Source: Liolophura sinensis
Taxonomy: Eukaryota; Mollusca; Polyplacophora; Chitonida; Chitonidae
Direction: 5' to 3'
NCBI RefSeq assembly: GCF_032854445.1
Contig: NC_088306.1
Span: forward strand, 10,130,193-10,194,192
Length of the DNA: 64,000 nucleotides
Both the position numbers and the translations under genes were made by a program. The notes under the pieces are model-generated. The model was not told the origin of the DNA. It saw only the letters and a list, made by a program, of their open reading frames with translations, and did no database searches. Below, one piece after another: positions 1 through 64,000 of this stretch (within the stretch, counting starts at the first letter, position 1; each line of letters begins with the position of its first letter).

Positions 1-370
1 TGCGTATTTAATTGGTGTTATTACATGGTACTCAAGAATATTTCCTTCATGACGATGGGGCAGCTGTGATACTGCAGTGGGTCATGTGTATTGTATGTTA
101 GAGAAATGTACATTAATTTTTTTTAGTGCACTGCCTGTGTTGAGATTGCGATATTCAAAATGACAAATAAAATGAAAGCTTTATTTTTTCTGTTATACTT
201 TCCCTGTTTATACAGTATGCTAAGAGAAACTTTTTTATCATGAATATGTGGCCTTCAAAACTAAGTCAACCTGTACAGGCTTAATGGTTTTAACGTTCAT
301 AATGTACCACCGAAAACGTGTTGAAAATCTCGCCAAGATGACCTTTTGAAACAGCACAGACCTGGTTATA

Positions 371-615
371 CACTAAAAAAAATAAAACCGTTTACTTCAA
401 CAAAAGTCTGTTGTCTGAATGATGCCATAATGTATTCTGTTATTATAACACAATTTTCTGTCATATTCAATTCCTGTTAGTCTAATAGAATATTTTTGTT
501 GAATTAATAGACTGTGTGTTATAATCAACAGAATAATCTGCTGCAATAGCAGAATACATTCTTGCATCACTCAGACAGACTTTCTGTTAAGATTAACGGA
601 ATCATGTTTTGAGTG
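371..615. mobile_element. MITE-like foldback element, family A, copy 1
   Basis: A 245-bp element with long imperfect inverted arms (about 80-100 bp each) that begins CACTAAAAAAAATA and ends in the reverse complement type TTTTGAGTG. It is flanked on both sides by TA, which fits a TA target-site duplication as used by Tc1/mariner-type transposases. No coding capacity. A second copy lies at 6826-7076. Family assignment is inference from the ends only. Confidence 0.6.
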
Positions 616-1089
616 TACTTAGGTCCCAGTCTTAGGCGATGTAGTGACATACACGGCTATCTCTATAGACTGACGTATTGACCCTGGCCACGGATATTGT
701 GAAAGTGGGTTCACGGTACAGGCATAATGCGTTGAAAACATTTGTAGACATGGTTATATTGACGTCTAATATTTTGCAACTGTAAAAATCACGTGGCTTT
801 GTCCCCTTCAATTTTGCGTAAGCCATGATGCTGGTAGCTACAGTATGTTGCCACTTCTAAGCATATACATAAACAGTTGGAATAAAACCCCGACTGACCT
901 AAATTGACAGGATTTCACCGGTAATACGTGTCACCATTCGTTAACCATGACACTGTCGTCATTGCACTATTTTTACTCTCTATGATGTAGTCTTTTTATG
1001 TTATACAACAAGAGAAGATCTTATGATCATGGCTTTTTGGACATTGCACTGTGCGTATAGCTGCATATAGATTACGGTATAAAGAGGTA

Positions 1090-1329
1090 TCAGGGCCTCT
1101 GTGGCGCAATGACCCAGGAGCCTCTCACCGATGCGGTCGCTGTGAGTTCGTTCAGCTATGATATCTTCCTGTCCGGCCGTATGTGGGAAGGTCTTCCATC
1201 AACCTGCGGGTGGTATTGGGTTTCCCCCGGGCTCTATCCGGATTCCTCCAACCATAATGCTGGCAGCCGTCGTATAAGTGAAATATTATTGAATACCGCA
1301 TAAAACATCAATTAAATAAATAAATAAAG
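1090..1329 (+). mobile_element. SINE family A, sense copy, degenerate head
   Basis: This is a copy of the commonest SINE in the window. The order is a tRNA-like head (here shortened, GGGCCTCTGTGGCGCAATGA), a B-box-like GTGAGTTCG stretch, a core with GTGGGAAGGTCT and GGGTTTCCCCCGGGCTCT, the AAGTGAAATATT block, and a tail ending in an AAATAAATAAATAAA run. Family A is recognised by comparing about 19 copies within this window. The tail and head place it among tRNA-derived SINEs mobilised by a LINE. Confidence 0.75.
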
Positions 1330-1371
1330 TATAGAGGTATCACTAAACCCTTGTTCTTGTGGTCATCTTGT

Positions 1372-1531
1372 TTTAGTACTGGCTGCTGTGGGTGCCATGT
1401 CTGGTGTTTCAGGCATGGCTTTACAGTGAGGCAGCATTATAATTATGTGAGCATTGGGCCTGGCCTACTGCAAGGAGAAACCCTCCTGATATGACCGAAA
1501 TATTATTGAAAATGCCGTTAAACCACAATCA
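1372..1531 (+). mobile_element. SINE family C, 3' fragment
   Basis: The stretch contains GCCATGTCTGGTGTTTCAGG, CAGTGAGGCAGCATTATAA, CTGATATGACCGAAATATT and ends GCCGTTAAACC, the 3' part of a tRNA-derived SINE type that I associate with molluscs. The head is missing. A head-containing antisense fragment of the same type lies at 43,240-43,450. The assignment rests on memory of the family and on that internal match. Confidence 0.5.
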
Positions 1532-1737
1532 AGATTGTAGCTTTACCACATGAACCAAAATTTGTAAATTAATTTTATGAGGGAATGGATTTTAAGAAGG
1601 TTCTAAGAACTTAAAAGAAATTTAAAGACACGTAAAGTCAAGAATACTTCAGTGTAACCAAGGTCAACGAGGTTTTATTTTTATTTTCCCATTTTGAAAC
1701 ATGGAAATTTCATTATATGTTTGCAATGTATCTGATT

Positions 1738-1928
1738 TGTTCATTTATTTATTTGATTTGTGTTTTACTCCGTTCTCAAAAATATTACACGTCTCCGGCG
1801 GTGCCAGTATTATGATATGCTATGGAGAGGACAGAGCCTGCGGGAAACCCACAACCATCCACAGGTTGCTGTCATACCACCACACGTTCAACCAGAGAGG
1901 AAACCAGCATAAGCAGGACTTGAACTCA
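1738..1928 (-). mobile_element. SINE family A, antisense, diverged and truncated
   Basis: Reads in antisense as an ATTTATTTGATTTGTGTTTTAC tail, then the core (GGGAAACCCACAACCATCC) and the GAGGAAACCAGCAT block before the head. It is more diverged than other copies and lacks the tRNA head. It runs directly into a repeat (1929-2015) that is shared with 30-112 of this window, starting CTCAAGAATATTTCCTTCATG. Confidence 0.6.
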
Positions 1929-2015
1929 CCGTACTCAAGAATATTTCCTTCATGACGGCGGCGCAACTATGATATTGTAGTATTATTAGTATGTATATTG
2001 GAGGTTAGAGAAATG

Positions 2016-2676
2016 CACATTGCAGCTATCTTAATACCATCCTAATGCAATTCCTGTAGTAGTATAGTAAAACTGGTGAAATTCAAACTTACGTATAAAT
2101 TTGGAAATCCGAACTTTTCACTATTTTATAATTGTCTATTAAATATGTGTACGAAAATTGGAATTTTAACAGAGCTATGTTATTTTGGACCACCATGATT
2201 CTTGACAATATCACGCCACAATTGGCCATGGCTTTGCGTCAGTATATTACACAAGGTAAGGTGGCGTCTACTATGTTCAACACAGATATTATCAAAATCG
2301 AAAGTCATAAATGACCCACGTATACGCATCTAGGTGAGTTACAAAGTAAAAGTAGGCCTAATAGTCACATGTAGTGGATCTGGATATTAGATATCGTTAC
2401 TGTGCTCAAATCAATTGTGGTCACTTGTGAACAGGTATACCATAATATGCATAATCAATGGTTTGTCCCTGTTTAACAGTTACAGCTGAGTGAACGTTCT
2501 TGTCACATTCAGCCGACCTACCTTTGACTTGCATTTGGATTCGAACGCTATATAGGCCCTTGCGATATATGTATATCGTGAAGAATGCCATAGGTTCTGT
2601 TTTAATACTTGGCGCTGTCTCGGCCAGGTGGATATGTGTTTACAAACGCGCCAGAACTATCGATGTCAACTATAGA
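2016..2676. other. No gene recognised
   Basis: AT-rich sequence between the repeats and the unrecognised gene that ends at 2677. Short open frames occur on both strands, but none has a recognisable domain or splice pattern. The 3' untranslated region of the minus-strand gene at 2677-3828 should start here. No confident poly(A) signal was chosen. Confidence 0.4.
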
Positions 2677-3828
2677 TTAATTATTCAATGTCCCATATGT
2701 TCCGACTGTTTCATGACCATTTTTTTGGGACTCAGTCTTTTTATCTTTTAGCTTAACAGACTTTTTCTTGGACGACCGGCTATCAAGACAGTGACAACAA
2801 CAACAACAACATACAGACAAACTGGTTGCTATGGAAACAGGGAGGACGCAGAACATCAGCAACCAATAGACAACTCTTTTTTCGCAATGGCTTTGAAGGA
2901 AATAGTCGCTGTAGAGACCTTCTTCAAACTTAAGCACGATGTCTTGAGAAGTACCAATATTTAACGGCACAATACAGGAGGTCACCCCTTTACAAATAAG
3001 TTGAGCTGGCGCCAAGTCATAGCGGACGCGGTTTAAGTGATAGAACACTTGGACAGGCAGGTGTATATCACTGGAAGGGTATCTTGGAAAGGAAACATTC
3101 ACAATGAAATAGTAACCGTCGGTATCAGTGGCTTCCAAAGAAAAGCGCAATGGCGAGGAGCCTTCGCAAGTATTGTTGAAGGTTAACTCGTGGACTTGCA
3201 AAGCGGCTGAGAAATCGGTCTTGTCGCCGTTCCATGCATCATAAGCAGATTTTCCTTTGAACACCAGGGCTTTAGCGTTGAGTTTCATCCCCCGAATGTT
3301 GCCAAAACAGATGTTGGCGCTGACCTCGGAACCTCCTAGTAAGTAAAAGGATTGCATGTGTGAGTCCCATAGAGACCTGATGGTGTAACTGCTTGACACG
3401 TTGAACAAGTTCCTTGTGTGTCTGTCGAACTCCGCTCCATGCTGTAAGAGATAGGCGTTGAAGGTATCGAAGCGGCTGTTAGCATACACATGGACATTTT
3501 GACAGAGGTTGCTGGTGAATCCGCCTAGAGTGGCTGCCAAGTCAAGCGTGTCCGTGAGGGGAAACCTTCCGAAACGGTCGTTAGTCGCGTACATATGGTA
3601 ATAAGAGGCTACGAATGCAACAATGCCGATAGTGAGTCCCCAAAGTCTGATCACGATGTATCCAACACCGTCGTCGTCGTCGTTCTTTTTGACTCGCTGC
3701 CTCTTGCTGTGTTTGTTGACAACAGCGTCATCTTTAGGCTTAACCTTCCAACAGGCCGCTTGGTGAAGTATCTTCATGTCCTGTAGCATATCATTTATTT
3801 TAATTATGCAGAAAGGATGTTCATGCAT
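2677..3828 (-). CDS. Unrecognised two-span membrane protein, single exon as read
   Basis: I do not recognise this gene. From the ATG at 3828 it would encode 383 residues. A basic and acidic N-terminal tail (KRQRVKKNDDDD near residues 43-53) is followed by a first membrane span at about 57-80, a lumenal or extracellular domain of about 235 residues with several cysteines and NVSS, NNTC and NVSF glycosylation sequons, and a second span at about 319-339. The second span runs into six consecutive cysteines (about 340-345) and a Lys-rich cytoplasmic tail. The two-span layout with a beta-rich middle domain faintly recalls the APD1-4/membralin type, but no RING domain is present, so this is only a guess. 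The open frame continues upstream to 3930 into the Tc1 inverted repeat. I prefer M at 3828 because the upstream codons are transposon sequence. Met codons at 3789 or 3777 are also possible, and an upstream exon cannot be excluded. Confidence 0.6.
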   Translation of the reverse strand: MHEHPFCIIKINDMLQDMKILHQAACWKVKPKDDAVVNKHSKRQRVKKNDDDDGVGYIVIRLWGLTIGIVAFVASYYHMYATNDRFGRFPLTDTLDLAATLGGFTSNLCQNVHVYANSRFDTFNAYLLQHGAEFDRHTRNLFNVSSSYTIRSLWDSHMQSFYLLGGSEVSANICFGNIRGMKLNAKALVFKGKSAYDAWNGDKTDFSAALQVHELTFNNTCEGSSPLRFSLEATDTDGYYFIVNVSFPRYPSSDIHLPVQVFYHLNRVRYDLAPAQLICKGVTSCIVPLNIGTSQDIVLKFEEGLYSDYFLQSHCEKRVVYWLLMFCVLPVSIATSLSVCCCCCCHCLDSRSSKKKSVKLKDKKTESQKNGHETVGTYGTLNN

Positions 3829-3855
3829 GGCAATTGAAATTCTAAAATATATGTA

Positions 3856-5383
3856 AACTTTGTCAAAAAAGAAACGCAACCCCTGTCCTCGGATATCAAA
3901 AATTCGTTCGAATAAAGTTATTGCTTCCAAACTAAATTTTAGCCAAATGTAATGAAATTATACACGTTTTTAATGAAGATTACCATCCAAACAACTGCCT
4001 TTTCTCTCCTAAGTGTATTTTATTGCTTATGACGTCACAACGCATGGACTGACCCTGTTGACGTCGCACACAGAACCATTCACATGCAAATCATGTCAGT
4101 GGCAGTTATAGTGTGGGGGTGTATAAAAGCCCATGTGCTTTCGTATTTTATTCATTCATTCGTCGACGAAAGGCAGTCGGTAAAATGCCGCGACTGAGTG
4201 CTGCCGAAATATCGCCATTGGTCGTCTTCAAGCCGGAGAAAGTTTTGGTACTATTGCACGACACCTAAATGTTCACAAAACAGCGATATCCCGACTTTGG
4301 AGCCGTTACAGCAACTTTAATTCGACCAACGATCGCCCGAGAAGTGGAAGGCCAAGAATCACGACCCCACTTCAAGATCGGTACATCCGGGTCCTTCACC
4401 TGCGTAATCGGCATGCCCTACCAACCGTGACTGCCACACAAATACCAGGTTTGAGGAGAGTGTCGGCTCAAACGATTAGGAACCGTCTGAAAGAAGCGGG
4501 TTTACGTGCCTGTAGACCAGTTGTTGGACCTGTACTACGCCTCTTACATCGACGCCTACGACTCAGGTGGTGCAACAACGTATGGATATGGACTTTACAA
4601 AACTGGAGGCGCATCTGGTTTTCTGATGAATCCCGTTTTCTTTTGACAGGTCACGACGGAAGACAGCGTGTGTATAGGAGACGTCATGAACGCTTTGCGC
4701 CCATCTGCGTCCGGCAGGTGGACAGATTTGGCGGAGGCAGTGTTATGGTTTGGGGAGCCATCTCGTACAACCAGAAATCAGACTTGGTGATCGTTCCAGG
4801 GAACCTGACAGCCCAACGTTACATCAACCACGTGTTACAGCCTCACCTTCTCCCGATTATTGACCGACAGACACATCTTTTTCAACAGGACAGCGCCAGG
4901 CCTCATACTGCACGTGCAACAATGAGCTTTCTGCAGGATTCCAACGTCAATGTCTTGCCGTGGCCCTCTAAATCACCAGACTTCAACTCTATTGAACACC
5001 TGTGGGATACTCTGGATCGACACGTGCGTAAACTTCAGCCACTGCCACAGACGCTTCAACAGCTCGCCGTTGCGTTACAGGAAGAGTGGAGGGCCATTCC
5101 CCAGGAGAGAATCCGGCGTCTTATCCGTTCTTGTCCAAGGAGATGCCGTGCAGTGATTGCAGCTCGTGGTGGTCATAGGAGATACTGAGGAAGACGCCCC
5201 CTGGTGAGCAACTGGTGTCTGTGAGATGACTTTTGAAAAGACAGTTTTAAACATGACCATCTTGATTATTATTCTGCCAAATTTCTGACTTCTGTCTTCA
5301 ATAAGAAAAAAGTTGTGCCGTCCTAAAACTAAATATTAAAATCTCTAAAATACGGGGGTTGCGTTTCTTTTTTGACAGAGTTT
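3856..5383 (+). mobile_element. Tc1/mariner-superfamily DNA transposon (Tc1-like, DD34E), near complete
   Basis: A 1528-bp element flanked by TA on both sides (3854-3855 and 5384-5385). The terminal inverted repeats, 3856-3886 and 5353-5383, are about 31 bp long and start AACTTTGTCAAAAAAGAAAC on the left. The right end, reverse-complemented, differs at only two positions. One transposase frame fills the inside in the plus direction. Length, TIR size, TA duplication and the transposase type all fit Tc1-like elements. The well-matched ends and the long open frame suggest a fairly recent insertion. Confidence 0.93.
4185..5188 (+). pseudogene. Tc1-like transposase, one N-terminal frameshift
   Basis: The transposase starts MPRLSAAE at 4185. 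After about eight codons the reading frame shifts, and the rest is open from about 4217 to the stop at 5186-5188. The protein order is typical of Tc1: a helix-turn-helix region (GESFGTIARHL...AISRLWSRY), a GRPR-type AT-hook (RPRSGRPRIT), a second HTH region (VSAQTIRNRLKEAGLRA), then the catalytic domain. The catalytic aspartates are in FSDESRF and QQDSARPHTA, and the glutamate in SPDFNSIEHLWD. The spacing between the second Asp and the Glu is 34 residues, so this is DD34E. The frame break looks like the loss of about 4 nt compared with the expected ERYRAIG stretch. All catalytic residues remain. An internal GTG or later Met could only give an N-terminally shortened product. Confidence 0.88.
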
Positions 5384-5517
5384 ATATGTCTGCCTGTAGT
5401 TATGGTGACATTTAATATACATCTACAGGATACACCCATGACTAGGAAGGAGTCCCTCGTATATAGGGCTTATAGATATAAATTGCAAACGAAATGATCA
5501 TAGTCAATATTATAGAA

Positions 5518-5635
5518 TAGTAAACCCATGACCATCCGCAGTTTGCTGAGAGACCTTCCCACGTGCGACCGGAGAGGAAGTCAGCATGGTGGAAGGCTCC
5601 TGGGACATTGCGCCGCGCTAACCCCCTCGGACCAT
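5518..5635 (-). mobile_element. SINE family A, antisense fragment (head half)
   Basis: Antisense core and head: ACCATCCGCAG, ACCTTCCCACGTGCGACC, GAGAGGAAGTCAGCAT, then GGCTCCTGGGACATTGCGCC. The tail half is missing at this site. It faces a sense fragment at 5696-5834, so the two are in inverted orientation with about 60 bp between. Confidence 0.6.
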
Positions 5636-5695
5636 ATTGACACTTACTGATTTGTACTAACTCCTATAGTTTTCTGTCTTATATAGACACATCAG

Positions 5696-5834
5696 GAACC
5701 TGCGGAAGCATGTGAGTTTCCGCCGAGCTGAACCCGATTGCCTCCCATGTACCATAATGCTGGCCGCCGTCGTATAAGTGAAATATTCTAAAGTACCGGT
5801 ACGGCGTAAAAAACCAATCAAATAAATAAATCAA
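5696..5834 (+). mobile_element. SINE family A, sense fragment (tail half)
   Basis: Begins AACCTGCGGAAGCATGTGAG and continues through ACCATAATGCTGGCCGCCGT and AAGTGAAATATTCTAAAGTA to an AATCAAATAAATAAAT tail. This is the 3' half of family A in the sense direction, with the head missing. Confidence 0.65.
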
Positions 5835-6415
5835 ATAAAATCATGTTAATAGGATTTGTAGCCCAAAAAATAAATCTTGGGGGCATCTCAGAGTTGTGAC
5901 ACGTCATTAAATATGCCATAGCATCGCACACGACTTATGATCATATAGACTTCTTTCTTACCTGTTATATCGTAGTCCGAGTTTTCTTTTTCACTTAAAT
6001 GGTGTGATCCTCCAGAGTGGCTTATGTTTTAGACGTAAACTTAGCCGATTTTATATGTGATCTAAAATATAAAAATAGCTTATCATGTGAAAAACAGTCA
6101 CCCTGTCTCCTCCACTTGAAATTAGATATGAACTTCGCGGATGACGTCAATCAGTCGTTTATTATCGGAGACACTCGTCCTATAAAATCTGGAATACTGA
6201 TCGTGTAGCGGCGGCACCCCTGTGCATTAAACTGAAACAGAATCGATTCTGATTGGCTGGTGTGAAAGGTCTATGCTACTCACCTTAGGCAGAGGCGGTG
6301 GCCTTAAGTCTACCGGTTATAGGGGTCTGTATTAGAGAGAGTAAGGATATGTCTAACATAAGCTGAATTTTAGGGAAGGCAGATTTTAGTCGAACGTGAC
6401 CAAGACTGCAGGGTT

Positions 6416-6608
6416 TAATTTATTTATTTGATTTGTGTTCTACACCGTTCTTATGAATAACGCACGACCTTCCGCAGGTTGTTGGCAGACCTACCCACGT
6501 AGGGCCGGAGAGGAAGCCAGCATGAACTGGACTTGAACTCAAAGCGACCGCATTGGTGAGAGACTCCTGGGTCATTGCGCCCTGCTGGCGTGCTAACCAC
6601 TTCGGCCT
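6416..6608 (-). mobile_element. SINE family A, antisense, internal deletion
   Basis: The tail (ATTTATTTATTTGATTTGTG) is joined to the core at ACGACCTTCCGCAGGTTG, skipping about 80 bp of the usual sequence. It then runs through GGCCGGAGAGGAAGCCAGCA to the head (GGTCATTGCGCC...GTGCTAACCACTTCGGCC). Confidence 0.65.
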
Positions 6609-6825
6609 GCAGGGTTAACCGGGGCTGGACCCTTATCTCCACAGCCAGCCAATCAGTGCCAATTGAGTATCCATTTAACTACTTAACACCATGTGAACAA
6701 CGAGGCAGAGGTATTTCTGCCCAAGCTGATAGCCTATATATTTCCCTTTGGTTGGGAGATCAAACTTGCGTTTTACGTGATCTCAGGGTTGCCTATCTCT
6801 GATGGAAAATAGTATCTATACTATA

Positions 6826-7076
6826 CACTGAAAAAATTAATCTGTTAAGTTTAACGGAAAGTCTGTTATCTGAGTGATGCTAGAATGCATTATGTTATTA
6901 TAGCAGATTATTCTGTTAAACTCATATTCCATAAATTCAACATAACTATGTTCTATTAGTCTTACAGGATATTATGTTGAATATCACACAACATTGTGTT
7001 ATAATAACAGAAAACATTCTAGCATCCCTCAGACAACAGACTTTCTGTTAAATTTTACGGATTAATTTTTTTAGTG
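6826..7076. mobile_element. MITE-like foldback element, family A, copy 2
   Basis: A 251-bp element flanked by TA, beginning CACTGAAAAAATTAATCTG and ending TTAATTTTTTTAGTG. The arms match those of the copy at 371-615, including AAAGTCTGTTATCTGAGTGA on the left against its complement on the right, where the CCCTCAGACAACAGACTTT stretch lies. The inner 40-50 bp are less conserved. It is non-coding. The 50-60 bp after it are also found at 125-180 (see findings). Confidence 0.65.
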
Positions 7077-7455
7077 TACTGCCTCTGATAGGATTGCGAC
7101 ATTCAAAATGACAAATAAAATGAACCCTTTTTTTAATTACTGATTTTGCAATCTGTAGAACCGTTCATTTACTCGGGGCCCGTTTTACAAAGTTGTCGCA
7201 GTGCTGCCACAAGAGCATTTAACATCTTTACTGTATGTAGTTTGTGAAAATCATTAAAAAAATGAAATCTATGATCACGTATATATATATGGCAGTGATA
7301 CTGGTTTCAAGATGATTTTAATGACGTACGAATTCAAGGTATTAAATTACAATATTTGTGAAAATCACAGCGATGAAGCCAGAGAGATATAAAACTGTAC
7401 CGGAAGTAAGATGATGCAGCAACTAAGTGAACAAAGTAATGCATTCTACTCATAA

Positions 7456-7815
7456 CGCATGCGTCGCTCTCTACCTTAATTTCGCTTGATATCACTGCCA
7501 CCACCAGACAAGCTTGAACTTTGGAGCCTGTGACACGCACTCAGGCTTGTTTGGACATAGTCAAACTATTTAATCAGCGTCCATCAATAAAATTGTTTTA
7601 GGATTTGATTAGGACTATGTTGTACATACTCTAGATCAAATGAATGCATACTCATGAATGCGTATAAAGTCTTGAGACGAATTGTTTGTGTATTCTCCTC
7701 GATCCTGCCTCATCACCGTGACCCCAGTGACCTCGGCGTTGTTCAAGATTTCTGTGCAAAAATTTGCACGTGGTTGCAGTGATGTAAATCAAAACGTAGA
7801 GAGCGACGCATGCGC
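7456..7815. repeat. Imperfect inverted repeat, possible foldback element
   Basis: GCATGCGTCGCTCTCTAC at about 7457 is matched in inverted form by GTAGAGAGCGACGCATGC at about 7797. The similarity continues inwards through ATCACTGC-ACCAC and CTTGAAC stretches for about 60-80 bp with gaps. The outer ends were not resolved and no target duplication was found, so the element type is unknown. Confidence 0.45.
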
Positions 7816-8119
7816 TGTAAGGATAGAAACAACGGTCTTACGCAAGAAGTCGGCCAAACAATATGTAGCCTGTACAGAACAAAGAACATACACAAAAACC
7901 ATAAAACTCATGATTGCATGAACCAGTTTCAAAACTTTCAGTAAAGATAAGGAATCGTTTCTAGCATCTTAAAAGCAGCTTTTTTTTTTCGCATATTCTG
8001 TATGAGAAGGTCAGGCCGTCAGTCTAATACGTATTCTACATTTTGATGAAATCTATATATACATCAACAGTAAAAACGATATATTCTCTACGTCTCCACA
8101 AACAGCTGGAGAACGTAGA

Positions 8120-8199
<80 letters not shown>
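8120..8199. repeat. (TA)n microsatellite
   Basis: About 40 uninterrupted TA dinucleotides. The open frame through it (Tyr-Ile repeats) is only a property of the dinucleotide run. Confidence 0.97.
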
Positions 8200-8201
<2 letters not shown>

Positions 8202-8625
8202 TGTGCGACCAAGATATGCTCCGGTAGGTGAGTCTTCAGCTACTGACCTCTGTGACATCTGTTGTGATCAATCAAGTCCAAAGAAGAGAAATCGCACACT
8301 TTTGAAAGTTTATCTTTATCTCATGTCGTTTCGCAATTCAGGGGGACAAAGGTGGTATTACTTTTAGTTACATATTTGATTAGTGTTTGTACTACGGAAC
8401 CACGAAAGTACGGAACCGTGGAAGGACATATCTTATACATTTTAGCCATCGAACAAAAAAAGAGAATAAAATAATTATTCTGCCATATTCTGGAAATTAA
8501 GTTTCCACGAGTTCACAGAGTTATTCCCGAGCATATCAGAAATTTCGATCCTAAAGCAAGCGGTGATGCACGCCATTGACTAACTCGGGAATAATTCAGG
8601 TAACTCGGGGTAAATTAACTTAGTG

Positions 8626-8712
8626 ACGCAATGGACATGCTGCATTCTAAATAAACGCATCTCTGGCTGGATCACTAACACTCCGGAAAGTACTGTCCCC
8701 CGTGAAAAAAAG
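8626..8712. repeat. Dispersed direct repeat, copy 1
   Basis: An 87-bp stretch starting ACGCAATGGACATGCTGCAT and ending CCCCCGTGAAAAAAAG. It is repeated with about four substitutions at 10,092-10,178, in the same orientation and 1466 bp away. The origin is unknown. It may be part of an unrecognised interspersed repeat. Confidence 0.7.
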
Positions 8713-9087
8713 TTTACTGAATAAATTCTCTTTTATTTGGCCGTAGAAAAAGTTGAGAATAAAGAAACAAAATCAGTTTATTCAGGACAAAGTAATTTTC
8801 CCCGACTTAGCGGCCAATGAGACACTAGTATTTCAAATATCAGCTTTTTGGTTGGTTGGAAAGTACTTTGCCCGCGTTAGCAGAATATATATATGTATTT
8901 GTTTTTTTTCACCTTGTTTTTGTCCGACGGATAAAAAAAAAATTATACAATTATGTCCCTTCTGCGGTTCCATAGTTCAGCGCCATTCTCAATTTAAAGA
9001 TTTTTTCACTTATTACTGCGGTCAGATTTGTGGGTGTAGGAAACGGCAGTCCACAGTAACGCACCAACCTTCGTTACGCACTTTACT

Positions 9088-9330
9088 TGGATTTATTTAT
9101 TTATTTATTTATTTGATTGGTGATATACGCTGTACTCAAGAATATTTCACTTATACGACGGCGGTCAGCATTATTGTGAGAGGAAACCGGACAGGGCCCG
9201 GGAGAAACCCACGACCATCCACATGCAGGCTGCTGCAGACTTTCCCACGTACGGACCAGAGAGGAAGCCAGCATGAGCTGGACTTGTACTCATAGTGACC
9301 ACAATGGTGAAAGGCTCCTAACACGTTAGC
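9088..9330 (-). mobile_element. SINE family A, antisense, near full length
   Basis: An ATTTATTTATTTATTTATTTG tail, CTCAAGAATATTTCACTTAT, the core (GGGAGAAACCCACGACCATC), TTCCCACGTACGGACC, the GAGGAAGCCAGCATGAGCTG block, then a degraded head ending near CTCCTAACACGTTAGCC. Confidence 0.75.
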
Positions 9331-11212
9331 CATTTTAACCGTCACTGTACCTGGAAATCCCCTCAGCTAAAGCCGTAGCTAAACTAGTGACAATACAAGT
9401 CGAACAAGTGATGCATTGATATAAAGAGCCCTATATATATAGTGGCAGCGAGGCAGAGCTTTAACCACCAGTCATCACGGAGAAAGAAAACAGAGAAACC
9501 ACCATGTGCCTAACTGGGAACTAGACACATATTTTAACGAAAGGTTGTCGATACTTTTCCTAGAAAATCACGTTTCAGCAAATGGAATACCATCTAAAAA
9601 ACATTACCACAAAAAACCCCAAAGAACCCCCACAAAAACAAAAAAAAAAACGCACTAGGAGAAAACGGAATAAATACACTGGTTTTGCTGGATTCTCCGG
9701 CACGACCGTATTCAGTAGGTCAAGGGCTTATGGTCTACAGCTGCCAACAGGGGGCCACCACACAACTTAATATATGCACATCATGCGGTTGTCAGGGGGA
9801 GAAATGAAAGCTGGGATTGGAAATTCCGCCCGAGAATGGCTGGTCGTATAAGATAAGCCGGATAAATGTAAAACCCTTTGGTCATTACAGATGATTAAAT
9901 CTCCACTGATTATGTAAATAAGAAAACATGCAGGGGTGCATGATGTTATTGGCAAGCTCTCCTGATGTGTATCAAGTCCAAGTTTCATGTCGCTGTATCG
10001 GCACGCCATCCCGTGTGATGGCACAGACTAGATTGAGAGAGAAACAAATAAACAAAAGTTTTCTTACAAACTGCATTTATTGCACATGTACACGCAATGG
10101 ATATGCTGCATTCTAAATAAACGCATCTCTGATTGGATCACTAACACGCCGGAAAGTACTGTCCCCCGTGAAAAAAAGGACATTTATTGTACATGTACAG
10201 GATTAATCATTTACGCGCCCATACACACATTAAATGCAATCAAGAACAGGGAAATTAAGACATAATATTACTATCAAGCTTACATGTATACAATCTAGTG
10301 AACATGCTTGAGGTATAAAGACATTAAATTTATTTCCCAAGATATGTTCACTAACGCAAACATAATGGACGCTCCTTTCCAGATACCAAAACAGTGCAGT
10401 CACTGACGTGAGACTCAAATAACAGCTTTCGCCCATAATCCCTTGTCTTCAATACCATCCAATCAAATACGACGCAGCTTCTCGTCGAACGACAGGAAAG
10501 TTGTACTATTACAGTTATTACAGTATTACGTTGCAAGAACAACGACATTTGTAAACCTTTAAGTGTATATGTAATCCAATTGGCGTGTACATATGTCAAT
10601 ATGACAGTCAAACGAATGCTTTCCGGTAAAGTCCGGTAGGAAGAGCTGACACAGATCATAAGTACATTGCATCGAGGATTCGTAAAAGCACTTACAAAAC
10701 CATCATAAATGTCAATGACATTGAAAAAAGACACAAATTATTATTTGAAAATGAATCCAACGGCGTGTATGAACACGTATTACAGCGTTTATCCCGGAAA
10801 TCTTGCACTGATGTCACAGAAAGTCTGCCGATAATCTCATGTACGCCTTGACTGATGTCTTTGGATGGAACACTGGTTCAGTTTATTATCTAATCATCAA
10901 TTCGAGTTTAAGTTTAATACGAGAATTTATGAATGCGATAAAATGTCTTCGACATGTTACTCGGACCCTCTGCTACAGGGTAAAATCAATTACATTGCCT
11001 GTTTTTTTTATTCCTTATAACGCTATCAGAGTACGGTATGCACACTTTGTATTTTCGGAATAAGGTATGCCTTGAGAAAACTGAAAGACGATGTAATGAA
11101 GGAACAACGTTACACTACATCACCCTTTCTGGTGCATGCTTAAATGCCCACACCTAGAAATACAAGTCGTTGGAAAAACTGATCACTTCGCTGAGTGATT
11201 TACTTTAAGTTA
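9331..11212. other. No gene recognised apart from the repeat copy
   Basis: AT-rich sequence with short open frames on both strands. The longest is 127 codons on the minus strand at 10,351-10,734, without a known domain or splice context. Apart from the 87-bp repeat copy I see nothing that can be named. This is the 3' flank of TTC14. Confidence 0.4.
10092..10178. repeat. Dispersed direct repeat, copy 2
   Basis: Second copy of the 87-bp repeat at 8626-8712 (ACGCAATGGATATGCTGCAT here), in the same orientation. Confidence 0.7.
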
Positions 11213-11218
11213 TTTATT
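11213..11218 (-). terminator. Candidate poly(A) signal for TTC14
   Basis: AATAAA on the minus strand, about 135 nt downstream of the TTC14 stop codon. This is the first canonical hexamer I see after the stop. Further hexamers occur downstream, so the actual site is unproven. Confidence 0.35.
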
Positions 11219-11351
11219 TCCCAACGGCAAATGACAAAGGAGACGAAATATAGGGTGAACACACCGTCAGACCAAAGAAAAAAAAAAAAACCTAACAAAA
11301 ACAAGCATTCTTACACCTTCATTGTGATAGGATAAGTTGTCGGTAAATAAA

Positions 11352-14184
11352 CTAGGTCGGCTTTTTGTATTTATCAAACACACCTTCAGCAATGAGCTGC
11401 TGTTTCTTCTTCTCTTTCAATTGACTTAAGAAGTCCTCCATTTCTTTCAGTTCCGGCTGAGGCTGTTGCTTCGCTGCTGTTACCGTAGCAGTAGATATTG
11501 CCGACACTCGCTTGTCGGCACCTTCGCGAGTAAGTTTTCCCGCAGATTTCACTTTCAACTGCCTGGGTATGTACATCATCAACCCTGTGGTTTTAGCAGG
11601 AGCCAAATCCGTAAAAGGCTTCTTCACTTCTGAAAGCGGAGGATTTCTCTTAACTTTGGAGCCTTCAGTCTTCCTTTTTTTGGGTGAGGGTGAAGATCCC
11701 GAACTAGAGCTAGAGTTTGACGACCTTGAAGACGAGTTGGAAGATGAAGGGCGTCTCCGTTTTCTGTCCCGGTTTTGAGAGACAGAAGATCCTCTGTAAT
11801 CACCTGTACGAGACTGATTGCCAGATGACGTTCTATGTTGACTTCGTTTTTCTCGGGAGCCTGATCTATGCCGGTCTCTGGATCTGGATCGCTGTCGGTG
11901 ACTGGATCTAGATCGCCGTAGGTGAATGGAACTCGATCTACGTAGATCTCTGGAACTTGACCTTTGCCGGTGTCTGAAGCCCTTTCTATGCCCATCTCTG
12001 GAACTCGATCTACGTCCATCTCTGGAGCTCGATTTACGCCGGTCTCTGGAGCTCGATCTATGTCGATCTCTGGAGCTTGGCCTTTGGAGATCTCTTGAAG
12101 TCGATTTATGTCGATCTCTGGAACTCGATCTTCTATACTGAGCTCTGGAAGTCGATCTATGTCGATCTCTGGAACTCGACCTTTGCCGATCTCTGGAGCT
12201 ACTTCTATGTCGATCTCTGGAACTCGATCTATGTCGATCTCTGGAGCTCGATCTCTGTCGATCTTTGGAGTTCGATCTATGTCGATCTCTGGAGTTCGAT
12301 CTATGTCGATCTTTGGAGTTCGATCTATGTCCATCTCTGGAGTTCGATCTATGTCGATCTCTGGGGCTCGATTTACAACGATCTCTGGAACTCGATCTTC
12401 TATGCCGAGCTCTGGAAGCCGATCTATGTCGATCTCTGGAACTTGACCTTTGTCGATCTCTGCGGCCCTTTGTATGCCGATCTCTGGGACGCGATCTATA
12501 TCGATCTCTGGAGCTCGATTTACGTCGATCTCTGGAACTCGATCTTCTATCCAGACTTCTGGAAGCAGATCTACATCGATCTATGGAAATCGATCTTTGT
12601 CGACTCCTGGATGCAGCTGTGTCTCGTTTATCTAGACTATTCCGTTCTTTCTTCTTGGAACTATGTTTTCTGGCGCTTTCAACAACATCAGGTAAATTTA
12701 TTTGATAATTCCTTCGATCCGACTCGGGGGCTCTTGGATCCTTGACTCTTCCTGTGCTACCTGACCCTGACTGAGAACGACTTCTGTCATCTCCGTCTCT
12801 CCTAGTATCGTGCTCTAGTGAATGCCTATCCCGTTTCTCCTTGTGGCTATTGTCCGAACCCCTTTCAGGGGATAATTCAGCTGATCCGACATGACTGTAG
12901 TTCTGAGCTATAACTGTCGGACCTCCAGACACAGTCCTTATTGCCTGACCAGAATGACCTTCCTTTGGTTTTGCATAAAACTTATCATTATGAACCTGAA
13001 TTTTAATGTCATCATAGAGCTTGTTTTTACTCAATACCTGCTCAGTCGAGTTGTGGTCTGCTTGGACAGTATCAACTACGCCAGCAGAATTAAGGTCAGA
13101 TTTATCTGAATGGCGCGGGGATGTGTTCCTCTGCATCTTCTTTTCGCCACCTCGAAAGTGTGTGGGCATTTCTTCAGGACTGCCTCGTACTACCAAACCT
13201 CTTGTTTTTCTGCAGATTGGAGAACCAAGCAACGTTTTCTTCTCTGGTGTTCCTGCATGCGCGCTGTCAATCCCAGGTGTGCTACGCCCAGACGGAGTGT
13301 CTCTTAAACGCTTTTGTGTTAATCCTGCTCTTTCTTGTAAATCTGGCGAAAACACCCTAGCATGTGGGTTATGTTTCGTTTCTAAATACTCCATGAATTT
13401 CATACTCTTGCTTTTGTTGTCCTCAGCAGTAGCGGCAATCTGAGATCTTGCACCGGTATCACTGTCTTGGTAGTCCAAACCCTGGGGAGGAGGCGACCGG
13501 TTTCGGGAACTTTCCTTGATGGGTCTGAGATCGGTAGATCTTCGACGGTCGTCTTGTCCATAACCGTCCCAGCGTTTGGAAGCTAGGACTCTTCTTGCCT
13601 CTTCCACACCTCTATCCCCGTCATCTGACTTCCACAGCTGTCTATTCCTCTCTTCAGATCCTGAGAGACGTCTATCGTCATACCTTTCTATTGAACCTCT
13701 GGAATGCCGCCGAACTTCCTTTTCTGTTAAGACTCTTCCATGACGATCCTGACTGCTTTTTTGGCTTTCTTTTGTCTGGAGAGAACTTCGTGTGGAGCGT
13801 CTAGCAGCTTTCCTGGGGCTAGGAGACGTGGATGAATCAGAGGATGATCCGCTGCTAGATGACGATGAAGATGAGGATGATGAGCTGGATGATGATGTTG
13901 ATGATGAGGAAGAAGAAGAAGAAGATGACGACGATGAGTTGCCGTAAAGCTTGCTACTGTCAGGGCTGTTTGGAGACCTGGATCGTCTTCTACTTCCATG
14001 AGAATGTTTTTTGCGATTTCCAGTGTCCCATCTCCGTGAAGGGCTGGTATCAGGCTGTCCCTTACGCTCGCTGGGAGAGACTGATGTCATTCGCTCATAC
14101 TTGGGCTCAGAGATTCTTCTAGAGCGCCCATGGCCTCCTGGAGAACTTTGCCAGTCCCCAGACTTGTGTCGGTCTTTCTTAGAT
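11352..14184 (-). CDS. TTC14: TTC14 last coding exon: RS-rich low-complexity tail
   Basis: Residues 467-1410 are encoded by one 2833-nt exon starting after ...TTGTTTAG at 14184. The content in order is a Lys/Arg/Ser region, a Ser run with few Thr (about residues 550-578), mixed RS segments, a long array of RDRHRSSS-type octads (about 995-1240), a second Ser run, and a short ordered-looking end with [19 protein letters not shown], which resembles the C-terminal helix of other TTC14 proteins. SR-type tails usually carry nuclear-speckle targeting and phosphorylation by SR kinases, an inference here. Other frames across this exon stay open for long stretches only because of the repeat. Confidence 0.88.
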
Positions 14185-17100
14185 CTAAACAAATAAAAAC
14201 GAAAGTAGGCAAAATGAAGTATTATTACCATGATGATGATAATGAATTAAAAGAAAAGAACACATTTATACAACCTACACCTTAAATGAAAGAGGTATAC
14301 TTAAAGTTAAACAAACATCTCAATTTTCTGCCAGCGGTGCTTGTTATTCGAGTAGTTAATAGTTAAACGTTGAAGGCTTAGGACTCTCCTTTAGGCCGCC
14401 ATATTAACAGATACGAACGTATTTAGCTGATACTGGAAACGCATGTTAATCATATGGTCGGAATACAGCCTTTAGCACATTGACGTCACCGTGAATATTT
14501 GAGGGGAGAAAAGAACGGTTTTCATTGGATAAGCCTAAAACATGGTTGGACTTTCAATGTGCCTTGAATCAGTGGATTTTGTAGAAAACGACGATGTTTA
14601 AAACCGTTTTTCTCTCTTACAACAACTTAAAATTCTTAGAATTCCACAATTTGTATAGCTCTTTCATTTAAGGTTGTATAAATGTGTTCCTTTGTTTCAA
14701 AGAAAGGCACACTGTAGTTTCTTAACAACAACAACATGAACTACTATGTATTTATTTCCTTTATGCCTTTGGTCTTTTTACCAAACTGAAGCAATGACCT
14801 GTAACACGGTGGGTTTATGAGGTACCTGTCTTACTTTAATACCTACATATTTCAGCCATACAATAAGCGGGAGCTGGATACAAACAGGCTACCTCAATAC
14901 CTAGTCAAAGGCTAATGGATTAAAGCAGTGTAACTGACTAAGCAAAGGAGAATCTATTCAATGCATTTCAAAATACTCAACTATTTCCAAAAAAGGACTT
15001 AGAACAGCAAATTAATCTTACTGAATATACTGCACCAGTTATGAAATACCCAACAGAATTCATTTAGATTTGACCTTGCCAATGTTGTGTACTGTAATCC
15101 TTGAACCTTTTCGCATGTTTGCACGGTGTTTATTCAAGCATATTCTCAAGTGAAGACTGATACAATTACATTTTTTGAGGAGCCCTGAAATTGGCCAAAT
15201 TAAGCCATATAGTTTGTCTCCGAAATCAACTTAAAAATGTATATTAATTGCTCTTCATGTGTGAAAAGATTGAGGAATTAGGTTACACTACTTTCCATCA
15301 ATCCATTTGGGCAGTCCTAGAAACGTAACTGAAGGCAAATGTGGCATGTAGGGTTGCTTACCCACGTCCTCTCTCCTCCTCCTTTATGAGCCTGAGAAGC
15401 TTATCTTTGGTCTGGCTGAGGGGAAAGTCCTGATGACTACTGGAGCGGGACTGGACATCTTCACAATCAGAGTCGGTGTGGTGGGCAGAGCGGCGAGACA
15501 CCTGTAAATACAAAACACGTGTCATGTCTCTTCACATCCCTAAACATTAACAAGGTGCAAAATAGACTCTCACTAAATATCATTACAACAACTACTGCAA
15601 GGTCAACGTCAGTCGAAACAGTTGAGTGATTATCTTTGCATGTTTCAGTCCTAATTCCGTTCTTAACATATTTGTGTTCAACGTCGTTTTGGGAACTGGT
15701 CTTGCGATCAATGATTTATTTATTTATTTTATTTGATTAGTGTTTTACGCTGTACTCAAGAATAGTTCACGTTCACGATGGCGGCCAGCATTATGGTGGG
15801 TGGAAACCGAGCAGAGCCCAGGGGAAACCCACAACCATTCGCAGGTTGCTGCCAGACCTTCCCACGTACAATTAATGACCTGGAAAGTCCATTTTTTATG
15901 AGGACTGGTACCCGAATGTTTGTTTTGATGCACATTTTGGATTCCAACAAGGCAATGTTGGAAACTATTGTACGCATGTACTGCATATCCTCTTCCTTTT
16001 TTCCATGGCACGAAGCTGAAAACATTCCAGTTGTTTCGACTTCCATTTTCCGAGACAGACAGTGAACCATACGTGTATTTGTAACGACTTCTAATCTTCA
16101 TGAAGATAATTTTAGTCATCCTAAAAATATGCAACTATTAACATTTTACCAACCCATATTTTATGTATGACAGAATATATCAACATACTACACATTTCAT
16201 ATGTAGTGAATCTAGGAACGATTAAATTTGTCAAGAGAAAGCCTGTTCACAGAAGGTCAATTGTCGCTCAACATAAAATCGTTTTTATCATTAAACAGTG
16301 CCAATGAAAGGAAATACTGTTGTAATATCAAGGTAGCAGGTATATATATATGTGTCATTTGTTTTCACTTCTACTTTTAGCGGGGCGTGGGAGCTGGGGT
16401 GATTTCATTCTTTTATGTTGATTAAAGGCATTTTCCCTTTCAAAACAGCAGAGCTCAGCTATTAACAGCTTCTGCCAAACAGTCACATCCCACCACTAGG
16501 TAATCAGTCCAAACTCCTACAACTGAGTGTCAAAAACCAGTCCAGCTGGTGCTAAATGTAAAATGCGACTTGTTCGCATCTTCTCTTCAGAAGGACACTA
16601 GCGCTCACCTGCACAGGCTCTCTGCGCTGACACAGCCTTAGGTAGTGTATGACCTCCGGATCAGATCTATTCAGCTCCAGAGCTCGGTGATAATAGTTCT
16701 CAGCATCGTTGTAACTGCGGCTGTCGTGTAACCTTACACAGAGGAGAGTACAGTTCATCAGCATCACATGCCTCCTTGGCAAAACATTAATCAGCTCAAA
16801 TCAAATCCAATCGAATCAAATCTTTGCTATTACTTCAAATTATTACGTTCCACAACATGTCAATCTCTCCTGTGCACATTTTCCGTTCAAAATCGCCAAC
16901 AAAGCTCCAAAAATTCATAAAGCAGATCACATTATAACTTTTTCAAACTTTTTTATCATTATAAATAGTGCTCATAAAAGGGAAAAATTTGAGCTATTCT
17001 TGGTAAATACCAATTTGATTTGATTATCGAATATGGATTTTTTTTTAAAGTCTCCTTTAATTTATTTATTTATTGATTTGATTGGTGTTTTATGCCGTAC

Positions 17101-20100
17101 TCAAGAATATTTCACTTATAGGACGGCGGCCAGCGTTATGGTGGGAGGAAACTGCGCAGAGCCCGGGGGAAACCCACGACCATCCGCAGGTTGCTAACAG
17201 ACCTTCCCACATACGGCGGGAGAGGACGCCAGCATGAGCTGGATTTGAACTCATAGTGACCGCACAGGTGAGAGGCTCCTGGGTCATTACGCTGTGCTAG
17301 TGCGCTAACCCACTGAGCCACGGAGGCCCCAGGTCTCCTTTAAGAGTTGCCTCACCATGGTCTTAGGGCCATTAACAAAAAAGGATAAGAACTCCCAAAG
17401 AACTCCGACAATAGACAACTTTAGGCGTAAGTTCCTCCAGAGCCCTAGGGATAGACATCTCTAAGACTGACTTCCAGACGAACGACAGGTATGTACATTT
17501 CAAGGCCAAGACTCCATCAAGCCAACACCTTTGTTCTTAAATTAAAATACAGAATTTAAAGTTTTCACAACTTACTCTCTTCCCTTGGCGATAAGTGTTT
17601 CATGAAGGTATTTTCTGGCATTGCTGTGACTTGGGTTGGTTTTAAGTGCTAACTGGAAGTCATCAATAGCCTTACTGTAACTTTCATTATTGGCATATCT
17701 GAAACAAAAAACAAATAGGTTACACTGGAGATTGTTGAAAATATACTGATAACTTACACTATGTCCTGGCAAAATGTTGCATTTATGTGTTGTTGCTCTT
17801 TTCTACAGCATAAACACAGTTATAATTTGCTACAAAACAGACAAACTGACAAACGTGGGGAAAATATAGCTGATTAAGTATTAATGTTCCATGTCATGAA
17901 ATTTCAAACAAAAATTTAGTGAAGATCAAATATTCGCTTTGGATATATCGCACAGATGAGGTTATTTAAGATCACACAGGACAAACACGAGAGACGCAAC
18001 ATTGGAGAATAGTAAAGAAAATAAATATTTCACTGTCTAGCTGTTACTATTCATACACTGTATCAGGCCTGGAAGCACCCAATCCTAATGGGGATAAACA
18101 CACATGCAAACACCTTCACAGGAATAAACAACTTTTCCACCATACTTAGCCAAGACAATTTATAATTTGTGACATAACCCTTGTCCATGACCCCGATACT
18201 CACAGGGCGCCTCTAGCGACCAGGGCCTCCACATTATCCACATCCACCTGGAGGGCTTTATTCAGCAGCTGCATCGCCTCCAACGGCTTCCCCGCTTTGA
18301 AATATGCCACACCCTCAGCAACACTGTAACCATGGCAACAGTGAATGAAATAGTAAAATGTAAATCAGTAAATTTCATTATGAATTGTTTGTTTCAATCA
18401 GCCTCAAAATGTCCTGTAATCTCATGTGAGATCATATGTCTATATGTACCTATATCAAAGCTTTGTTGTCCGCTTCGGGACCGGTAGATCCAGAATCAAT
18501 CCTTGTTCGAGTCACACCTAAGACTTTAAAAGAGGAAGTTGTAACTTCCTCGCTTGGCGTTCAGCATGAAGGGGATAGTGCAACGACTGGTTGACCCGTA
18601 TCAGTATAATGGCTCGGGCGGGGTGGCTTACTTGCCTTCGGTAAGTCGTCTCAGTGATGCAGCACTAAATAAAAGAGCGGTGGAAATCCGTCCTGCAACA
18701 AGGAGGCACATAACACGTGCATGCACCCTAATGATTCCTTCGTCGTCATATGACTGAAAAATTGTTGAGTACGACGTTAAACCCCAAGCACTCACTCACT
18801 CACTCAAAGCTTTGTCCTAAGAGTCATCTGAAGGGTTATACTGATCAGCACACAGATGTCCTATTTTACATTTTATTTAAACTCAGTCATTATAATGAAA
18901 AACTTACAACACAGAGTAAAGCCAGAGCAGCAACGATGATGGTGTGATAACGTGCTAAATAGTCTTAAATAGCCAGTGAAATACGACCTAAATTTACCTC
19001 AGAGTTTTATTCTAACTGTTCCTGCAAATGTTTCACTAGTAGCAAATTACACGTCCCCAAGTATCATGGCTTAAACAGAGTTGGGTAAAAAAAAAATTAA
19101 GACAGTGATGTTCATTGCAATTTATTAGATGCCACAGGTTTAGAATTAGACACACCCAAACACAGTACATGTAGACGAATCTGGTAATGTCAAAAGTTTC
19201 CGATTTCATTTTCCTGTGGTCATGATAGAGGGCCAAGTAGTTGTAAATCTCAGCTAATGTGTACTGAAATTTTGGTCTAACAAATTCTTCAGCAGTTAAG
19301 CTTTTCAACAGAATTACTTACATGTTGCAATGTCTTAGTCTCACCTTTTCATTGCCCACTTAGTTGACTGTGTCTTTCTTAACCCTTCAGCAGTTTCTGA
19401 CGGTGGAATTTCTAACCTGTGAAGAGGAGGAAACTTGGTGTAAAAGATATGAACTAAGTCAAGACAAGAAGCACCGATCTACCCTGGTAATCTTGAGAAG
19501 AAACGTAATGTATTCACACAAAGAAATTGTCCCCAAAAGTACACTTTTACAGGCATATTATCCTCAAACAAACCATAAAACAATCAATAGAGCTCAGAAT
19601 CAGGCAAAATGAGTTTACAACTCAGTCATGGAAGAAATCTGCAGGTAACATATTGTAACTGCAATCCTAAAAATACCAAAACTTGATTAGTTGTACATGT
19701 ATATAAAGCTAGTACATCTAGCTCAAGGTTGTTTTATTTCAAAGCTTTGATTTATTTATTTATTTATTTATCTGATTTGTGTTTTACGCTGTACTCGAGA
19801 ATATTTCACTTATAAGACGGCGGCCAGTATTATGGTGGCATTTATTTATTTATTTGATTGGTGTTTTACGCCGTACTCAAGAATATTTCACTTATACGAC
19901 GACGGACAGCATTATGGTGGGTGGAACCCGGGCACAGCCCGGGGGAAACCCACAACCATCCGCAGGTTGCATTATGGTGGGAGGAAACCAGGCAGAGCCC
20001 GGGGGAAACCTGCGACCATCTACGGGTGCAGCCAGTATTATGGTGGGAGGAAACTGCGCAGAGCCCAGGGAAAACCCACCACCATCTGCAGGTGTGGCCA

Positions 20101-23100
20101 GTATTATGGTGGGAGGAAACTGGGCAGAGCCCGGGAAAACCTGAAACCATCTGCAGGTGCGGCCAGTATTATGGTAGGAGGAAACCAGGCAGAGCCCAGG
20201 GGAAACCCACAACCATGTGCAGGTGCGGCCAGTATTATGGTGGGAGGAAACCAGGCAGAGCCCGGGGGAAACCCACCACCATCTGCAGGTGAGGCCAGCA
20301 TTATGGTGGGAGGAAACCAGGCAGAGCACAGGGGAAACCCACTACCATCTGCAGGTGCGGCCAGTATTATGGTGGGAGGAAACCAGGCAGAGCCCAGGGG
20401 AAACACACAACCATCTGCAGGTGAGGCCAGCATTATGGTGGGGGGAAACCAGGCAGAGCCCGGGCAAAACCCACAACCATCTGCAAGTGCAGCCAGTATT
20501 ATGGTGGGAGGAAACCAGGCAGAGCCCAGGGAAAACCCACGACCATCTGCAAGTGCGGCCAGTATTATGCTGGGAGGAAACCAGGCAGAGACCGGGGGAA
20601 ACACACAACCATCCGCAAGTGCAGCCAGTATTATGGTGGGAGGAAACCAGGCAGAGCCCACGGAAAACCCACGACCATCCGCAAGTGCGGCCAGTATTAT
20701 GGTGGGAGGAAACCAGGCAGAGCACGGGGGAAACCTGCGACCATCTACGGGTGCAGCCAGTATTATGGTGGGAGGAAACTGCGCAGAGCCCAGGGAAAAC
20801 CCACCACCATCTGCAGGTGTGGCCAGTATTATGGTGGGAGGAAACTGGGCAGAGCCTGGGAAAACCTGAAACCGTCTGCAGGTGCGGCCAGTATTATGGT
20901 GGGAGGAAACCAGGCAGAGCCTAGGGGAAACCCACAACCATGTGCAGGTGCGGCCAGTATTATGGTGGGAGGAAACCAGGCAGAGCCCGGGGGAAACCCA
21001 CCACCATCTGCAGGTGCGGCCAGTATTATGGTGGGAGGAAACCAGGCAGAGCACAGGGGAAACCCACTACCATCTGCAGGTGCGGCCAGTATTATGGTGG
21101 GAGGAAACCAGGCAGAGCCCAGGGGAAACACACAACCATCTGCAGGTGAGGCCAGCATTATGGTGGGGGGAAACCAGGCAGAGCCCGGGCAAAACCCACA
21201 ACCATCTGCAAGTGCAGCCAGTATTATGGTGGGAGGAAACCAGGCAGAGCCCAGGGAAAACCCACGACCATCTGCAAGTGCGGCCAGTATTATGCTGGGA
21301 GGAAACCAGGCAGAGACCGGGGGAAACACACAACCATCCGCAAGTGCAGCCAGTATTATGGTGGGAGGAAACCAGGCAGAGCCCATGGAAAACCCACGAC
21401 CATCCGCAAGTGCGGCCAGTATTATGGTGGGAGGAAACCAGGCAGAGCACGGGGGAAACACACAACCATCTGCAGGTGCGGCCAGCATTATGGTGGGAGG
21501 AAACCAGGCAGAGACCGGGGGAAACACACAACCATCCGCAAGTGCGGCCAGCATTATGGTGGGAGGAAACCAGGCAGAGCCCGGGCAAAACCTGCAACCA
21601 TCTGCAAGTGCAGACAGTAATATGGTGGAGGGAAACCAGGCAGAGCCCAGGGAAAACCCGCAACCATCTGCAAGTGCAGCCAGTATTATGGTGGGAGGAA
21701 ACCAGGCAGAGACCGGGGGAAACACACAACCATCTGCAGGTGCGGCCAGCATTATGGTGGGAGGAAACCAGGCATCAAATCTGAAGCACAATACTGACGG
21801 CATGAATACATGATCAAGGGATGATTAAAAATGTTCCAAAGTACGCACATTTAGTGGCAGTTGGAAGGTGAAATTACATGTAGCTTGTGTCTTCAGTGTC
21901 TTCTAGCAGCAGGCCAGTCCCAAAGCTGCCTGACTGTCATATACAAGATACCAGATCTATTGCCTTAACCTAATATATGTACTAAGGTCTGACCAATACT
22001 TGGCCTATTCCCTTATGCTGAGAAACAAGTCAAAAAGTTTCAAGATGACCAATATTAAAGTTTTAAGTATGAGAGGGTTGGGATTGTGGGTCTCTTGCTT
22101 GTGATATGAATGTTCTAACCTCTCACCCACTGCTTTGTGGCTCTATCCAACAGCCAGTCTACATGTATCATGTATGAACGTAAAAAGACCGAAACATTCA
22201 TGGAGTTTTTCATTTTCTATTCTCAAATCATTTTTGTTCTCAAGATTTTGTTTTTGTCCATTTATATTCTGTATCAAATGACTGTTTTTTAAATCCAACT
22301 GGTCAGTGCTTATTGAGATCCTTTGAAAATACAGAGTACATGTAGCTTCTATTATTTATCTATCTCATTGGTGTTTTACACCGTATTCAAGAATATTTCA
22401 TTTATACGTCGGCGCCCAGTATTATGGTGGGAGGAAACTAGGCACAGCCCGGGGGAAACCCAAAACAGTTCCTAAGTTGCTAGGAGACTTTCCCACGTAT
22501 AAGCCCGTGGGAAACCCACGACCACCCGCAGGTTGCTGGTAGACCTTCCCACGTACAGCTGGAGAGGAAGCCAGCATCTGAACTTGAGTTCACAGCGACA
22601 GCACTGGTGAGAGGCTCCTGAGTCACTGTGCCATGATGGCGTGCTGACCATCTTGACCCATAGCTTCTCTTAGGCAGATACAATGTTACCTACATGTAGA
22701 TCTGATCTGAGGGTGTGGCTGTCACAACCGGTGTCATACATTAGTAAGAAAATAGTGAGCCTGAATAGTAATGATTCAAAATGACAACCTTGTTTGAGTC
22801 ATAAAGCCATACATAACTATAATGTAAAGGTATTCAGTATTTATTTTTGTAAACTATACAAAAGCAATTGCCATTTATGGACAATTTACTTGTCCACAGT
22901 ATTCTAGTAATAAAATGTCTGCAACTTAAGTCTTTCAGACATGCACATGCACTGACAAGCACCCTATCTTCTAGGGCCAATAGGAGCAACATGGGGCATG
23001 TGTGAGGTGGGTTGTGCCTTATCTGACTTGTTCTGGGTGATGATGCCCTTACCTGATCAGACTTCTCCTCAATGATGGGGGACGATGGTGATCAGACTCT

Positions 23101-26100
23101 ACCCCTAACTCCCTCACTAAGTACGGAACACAGAAGCTATTGTTAAAGCCCATGACGGAGTGCAGTAACTCATCATAAGTCACGCCCCGGATCTGAAGAT
23201 GTCGTCTGAAACAAAAACACAGTCATAGTGTTCAATCAAACTGTAACCATTTGTAACCATTTGATTGGTGTTTATCACTGCAATGAACATTGTTTTTCTA
23301 GCAGTCAAGATCAGGGTGTAAAAAATCCTTGCAAGACAGCATGTAATGTATTTATTTATATATTTATTTATTTATCAGGTTGGTGTGTTATGCTGTACTC
23401 AAGAATATTTCGCTTATACGACGGTGGCCAGCAATATGGTGGGAGGAAACCGGGCAGAGCCGGGGAAAACCCATAACCATCCGCAGGTTGCTGCCAGACC
23501 TTCCCACGTACTGCTGGAGAGGAAGCCAGCATGAGCTGGACTTGAACTCACAGCATGTAATGTAAATCACAGACATGAATTGTTGATTTATTATTTTATT
23601 AATAGGTCTTACAAGTCATTTTCATGCCTGAAGGAAACCATCAAACTTATCAATTACCAAACAGAAACCCAAACCTGTTTCCTAAAAACAGATTTAGGTC
23701 AACAGTAACTGGTAATCAAGGATAAAACAATAACCCACCTGTAATAAACAGGAAACTTAACCTACCTGTAATAAACAGGAAACTTAACCCACCTGTAATA
23801 AACAGGAAACTTAACCCACCTGTAATAAACAGGAAACTTAACCCACCTGTAATAAACAGGAAACTTAACCCACCTGTAATAAACAGGAAACTTAACCTAC
23901 CTGTAATAAACAGGAAACTCATCATCGTTAATAACTCCCTTAAACACAATGGAAAGCAAACACTGCATTAGTACAAGCATCACAACAGGTGTCATTTTTC
24001 TTTGATCCTTTACATAGTTGTTTTACATGATGAAATGATGCTTTAAAGTTAAATCAGCCATATAAGTCTAATTAGATCATCTCTATAGAAAAGGCAAGCA
24101 CAAAAAAAACATTACGCAATGAGATTACACGACGGAAATCTATATGTAATATGGAACACATGTGAAACAAAAATAAAAACTTAGGTCGTGTCCTTCATGC
24201 CATGTTTTACATCAAATTATTACAAAGATGATTCGATGATAAGAGAGTGACTCCCTTTGTCACCTGTGTTTGTCCCACATCTCTGCGAATTACTCCTGTC
24301 CACTCACCAGTTTAGGGCAGGGTGTGTCTGGGGGCATGGACTTCTTCAGTAGCGACAGGATGATCTTCTCGGTCTCTGGGTTGACACTGATCACCACAGC
24401 TGAGGGGTCAAAGTCAGGTACATGGTTTAATCAGAAAAACTCATCTTCAAACTAATGTCCACATGACCAAAATTCTTCAGGATCATATCTGCTCCGATTT
24501 TAAGTGAAACCAGTAATAAACATTTGGGCGCTAACAAGACCATGTGGTCCAGACAGTTCAAGCTGGTCCAAGAATATGTCTGTTCACACCGCCAGATTTA
24601 AGCCAGTTCAGTGATAGTGAAAAAGAGTATCAAAATGCATTTGATCCAGATAGTTCACACAATGGAAAGATAAACTGACTGAGATCCAGGAAACTGTCTT
24701 TGTCATGTCACTTGCTGGGATAAATAAACCAGCCACTTTCCTATTACAACAAACTTACTATAAATGACCTAAAAATTTGACAACAAAAGAGCATTTTTGG
24801 AGGTAAATAAATGTCATGATACTACTCAGGTGCTAATACCAGTATTCACCCTTTCCCAGCGCGATATCATCCTACCTTCCAAACACTGCTCAAAGCACCT
24901 TTCTAAACTCAACAGAACTCCCAGAATATGGAAAAATGAGCAACTGCTGAAATTTTAGGCCATTTAGGGGTAATTATACTTTATAGCCTCTTCTGATTAA
25001 AACAGGGTTTTCTCAACCTGGAGATTCCACAACTTCAACATTGTTAAATCTTTATATTTATGTGTAAGTAATGACTTACATATACTTTAAAGAATGACTT
25101 TAAAATTTTAATGGTGGACTGTCAGCCGACAAAATTAACAACAAAAACTGTCAGGCGGAGCAAAAATATTCACAATGTCAGATATGATATTCTTTTACTC
25201 TTACGCAATCTCCAGTCCAGTAATAAATATTCATGAATTTTTACCTAAATATGAATATGTAATCAGGCTGACATATCCTTTTGTAAGAATAACATCTTTT
25301 GCTTCCAAACTATGTCCATCTCAGAGCATCTAAGCATATACTGTAGTTCTTCAACCTTTTAGCATGTTTGCTGTTTAGCTGTTTATTCAGGCATTCGGTA
25401 AATTACCTAAAGTTTCACAAGTGAGTTACTGTTGGGAGCATCAGGGGTGGTCAGGGAATTATACTGACAGTTCAAGAATGTAAATAAACAAGCTCACACT
25501 TCACTGAGCAGTTAGTCTATGCTCCTACCACAAACAGTTCACGTATTCCTCAGTTTTAATCATAATAATTTTAGTACATCATTTTGCAATAGGTGTCCAG
25601 TCAGTAACAAGCACAACTAACACAATGAATCCTGGGATACACTTTCCGAGTCCCAGGGTGAAACTTTATGTCAATTACCATATTCAGAAGGCATTATTCT
25701 GTCTGAGTGTCTGATGAGGTAAGTTGAATGTACTGAGTACATCAATGGTTACCAGCAGAAAAAAACACTGCATTTCAAATGTCTTTCACCGTAGAACTCA
25801 CCTTTGACCTTGTCCTTGACCTGGAAAGCATCCACAGGACTTTCATTCCCATAATCCTTAGGTAACTCCTTCACAGGGCAGAAAGCCTATTTAAGATAGT
25901 ACATATAGGCTCTTTTAAAGGAAAAAGTTTAATTTCATTCACTTCCAAGCACACAAATATGCTATGTTAAATTACAAAAACTTCAGTTCATAAATAAAAC
26001 AAGTAAACAGATGCTACCTGTAAATTTACAAAACAAGATAAATTATATATATGTTTGCACAAAAAAGCACAAACATCTCCTGATCAGATCCTATGGGTAG

Positions 26101-29100
26101 AATTTTATTTATTTTATTTATTTGATTGGTGTTTTACGTCGTACTCAAGAATATTTCACTTATACGATGGCAGCCAGCACCATGGTGGAAGGAAACCGGG
26201 CAGAGAAAAGGAGAAACCCATCACCAGGTGCAGGTTGCTGGAAGACCTTCCCACTTATGGCATGAGCTGGACTTGAACTCACAGCGGCCGCATTGGTGAG
26301 AGGTCATTACGCTGCTCTAGTGCACTAACCAACTATGTCATGGAGGCCCCCTCCTATTGGTGGAAGTTCATCTAAATCGGATGTGTGGCAGGGAATTGAC
26401 AGACTGCTGATCTTAAGCTCTCAGGCAATATTTACGATTGCTTTGCAGTGTGATAGAACTAACTGCATGCTGTAAACGTATACATGTAATTTCATGGGAT
26501 TTTCCATGGGTCAACATACCACCCTGCTGTGCTAGGTTGGCAAAACATCAAGTGAATTTATATGTGATTTACAAATCTCATTATTTCATATGATTTCTCA
26601 AAAACCAATCAACCTTGTGCATTGCAGTTCGCACAGCATGAGTGATTTGGATTGGTTGGTGGAAAAATTCAGTGAAAAGAATTTATAGGTGATTTACTAT
26701 AATTTAAAACAAATATCTAAATACAAAAAATTTGAATTTGAATATTTTGAACATTTGAATTGAAATTTAACAACAAAAGCATAAGACAAATGATGCAATT
26801 TGGTAAATTCAAATTAACATCAATCATGAATTTAAATCAAAAATGAAAAGAGACTTACAGTAATCTTGAGATGATCCAAGTCCCTGCACTTGCCCTTGTC
26901 CATACAGAGGAGAGTGACCACTAGACCACTGTCCAGCACACTAGAAACTACCCCGATCACCACATCGCGCTTCTCCAGGCTCTGCACAACAGCAACAACA
27001 TTAGCCTTGCATTACAATGTGCATATAAATTATACAGTTTCTATGCTGGTACATCACCTTGTCTGGATCAACAAGTAAATATGCACATTATGGTGAACTA
27101 TGAATTTAATGAGTAGGAAATCATCAACTTTTATATGACAAGTACGTATCATGCTTATTGTAAGTTACGGGGGCCTCCGTGGCTCAGTTGGTTAGCGCGC
27201 CAGCGCAGCGTAATGACCCAGGAGTCTCTCACCAATGCGGTCGCTATGAGTTCAAGTCCAGTTCATGCTGGCTTCCCCTCCGGCCGTACGTGGGAAGGTT
27301 TGCCGGCAACCTGCGGATGGTCGTGGGTTTCCCCCGGGCTCTGCCCGGTTTCCACCCACGATAATGCTGGCCGCCGTCGTATAAGTGAAATATTCTTGAG
27401 TACGGCATAAAATACCAATCAAATAAATAAATAAATAAATACTATAAGTTACGCCAAAGGGTTAAAATTTCCCACCCAGTGTTTAAATCCTCATGTACAA
27501 TTCTCAACGCACAGATAACCATTTTGGTCCCACAATATTTATCCAGCTTATGTAAAGCTGAGCTAAGCTGAGACATGCTAGCTATGTTGACTACACACAG
27601 AATATGTCGACTGGTACTGTGGAGTGATGTCACAATGATGTGCCATGGAATGCAGTGTCATGGAGAAAAATTATGTCAAGCCTGTGCAGTCATTAAGCTG
27701 AAAACAGCGTAAATTTGGCGTCACAAAGAAAGCATCATACCCTTGTGGTAATGGCCTGCAGCTAAGACAAGTGTATGTGAACATTTTAACCCGACAGATC
27801 AGCCAATAGCAATCAAGAATAATGAATATAAAACATAAAAACTAAGAGATTGTTACAAATGCCGATCATTACATAACCATTTATGGCTGCTCTTGATATT
27901 CTTCACTTAATACTACATTCTACCAATTAAGGTTTTCCATTCTTAAAGACAATGTCTCAATGTTTTCATAGCATGTTACATGGCTGTTACTCACATTGAA
28001 CAAATGATACCGGGCACAGTCAGGGGGAATTCCCATGAAGGTTTCTAATGGAGGCATGATGGCATAGTAATCTGAAAGGCAAACAGTTCCACAACACACG
28101 GACAGATTACTTTTTGGTTGACAATACATAGACATGTACTTGCTGCTCTTTTCACATCACTGGAATCTGATTTTACTATTTATTTTTATTTATTTATTTA
28201 TTTGACTGATGTTTTACGCCGTACTCAAGAATATTTCACATATACGAAGGCGGCCAGCATTATGGTGAAAGGTAACCGGGCAGAGCACGGGTGAAACCCA
28301 CGACCATCCGCAGGTTGCTGTTAGACCTTCCCATGTACGGCCAGAGAGGAAACCAGCATCAGCTGGACTTGAACTCATAGCGACTGCATTGGTGAGAGGC
28401 TCCTGGGTCATTACGCTGCAACCTAGCTCTAACCAACTGAGCCATGGAGGCCCTCAATATTTATTTTCACATTACACTAAAGAAGACTTCACTTGAACAG
28501 ATAGTGAATCAACGTTGATTGGCTGTCAGAGGAGATAGGATTTCCTAGGTTAAATCTCGCAGCCTTGGTCAAGCTTGAATAAATGTACCATACCTAAAAT
28601 TCGACTTAGGCAAGGCATAGCCTAGACTTGCCAATCTCTCACACCAGGTAATCAGAAATGATTCTGTACCCCTTTAAATATAACTCAGGCAAGGTTTATG
28701 AATGGAGGAAAACAGGTGGTTTTCCTAGGTGAAATCACTGACCTTACCCAGGTATCGAGTCCCCTCACACAGCTGAACCAAAGGGAAATGGAATTAAACA
28801 TATCACCTCAACAGCCAGTTCATAGAGCCACTGGGCCAGCATTAAAAATATGATCTTTAGGTGAAACCCCAGCAATCCTCAGAAAAAGGGCTCTGTACTC
28901 AAATTTTTAGTGATTATGATAATCTCTTTTCTTTTTTTTTTCAATGTTATTTTCTTTAAAGACCCTATCTTTTACATTCACCTGGATTAACACAAACTTA
29001 CATTAACCCACCGTATTTGTCTGATGAACACGCGCATGAAAGAATTCTTGAAGATGTGTGTTTCTACACTTTAAGTGTCTGTAATCATTAGAAAGTTTAA

Positions 29101-30142
29101 AAATGCAAAAGGACATGATCACCAAGAAAGTGGTCACTGTAAGCATGTTATAAAGTACGGTTATACTTGACCTTCTTAAACACTTACCATTCTCCTCCAC
29201 TTCAGATGTGGGCAAGGGCACCTCCTCACCCATGTCTTTGTACAACAAGTCAGCCTTCTTTGCCAGAAATTTCAACAATCTTCGGCTGAATTCCGAATCT
29301 CTGCAAGACAACAAGTTAAAGAGTAGAGTACAAAATATGAAATTATGCGTCAAAAGAAAGCCTACAGGTTCTGTTTAATAACATAATAACTATACATATA
29401 GTAATTCTTCAACATTTCAGCATGTTTGCAAGGTGTTTTTCAAGCAAATTTTGGGAGCATTATAAAATTATACATTTTGCGAAGCCCTGAAATTGGCCAA
29501 TATAACCAATGTATTTTTTCTCCAAAATCAAATTAAAAATATGCATAAATTGCACCAAAAGTTGATCTTTCATATGTAAAAAGCTTGGAGAATTAGGGTA
29601 TACATATACATACCTCTGAATATCTCTACCTTAGCTTACATTTTGGCAGAGCTAGGAAACCTTGTATTCCCTTTAATCGGAGCAGTGCGAGAGTTCGACT
29701 GCATCACTCATCAGTCACTCATGTTGTGTCTCCTGCGAAAGTACAGACCTGCACAGAGATGTGTGCTATAGTTTTGTCGGCTTCACCTTTATTCCTTATC
29801 AGCCTTGAAGTTTATCGCCCCAAATGAACCCAATCTCTAATGGCGACCGCGTCCCGTTTATGTAGCGTTTGGTCCCATTTGCAGAACTAATTTAGGCTTT
29901 AAAATGAACTATGATTGGTTAGACTCATGATGGGAAGGATTTGTTTTAATCCTCGAGACAGGCAGGCTGCTAAATGATAACGGTGAGGCATGCATATTTG
30001 TGTAGGTCTGTAATTTTGCAGGAGACACAAAATAAGGTCCTGAGGCACAAGGCGGCTGAACTCCGGCACTACTCTAAGATAAATAAATATAAGGCTTCAT
30101 AACTCTGCTGGAGTGTGAGCCAAGGTAGAGATATTCAGAACT

Positions 30143-30196
<54 letters not shown>

Positions 30197-30514
30197 TATA
30201 TCTACTTCACTTTTCTATGATTTTCACTTTTCATTTTTCTACCACTTAACACCACTCTTGCATATCACACTGTCATGACAGCTGTAGGTAAAGGACGGAT
30301 AAGTGTAAAGATTATCAGTGTGTTTTGGTCTATTCTTGCAATATTGTATAAGTTCCTATCATCTGCTAACTCACCTGTCTGCCATGCCCGAGTCCTGTGC
30401 CAGGTGAGCAGGGTGGGGCAGCCTGTCTGAGCCACCCTCCTGCTCTTCTCTTAGCTGACGACTCAGCCCCTCTCCGTGATACTCCACTGCCTGTCTCAGC
30501 AAATGACTATCCAT
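11352..30514 (-). CDS. TTC14: Tetratricopeptide repeat protein 14, 14 coding exons
   Basis: Coding exons in transcription order: 30514-30375, 29300-29188, 28071-27995, 26981-26859, 25886-25802, 24399-24308, 23938-23901, 23205-23053, 19416-19345, 18323-18204, 17698-17576, 16732-16609, 15501-15362, 14184-11352. All introns are GT-AG, all phases join, and the sum is 1410 codons plus stop. The start [14 protein letters not shown] resembles the vertebrate TTC14 N-terminus. A conserved [16 protein letters not shown] block lies at residues 86-101, an S1-type RNA-binding domain at about 114-205, TPR motifs at about 299-410 ([37 protein letters not shown] with [22 protein letters not shown]), and an RS/Ser-rich tail from about 467 to the end. 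Human TTC14 is about 770 residues, so the tail is greatly lengthened here. The domain set points to a nuclear RNA-associated role, but the exact function is not established. Exons were identified by eye, so single splice borders may be off. Confidence 0.9.
11870..12600 (-). repeat. Coding 24-bp minisatellite (RDRHRSSS octads)
   Basis: About 30 units of 24 bp, on the plus strand of the form GATCTATGTCGATCTCTGGA with variable ends. On the minus strand each encodes an octad such as [24 protein letters not shown] or KDRHRSNS. The unit is a multiple of three, so copy-number change keeps the frame. The array explains most of the extra length of this TTC14. Confidence 0.9.
14255..14703. mobile_element. 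Foldback MITE-like element in TTC14 intron 13
   Basis: The left arm AACACATTTATACAACCTAC continues to CTTAAATGAAAGAGGTATAC. The right arm is its complement (GTATAGCTCTTTCATTTAAG, then GTTGTATAAATGTGTT), with a 4-bp gap. The arms are about 45 bp and the inside about 340 bp, non-coding. TTAA occurs at the same place in both arms, but the homology continues outwards, so TTAA is not clearly the target duplication. The left end is about 70 bp upstream (in transcription) of the acceptor of the last TTC14 exon. Confidence 0.5.
15093..15290. repeat. Dispersed ~200-bp repeat family D, copy 1
   Basis: Contains CTTTTCGCATGTTTGCACGG, GAGCCCTGAAATTGGCCAAA, AAATCAACTTAAAAATGTAT and TTGAGGAATTAGG. The same blocks in the same order appear at 29,398-29,612, and in shorter or more diverged form at 25,342-25,470 and 57,733-57,913. 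No terminal repeats or coding capacity were seen, and the class is unknown. Confidence 0.55.
15711..15872 (-). mobile_element. SINE family A, antisense, 5'-truncated
   Basis: Tail (ATTTATTTATTTTATTTGAT), CTCAAGAATAGTTCACG and core up to CTTCCCACGTAC, where it stops. The head half is absent. It lies in TTC14 intron 12. Confidence 0.75.
17061..17332 (-). mobile_element. SINE family A, antisense, full length with target duplication
   Basis: A complete copy from the AT-rich tail to the head (GCGCTAACCCACTGAGCCAC, GGAGGCCCC). The flanks carry an 11-bp direct repeat, GTCTCCTTTAA, at 17,050-17,060 and 17,333-17,343. It is inserted in TTC14 intron 11. Antisense to the plus strand means sense with respect to TTC14 transcription. 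Confidence 0.85.
18452..18806 (+). mobile_element. SINE family B, near full length
   Basis: A second SINE family with three copies in the window. It has a tRNA-like head with a B-box-like stretch (CCTTGTTCGAGTCAC), then AAGAGGAAGTTGTAACTTCC, GACTGGTTGACCCGTATCAG, GCCTTCGGTAAGTCGTCTC and a tail with GTTGAGTACGACGTTAAACC followed by a (CACT)n-type run. It lies in TTC14 intron 9. The other copies are at 38,452-38,825 (antisense) and 53,795-54,130 (sense). Confidence 0.8.
19750..21775. repeat. SINE-core-derived satellite array in TTC14 intron 8
   Basis: Two antisense family-A tails (19,750-19,838 and 19,845-19,920) lead into about 30 tandem copies of a 60-bp core segment of the same SINE. A typical unit reads GCCAGTATTATGGTGGGAGG, AAACCAGGCAGAGCCC, GGGGAAACCCACAACC, ATCTGCAGGTGCG. 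Variants (CTGCGC, GGGCAA, GAGACC, ATGCTGG) recur in the same order about 725 bp apart, showing a 12-unit higher-order repeat. Since 60 is a multiple of three, several frames on both strands stay open for up to 345 codons. There is no sign that they are genes. Confidence 0.93.
22345..22655 (-). mobile_element. SINE family A, antisense, with internal partial duplication
   Basis: The tail and first core read normally up to a CTTTCCCACGTATAAG stretch. The core segment from GCCCGTGGGAAACCCACG through GACCTTCCCACGTAC is then repeated once before the head region continues. It lies in TTC14 intron 8, about 570 bp from the satellite built from the overlapping core segment. Confidence 0.75.
23351..23550 (-). 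mobile_element. SINE family A, antisense, 5'-truncated with 14-bp target duplication
   Basis: Flanked by CAGCATGTAATGTA at 23,337-23,350 and 23,551-23,564. The copy stops inside the head-proximal part (GAGCTGGACTTGAACTCA), so it is truncated at its 5' end. It lies in TTC14 intron 7. Confidence 0.85.
23731..23926 (-). repeat. 27-bp minisatellite made of the end of TTC14 exon 7 plus its 5' splice site
   Basis: Seven units with an exact 27-bp period. The CCTGTAATAAACAGG block starts at 23738, 23765, 23792, 23819, 23846, 23873 and 23900. On the transcribed strand each unit reads AAGTTTCCTGTTTATTACAG followed by GTGGGTT or GTAGGTT. The 23,900 copy is the real exon end. The other six lie directly downstream in intron 7. 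Each copy keeps a GT donor context: GTAGGT in the exon copy and the 23,765 copy, GTGGGT in the rest. Confidence 0.95.
23901..23938 (-). CDS. TTC14: TTC14 micro-exon 7 (38 nt)
   Basis: Acceptor ...GTGTTTAAG, then 38 nt encoding [13 protein letters not shown] (the last codon is completed by exon 8), donor GTAGGT. The peptide matches the GVISSEELPLYYR region that follows the S1 domain in vertebrate TTC14. It is needed to join the phases of exons 6 and 8. Many gene finders would miss an exon this short. Its 3' end is the founder unit of the 27-bp array. Confidence 0.88.
25342..25470. repeat. Dispersed repeat family D, partial copy
   Basis: Matches the start of the repeat at 15,093 and 29,398 (TTCTTCAACCTTTTAGCATG, then TTTGC and TTTATTCAGGCATT). 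The later blocks are weak or lost. It lies in TTC14 intron 5. Confidence 0.4.
26103..26351 (-). mobile_element. SINE family A, antisense, near full length
   Basis: Tail, CTCAAGAATATTTCACTTAT, core (GGAGAAACCCATCACC), a short deletion in the GGCCGGAGAGG area, then the head through GAGGTCATTACGCTGC to CATGGAGGCCCC. It lies in TTC14 intron 4. Confidence 0.8.
27170..27444 (+). mobile_element. SINE family A, sense, full length with target duplication
   Basis: This is the best complete copy for defining the family. Head GGGCCTCCGTGGCTCAGTTG, an A-box-like TGGCTCAGTTGG, a B-box-like GAGTTCAAGTCC, the core GGCCGTACGTGGGAAGG, GGGTTTCCCCCGGGCTCT, AATGCTGGCCGCCGTCGTAT, AAGTGAAATATTCTTGAGTA, then an AATCAAATAAATAAAT tail. 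TAAGTTACG flanks it at 27,161-27,169 and 27,445-27,453. It lies in TTC14 intron 3, opposite to transcription. Confidence 0.9.
28187..28457 (-). mobile_element. SINE family A, antisense, full length with target duplication
   Basis: A complete antisense copy with head TAACCAACTGAGCCATGGAG. A 10-bp repeat, TATTTATTTT, flanks it at 28,177-28,186 and 28,458-28,467, though the AT-rich tail makes the left border uncertain. It lies in TTC14 intron 1-2 territory, between exons 3 and 2. Confidence 0.8.
29398..29612. repeat. Dispersed ~200-bp repeat family D, copy 2
   Basis: Same ordered blocks as 15,093-15,290: TTTCAGCATGTTTGCAAGG, GAAGCCCTGAAATTGGCCAA, AAATCAAATTAAAAATATGC, CTTGGAGAATTAGGG. It lies directly upstream (in transcription) of TTC14 exon 2. 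Confidence 0.55.
30146..30193. repeat. (AT)n microsatellite in TTC14 intron 1
   Basis: About 24 AT dinucleotides. Confidence 0.95.
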
Positions 30515-31207
30515 CTTCGTCGCTTAAATGTCTTAATATGTTACCTGACTAATTAACTTGTTAATGAGTATCAGTCTTGCTGGATTTATGCCTATGGGCA
30601 TACATCTTCGGTATCCATTTTAGATATTTACCACAGGCAGGTTTAGTTGGGTCTTTAGTTGTACACATCAATGCATTTCATCTTATCACAACTATCTATC
30701 CCTGCAACAAATAGAATATAGCTTAATGATATGTATTACACTTCATGCTGTGGTACTTGGATATACATGTAATGCTATTCTTCAACACATTTATATTACA
30801 TGTCAGTTGATATATCATGAAGGAAGCCAGTCGCACACAATGAAACAGCAAGGTCTGACAGGTACCTCAGGGAAGCCACCACATTCACCCAGACACCTGT
30901 GGCAACCAAACACCCTCTGCAAAACCGCATTTAGTCAGATACCTTATGCAGAACACTGCCCTTAAACTATTGCAGGCTAATCACAGCACCTCACCTGCTA
31001 TCTGACTATCTAAGCCAGTTCCTCTTTTGGTTCTGTACATTGTAACTTTCTGCAACAGTACTGTGTTACACATTGGAACCGGAATTTTGTACTACCCGTA
31101 ATGCCCCCCCCCCCCCCCCCATTTCACTTTTAAGCCCTTTATCGATACAAAAAACGCCTTTTATCATGAGTTCTGGCCTTTGTTTCTTCATTTGCTCATC
31201 CAGAAGT

Positions 31208-31482
31208 ATTTAGGCTTTAGCTCTGACGAGTCGTCTCTTAATCCTAAAGGATAACAGCTTTGATGCCAACAGTGCTACCTGTCACATAGCCCTACATGCT
31301 TTACGTGCTGTCAGTCACACATCGATGTTGGGGTGCATAAAAAACTTCTTATCCGCCCCAATATCGATGTGTGACGGACAGCATGTAAATCTGGTACAGT
31401 TATATGACAGGTAGCACTCTTGGCATCACGGCCGCTATCCTTAAGGATGAAGAGACGGCCCGCCTGAGCTATTTAGGCTACT
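31208..31482. mobile_element. Foldback element with ~130-bp arms upstream of TTC14
   Basis: The whole interval is one imperfect palindrome. Left blocks TATTTAGGCTTTAGCTC, GTCGTCTCTTAATCCT, GTGCTACCTGTCACATA and CACACATCGATGTTGGGG are matched in reverse order by CCCCAATATCGATGTGTG, TATGACAGGTAGCACT, CTTAAGGATGAAGAGACGG and GAGCTATTTAGGCTA. The loop is about 20 bp (GTGCATAAAAAACTTCTTAT). No coding capacity and no certain target duplication. It fits a MITE. It lies about 700 bp upstream of the TTC14 start codon. Confidence 0.65.
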
Positions 31483-32286
31483 GAAATGCTACAGTGTGTG
31501 TGAAGACTATAATTTCTAAAACTGAACAGCATGTGAAAGAATCATAATGATCAAAGATGTGCACAAGCTGGATAAAACACGCTACTCAAGAGTAGGCACT
31601 CTGGCTTCTTCTGTCATGACAAACTGACAACACGAAGGCCGTTTCAACAACTTTAACATGTCAAGATGTAAATTCCCTTCTACCATCTAACAGCCCTATT
31701 TGGATGTGAACACACGACCTAATAACTGATCTAGGGCCTATCATTTTCTGGCATGGTCCTTCGATGTACTCTAGACTTTGTCTACAATAACTTCTTAATC
31801 TTGGTAACGCAGTTTTTCTCTTCTACGTTACACCAAAATACACTACCGGTACTCTGACATCGTGCCGGTTGTCCCCTTTCTCGTGTTCATGATCGGGTTC
31901 ATCAATAAAGTTCGAGTATCCACTGAGTGACGTGTGCAATGTGATTTAAAATAAAACGAGTCCTGAACAAACCTTTTCTATAACTAAAGTCATTACCAGG
32001 GGAATCGGCAAAGTAATGTCACTCTATTTGCACAAAAAAAATTTTCAAACTTTGTTTTTCTGTCTGCAATACTTTCTAGCCATGTTGTGGCAGTCTTCGT
32101 CTCAGAGTTGTCATTGAAGAAAACGCGAATATGCGAATACCTTTGTGCGGAGAAAACTTACATTGTTTTCTAGCCTCCTGTACAAGAGATTTCTGTCAAG
32201 TTCGGTAACTGTGCTTGATGTAACTGGGTACTGGCACATCACAGCTGGCAAGCTTGTATTGTACTTGCTCATTGTATTAAAATGCG

Positions 32287-32361
32287 GCAAAAACAAACAA
32301 ACAAACAAACAAACAAAAAACAAACAAACAAACAAACAAAAAAACAAACAAACAACAACAG
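32287..32361. repeat. (CAAA)n simple repeat
   Basis: A run of AAAC tetranucleotides with three short A-rich interruptions. Confidence 0.95.
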
Positions 32362-32741
32362 AAAAACCCGAGAAAACATCTCTTCATTTTGTACATTTTT
32401 TGAGCTTAAATCCAACAAGAATTTATGTCCAGTAAGATCTAGCAAGTCCAGATTAACAAAATACCTGAGTCAATCACCAAGTATAGGCCTAGCAATAATC
32501 AAATGTTATCACTTGTACATAAATAAATATAATAAGATAAATAATTGATAAAATAACATTAAAACAAACAAGATATCTTCAAATTTGCTGATTTTTTTTT
32601 TTGTTTTATACTCTACTGACGCACACAGGTATTAAATTTATACCTCCATGTATGTCTGGTCCGATTTATTGGTCGAGGAGAGGCCAGTTACCGCCACACG
32701 GCATACTGAGTACAGGTGGGCATACACTATACATTACTATA

Positions 32742-32923
32742 TGTGAGTTTAAGTGCAGCTCATACTGGCTTCCTCTCCAGCTGTAAGTGGGCCGGTCTGC
32801 CAGCAACCTGTGGATGGTCGTTGGGATTCCCCTGGGCTCTGCCCGGTTTCCTCCCACAATAATGCTGGCCACTGTCGTATGAGTGAAATATACTACGGAG
32901 TAAAACACCAGTCAAATAAATAA
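32742..32923 (+). mobile_element. SINE family A, sense, 5'-truncated with 13-bp target duplication
   Basis: Starts at GTGAGTTTAAGTGCAG, so the tRNA head up to the B box is missing, and runs to the AATAAATAA tail. Flanked by ATACATTACTATA at 32,729-32,741 and 32,924-32,936. Confidence 0.85.
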
Positions 32924-32936
32924 ATACATTACTATA

Positions 32937-35163
32937 GGCGTCATACCAGCACCAGCACTGGATAAAACAGCATATGGTAGAGTGACATATTGCAACCTCC
33001 ACATGTAACCCTACTCATGTAAACCTTGCAATATGTTGACAAATTATAGATGAATAGGTTTCAACACATAATGTTATTAAACCGAATGATAGACTTTGAA
33101 TGATTGACCACCAAAGAACTGCAGCATTCCTTAGCACTGGAATCAAACATCTCCAAAAATCTTCGTACATCCTTTTGAGTAGGTCCAGATATATGGCTAT
33201 TACAGAAATTAAACTAATTAATATGCAAAGTAGTCTATACTATTTGAAAAGCCAAAAGGCTGAGATATATCGGGCTGACTTGCTGCTTAACTGTCATCCA
33301 GATCAAGCTGACTATGCAGTTTAATGAATGCAAAAATACACCTGAAAATTAAGGCCCAATGATCATCTTCAAACATGGCAATGAAGAGTAAAAGGTAATC
33401 TAGATTTAATAACCTGGCAGATGCTTTGTATATATATCGGGGACTAATACAACAGTTATATTAGTCCAGCATGTATAGACTGGTAAAAAAAACAAAAACA
33501 AAAGAGTGGTATTCCTCAGGTAGTAATTAATCCAAACGTGGACTTCGTAACTTTTTGATCAATAATTGATGAACATATCATAAGTAATTAATGAGGCAAA
33601 CACAAGACGTTTCAAAATTCTTACTCATCTTTATTAATTTATATGATTTTTGCAGTACATGTATAAAAATACTAAATATAATATAAACTTCTGATGATAA
33701 CTTATATTTCTGTGAATGGAAATAGGAAGTGAAGAAATGTATAGGCCTGCGTACACTATAATTGCACTAAACTAAACGCATGAAAAATTAGTTTCTTACA
33801 CCACTGGACAAAAAAACGTCTTTTAAAATTTATCTGCATTCCTTTCACTTAAAACTGCTTCAACGGAATTTGAGGAATCAGTAGGGGTGCTAAAAGTGGT
33901 ATGGAGCTCAGAGATCCCAAGAAATGCTTTATCCACCAAGAAAAAATGTACACGTAAAAGTAGGCCTACATGTACAATGACACGCATGTAGTGCTTTTCA
34001 TTGCAGGTACACATTGTTAGAGAAGTTGAGCATACAACAGATTTTAAATAGGGCAATAAACTAACAAATCAGTACAAAAACAGCCATGGAATATGTCATT
34101 ACAACAATTATGATACAGTTATAGGGGCATAATGATAAATGCAGATACATTATCAAAAATCTGGAAAGTATTTATCACAAAGATGACACCATCATTATAA
34201 ACAATCCCGTTTTTCCTGCAATGAGATTGTCACTGCAGACTGGAATTTACTGTGTTAATTGCACATATTCCACTAAATAGGCTAATTTTACTAGCCTGTT
34301 ACACAAACCATATTTCACCAAAAAATATCTGACATTGTATAATTAACAGCTCTTGTTTAAACTTTTAGACTAATATTTAAAAAGATAACAGCATGTACCT
34401 GTACACTTTATATAATGCTGTAACGGAGCTTACCAGCTGGGGATTTTAACAAGCAATCTCTGGGTTTTGGAGTCCATGCTTCTACCACTAGACTAAAGGG
34501 AAATTCCCAAACAACCCAGAGGTGGACAGCACCCTGTTACAATACATTCCTCAGGGTAAATATGAATTACGAACTTATGATGAAGGCAACTTCAAAAAAG
34601 TAGCCAAAATTGCAGTCATGGTCTAGGAGATGTACAAATATAATATTTGGCCTCAGCATAAAGTAACTATAAATGTACATGTATATCTTGTTTATATAAA
34701 AGGTATATAAAATTAATATTATTAATGTTAATATAAAATTAATACTCCTTTATATGCTGTGGTTGTATTGGGGCTGGTCGAGAGACACTGCGGGAACATT
34801 TCACGATCATTTCACATGTACGCCTTCGGCAAACCACTGACAGACTTGTCGCCTGTTACTGGTGTGCCTGCACATACATATTTCAGTAAAACAAATATAG
34901 AAGGCATTTAACACCTTGCCATATAAAATCACAAGTAATCATTAATGATCAGTCAATAAGCCCTGAGATTTTTATCAAGAGTTATTGCATTCTGAAACTC
35001 TCCTACATTTTCCAAAATATACACGTAACATGTAAACACAATTTGCTTTTATACCAATCAATTTATTCAAAAATGCCATAAAATTAAATATATATACAGG
35101 TAGATGCATTGTTAATAATTCATAATATGTGCAACAAAAATAATTCTATGGTGATCAACACAA
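32937..35163. other. No gene recognised
   Basis: AT-rich sequence between the TTC14 5' side and the FMO 3' side. Around 34,427-34,560 there is a degenerate antisense tRNA-like stretch (TCTACCACTAGACTAAAGGG), probably the head of another SINE. Nothing else could be named. Confidence 0.4.
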
Positions 35164-35705
35164 GACAGTAGCAGACTGTAGAAAGCTGTCTGCAGCTGTC
35201 CCCATAGCCCTCTACTTTGGATAGCTGTAGAAAGCTCTCTGCAGCTGTCCCTGTAGTCCTCTACTTTGGATAGCTGTAGAAAGCTCTCTGCAGCTGTCCC
35301 CGTAGCCCTCTACTTTGGATAGCTGTAGAAAGCTGTATGCAGCTGTCCCCGTAGCCCTCTACTTTGGATAGCTGTAGAAAGCTCTCTGCAGCTGTCCCTG
35401 TAGTCCTCTACTTTGGATAGGTGTAGAAAGCTGTCTGCAGCTGTCCCCGTAGCCCTCTACTTTGGATAGCTGTAGAAAGCTCTCTGCAGCTGTCCCAGTA
35501 GCCCTCTACTTTGGATAGCTGTAGAAAGCTGTCTGCAGCTGTCCCAGTAGCCCTCTACTTTGGATAGCTGTAGAAAGCTCTCTGCAGCTGTCCCATAGCC
35601 CTCTACTTTGGATAGCTGTAGAAAGCTGTCCCAGTAGCCCTCTACTTTGGATAGCTGTAGAAAGCTGTCTGCAGTTGTACCCGTAGACCTCTACTTTGGA
35701 TACTC
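35164..35705. repeat. ~49-bp minisatellite 3' of FMO, each unit with a near-palindrome
   Basis: About eleven units, typical parts GATAGCTGTAGAAAGC, TCTCTGCAGCTGTCCC, CGTAGCCCTCTACTTTG. Two units near the right end are shortened. Within each unit, the 32 bp from GGATAGCTG to CAGCTGTCC are nearly self-complementary. The array begins about 580 bp downstream of the FMO stop codon and could fall inside a long 3' untranslated region. Confidence 0.93.
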
Positions 35706-35985
35706 TGACCGTTTAAATCAGCAGTAAATTTCAAATATTAAATACCTAAACTTTAGTTCCCTACTTTTCAGCTCTGGTTATTCTCTCTTAATTTCCAGAT
35801 GTTTAAAGGATGTTTCACACATGTTTCTGTCACATTTTCACACTGTCATGGCCACGTATCACCTGAATTACACATTTTGACTTATTGACCTCAGCAAAAC
35901 CGCAATAACAGTTTCACCAATAAATCCATGTGGTACTCTTACCTTTGATCGAATTTTCTACCATGTTAATATATTTCCTTTAATG

Positions 35986-36203
35986 CCCTAGCCCCAGGGT
36001 CATGGAGCTTCTCAGCCAGTCTGTACTTGCAGAATTATTTCTGAACTTAGATTTGAATTTAAATGCTAATTTTTAAAATTTGTTATCCAAGTCTATGATA
36101 TCTTTAATAGATGAAATGAAAATTTCTATGATAATTCAACGTTATAGTGGAGTAAAAAGTTTTGAGGTTAAGTCTAAGACAGCTTCATGATTCTGGGGCC
36201 TGA
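35986..36203. mobile_element. Short inverted-repeat element E, copy 1
   Basis: Starts CCTAGCCCCAGGGTCATGG and ends GCTTCATGATTCTGGGGCC, about 20 bp of inverted terminal similarity over 218 bp. A second copy with the same ends lies at 59,126-59,321. The inner sequences are only weakly alike apart from the block before the right end (TTAAGTCTAAGA). MITE-like and non-coding. Confidence 0.45.
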
Positions 36204-36284
36204 AAAAACTTTGTGTACATGCACCAAAGACAAGCACTGTTTTCAACGAGTTTGTGGTTAAGTACACCTTTTATGTTACACTTA

Positions 36285-39200
36285 CTAGCAAAATATTTTA
36301 CACACTACTTTTAACATCATATATAAAGCCATGAGCAGGAAGACCACAAGCAGCATGCTGATGTAGTGCATCATGGGAGTGACTGGTACATTTCTGACCA
36401 CCTCGGCGGCTCGACTCCATTTGAACGGACCCTGTAACCTCCACTGTGCTGCCCCACAGGATCCAAACAGCAAGCTGGAAAATAACAAAAAATTCATAAA
36501 AATAATTCATTTTTTATCATTTACACGATTTGCACATTTTGAAGATTCAAATTCCCATGCCTGTTTTTCCTGCACAAAATTCCCATTTTATTACGGCAGT
36601 TGGAATATGCATTACACAGTTATGCTAGCTTAGAGCCATGTATTAAAAATTGCCAGTTTTGGCACAATTTTCACATATCCATATATAAAGCAGGGCATCC
36701 TGAATGTCAGCATACTGAGTTGATCAGGTTGATTGTTTAGATCAGCCCAAAGAATGTGTGCCCCATTGGTGCTCAACTTCCAGGCTTTTCGAGACCAACT
36801 ATCAAAATCTCTGATTTTCCAGGCTTTTCCAGGCCCAACTACAAAAATCTCTGCTTCTCTAAACTATGAAAACCTAATTTTCCAGGCTTTTCCAGGCTCA
36901 ACTACAAAGATCTCTGATTTTCCAGGCTTTTCCAGGCCCAGCTACAAAAATCTCTGCTTTTCCAAACTATGAAAACCTAATTTTCCAGGCTTTTTCAGGC
37001 TCAACTACAAAAATCTCTGATTTCCCAAATTATGAAAACCTTATTTTCCACGCTTTTCCAGGAGCAATTACAAAACTTCTGATTTTCCAAACTATGAAAA
37101 CCTGAATTTCCAGGATTTTGAAGGCCCAACTACAAAAACCTCGATTTCAAAAGTTTTCCAGGCAAAACCACTGATTTTTTCAGGCTTTTCAAAGCACAAC
37201 TACAGAAACGTCTGATTTCAAAGGCTTTCCCAGGCCCAACTACAAAATCTTCTGATTACAAGCTTTCCCAGGCCAGGAGAAGTTACTGTAAATAACCCAG
37301 CTTTTCCATGTTTGCATGCATGATCTCGCAGCGTACCCTGAATTCGGTAGATTACAATAGACATTTTCAGGCAGAATTCATGGAGAACCGTCCTACTCGC
37401 AACATGGCTAGTGTACTGGTACTTAAACTTTCACACCTGTTCCTCTTTGTGATGTGGCTAAGTTATTCCAACTTTTAATGTCATCAGATGAATTTAATTA
37501 AATGGCATTTTGACAAATGCAAGAACTAAATCTGATTTAGGGTTTAAGTCTTTTCTCTCTCAGCTTTTCAAGACCACAATCTTACATTCTTATTTTATAT
37601 CTGATCTTATTACTTTACAGCACTTTGTACATGCACACGAAAGCTTTATCCTTCTTATTCCTTTTTTCCCATTCCACTACATTTCATTTATTTATTTATT
37701 TCATTGGTGTTTTATACTGTACTCAAGAATATTTGACTTATATGACGGCGGCCAGCTTTATTGTGGAAGGAAACCGGGCAGAGCCCAAGGGAAACCCATG
37801 ACCATCCGCAGGTTGCTAACAGACCTTCCCACTTACCGCTGCACTACATTTCACATTTCACAAAGAATCTTTCCCTTAACATGGTGGGTGTATAGAAGAC
37901 AATGGCCAATCATGTTGCAGAGAACCCAATGGCCAATCATGTTGCAGAGAACCCAATGGCCAATCATGTTGCAGAGAATCCAATGGCCAATCGTGTTGCA
38001 GAGAATGACACCTCACATATACTCCAGTGTTTGTATAAATCACTAAATCTACACAAATCTTTTTTGTGGTGGACATAAAAGAGACACAGAAGAAAAAAAA
38101 AATAAAGAAATTTTAAGGAATTCCAGGGTCATTTTTAAAGAAAAACATTAGCATTAAAAGCAATTTCCATGTCTTTAAGACAACAAAATGTGGCATATTC
38201 TTTGTGTTGTATGAACAGGACAAGCTTGGCAATATTTCGTGACTTTATCGATTTGGAAATATTTCAAGGATAACTACATTGTAGCTTACTTCAAAGCCAA
38301 GGCAGGGTGTTTCCACACTTCTGGCTTGGCCCCTATCATCTGAGCAATGTCGTCATTGTACACAATGGGATCTTTCTGGATGGTGTGGCGGGCAGAATGG
38401 TAATACCTCTCTGCTGACCACTCCTGTAACACAAGAAACATTACAACTTTTCTGTAGAGTGAGTGAGTGATTGAGAGCTTGGGGTTTAACGTTGTACTTA
38501 ACAATTTTTCAGTCATATGATGACAAAGGAATTCTTAGAGTGCATGTGATGTGCCTCCTTCTTGCTGGGTGGATTTCCACTGCTCTTTTATCTAGTGCTA
38601 CTTCACTGACACTACTTACCGAAGGTAAGTGAGCCGCCCCGCCCAAGCCATTATACTGATACGGGTCAACCAGTCGTTGCACTATCCCCTTAATTCTGGA
38701 CGCCAAGTGAGGATGTCACAACTTCCTCTTTTTTAAGGTTTAAGATGTGACCCGACACAGGATTGACCCTAGGTCTACAGTTCCTGACGCGGACACTCTA
38801 CCAACTATGCTATCAGGGCCGGTCTTTCGTGTAGAATGTTCAAATGAAAACTCATGATCATGATCATTTGTAGTGATCACATTCTGATCAGGTATGGGTG
38901 GGGGACCCACCAGAGAATCCTGTTTCAGATTTCATTAATTTCATCCGTCTCAGCGGTATGAAAGATATTTATTATAGTAACTCTGTGGAGATGAACTGTG
39001 GCTTGGCAAAGCAGTCTTGAACATAAATGTTACAAAACCAATTTAGCAGTTGAATGGTCAGTGAATTCTTGTCTAATTGTGTTCATTTTCGACAGATAAA
39101 CAAGATCAATAAAGTATGTCAAAACATATCAATTGGATCTCAAGATTTTGACCTATTGGATGAACGGATGTAGATGATGGCGACAATACACTTTTTCTAA

Positions 39201-42200
39201 AGTCTTTTCCAGTCAAAGAGTAGAGCAGCTAATTCCCCCAATGTGGTTTGAACAGATGAACCTTGTTGTTGTATATATGTGTATAAATACAATGTATACA
39301 TACAGTGTATAAATACATTGTATACATACAATGTATACATGTACCTATATTGTATACATACATTGTATGTAAAACCACCATTTTTTACCTCTTCCTTTTT
39401 CATATCCTCAGTCATGGTTATCTGATTGGGCAGTCTGACTTTACCCCGGCACAGCTCAGCAAACCACATTGCCTGCATCTCCGACATCGTCAGCACTCCA
39501 CCTGACGCTGGCTGAACAAAGCCGATAAACGCCAGTGATGACCCAATAGCTGGGCTAAACATGTTTTTTGTACAACTGCCAAATACAAAAAAAAGAAAAA
39601 AATACAGTTTTGAAGTTTAAAGTGCTACTAAAGTGAAAAAATGCCAGGTAACAATTATGACACTACATAATACATGGTATTAGCTCATTTTGCCATGTGT
39701 TACTTATGTACTACGAACCTTAATCTGGTTGGTTTCTGTATCAATCACTGTCTTGTGGAGCTCTTCGTTCAGGTAGGGGAGACAAATCTTGTATCCTGTA
39801 CAGTAGATGATGTGGTCAAATTCTGCTGTCTGCCCATCCACAAACTGAACAGACTGACCATCTATTTTCTAGGATAAAGTAGAAAAATCATGTGAATGCA
39901 ACAAAAAATGAGAATTGTAATGAAATATATATATATTTACAACTATATAATAAACACGTATATATTTGAAACTCTGTCTGTGACAAAGATGCATCTTTTG
40001 CCGGATTTTGAGTGTGATATTGATCTTGGAAAGATGTTTCGGACGGTTGTTTCAAGATACAATAATATCCAACAAGAAAAATGTAAAATTCAGCACAAAA
40101 AATTTCTCTTTTTCTTTAATGTTTGTATGCTTCCAAAAATCCTCTTTTCTGGGCAAATACATATCAGGGCAAACAGAAGTTCTATTTGGTGTGTTTCGCT
40201 ACACTAAAAATCCCATCACACGTGATCTATTTCTTTATCGGATTGTTGTTTAACGCCACACTCACTTCTACAATGGCTGCCAGTTTAATGGGTGGAGTGA
40301 ACTACATGTACAGTGCCCAAAGAGCCCAGGTCCCTGCACCCCCTACCCCTCTACCCCCCACCCGGGAAAGTGATAAAACTGGTTGTAACATAAAGGAGAA
40401 AGCACAGCCCCTCCCCAAATACATGACACATCAAGCTTCCAGACTGAGTACACAACAGGATTTAGGTGTGAGCACGCTGGGTAATTTCAGTGTTGTATTG
40501 TTTAGTTTGTACATGCCATGTAACCTTGTACAGGGCTGTCAACCCAATTAGGACCAAAAAAGTGACAAACAAAAAAAAAGAGAACACAACCTGGGTTCAC
40601 AGCCAATTCCTGAAGGTGGGTATGGAAGGGTGGTAAAGCCCCCACAAGAAAATGGTTTACACATCTTTAACTGTGTATCGGAAACTTTTACTTTCAAGTA
40701 TACACTTATTTCATTGATATATGTACAGAGCAAATTCCTGATGGGTGGGGGGGGGGGGTATGGGGAGGCTGGTAAAGACCCCAGGAGAAAATGGTTTGCA
40801 TATCTTTAACTGTATATCAGAAGCTTTTACTATCAAGAATACACTTATTTCATTGTTATACATGTACTAGATGAGAACATCATACAACATAATGAAACGT
40901 TGTACAAGGAAAATGTGAGATTTAATACACTGACTGCGAGAATATGATCTTCAATTCAAAATGTGACACTCTCGTCAAAAATGTCAGAGTTGACAGGTAT
41001 GCATGTATCTGTCAAGTAACCTGGGCATTCACAGCTGCAGTACTCACCACGATATTGGGCACAACCCTTATCTGGTGTCTCTGTATGTGGTGTATCAGGG
41101 TGGGGCTGACAGTGGGCTGGGTCTGCAGCAATCTCATTTTGGGGTTTAACTTCCATCTGGCCAACAGAAACACCACATGGCCATACATAAGTCTGGATTC
41201 ACCAAAACATAATAATGTTACCACCCATTGAAAGATTTATTTCCTTGATTGGTGTTTTACGCCGTACTCAAGAATATTTGATTTATACGACGGCGGCCAG
41301 CATTATGGTGGGAGGAAACTGGGTAGAGCCCGGATGAAACCCACAACCATCCGCAGGTTGCTGGCAGACCTTCCCACGTATGCCCATTGAAAGAGAAAGA
41401 AACCTCAAATTTCCAAACTGGCTTGCACAGGTAAACATTTCTGGCTGAATAAATGCAAGAATGTCTTTATTATCCCACTCATAAAAACCATCCTCTAGAG
41501 CTTCTTCCTTTATTATTTGCCCATTTCAAGCAATGATTAACTATTCTCTATTCTTTTATTTACATGTACTTTTAAAATATATTAAAATACAAAATAAACA
41601 TTTAACACATCATTTGCAAAATATTAAATCACTTACTTTTTCGGGTCTCCGTTAAGTAATCTTATGATACTTTCAAAAATAAATGAACCCAGTTTCCAGG
41701 GCAATGCCAGAAAAAATCGGCAAGCGTAGTGATCTGTGGGACATCCAAACACGTAGTTAGGGACAACCCAAGCCCCTGACCTGGTGCTGATATACACAGA
41801 TTTACACCTGAAAGTCAACCAGCAAGTTTCATTAATTCCTTGATCCTATACACCAGGGTCTGGGTGTTCAAAACTGATTTAAGACTTAAAACCAGATTTA
41901 ACTTTCAGTCAAATCTTCAATTTTATACTTGTAAAAAAAAAAAAAAACTTGTACTTGCTGTTATACTTTAACTTCGTCCATTGGCTGTTGAGTTTGGCTT
42001 GAATTTTAAATATAAAATATGACTTAATACCAGTATTAGCTAATACACTTGCCAACGACTGGGCCCTGAAGTTGTGGCACTGAGTTGAATGGGTGGAGAA
42101 GAAAAAATGATGACTTGCACCAACTTTGACAAAACTTTCCCATAGGAGACCCACATGCCATTTGGTTGGAAGACAAGACGTCTTCAACGAACTACACACT

Positions 42201-45200
42201 GTGCAGCAGCATTGTTGGCTGCTTTGTGTTACCAAGACCTCACAAACAATGATGCTACAGTTATCTAGAAATTCTCTGTCCAAACCTGGGATTGAACCAG
42301 CATCCAATATGCTTTGTAGTTGTGCATCTTGTCACTACCCGAAACATGTCCCACTCTTCAGGCAATAAAATAAATATAAAATTCTGTAATTTTTAAGGAA
42401 TATGGGTATAGATTGCTGCCTATTACTCAGTCTTGTGTTGCCTTTTACTTGGTCTAGTGTTGCCTTTTACTTGGTCTAGTGTTGCCTTTTACTTGGTTTT
42501 GTGTTGCCATAAACTTGGTCTTGTGTTGCCGTACACTTGGTCTTGTGTTGCTGTAAACTTGGTCTAGTGTTGCCTTTTACTTGGGCTAGTGTTGCCATAT
42601 ATTTGGTCTTGTATTGCTGTATACTTGGTCTAGTGTTGCCTTTTACTTGGTCTAGTGTTGCCTTTCACTTGGTCTAGTGTTGCCTTTTACTTGGTCTAGT
42701 GTTGCAATATACTTGGTCTTGTGTTGCTGTATACTTGGTCTTGTGTTGCGGTAAACTTGGTCTAGTGTTGCCTTTTACTTGCGCTAGTGTTGCCATATAC
42801 TTGGTCTTGTGTTGCCGTATACTTGGTCTACTGTTGCCTTTTACTTGGTCTACTGTTGCCATATTCTTGGTCTACTGTTGCCATATACTTTGTCTGATGT
42901 TGCCATAAAATCGGTCTTGTGTTGCCGTAAACTTGGTCTAGTGTTGCCGTAAACTAAGTCTAGTGTTGGCGTTTACACGATCTAGTGCGGCCTTTTACTT
43001 TTAAGGAATAAAGGTATAGATATGGAACTCTCAGAAGTAAGCCAATCCAGACAATATACATGTTTCATCAATCCGCAAAATTCACAGTTTTTCCCAGTCC
43101 GCTACTATTATTAGTACTTCTTTTTCATGAACATCATCAGTATTAGATAGAGGATATACAATGAGTGACTGATAATATCAAATTTATTAAATGAGTGTGA
43201 ATAATTTTCATTCGAATATTACATCGCGAGTTTAATAAATTTGAGTGGAAGACATCAGAAATGAAACACCACCCAGCCTCGTCATACTCACACCACGCCA
43301 ACCAGTCCTGTTTCCTAGCTCTAACCCCTCAGTGCTGAGCGCTAAGCAAGGCAGCAACAAGTATCATTTTTAAAGTCTTTGGTATGACCGAACTCGCGTT
43401 TGATCTCACGTCTACCGACTTCGAGGCAGGCGCTCTAGGCCCCTGAAGCAGTCTCGTCAGGTTTGTAAGTGGAACGAAATGCTACGAGTCACCAGGCACC
43501 TGGCAAATATTGCAACATACGTCAGATAGCAGCCACACTCAAATCAAGTGTCTCCAAGTGTGACGACAATCATAGTATCAGTGCCGAAAAACATGATCAC
43601 ACGACTGAGTCACCCCACTTACCTGCCCTCAGACACAGCATTGCATGCGGCATCCACTGCGCTGTTCCCAATCCCAACCACCAGGACACGTTTACCAACC
43701 ATCCCGTTAGTAATGGCATCCTTGAATTTGACACTATGGATTATCTCCCCTGATGGCAAAGCAGAAACAATCATCATGACATTACATGTCACTGTATGCC
43801 TTCCGTTTTCCTCATTTTAGAAGACTTAATTACAATAATTCCAGATTTTAGAAGGCGTCAGGTGACTTGCCTTTGAATGTGTTTTCTCCAGGGAACTTAG
43901 GGTACCTAGGTATGGCATGATGTCCTGTTGCTATAGCGACAAATTTAGCCTGGTAGATTTCCTCCTCTCCCTTTGGAGTTACACGTTCCCCTGTTTCGTC
44001 CACTTTCACAGCTGTAATCTGCCAGCCCGAATCTGACGACATAAAAAAATGACAGCGCCACCTTCATGTTATACATGCAAGCCTTCAGCACAATATGCAG
44101 ATACTTTCCTTACCTTTCGCCTTTCAACTGTGTCTGCATACCTGTAGTATATACACATTAGTAATGGTCATGAATTGAGTAATTTTACTTTTTTGAGATA
44201 TCACTCTTAACATTTACCTTAACAATGATTCGAATGCGCAAGGAAGATATGAATTTTGTAATTTACAGTAATAATACAGTACACAAACAGGGCATGATTG
44301 ATGGAATTTATTTATTTATTTGATTGGTGTTTTACGCCGTACTCAAGAATATTTCACTTATACGACGGCAGCCAGCATTGTGGTGGGTGGAAACCGGGCA
44401 GAGCCCGTGGGAAACCCACGATCATCCGCAGGTTGCTGGCAGACCTTCCCACGTACGGCCGGAGAGGAAGCCAGCATGAGCTGGACTTGAACTCACAGCA
44501 ACCGTGATTGATGGAACATCCTTCTTGTGATATTGTTATTTTTACCAAACTAAATTACTCCTAGTATTTTAACAGTTGCCTTAAATCTCCTTAAAGCTTT
44601 ACTGGAACCCCACAATGATGATGGGGCAATAACATTAGCTAACGCTGGGCATTTTACACACGTACAACTTGCACGGGTTAGCTAACCAGTGAGGACCGTT
44701 TCTTTGTCTGATGATTTTCGTCGATGTCCATATACATGAACAAGGCTTTCTGAGGTTGTCTTAAAGGAGAAGAAAATTTAAATATCAATCAAATACCATT
44801 GAAAAGAGTATGCTTTTCTTCACAGGTGCATGCCATAAAAAAATTCTAATATGTACCTCAAGTTGATAAATTATAAATAATGTCTGCGCCTACATCCGCT
44901 GTGGGCGACTCCATTTTGCCTAAGAACTAGTAATGAAGTCTTCTGTGTTAGGAGGAGATTTACCGTCGGAAACCGCCGAAGAGCAGTTCGTACATTTCCA
45001 GTAGAACTCTTCTTCCCAGAAGGCAGCGAACAGTACAGTTCATTTTCCGCTCGACGATCGGGAAACCGAAACGTTGGATGTAGGTTCCGAGTTTACATTA
45101 ACAAGCTGGCAGTTTTAACGACTCTCATTGGCTGAGAGGCAACACACCCCCAGCATAAATTACAGGGTGTTAAAGATAGAGGATGCGATCGACTTAGTGA

Positions 45201-46926
45201 TATATGCCAGCTTTGCTGTTTTTAGGCTTTATATGTATGGCGAGAAAAATCGCAAAATTATGCAGCAGGCACCACAAGATAGAAAAAATGTGCTCTTTTC
45301 AGCCTACAGTGTGATGTTTTTAAATTTTCTGCTCCTTTAATTTATCATTAGGCTACATTACCTTTCTTTTCTAGGTCGATAACTTTGGTTTGGAACTGAA
45401 TGAGTTCACTGATCTTGAAATGGCTGGTGTAATCCCGGATGTACTGAGCCATGTCACTATGGTGAGGGTAGTCAGGTGCGTGCTCCGGAAAGGGGAAATC
45501 CGAGAAACAGTAGTTGTGCTTGGAAACATTTCTGCGTTAATGAACCAAAAGGAAACACAACAGTTTAATAGAAATAAGGGCCCCAGATATTGTTTCTTGA
45601 TGTTTTAGATTAGCACATGAGGAGTGAAAGCAGAGATTGTATCTGCCAATGTCACATAATTCTTAAATTATCTCCCTTTCCCTGACCTAGATCTTCAAGT
45701 TTCAAAAAGAAATAAATCAGTAAATCAAGAATTTGTTGGTGATCAACACGAGAACATGAGGGCCAGACTAAGGTTTCAAACAACGAAATCCATGTAGTAG
45801 AGGTAAGACAAAATGATAGTAAAATTGGTTCACGTATTTTTAGACACAGTTCTTTTTGCAAATGCATACTTCATTTTTTGTATGGGGGGGGGGGGGGGGG
45901 GAGGGGGGAACCCACATGTATGCACCCAGATAAAAGAAATGACAACAAATAATATGTTTCTGAGGAAGAGGGGTGGATAAATTTTTCTGACATGCTTGGC
46001 AACTCTTTAAATCAACTTGTAATCAGGCAATCTTACGAGGCTATGAGATGGGGCATGTTAGAGTAAGCAGAAACAAAATGTCACATCACACATAACACAC
46101 TCTCACATAACCCGTGATAACTCGTGCCTCATTGTTTAAAACTGTACAACATGGTGGCGCTTCTGATTGCCTCAATGTGCACGATTTTGTTTACTTTGAT
46201 ACTTTTCATTTCTGTGCAATATCTTGTCTTTTCTTTCCATCATGTGACAAACTTTCAACCATACATTTCACAGTAGTTAGCTAAGATTTCCAGTGTCTAA
46301 GTCTTCATTGGCTTGTCCTGATAGGAGAAAGTGTAGCGCATGTATTTTCTTTCTGTTTTTGTTTTTTTTTTTCGCAAGCTGATTCAACTCAATAATTTTG
46401 TCGGCCAGTTTTTGTGGAAACTGGAGAAAACCAACAACATTTAGCGAGTTACCGGTGAACCCACGAATCTGCAACACGAGAGCATTGTTGCCCCAAGAAC
46501 AATGGACGCCGGGAAATCTAAAAAATTCCTCACCACGCATGGGATTGAACCCACGTCTTAAGTGAACTAGCAAATGGAAGCCTAGCACTTTATTCACTCA
46601 ATGATGGCCAGTTCCCTCAAAGTTTACTCAATCATGTCCGTATCTGTATACAATCCCTAAGACAAAAAAAAAAAATGCAGAATCTGTGATTGAGAGATGG
46701 CAAATAGAGGTACTGACATGTGCGTGAACCGCATCACTCCGTAGTCGTTCTCACGGAATGTCCACAACCCGCCCACTTCACCTGTCCTCTCCAGAACTGT
46801 GACCTTGAATCCGGCCTCTCTCAGACACTTGGCCGTGGCCAGGCCAGAAATCCCTGCGCCAATCACCACCACATCCACCTTGGTGATTGGCCGGTTCTGG
46901 TTGTTGCTCACATCACCTGTTGCCAT
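36285..46926 (-). CDS. Flavin-containing monooxygenase, 10 coding exons
   Basis: Exons in transcription order: 46926-46718, 45531-45362, 44032-43871, 43749-43623, 41807-41637, 41156-41048, 39868-39719, 39575-39389, 38423-38290, 36474-36285. The product is about 535 residues, normal for an FMO. These enzymes use NADPH and O2 to oxygenate nitrogen and sulfur nucleophiles and are usually ER-bound. Motifs: FAD-binding GAGISG (residues 23-28), FMO signature FKGEIIHSVKF (179-189, spanning exons 3/4, matching FxGxxxHxxxY/F), NADPH-binding GIGNSA (206-211), an ATGY-equivalent YCTGY (338-342), and a C-terminal membrane anchor (about 507-529). The final Gly of the usual GxGxxG in the NADPH site is Ala here. 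Intron 3 is GC-AG. Exon 8 is one base too long for the frame: six A follow TTGTAC where five would give LYKNMF. This is an assembly error, a real frameshift or a mis-read border. Subfamily not assigned. Confidence 0.92.
36775..37290. repeat. Degenerate minisatellite in FMO intron 9
   Basis: Repeated blocks CCAGGCTTTTCCAGGC, CAACTACAAAAATCTCTG and CTATGAAAACCTAATTTTC occur about eight times with a unit near 35-70 bp and many changes. It is older than the other arrays by its divergence. Confidence 0.8.
37687..37841 (-). mobile_element. SINE family A, antisense, 5'-truncated with 12-bp target duplication
   Basis: Flanked by CACTACATTTCA at 37,675-37,686 and 37,842-37,853. It stops at CCTTCCCACTTACCG. 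It lies in FMO intron 9. Confidence 0.85.
37902..38005. repeat. 27-bp minisatellite, 4 units
   Basis: Units read AATGGCCAATCATGTTGCAG followed by AGAACCC. Four nearly identical copies lie about 60 bp from the SINE above, in FMO intron 9. Confidence 0.9.
38452..38825 (-). mobile_element. SINE family B, antisense, near full length
   Basis: Reads in antisense from a GAGTGAGTGATTGAGAGCTT tail through CATATGATGACAAAGGAATT, CTTACCGAAGGTAAGTGAGC and ACGGGTCAACCAGTCGTTGC to a tRNA-like head (GGACACTCTACCAACTATGC). It lies in FMO intron 8. Confidence 0.8.
39282..39370. repeat. AT-rich palindromic repeat next to FMO exon 8
   Basis: Alternating GTATACAT and ACAATGTAT units, with ACAATGTATACAT in both orientations, make a cluster of small palindromes ending about 20 bp from the exon 8 donor. 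Confidence 0.6.
40603..40868. repeat. Tandem duplication of ~132 bp in FMO intron 6
   Basis: Two adjacent copies share AATTCCTGA(A/T)G, AGAAAATGGTTT, CATATCTTTAACTGT-type and ACACTTATTTCATTG blocks in order. The second copy has a run of about 10 G (40,746-40,758). Roughly 85-90% similar by eye. Confidence 0.7.
41236..41382 (-). mobile_element. SINE family A, antisense, 5'-truncated with 12-bp target duplication
   Basis: Flanked by CCCATTGAAAGA at 41,224-41,235 and 41,383-41,394. It stops at CCTTCCCACGTATG. It lies in FMO intron 5, about 80 bp from exon 6. Confidence 0.85.
42428..42998. repeat. ~24-bp minisatellite in FMO intron 4
   Basis: About 23 units, consensus parts TTGCCTTTTACTTGGTCTAG and TG, with alternates TTGCCATATACTTGGTCTTG and TTGCTGTATACTTGG. 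The alternating unit types suggest past growth in blocks of several units. Confidence 0.93.
43240..43450 (-). mobile_element. SINE family C, antisense, head and middle
   Basis: In the sense direction: GGGGCCTAGAGCGCCTGCC, a B-box-like GTGAGATCAAACGC, GTCATACCAAAGACTTTAAA, TTGTTGCTGCCTTGCTTAGC, GAGGGGTTAGAGCTAGGAAA, GACTGGTTGGCGTGG. This is the head and body of the SINE whose 3' part is at 1372-1531. It lies in FMO intron 4. Confidence 0.65.
43750..43870 (-). other. FMO intron 3, GC-AG type
   Basis: The only donor that keeps the FMO frame between exons 3 and 4 is AAAG|GCAAGT, a good match to the minor GC-AG donor consensus. The acceptor is GCCATCAG. Using the nearby GT (two codons on) breaks the phase. 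The intron is short, 121 nt. The joined codon rebuilds FKGEIIH of the FMO signature. Confidence 0.8.
44307..44504 (-). mobile_element. SINE family A, antisense, 5'-truncated with 12-bp target duplication
   Basis: Flanked by TGATTGATGGAA at 44,295-44,306 and 44,505-44,516. The head beyond TGAACTCACAGCAACC is missing. It lies in FMO intron 2. Confidence 0.88.
44765..45336. mobile_element. piggyBac-like MITE, TTAA target site
   Basis: A 572-bp non-coding element. Left end AGGAGAAGAAAATTTAAA, right end (reverse complement) AGGAGCAGAAAATTTAAA, with TTAA on both sides (44,761-44,764 and 45,337-45,340). The TTAA duplication is the hallmark of piggyBac transposases, and no transposase is encoded. 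The centre is comparatively GC-rich. It lies in FMO intron 2 and ends about 20 bp from the exon 2 donor. Confidence 0.7.
46500..46610 (-). mobile_element. tRNA-like SINE head fragment
   Basis: The sense strand (minus) reads GTGGGTTCAATCCCATGCG, a good B box, preceded by GTGCTAGGCTTCCATTTGCT. It cannot fold as a complete tRNA by eye and has no adjoining acceptor stem, so I call it a SINE remnant rather than a tRNA gene. It lies in FMO intron 1. Confidence 0.4.
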
Positions 46927-47198
46927 GGTTTCTGAAAACAATTTGTTACAATTACATGTAAATACTGTGTACTGCTTTACAGAGTATCACAAAAATTTTG
47001 GTACACTACCAATTTTGGTTCATCCTGCTGCTAAGCTTTACGTTTAAAGAACCTTTTCAAAAAAGTACCTTTTTTGGAACTCTGTCAATGACCTCACCAC
47101 AAGGTTCCATTCAATACAATATCCCCGAAAGACTCTGTTCAGTGCACAAGCACAATGAAGTTCTGTGCAGCACAGTCTTAAACCACTTTACACTGTGT

Positions 47199-47312
47199 TC
47201 ACTGATGTCACAACTGACACTGTTGTCACAACTGACACTGTAGTCACACCTGATACTGAAGTCACAACTTACACTGTAGTCACACCTGACACTGTAGTCC
47301 CCCACCTGACAC
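47199..47312. repeat. ~18-bp minisatellite upstream of FMO
   Basis: Six or so units of GTCACAACTGACACTGTA type with C/T variants, about 270 bp upstream of the FMO start codon. Confidence 0.85.
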
Positions 47313-47872
47313 ACAGGTACAAGATGCAGTTCTGCTAGAAGACAGTACAGTACAGTCACTTATCAGCTTTGTTAAAGGACCTAGTTTTCCACCTTTGAAC
47401 TTTTACACTCAGACGTGCCGACAAACACAAAGGCCTTTAATAACCTATATCTGTGAGAGGTCCAATCGACTGAGGAATCTCTAACATCTGATTAGAACGA
47501 GCTTAGTGATTCATTCCTTTTATAAGCTGTATCACGGTCTGATAGTAATGGTAGTAAAAGACAACCCAACCAAAATAATATTAAACTTTATTTACTTTTT
47601 TTTTTTTTTTTTTTTTGGATGTGTTTTTCTTATTTTTGGAATTTTCGTTTGATAATCCAAAACTTCTCTGATGATTACTGTACTAACACATTCCAGGGTT
47701 GCAAATGTCCGCTTCCAGCTATGAACCGGGTGACATCTAGCTGCCGGGAGGAGGGTATATGCATTACACAGAAATTATCAGAGTAGTGGCAGTTAAATTA
47801 CACATATGGCAGCTGTATAGACTAGGCTGATGCCTTTGTTAGTCAATGAGCCACTTCTCCTGAGGTTACTGT

Positions 47873-48300
47873 CACGTGGTAAACTAACACCAGTGTAACG
47901 AAGAACCAGCCTTTCCCAATGAATATATGAGAAAGCGCTCATGCAATGACTAACAAAAGAACCTACTCTTTAAAACTGCCCAAATGTTCACTGAGAAAAG
48001 CTGACTCATCAATGAATTGACGTCACTCTACCACGTGACAGCAACCTAAACTTAAAAATTCCCTATCACTCTATCGAGTCACGTGTTGACGTTTCACGGA
48101 ATGATTGATGGATCCGTTTGATAGATTGGTCTGATTGAAAAACGATATAACATCACACACCTGGCTTGCAGCAAAATGAACCACAGCCTCTAAGCCTGTG
48201 AATTCAGAGAAAGATATCGATGACATACATGAACATCGACTAGCCGATTTGTATTGTCAGGCAACTTGGAATTTGACCGCTTTACCCTGTCACGCACGTG
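47873..48300 (-). promoter_or_regulatory. Cluster of four CACGTG E-boxes and a CRE upstream of FMO
   Basis: CACGTG occurs at 47,873-47,878, 48,032-48,037, 48,080-48,085 and 48,295-48,300, and TGACGTCA at 48,018-48,025. The first two E-boxes sit in inverted arms (GAGGTTACTGTCACGTGGTA against its complement at about 48,028-48,047), so they may belong to a small foldback element. They lie 0.95-1.4 kb upstream of the FMO start codon. CACGTG is bound by USF, MYC/MAX and MiT/TFE-type bHLH proteins, and CRE by CREB/ATF. That this is the FMO promoter is inference. Confidence 0.35.
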
Positions 48301-49356
48301 ACGTTTTGCTTCGATGATCGCAGTGTTGATCTTGAGTCAACAACAACCATTTCCGTCTTTGCGCATTGACGGGTCGGGGAAATCAGCGGCTGATCTGTAA
48401 TTGGGACTTATACCTGACAAGGCTCCTGCCACTGTCTGGGCCCCTGAATAAATTGCAAAACCAAGAAGCGCTATTCTCAGCCGCAGAGAGACGTACATAT
48501 ACACAAGCTCCAAGTGCTTTTTTATTTCCTACCAGGGGGTGTGGATAAAAACTTTATAAGTTGTGTATAAATCTCAGACAGCAAATGTCTGATTCGTGAT
48601 GGGAGTACTGTTCTACTTCATTCTAATGCAATCATATAGTAAGGGCCAAGACAATGCCGCCAGTATAATTGTTTTTCTGGCACTTGCAATACAGCATGTA
48701 AGTGTCAAGTTAGTTACTGATTGATTAATATGTGTACCTGTATTTGTCCAGTTATATAGTCCATGCGAGCTGTGCCAGGCATGCATGCATGATCGTTTAG
48801 ATCTCCACTGTAACAATATTTTAAAAAATACAACGCACCAAATATATATATTCGATACTGAACTCACTGTTGTGGAATTTATCAGAGTCAAGTGTTAATA
48901 CATTTTGTTTTATTTGTTCAAAAAGAACGCGGAACTGCAGTTTCAATGATCAGTTATGAATTTCGATTAAGTTCTTACTGAAATTCGATATCTCCACTTT
49001 TGTACTTTGCAATATCGGGCAATGTAACTTAGCATTCAATCGATTTGAAAAACATGCTCTGACAGACCGAGTGGACCTGTGAATGGTCTCTGTTGCTTAA
49101 TACAGTATATCAAAAACAAATCGATTCGTAAACCAAAGTCAGTATAGTACATGTATATTTGCCCTACTTCATACAATGTTTTCAGCACGGCGAGAAAAAC
49201 AGCTAAACAGTTGTGTATTGAAGTCATGCTTATATTTTGTCTAGCAAACATAACACTTAAATATTCAGTGTACCTTGCACCAGAAAGCTGCATGGGAGTA
49301 GTCCCCGGCGGCCGTGGGTCTGTTTTTACAATCTAACTTTTGTCCGTGAAAACCAT

Positions 49357-49538
49357 TTATTTATTTGATTGGTGTTTTAAGCCATACTAAAGAATATTTC
49401 ACTTTTACGACGGCGACCAGCATTATGGTGGGAGGAAACCGGACAGAGCCCGGGTGAAACCCACGACTATCCGCAGGTTGCTGTCAGACCTTCCCACGTA
49501 CGGCCAGAGAGGAAGCCAGCATGAGTTGGACTTGATCA
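49357..49538 (-). mobile_element. SINE family A, antisense, 5'-truncated with 11-bp target duplication
   Basis: Flanked by GTGAAAACCAT at 49,346-49,356 and 49,539-49,549. The head half beyond GAGTTGGACTTGATCA is absent. Confidence 0.87.
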
Positions 49539-50132
49539 GTGAAAACCATGCACCAAAATATAATGTGCATGCTTGTACATCACACGTGGGAAAGTTCGTC
49601 AGAATTTTCCGACTATTGGTAGTTTACGTGATTTTCTTTGCTCGCCAGAACAGGGTCAAAGTAACCATTAAAAGATTGGTCAAAATGGCCGGAGCCATTA
49701 TGGTAGCATTTTATGGTCGCCAGAATATGGTCAAAGGAACCATTACTTTTTGGTAATAAAGTAATGAGGTCGCATTTTCTTTTGTCACAAAAATAGTGTC
49801 ACGGCAAACCTTACATTGTTTTGCTTGTTTTGACAAATCTTTGACCAATATTTAATGGTTACTTTGACCCGGTTCATTGCGACCAAAGAAAATCTGACCC
49901 TACTATAGCTGGTCATTTCGAACCTTTAATGTTTGGTCGCCCTATTATTTGGTCGGACGCGTCTGTATCAAAATTTATCTGGTCGAATTAACCAGGTCCT
50001 TCTGACAGTTTAGCATCACTCAGACAAATCAGACGACTTCCAGCTAGAATTAATTAATTAATGAGATTAATGAGTTCTGGGTGTGAATGCATTATTTTGA
50101 CTACCGGTTATTAGCGGTTACTGTATATGTAT

Positions 50133-50386
50133 TTATTTATTTATTTATTTATTTGATTGAATTTATTTGATATACTCAAGAATATTTCACTTACACGACG
50201 GCGGCCAGCATTATGGTGGGTGGGAACCGGACACAGCCCGGGGGAAACCCACGACTATCCGTAGGTTACTGCCAAACCTTCCCACGTAGGCTACGGTCGG
50301 AGAGGAAGCCAACATGGGCTGAACTCACAGCGACTGGGTCATTATGCTGCGCTAGCGCGCTAACCAACTGAGCCACGGAGGCCGCC
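50133..50386 (-). mobile_element. SINE family A, antisense, near full length with target duplication
   Basis: Tail to head (GCTAACCAACTGAGCCACGG, AGGCCGC). The flanks carry a near-identical ACTGTATATGTAT / ACTGTGTATGTAT pair (50,120-50,132 and 50,387-50,399). Confidence 0.82.
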
Positions 50387-50939
50387 ACTGTGTATGTATG
50401 TATATATAATCAATATTCTTAGTGTAATCGCATGTGCTGTTTGAGTAAAATATTTTTGCTGTATTTTTGTTGTATTTTGTTGTGTCAACTTGCACATTGT
50501 TCATAGATTATAGGAGCTAGCTGTAAGTAAATATACTTCATCTAATCATAGTTTTGAGGATGAATATCTTTATTTTTTTTTACCCTCTTAAAATATGTTC
50601 AAACACTATATACTGCTATAGGTTCAGGAGCTTCCTGTTTCTTGGCGGCCATTCCCCCTCCCCCGGCCTCCCGCCTCCCGCCTACCATCACACTTTTCAT
50701 TTGCTCCCCCCACCCCTGCACACGTGGTATGTAAATATACGTAGAAGTTTCAGTAGTCACTCACTGGGCCAATACATGTACATATATATACATATACACT
50801 GCTCACTGACTGGGCTCCTGTAGGTTTAAGTATAAACAAACCACAGTTTATGTATAGTTGGTACTTACTGTTTTTATTTGCATATAGGATTATGGCCATT
50901 TAATTTGTGTCGAAACAGTGGCTAAGAAAATGTAATTGC

Positions 50940-51100
50940 TACTCAAGGGGCCCTGAGAATGACAGGGTCTCGTTCAGGGACAGGGACCCACGGAGCTGTC
51001 GCTGGTAGCCTTGTTAGGCATTGACCTCTGAAATTGTACCGTGACGTCACGAGTTCAAAGTTTCATAGTGGTAGAAGACTGACGGAAATCAGTAAGTTTG
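50940..51100 (+). promoter_or_regulatory. Possible promoter or first non-coding exon of CAB39
   Basis: A locally less AT-rich stretch with a perfect CRE (TGACGTCA, 51,042-51,049). About 45 bp later there is a donor-like AAATCA|GTAAGTTT. It is the most promoter-like segment I see upstream of CAB39, but it is 9 kb away, and no transcript evidence links them. Low confidence. Confidence 0.22.
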
Positions 51101-53794
51101 ACCATTATCTCGTTTTCGTAATTAGATAATACTGGGGAAGTCTCTTGAGGGATTCCTTTTGCTCACATGGCCGCTTTCTTTATCGAACAGATGAGCTTTT
51201 TTATGAAGTAATTGGTGATATTTGCACGGCTGCCATTCAACCTTCATCTTGTATGGACGGCCATTTTCGCCGGTGAAGTGAAATGTATGTGGTTTCGTAT
51301 GTTGTGTTTCTGTTTTGCTTCCGCAACTCCTGTTGACATTTATCTCACTAACATTTGGTTAGTTCTTTTAATGTGATTTAGTCGAAAATTTATCGTTTCG
51401 ATTATTAAGCTGTACTGAAACACAGACAAGTTCACCATAACACACGAACGCCACAACGTGACAGGTTCGCGTCTTCCACACTGAAGTTACTCCCTGACCG
51501 AAAAAGCGAGGTCCCCAAAAAACTTAGCATTGTATTTAAGTTACGCCGTGTTGTGTCTTTTTTTAGCACATGTTTAAATATAACTCACAGCAGTTTAGGA
51601 ATGTGGGCTCTCTGTAAATGCAGACAAAATGTCGGTCACTTGTAATTATACAGTGGTGTGTTTCTTGTCAGAATGGATTATGTGGGGGAAAAGGCCCGAA
51701 AACGTGGGCGTGGTTACTATAACGGGTTGTTCATCCCTCCTGACTGCTGTGAAACAGATTGCTGCAATGATAACTGAATATAATGGTTGATCGATAGGAT
51801 GTCTTACTAGTACTTAGTCAAGTACACATTTATTTTTGCAAGTCTATTTATCATTAATTATTCATGGTGAAAGGCTGTACTAATTTGTTTAGCACATATT
51901 GATATTTTTTGTTCAATTTATTGTTCAGTAATTAGTCCTGTTATTCTCTGCTTCTGTCCTATTCTCTCATATATTACAGTATCTGATGGTCTATTAATCA
52001 TTCCCTTGTGTACTTGGAACTTAGGAGTGGCAAGGTATGACATTTGGGCTTAAAAACAAAGTTTGGGATGGATTCCAAGCTTCTTTTTTTAGCTGTGAAT
52101 TTGTTTTTTCATTTTTCTTGTGAATGCTTTTTTTTTTTAATGTGATTTTTAAATAAAATGATGCTCAGAGAAAAAAATTGTGAAAAAAAAGTTTGGACTC
52201 TGTATTCACACCAGTGGCGATATTGAATAACCTGGTTTTACTCTTCTACATGTATCCTTTTCTGCAGAGGGAGTGACACAGAACATATGATAATATGTAC
52301 AATACGTGTTTACAATATGTGACTTCAGTGTAAGTAATTGGAGAGCTTTACCTCTGAATTGCCTTGTGGTGTAACTGATGAACAGAATACATTATTTTCT
52401 CTACATTACCAGTGATTTTTGAAGTGATTTACATATTAAATAGCAAAATGACGACCAATTTTTATGTATTTACATATACTTTTCTTTCATGGACATGTAG
52501 GTGTATATATTTTGTTTACATCAGTCAGTTGTAGGTGACACTGGTAACGCTTATAGTTCTTCTTTCATTGGTGTACTCGCAGGATGGTCAAAATTAAAAG
52601 ACCAATAATCTGCATACATGTGTACTGGCCTCCTGTCATAGTTGGAAAGTGGAGGATATGATAGTGAGGCTCTTTTACCTAGCCTCTTGGAAACATGAAG
52701 CCATATTTAGCCCCATTGAAAAAAAAACAACAACAAATGTTTTGCTACTCACAGACTGAGAATACTTCTATGTCGAAGATAACTACACAAAAACAGCCTT
52801 TTTTGAAGGGAATAACTTTCTGAGAAAGTGGCTAGGGCATAGAAAATTATTTTCTTACTGTGATCGAGCCTATATGTCATAACCTGAGAGTGGTGTCAGA
52901 TTAAATTGTTTAAAAACATCAGATCTGATTGATGTTATTGTTGTAGCACGTTACACAAGATAATTTTATTCTGAAATGATACTGGCGAGGTTTTTTTGAG
53001 GGAAATAAACTATAATTTGGAATAGGTTTGAGAGTGTTTACCTGGCTGAAAGGGTATTACGTTACCACTGGCCACAAATAAAGGATCAGATGGTCTGGTA
53101 CAGGTGGAGCCTTTGGCACCTGGCCTCAGATACAGGTGGGGCTAGACCAGGTAGGTTGGGTACGCTTGCACTAGTGTGCGTGCTGTACTTCAACATCTTC
53201 TCAAGAGCACAGAAATCCAAATTGGACAGAGTGAGAAAACAAATTAGGGTTGATCTGGTTTGGTGTGGAGTGACTTTGCTGTGGTTTAAAGTGGATAGGA
53301 TTGTTTGCTGACCACAACATAAATATTTACATTCTTCTGTAAATTACTTGCAGCTGTATCTGCCTGATTATGTAATATAATCATAGGATGTACATGTATA
53401 ATAATGTACTCTGTAACTTGCCAAAAATAGTTGACTTTTGACCTTTGGCATGCCTGGCTACTCCTGCATGAGATGAATGTGAAAGTAAAAAACCTTTGAG
53501 CTTGATGTTAAATACAAATCAAATCAAAAAATAAAAAAATCGAAAAAATAAATCAATAACAAACAAGAAAAAGCAAGTGTTGGTTGGGCTGGTTGAACAG
53601 ATTTAATTTATTTATTTTTTGCGGAGGCCAGAGGATTTAATACCAAATTGAAAAATATTTCATTTACATGTATACAACAGAAGACTGGTTTATGAATGGG
53701 GGTAAATAAAGGCACATCTCATAACCTAACAAATCTCCCGATGTAAAACCCAGCAGAGTTGGATTTGAGCGCACATTCTTATTAGCCGATAACT

Positions 53795-54130
53795 GGGCCC
53801 CAATAGCACATTTGGTAGAGCGTCCGCTTTGGGAGTGGTAGATCCAGGGACAGTCTTGGGTCAAGTCTCATCTAAGACTTTAAAAGAGGAAGTTGTAACT
53901 TCCTCGCTTGGCGTTCTTTATAAAGGGGTAGTACAACGACTGGTTGACCCATATCAGTATAATGGCTTGGGCGGGGCGGCTTTGCTTGCCTTCGGTAAGC
54001 TGTCTCAGTGAAGCAGCACTAGATAAAAGAGCGGTGGAAATCTGTCCTGCAACACGAAGGCGCATTACATGCACTCTGATGATTCTTAAGTACGACGTTA
54101 AACCCCAGCACTCACTCACTCACTCACTCA
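53795..54130 (+). mobile_element. SINE family B, full length
   Basis: The best head of the family: CCCCAATAGCACATTTGGTA, GAGCGTCCGCTTTGGGAG, a B-box-like TTGGGTCAAGTCTC, then GAGGAAGTTGTAACTTCC, GACTGGTTGACCCATATCAG, GCCTTCGGTAAGC and a tail AGTACGACGTTAAACCCC plus a CACTCACTCACTCACTCA run. The ATATGACTGAAAAATTGTTG block is deleted in this copy. Confidence 0.82.
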
Positions 54131-55349
54131 TTAGCTAATACTCTGCAGTGAATGATCATTTGCTTTATCCCGGTGGGCAGAAGAGCCCTCTAAGGAGAGT
54201 GTTATGTGGGCCATTATCACAGGTAGAGGCCTGTCAGAAGTACATGCGGAGACATGCATTACACACGTGTTTATAAATATACCTGTTCAAATATCACGCT
54301 GTATGAAGGTATCAAACATTATGTCTTAACTTTTTCAACTGCCTCTGCAACCAGTACTTTGAAACATTTTTAGAAAACTATAGGGTGTAGAGAAATAGTT
54401 TGCACGGTTTGATGAAGCTTGCAACATGATATAAACATGTCATACTTTGTGAATTTTTCATAATAATTTTATGCATCAATTCCACTGAAAAAAATTGCTG
54501 TAGTGCTTGAAAAGGTTGAAGATTTACAGCATATACCTGTTCAAATGTCATGCTATCTGAAGATATCAGACATGATGACATAAATCTATTTTATATCACT
54601 CAGTGCAGTGTACCGAGTAATACACATAATAAACATGCTTTGTGATTGTGAGATTGCAGTAGCTTCACATCATGTGGAGTTACATACATGTACAGTGCAC
54701 TTGGTACATGCACATGTGTATACCATAAGGCTGACTGTAGATAGAGAGCTACAGTGTCTTAGGTTGGAATTGACAGAACCCGAATATCTGACAACTACAT
54801 GTACATGCTCAAATGGGGTCAGTTGTTTGTGATTTGGGGCACATATGCCAAGCCTTTATAGATTTCTGTTGGAAAAACCTGGATATCTTTGTTTACTTGT
54901 GGAAAGTGGGTCTGTAGTGATAGTCAATTGAGGGGTTACTCCCACATGTCACTGGGTGCGTAGTCGTACAGGCGTTACGTAGAACTGTACATATCGTATA
55001 ATGCTTGTCTAGCAATGACTATCCATTCACTCCAGGGAAACTGAACGGCTTGTCGATTGTAATCCGTTACTTGTACATTGAGGTAAGTTCAGACATGCTT
55101 CACTTACTGTTAAAAGTGATTTGACTTTAAATGTAATTTTATTTCAGCCTCTACAGTAACAGATCAAGTCTTAACATCTCGTTTCTTTAATGTTTCTGAC
55201 AGGTGTGTTTCATTCATTTGGTGTTTGTAACAGATGTCTCTTTTTTTTATGTCAGTATCAGATTTCTGGGATGTTTGTGTCTGGGGTTGCAGACATTGAT
55301 GGTGTCTCATTTCTGTGACATGTGTAACATTTCATTTTATGATGCTGTC

Positions 55350-55608
55350 ACGTTTCTGTGGTGTTTGGGATAGGTGTCACACTATTGAATGCTCTGTGGT
55401 AGGTGTATCATTTCTGTGGTGTTTGGGATAGGTGTCACACTATTGAATGCTCCATGGTTGGTGTCCTCATTTCTGTGGTGTTTGGATAGGTGTCACACTA
55501 TTGAATGCTCCGTGGTAGGTGTCTCATTTCTGTGGTGTTTGGGATAGGTGTCACACTATTGAATGCTCTGTAGTAGGTGTCTCATTTCTGTGGCAGGTGT
55601 TTCATTTC
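55350..55608. repeat. ~62-bp minisatellite, 4 units
   Basis: Units contain TTTCTGTGGTGTTTGGGATA, GGTGTCACACTATTGAATGC and TCTGTGGTAGGTGTCTCA. The sequence just before it (55,190-55,350) shows more decayed versions of the same words, so the array probably extended further left once. Confidence 0.85.
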
Positions 55609-56271
55609 TCTACCATTTATCTCAAGTTTTAACATACTTACATGTACACATTCTGTGCATTTTGTATCAACAATAAAGGGGTTAAAAAAAATTTGAACAG
55701 CTATTCCCAGTTACTAGGCCATGAGGGTTGAACAGTTTACTGTACACTTGTATACACATTGGTGTATTGTAATCCTCCCTTCAAGAGTAGGGAAGAAATA
55801 TTTGCCTACATGTAGGTTTGGGTAACCAGATCTGTCTTCTCCTTGCCACTTCCTTATAGCGAGGTTGCATGTGACGTCATCACTCTGGTAGAACAATAGC
55901 CAGTCAGCCATATTGAAGTCCTTTTGACATGGGCTGGTATAGCAGCAATACTCCAATATGGCTGCCAGAAGTAGGTCATGCAACCCCTCTATTGTACGTG
56001 TATTAGATAGTTGGACTCTCAGTGTAGTATGTTTTGGTGTGTGAAAAGTGGTATACAGAGTATATGTAGTACATGTGGTTTTGTCTACTGACCCATAATT
56101 ACCCAATACAGTGGGGAGTGGCGTATCATGACCAGCATATAACTGGATTTGTTCTGTACAATCATGGCCTCATGATCTTTCAGATAAAATCCAGGAAGTT
56201 GCCATGTGCTTATCATGTAAATTACATACTAGTGGCAGTCAGCTTTACATGTACGTGTATGTTTTAGAATC

Positions 56272-56447
56272 GGGAGCTTCCGTGTCCGAGATGGTTAGCA
56301 CGGCGCATTGTGAGTTCAAGTCCAGCTCATGCTGGCTTCCTCTCTGGCCATACATGGGGAAGATCTGACAGCAACTGCTACTGGGCTTTGTGCGATTTCC
56401 TCCACCATAATGCTGACTGCTGTCATTCAAGTGAAATCAGTCAAATG
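56272..56447 (+). mobile_element. SINE family A, sense, internally deleted
   Basis: Head GGGAGCTTCCGTGTCCGAGA, TGGTTAGCACGGCGC joined directly to TGTGAGTTCAAGTCCAGCTC, core with a deletion, AATGCTGACTGCTGTC, and a degraded tail. Confidence 0.7.
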
Positions 56448-57732
56448 AAGAAATGTTTTACGCTCACTTTACATTCTGATGTTCATCGTACATGTACTCT
56501 TCAATCTGTCTTTTCGTGTACATTGTAATTTTCCCTTGAAGAAAACGCTGAAAGTTATTTACCACGTTTGCAAGTCTTCATATCCTAGATCATATTCCTT
56601 GTTACTTTTTTTTTGTCTAAGACATGTGTTAGCTATAATGCCTTAAGGCGAAAACATTTCTGAGAAATGTTATGAATAAAATGTTTTATGCAGTTTTGTT
56701 TAAAACTTTCCCAGTTCTTCCCTTGACAATACAGTATCTCTCTGCCACAAACAATTAATGTCCAAGCATATAATTATTGCTATGTTGCAGTGTTTAAAGA
56801 TTCATTTCATTAGATTTTACTGCATGTCGCCAGTCATTGCATATCTTTTCCGTCTGATTTTTTTCATTTATTTTTTTTTTATAAATTTTTAAAAATTTTA
56901 TTTCTTTCTAAATACCCATCTGTTGCTGGCTCAGTAAGTAGTCTGCTACACCCGTCCGCTACTATAAGTACCTAGCCCTCGGCCAGTGAGTGATGAGGAT
57001 GCAAGTTCAAATCCAGCTCCTGCTGGCTTTGTTGTAGCTGTATATCAATATGTTTGTCATCCCCCTCCAACACACACTCACTCACTCACTCTTGGGGGTC
57101 ATACAACTACACTGTGTGTTCCGTGTTGACTGTATCGTACAGAACATTTGAAAAGGTATTATGAAATAAATAGTATGCATTTAAGGAACAGATATGCAAG
57201 AGAAAATGGGGCCTGAAGAAAACTGTACTTTAAAACCATTTTTACGCCCCAAGGAGAAAGTCGAGAAGCTATTTCATAGACACATACACATGCACTGTGC
57301 ATGTATATTGATTAAATTAAAGTATAATGTACATGTATCTCTAAAACATGCCTATTTCTAATTATGATATTGGCGTGAAAACCTGCCCGCTGTGAGGTCT
57401 GTGCTTGTGTCAGGTGGTAGTAAACAGGTTAGTCTGACCATCTTATTCATGTACTCATAGAAATGTGAGCACCATTAACCAACCATAATGGATCATTCCC
57501 TGGGATTGTAATGCAAAGCTTAAGGTGAATACAAGGCGAATGCTTTCTGGATGGATAGGTGTGTAACCTGTGATAAAGATCATAGCTAAGCCAAACAGAC
57601 ATGAAGGTAAATAGGTAGGGTTGGTTATCAGGGCAGTGCTAATCCATGACACAGTCCAGGCCATTCAACAAACTCTGTATTAGTCACCTGCAGTAAAGAT
57701 TCTAATTACAAGAGGATGGGAAATAGCCTGAA

Positions 57733-57913
57733 GTACTGTCATTCCTCAGCCTTTTCACACGTTTGCAAGAGGCATTGTGCTGGGTAAACTGATAAAATTG
57801 TGTGAAAACCATGGTGGTTTTATCACCGAAAGTCAAATTAAAAACATGCATAAATGACTGTGAGAGTTGTTCTCTCGTATTCCAGAAAGGTTTGAGAAAT
57901 TAGGGTATGTATA
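57733..57913. repeat. Dispersed repeat family D, diverged copy
   Basis: Blocks CAGCCTTTTCACACGTTTGC, AAGTCAAATTAAAAACATGC and GGTTTGAGAAATTAGGGTAT occur in the same order as at 15,093 and 29,398. Confidence 0.45.
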
Positions 57914-59125
57914 TGTACTGTGCACATGTCTGTAGTTAGGCATGTCAAGGGGATATTGCTGCATGTAGAACTTTACAGATGCTGAAAATAAACTGGTAAA
58001 TGGATCTGTACCATTCTGTTTGTTTATCTGATCTGCATGTATACTCTGCAAACTGTTCAAATCAGGTCCCTTTTTTTTTTTTTTGTGAGAAAGGGGTTAC
58101 CTGAACTGCCTCATATATACTGTATGTACATGTAAGGTACAGTATATAAGGCTTTCACATGCACCAGTGCTCGGGGTTTGAAATTTCTACTTTGATCCGA
58201 ATAGGCCATATTGGATGTGACCATACCACTGTAATTTTTTAATAGTTTCTGCACAAAAGCTGTATTTGATGTGACAGTAGCACAGTAATTTTATTCAGCG
58301 TGTTTACTCCAAACATCCATGCTCATTCTTACTGTCACATCTCGGATGCATGTGAATGCATTCATTCTCAAAAGAATAATTGCAAATATAAGGTGAACAA
58401 TACTATTTATCAGGAGATAAAGATGAGAATAAAAAAAAAAAAAAATAGTTTGCTCTCGTTGGATTACTCTGTGTACAGGTTATGTCGATGTACGTTTACT
58501 GTTAGTGTGATAGTTTACAATAGGAGAAGGTCTGAGTCGGAACTCTTTTATCGCTAAAGATAAAAAAAGCCATACGGTATCACGTGACCTATTGAAAATG
58601 TTAGGCAACTGTTCTTGATCACAATGGCCGTCTGAAAAAACTGTCATAAAAAGTTATTTAGAGTATGAAATCGTACAATGGAGGAAATTGAGGAACTGAA
58701 CTTTTGTGAAGTTGAGAGGTCTCTAAGGGAAAGATGTGTCATTTGTGCCTCTGGACCACAGTGAGATAAGTGATCACTTGATACATATGGACTGTCGTTA
58801 CCTTTGATGATTAGAGTTTGAACCCAAAATAGAGTTATCAGAGTGTTTATAAGGAAATGGAAGATACACAGGTATTTTGACATTTATGCAATAGTTAAAG
58901 CATGATCACGTGATCATTGCAGATTATGGTTTTCGAGGGGTAGAGCCCCGAAAAGACAGTAATCTGTAATGATCATGTGATTATGCTATGACTTATTTAT
59001 CACTCAACAACCAGCACTGTCTCTTTGTAACCTCATTAACATAAGTGGGTCGACATATGGTAACTTTTAGTATTTGTTGCTAATTCCGGTGACTATAGAA
59101 CTTTCCGAAGTGTCAGCCCTGTTCC

Positions 59126-59321
59126 ATGGCCCTGGGGATCTCAAAGCGAAATTTCAGATCGCTTTAAAATTGTTATTTCTTACGTAACAATGTCCAAATA
59201 TTGCTGTTTATGTAATTTCTTGGTAAGGTAGTGTAAAATAAATTTCAGCTAAAATAATGCAAAGGTTAAATGATTGAAATTTTGACCTAAGTCTAAGATT
59301 GCTTCATGATCCCAGGGCCTG
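59126..59321. mobile_element. Short inverted-repeat element E, copy 2
   Basis: Begins ATGGCCCTGGGGATCTCAAA and ends TTGCTTCATGATCCCAGGGCC, the same ends as 35,986-36,203, including the CTAAGTCTAAGATTGC block before the right end. Confidence 0.45.
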
Positions 59322-60250
59322 ATGTATTCGCCATGCATTGAAAGTAACTTCAGGAGTCACAACTGCTTTTGCAAAGATTGGAATGAAAAGTCAGGTCATG
59401 AGAAGCTGTGCATGGACAACAGATGTTTGGGATTCATTTATTTTGCAACAATATGTATAGTGTAGGCAGCACTGCACACTTTAGTTTGTCTTGGTTCTGC
59501 CTCTAGTCGATTATGCGTCAAAGACTGCCACTGTATGTTTCCGAGTGCTAGACCAATCAAATGCCTAGGGAGTGAATTGGGCATAACCCCTTTTCAAAAT
59601 CATCATATTCGTATGGGTTGCTACCCCTATCCATAATCAATGGAATGCAGTTATATAGAAAATATTCACACTTTTTCTAGCTATTTCATTGGTCAACCTG
59701 CTTCAGTCAGCCTATTCCTAACACCGAGTGCTATTGTATTTCTCACAAAAAGGAATGTCATGGTAATAGTATATATAGTTCCATAACTTTGCCTGAATAC
59801 ACACTGTAAATGACTGATTTACCCGTAAATTGTGAGTCACGTTGCTTAGCCCCCCCCCCCCCCCCCACCACCACCACCACCCCTCCCCCCTCACTTTTTG
59901 CTCTTTTTGGTTGACTTTTCATAAGGTAAAATGTGACAGATGTCACCACAAAAGCTGTTGAGGATTTGAGTGACTCTAACCCTTATTGATGTGGTTTATT
60001 GTTTTATTTTTCAATGCATGTGCGTGTTGATTGTTAATGTACAATACTGTACAAGTACATGTCTAGCCACAGAATACATGTCGGTTACAAAAATCAGCAT
60101 CTGTTTCTCTATTGTTTTTTTATGTTTTTTTTTTTTTTTCCTTCTCCAGGATTCTGCTTACAGCTACGTGTAACCAATGAACTGCTTTGTTTCAGGTGAC
60201 TGTGAGTACTAGTGATCTGTGTTGTCAGGAGGCAGGTGATTGGCCGTGAC

Positions 60251-60759
60251 ATGCCCCTGTTTAGCAGATCTCAGAAGGGCCCCTTGGAGCTGGTGAAGGC
60301 TCTGAGGGACTCCCTGAATGACTTGGTCAAGGAGCAAGACAAACAGAAGCAGGACAAGGGAGAGAAAAAGGCCAGCAAGGTATGTGCATGTACCAGGGAC
60401 AGCCCTACATAAAGTTTACTTTTAATCAGAGACTTGTGGATGGGCTATACATGAAAATGTCCAAATAGGTGCATTGCTTGTGTACATGGTTTCTACACCA
60501 AAAGGAGTATTTTTTTTTTACCTTATTTATATCCAAAAAATCGCACATTTTAGATTGTGTGTAATAATTTTCGACTTCCTTCCCTTTTGTGCAGGCCTCT
60601 GAAGATGTAACAAAGAACCTGGGTGCTATAAAAAATATGTTGTATGGAACTCAGGAGCAGGACCCCCAGACAGAGTTGGTGGCTCAGCTAGCCCAGGAAA
60701 TGTACAACACAAACATGTTATATCAACTCATACAGAACCTCAATAGGATAGACTTTGAG
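60251..60759 (+). CDS. CAB39: Calcium-binding protein 39 / MO25, first two coding exons (partial gene)
   Basis: Exon 1 60,251-60,379 (43 codons, MPLFSRSQKGPLELVKALRD...) and exon 2 60,595-60,759 (55 codons, ASEDVTKNLGAIKNMLYGTQ... to NLNRIDFE). The leader is probably spliced at TTTGTTTCAG before 60,196. The sequence follows the N-terminus of MO25 proteins closely: MPFPFGKSHKSP-type start, VSKNLVAMKEILYGT, EPQTEAVAQLAQELYN and LIDFE, with the exon 2 border at DFE as expected. MO25 is a helical-repeat scaffold that binds STRAD and activates the kinase LKB1 in the cytoplasm, and it also stimulates some STE20 kinases. The remaining exons (GKKDV onward) must lie beyond the right edge. The last 77 nt of exon 2 plus the donor are the founder unit of the array that follows. 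Confidence 0.93.
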
Positions 60760-63700
60760 GTAAGTGACTCAGCTAGCCCAGGTAAAGTACAACACACAGA
60801 TGTTATATCAACTCATACAGAAACTCAATAGGATAGACTTTGAGGTAAGTGACTCAGCTAGCCCAGGTAAAGTACAACACACAGATGTTATATCAACTCA
60901 TACAGAAACTCAATAGGATAGACTTTGAGGTGAGTGGCTCAGCTATCCCAGGAAATGTACAACACACAGATGTTATATCAACTCATACAGAACCTGAGTC
61001 GGATAGACTTTGAGGTGAGTGACTCAGCTAGCCCAGGTAAAGTACAACACACACATGTTATATCAACTCATACAGAACCTCAGTCGGATAGACTTTGAGG
61101 TAAGTGACTCAGCTAGCCCAGGAAATGTACAACACAAACATGTTATATCAACTCCTACAGAATCTCAGTAGGTTAGACTGTGAGGTAAGTGACTCAGCTA
61201 GCCCAGGTAATGTACAACACACACATGTTATATCAACTCATACAGAAACTCAATAGGATAGACTTTGAGGTAAGTGACTCAGCTACTCCAGGAAATGTAC
61301 AACACAAACATGTTATATCAACTCATACAGAAACTCAATAGGATAGACTGTGAGGTAAGTGACTCAGCTAGCCCAGGTAATGTACAACACACACATGTTA
61401 TATCAACTCATACAGAAACTCAATAGGATAGACTTTGAGGTAAGTGGCTCAGCTAGCCCAGGTAATGTACAACACACACGTTATATCAACTCATACAGAA
61501 CCTCAGTCGGATAGACTTTGAGGTGAGTGACTCAGCTAGCCCAGGAAATGTACAACACAAACATGTTATATCAACTCCTACAGAATCTCAGTAGGTTAGA
61601 CTGTGAGGTAAGTGACTCAGCTATCCCAGGAAATGTACAACACACACGTTATATGAACTCATACAGAACCTCAGTCGGATAGACTTTGAGGTGAGTGACT
61701 CAGCTAGCCCAGGTAAAGTACAACACACACGTTATATCAACTCATACAGAACCTCAGTTCGGATAGACTTTGAGGTAAGTGACTCAGCTATCCCAGGAAA
61801 TGTACAACACACATGCTATATGAACTCATACAGAACCTCAATAGGATAGACTTTGAGATAAGTGACTCAGCTAGCCCAGGTAAAGTACAACACACACGTT
61901 ATATCAACTCATACAGAACCTCAGTCGGATAGACTTTGAGGTGAGTGACTCAGCTAGCCCAGGAAATGTACAACACACACATTATATCAACTCATACAGA
62001 ACCTGAGTCGGATAGACTTTGAGGTAAGTGACTCAGCTAGCCCAGGAAATGTACAACACAAACATGTTATATCAACTCATACAGAACCTCAGTCGGATAG
62101 ACTTTTGAGGTAAGTGACAGCTAGCCCAGGAAATGTACAACACACACTTGTTATATCAACTCATACAGAACCTCAATAGGATAGACTTTGAGGTATGTGA
62201 CTCAGCTAGCCCAGGAAATGTACAACACACACATTATATCAACTCATACAGAACCTCAGTCGGATAGACTTTGAGGTAAGTGACTCAGCTAGCCCAGGAA
62301 ATGTACAACACACACTTGTTATATCAACTCATACAGAACCTCAATAGGATAGACTTTGAGGTATGTGACTCAGCTAGCCCAGGAAATGTACAACACACAC
62401 ATTATATCAACTCATACAGAACCTGAGTCGGATAGACTTTGAGGTAAGTGACTCAGCTAGCCCAGGAAATGTACAACACACACTTGTTATATCAACTCAT
62501 ACAGAACCTCAATAGGATAGACTTTGAGGTAAGTGACTCAGCTAGCCCAGGTAATGTACAACACACACATGTTATATCAACTCATACAGAAACTCAATAG
62601 GATAGACTTTGAGGTAAGTGACTCAGCTACTCCAGGAAATGTACAACACAAACATGTTATATCAACTCATACAGAAACTCAATAGGATAGACTGTGAGGT
62701 AAGTGACTCAGCTAGCCCAGGTAATGTACAACACACACATGTTATATCAACTCATACAGAAACTCAATAGGATAGACTTTGAGGTAAGTGGCTCAGCTAG
62801 CCCAGGTAATGTACAACACACACGTTATATCAACTCATACAGAACCTCAGTCGGATAGACTTTGAGGTGAGTGACTCAGCTAGCCCAGGAAATGTACAAC
62901 ACAAACATGTTATATCAACTCCTACAGAATCTCAGTAGGTTAGACTGTGAGGTAAGTGACTCAGCTATCCCAGGAAATGTACAACACACACGTTATATGA
63001 ACTCATACAGAACCTCAGTCGGATAGACTTTGAGGTGAGTGACTCAGCTAGCCCAGGTAAAGTACAACACACACGTTATATCAACTCATACAGAACCTCA
63101 GTCGGATAGACTTTGAGGTAAGTGACTCAGCTATCCCAGGAAATGTACAACACACATGCTATATGAACTCATACAGAACCTCAATAGGATAGACTTTGAG
63201 ATAAGTGACTCAGCTAGCCCAGGTAAAGTACAACACACACGTTATATCAACTCATACAGAACCTCAGTCGGATAGACTTTGAGGTGAGTGACTCAGCTAG
63301 CCCAGGAAATGTACAACACACACATTATATCAACTCATACAGAACCTGAGTCGGATAGACTTTGAGGTGAGTGACTCAGCTAGCCCAGGAAATGTACAAC
63401 ACAAACATGTTATATCAACTCATACAGAACCTCAGTCGGATAGACTTTGAGGTAAGTGACTCAGCTAGCCCAGGAAATGTACAACACACACTTGTTATAT
63501 CAACTCATACAGAACCTCAATAGGATAGACTTTGAGGTATGTGACTCAGCTAGCCCAGGAAATGTACAACACACACATTATATCAACTCATACAGAACCT
63601 CAGTCGGATAGACTTTGAGGTAAGTGACTCAGCTAGCCCAGGAAATGTACAACACACACTTGTTATATCAACTCATACAGAACCTCAATAGGATAGACTT

Positions 63701-63942
63701 TGAGGTATGTGACTCAGCTAGCCCAGGAAATGTACAACACACACATTATATCAACTCATACAGAACCTGAGTCGGATAGACTTTGAGGTAAGTGACTCAG
63801 CTAGCCCAGGAAATGTACAACACACACTTGTTATATCAACTCATACAGAACCTCAATAGGATAGACTTTGAGGTAAGTGACTCAGCTAGTCCAGGAAATG
63901 TACAACACATGTTATACTCATGCAGAACCTGAGTAGGATAGA
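60683..63942 (+). repeat. 85-bp tandem array of CAB39 exon 2 end plus 5' splice site, about 38 units
   Basis: The first unit is the exon itself: CTCAGCTAGCCCAGGAAATG at 60,683 through GACTTTGAG at 60,759, followed by GTAAGTGA. The junction to the next unit lies at the shared word CTCAGCTAGCC. Early units start at 60,683, 60,768, 60,853, 60,938, 61,023 and 61,108, an exact 85-bp period; later ones are 82-85 bp. Most units end GAG|GTAAGT or GAG|GTGAGT. Four have GTATGT, and two (about 61,853 and 63,201) have GAGATAAG, losing the GT. Variants recur about 1345 bp apart, a higher-order repeat of about 16 units. The array is intronic except for its first unit. Confidence 0.96.
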
Positions 63943-64000
63943 CAACAACCATGATATTTATCGCTTGATTTATGGCGTTTACAGTGCAATTACAATAATT

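Follow-up and report, generated by a model that had tools for sequence, protein, structure and literature searches.

A mirage-type minisatellite with a series of donor sites in CAB39 intron 2 of the chiton Liolophura sinensis

Amphioxus genes contain elements termed mirages, which are minisatellite-like tandem duplications of exon-intron boundaries and have been described in Adh3, TnC and the globin genes BflGb6 and BflGb9 (PMC3087553). Repeat units are 10-72 bp in length in Adh3, 150-160 bp in BflGb6, where two haplotypes carry 6 and 3 units, and 157 bp in BflGb9, where a 3' exon boundary is duplicated (PMC3087553). Mirages show length instability, and the Adh3 data together with RT-PCR of globin transcripts suggest that they leave regular splicing undisturbed (PMC3087553). 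PGBD5 has been compared to mirages and is a further, imperfect case (PMC3902484).

A tandem array of similar design is present in the chiton Liolophura sinensis, in a stretch of 64,000 nucleotides (C12:10130193-10194192) referred to here as the window. The window holds the first two coding exons of CAB39, which encode the N terminus of CAB39/Mo25; the human relative is MO25, the partner of LKB1. Both exons are on the + strand. Exon 1 (60251-60379) is 129 nt long with the donor AAG/GTATGT, and exon 2 (60595-60759) is 165 nt long and matches CAB39/Mo25 in PDB 1upk (E 3.4e-22) and Pfam PF08569 (E 6.8e-21). Five further exons lie downstream on contig C12, up to position 10199395, with exon 3 starting beyond the window at C12:10194739. 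Joined together, exons 1-7 encode an intact protein of 344 amino acids, and each of the six introns is bounded by GT and AG. A search of the genome (609,464,459 bases in 632 contigs) gave six Mo25-domain matches, all of them exons of this gene. The assignment of the exon to CAB39, first made in the initial annotation, is thus borne out by the PDB and Pfam matches and by the gene model.

The array derives from the 3' end of exon 2, its parent sequence being the final 77 nt (60683-60759). Each unit consists of these 77 nt of coding sequence plus 8 nt of intron, GTAAGTGA, arranged head to tail; a direct split of the sequence bears out the initial description of this 85-bp unit. The 8 nt at 60760-60767 (+ strand) are the true 5' splice site of intron 2, which therefore belongs to the repeated unit. 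TRF places the array at 60679-63909, with a period of 85, 38.4 copies and 91% matches, while the direct split gives 38 complete units at 60683-63880, unit 1 being the exon's own end. The array of about 38 copies initially said to follow exon 2 is therefore real, but the complete intronic copies are 37 (units 2-38, 60768-63880, + strand), and 38 is reached only by counting the exon itself. Spacings between the 39 unit anchors are 85 nt in 21 of 38 cases, 83 nt in 15 and 84 nt in two. The last unit, 39 (63881-63944, + strand), is degenerate and truncated, has no donor, is 85% identical to the consensus unit and is followed by other intron sequence. Array and unit 39 (60760-63944) make up approximately 84% of intron 2. 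The 3' splice site of this intron (C12:10194738/9) is approximately 600 bp past the array, and no unit match is found there.

Two simple origins are rejected: chance, by 38 head-to-tail units at 91% matches, and insertion of a dispersed satellite into CAB39, since all 39 unit matches listed from the genome fall in one candidate region, C12:10190875-10194135, in a search that scores best candidates only and skips very common words.

On structure, the chiton array is taken as belonging to the mirage kind. As in amphioxus, its units join the end of an exon to a splice site and the intron next to it, with the copies inside the intron and with unit 1 being the exon; AG/GT splice signals are found in many units (36 of 38 complete units in the chiton); the gene is intact; and the interior is homogenised while the edge is divergent, as seen in a block copy with a single substitution (below) and in unit 39. 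The differences are that the host is a mollusc and not a cephalochordate, that there are 38 units as against the 6 and 3 of the BflGb6 haplotypes, and that the 85-bp unit is longer than those of Adh3 and shorter than those of BflGb6 and BflGb9. In addition, splicing was followed by RT-PCR in amphioxus, whereas in the chiton it is predicted from the DNA and the annotated protein. The singularity implied by the initial annotation is lessened by these precedents (PMC3087553, PMC3902484). No mollusc mirage and no account of the CAB39 locus was found among the papers listed in the literature searches, judged by titles and the starts of abstracts and with most subscription papers outside the search; one candidate, PMC12783039, concerns repeats within an earthworm intron. 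What appears new is the occurrence of a mirage in a mollusc, outside the cephalochordates, and a copy number well above that of the amphioxus globin genes; the kind of structure itself was already known from amphioxus.

Boundary repeats have also been treated in a study of human internal tandem repeats in segmental duplications by De Grassi and Ciccarelli (2009). The human units are about 30 bp and are repeated four times on average (PMC2812944). In these human repeats the copy number of a minisatellite varies across an exon-intron boundary and extra splice sites are supplied, as they are in the chiton; some of the human repeats led to alternative transcripts or new introns (PMC2812944), whereas the chiton array made no new intron. 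In the Rogers model of intron gain, a tandem duplication bearing AGGT likewise copies a splice site (cited in PMC3087553). Intron gain of this type has both splice sites in the duplicated copies. In the chiton the 3' splice site is outside the array, which is therefore contained in an intron that it did not itself create.

The donor 9-mers of the 38 complete units are of four types: 23 are GAGGTAAGT, which includes the true site, nine are GAGGTGAGT, four are GAGGTATGT and two are GAGATAAGT, the last having no GT (positions 61858 and 63201). Thus GT is kept in 35 of the 37 intronic copies, and 22 of the 37 have the exact 9-mer of the true donor. The initial claim of dozens of near-identical donors in a like context stands for these 35 copies but not for the two without GT. 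Scored with a human donor table, the true donor reaches 7.59, and none of the 35 intronic array donors falls below 4.76, the score of the weakest donor type in the array. By the same table, elsewhere in intron 2 only one site, AAAGTGAGT, past the array, exceeds the weakest array donor, with a score of 5.00; no site in the remaining five introns of CAB39 (4,131 bp) reaches it. A conserved gene thus has 36 GT donors in a row, derived from the end of one exon and with near-equal exonic context.

Use of a later donor has the same predicted outcome wherever in the array it occurs. A TAG is met in frame in unit 2 at 60829-60831 (+ strand), 13 nt before donor 2 and therefore upstream of every later donor. 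All 37 later donor positions read to a stop after residue 121, as against 344 residues for donor 1, and the aberrant tail is VSDSASPGKVQHTDVISTHTETQ. This upholds the initial conclusion that only the first donor gives a normal CAB39. It had also been pointed out that 85 is not a multiple of three, so that added units change the frame; the arithmetic is correct but the point is moot because unit 2 already holds a stop. An early-stop mRNA with exons 3-7 downstream is an expected target of nonsense-mediated decay. The predicted 121-amino acid product has no match in a protein database that carries the normal L. sinensis protein only via NCBI and UniRef, a weak test in that such products are rarely recorded.

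The next question is which donor is used. The closest experimental systems are the minigenes of Carranza 2022 and of Reed and Maniatis 1986, where equal donors also compete for one 3' splice site, although these are engineered donor pairs in HeLa cells or in vitro and the chiton has a natural set of 36 (PMC9225289). In human data with near-equal donors and a downstream intron of more than 250 nt, the upstream donor is favoured, an effect that is stronger where the upstream intron is short; in HeLa cells, splicing of five exon-defined minigenes carrying a pair of identical donors went exclusively to the upstream one (PMC9225289). On the other hand, a human survey without an equal-strength filter has the downstream donor preferred in approximately 60% of events and ahead in the majority of every architecture class, and the in vitro rule of Reed and Maniatis (1986), as described in the same paper, favours the most downstream donor (PMC9225289).

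In CAB39, exon 2 is preceded by an intron of 215 nt and followed by one of 3,787 nt. The 3' splice site of exon 2 has a high pyrimidine content (0.88 of positions -20 to -4), and exon length is 165 nt via donor 1 but at least 250 nt via any other donor. The first donor should therefore win by exon definition: the spliceosome would define exon 2 across the exon, with the pyrimidine-rich 3' splice site pairing with the nearest donor to give an exon smaller than with any decoy. The intronic copies, judging from the architecture and the human-cell minigenes, would have no strong 3' splice site of their own, and rare use of a later donor would lead to an early-stop mRNA and to its decay. The gene probably tolerates the array because exon 2 is defined across the exon. 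The NCBI entry 'protein Mo25-like [Liolophura sinensis]' is 100% identical to the 344-amino acid product of the first donor, although an annotated normal protein may reflect the choice of the gene predictor. It should be pointed out that the human rule comes from two donors and is applied here to 36, and that the 215-nt upstream intron falls short of the 250-nt line.

How the array grew is partly visible in its sequence. Units 23-38 (62537-63880) are a copy of units 7-22 (61193-62536), each block being 1344 bp on the + strand; alignment of the two halves shows one substitution and four gap columns in 1346 aligned columns of one assembly. Heterozygosity in the Liolophura chiton genome is 1.2% (PMC11068029); the species of that assembly, first given as L. 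japonica, was subsequently changed by its authors to L. sinensis (PMC12441733). Block divergence is far below this figure, which points either to very recent growth from 22 to 38 units or to an assembly error. Mean identity among intronic units 2-22 is 90.8%, and the exon 2 end is on average 93.6% identical to the 37 intronic units. The exon is thus closer to the intronic units than units 2-22 are to each other, which fits an exon that is the parent and is kept by selection. Immediately upstream of the repeated CTCAGC there is GTGG in the exon, and at the array junctions there is GTGA in 35 of 38 cases and GTGG in three; this short similarity would suit slippage. The array probably arose when an 85-bp segment straddling the exon 2/intron 2 boundary was duplicated in tandem, and probably expanded within the intron through unequal exchange or slippage, with a very recent duplication of 16 units as part of this growth.

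Constraint within the array and the genomic setting were also analysed. In units 1-22, 3 of the 9 donor columns vary, as do 21 of the 76 other columns (Fisher p 0.71), and variable exon-derived columns in the same units are spread over codon positions 1, 2 and 3 as 8, 7 and 5. Preferential retention of donors or codons is not apparent, in a test that is weak because the units share a history. Twenty evenly spaced 10-kb loci of contig C12 (L029-L048) contain 23 minisatellite arrays with a period of at least 20 and at least five copies, in 200 kb, which amounts to 6.9% of bases and approximately 115 arrays per Mb. None of 29 other arrays, these 23 and six elsewhere in the window, has a donor of array strength in its unit. 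A chaperonin-family gene checked for a tandem array has none (one gene, eight listed exon matches). Genome-wide, three evenly spaced copies of the donor 8-mer AGGTAAGT, with gaps of 70-100, were found in 979 matches, and control 8-mers of the same composition in 480 (TGAATGGA), 1199 (AGATGTGA) and 877 (AGTGTAGA), these figures being match counts with several per array. The 979 matches are within the control range, and therefore donor-bearing arrays exist elsewhere but show no special enrichment. Among the 100 of the 979 matches listed, all are on contig C1 and form 19 arrays by eye.

Taken together, these data make it highly probable that the array is a neutral, recently expanded, boundary-spanning minisatellite of the mirage type in which donor 1 wins by exon definition; most likely the array has no selected function. 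The initial annotation had offered either a strong preference for the first donor or a built-in brake on CAB39 level. The former is favoured, given the annotated normal protein, the 215- and 3,787-nt introns and the human and HeLa donor data, and no support was found for the latter. As a brake, decoy donors would capture a fraction of transcripts, these would meet the stop in unit 2 and be degraded, and array length would set the level of CAB39. Such a role could draw on the 35 intronic donors scoring at least 4.76 by the human table, in a gene where the rest of intron 2 has one such site and the other introns have none, and on the same stop being reached from all 37 later donors. It appears unlikely, however, since donor columns are no more conserved than the others, the genome shows no enrichment of donor-bearing arrays, donor 1 is the one expected under exon definition, and the 121-amino acid product lacks a database match, the last being a weak argument as noted above. 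A related possibility is that array length acts as a heritable and variable dial, with a copy-number-dependent share of transcripts being diverted to nonsense-mediated decay, possibly when exon definition is weakened in a given tissue or condition; this is quite unlikely.

The near identity of the two 1344-bp halves can mark a local assembly error, and the true locus might then have one or few copies. This is very improbable, as units 2-22 differ by 9% on average, which assembly stutter would not yield, and as the HiFi reads, at a mean of 8,347 bp and 14x, are longer than the 3.2-kb array (PMC11068029). Whether there are 22 or 38 units is less certain than that the array exists. The units might also supply in-frame microexons of 24 nt, each composed of ACAG followed by an open segment ending in GAG and a donor, so that CAB39 would gain octapeptides resembling NLNRIDFE. 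In 35 of the 37 intronic units the segment between ACAG and the donor indeed measures 24 nt and has no stop in the parent frame (it is 25 nt in the other two), the 35 predicted peptides being NLSRIDFE (16), NLNRIDFE (8), KLNRIDFE (6), NLSRLDCE (3) and KLNRIDCE (2), and the pyrimidine fraction of 0.59 at 30 of 41 ACAG sites is near that of the weaker CAB39 acceptors (0.53-0.65). Yet these acceptors fall short of the ones in introns 1 and 2 (0.88 and 0.82), no octapeptide insert is present in the annotated protein, and variation is spread about evenly over the codon positions. An exon of 24 nt is also hard to define, and microexons are hardly to be expected here.

With a neutral mirage as the preferred reading, the array is probably harmless, and the locus is of value as a natural test of how cells choose splice sites. 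CAB39 offers a natural series of donors where published minigenes have two identical ones, and the question of exon-side versus intron-side proximity could be read from RNA deposited for L. sinensis.

Other repeats occur in and near the gene. A second minisatellite was found by TRF in intron 5 of CAB39, which separates coding exons 5 and 6 (L007:7010-7708; C12:10197010-10197708); it has sub-periods of 35, 57 and 92 bp and ends 22 bp before exon 6. At 19903-21774 the window has a 66-bp array of 28.5 copies with the motif GGCCAGTATTATGGTGGGAGGAAACC, and by eye, stretches resembling this array are found singly in CAB39 introns (L007 near 5160-5290 and 8810-8940). The window also contains two long open reading frames. 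One of 334 amino acids (4184-5188, + strand) resembles by eye a Tc1/mariner-type transposase. The other, of 964 amino acids (11352-14246, - strand), is rich in SR/RS dipeptides, resembles by eye an SR-type splicing-related protein, and includes a 24-bp minisatellite (11927-12611) that contributes eight residues per unit.
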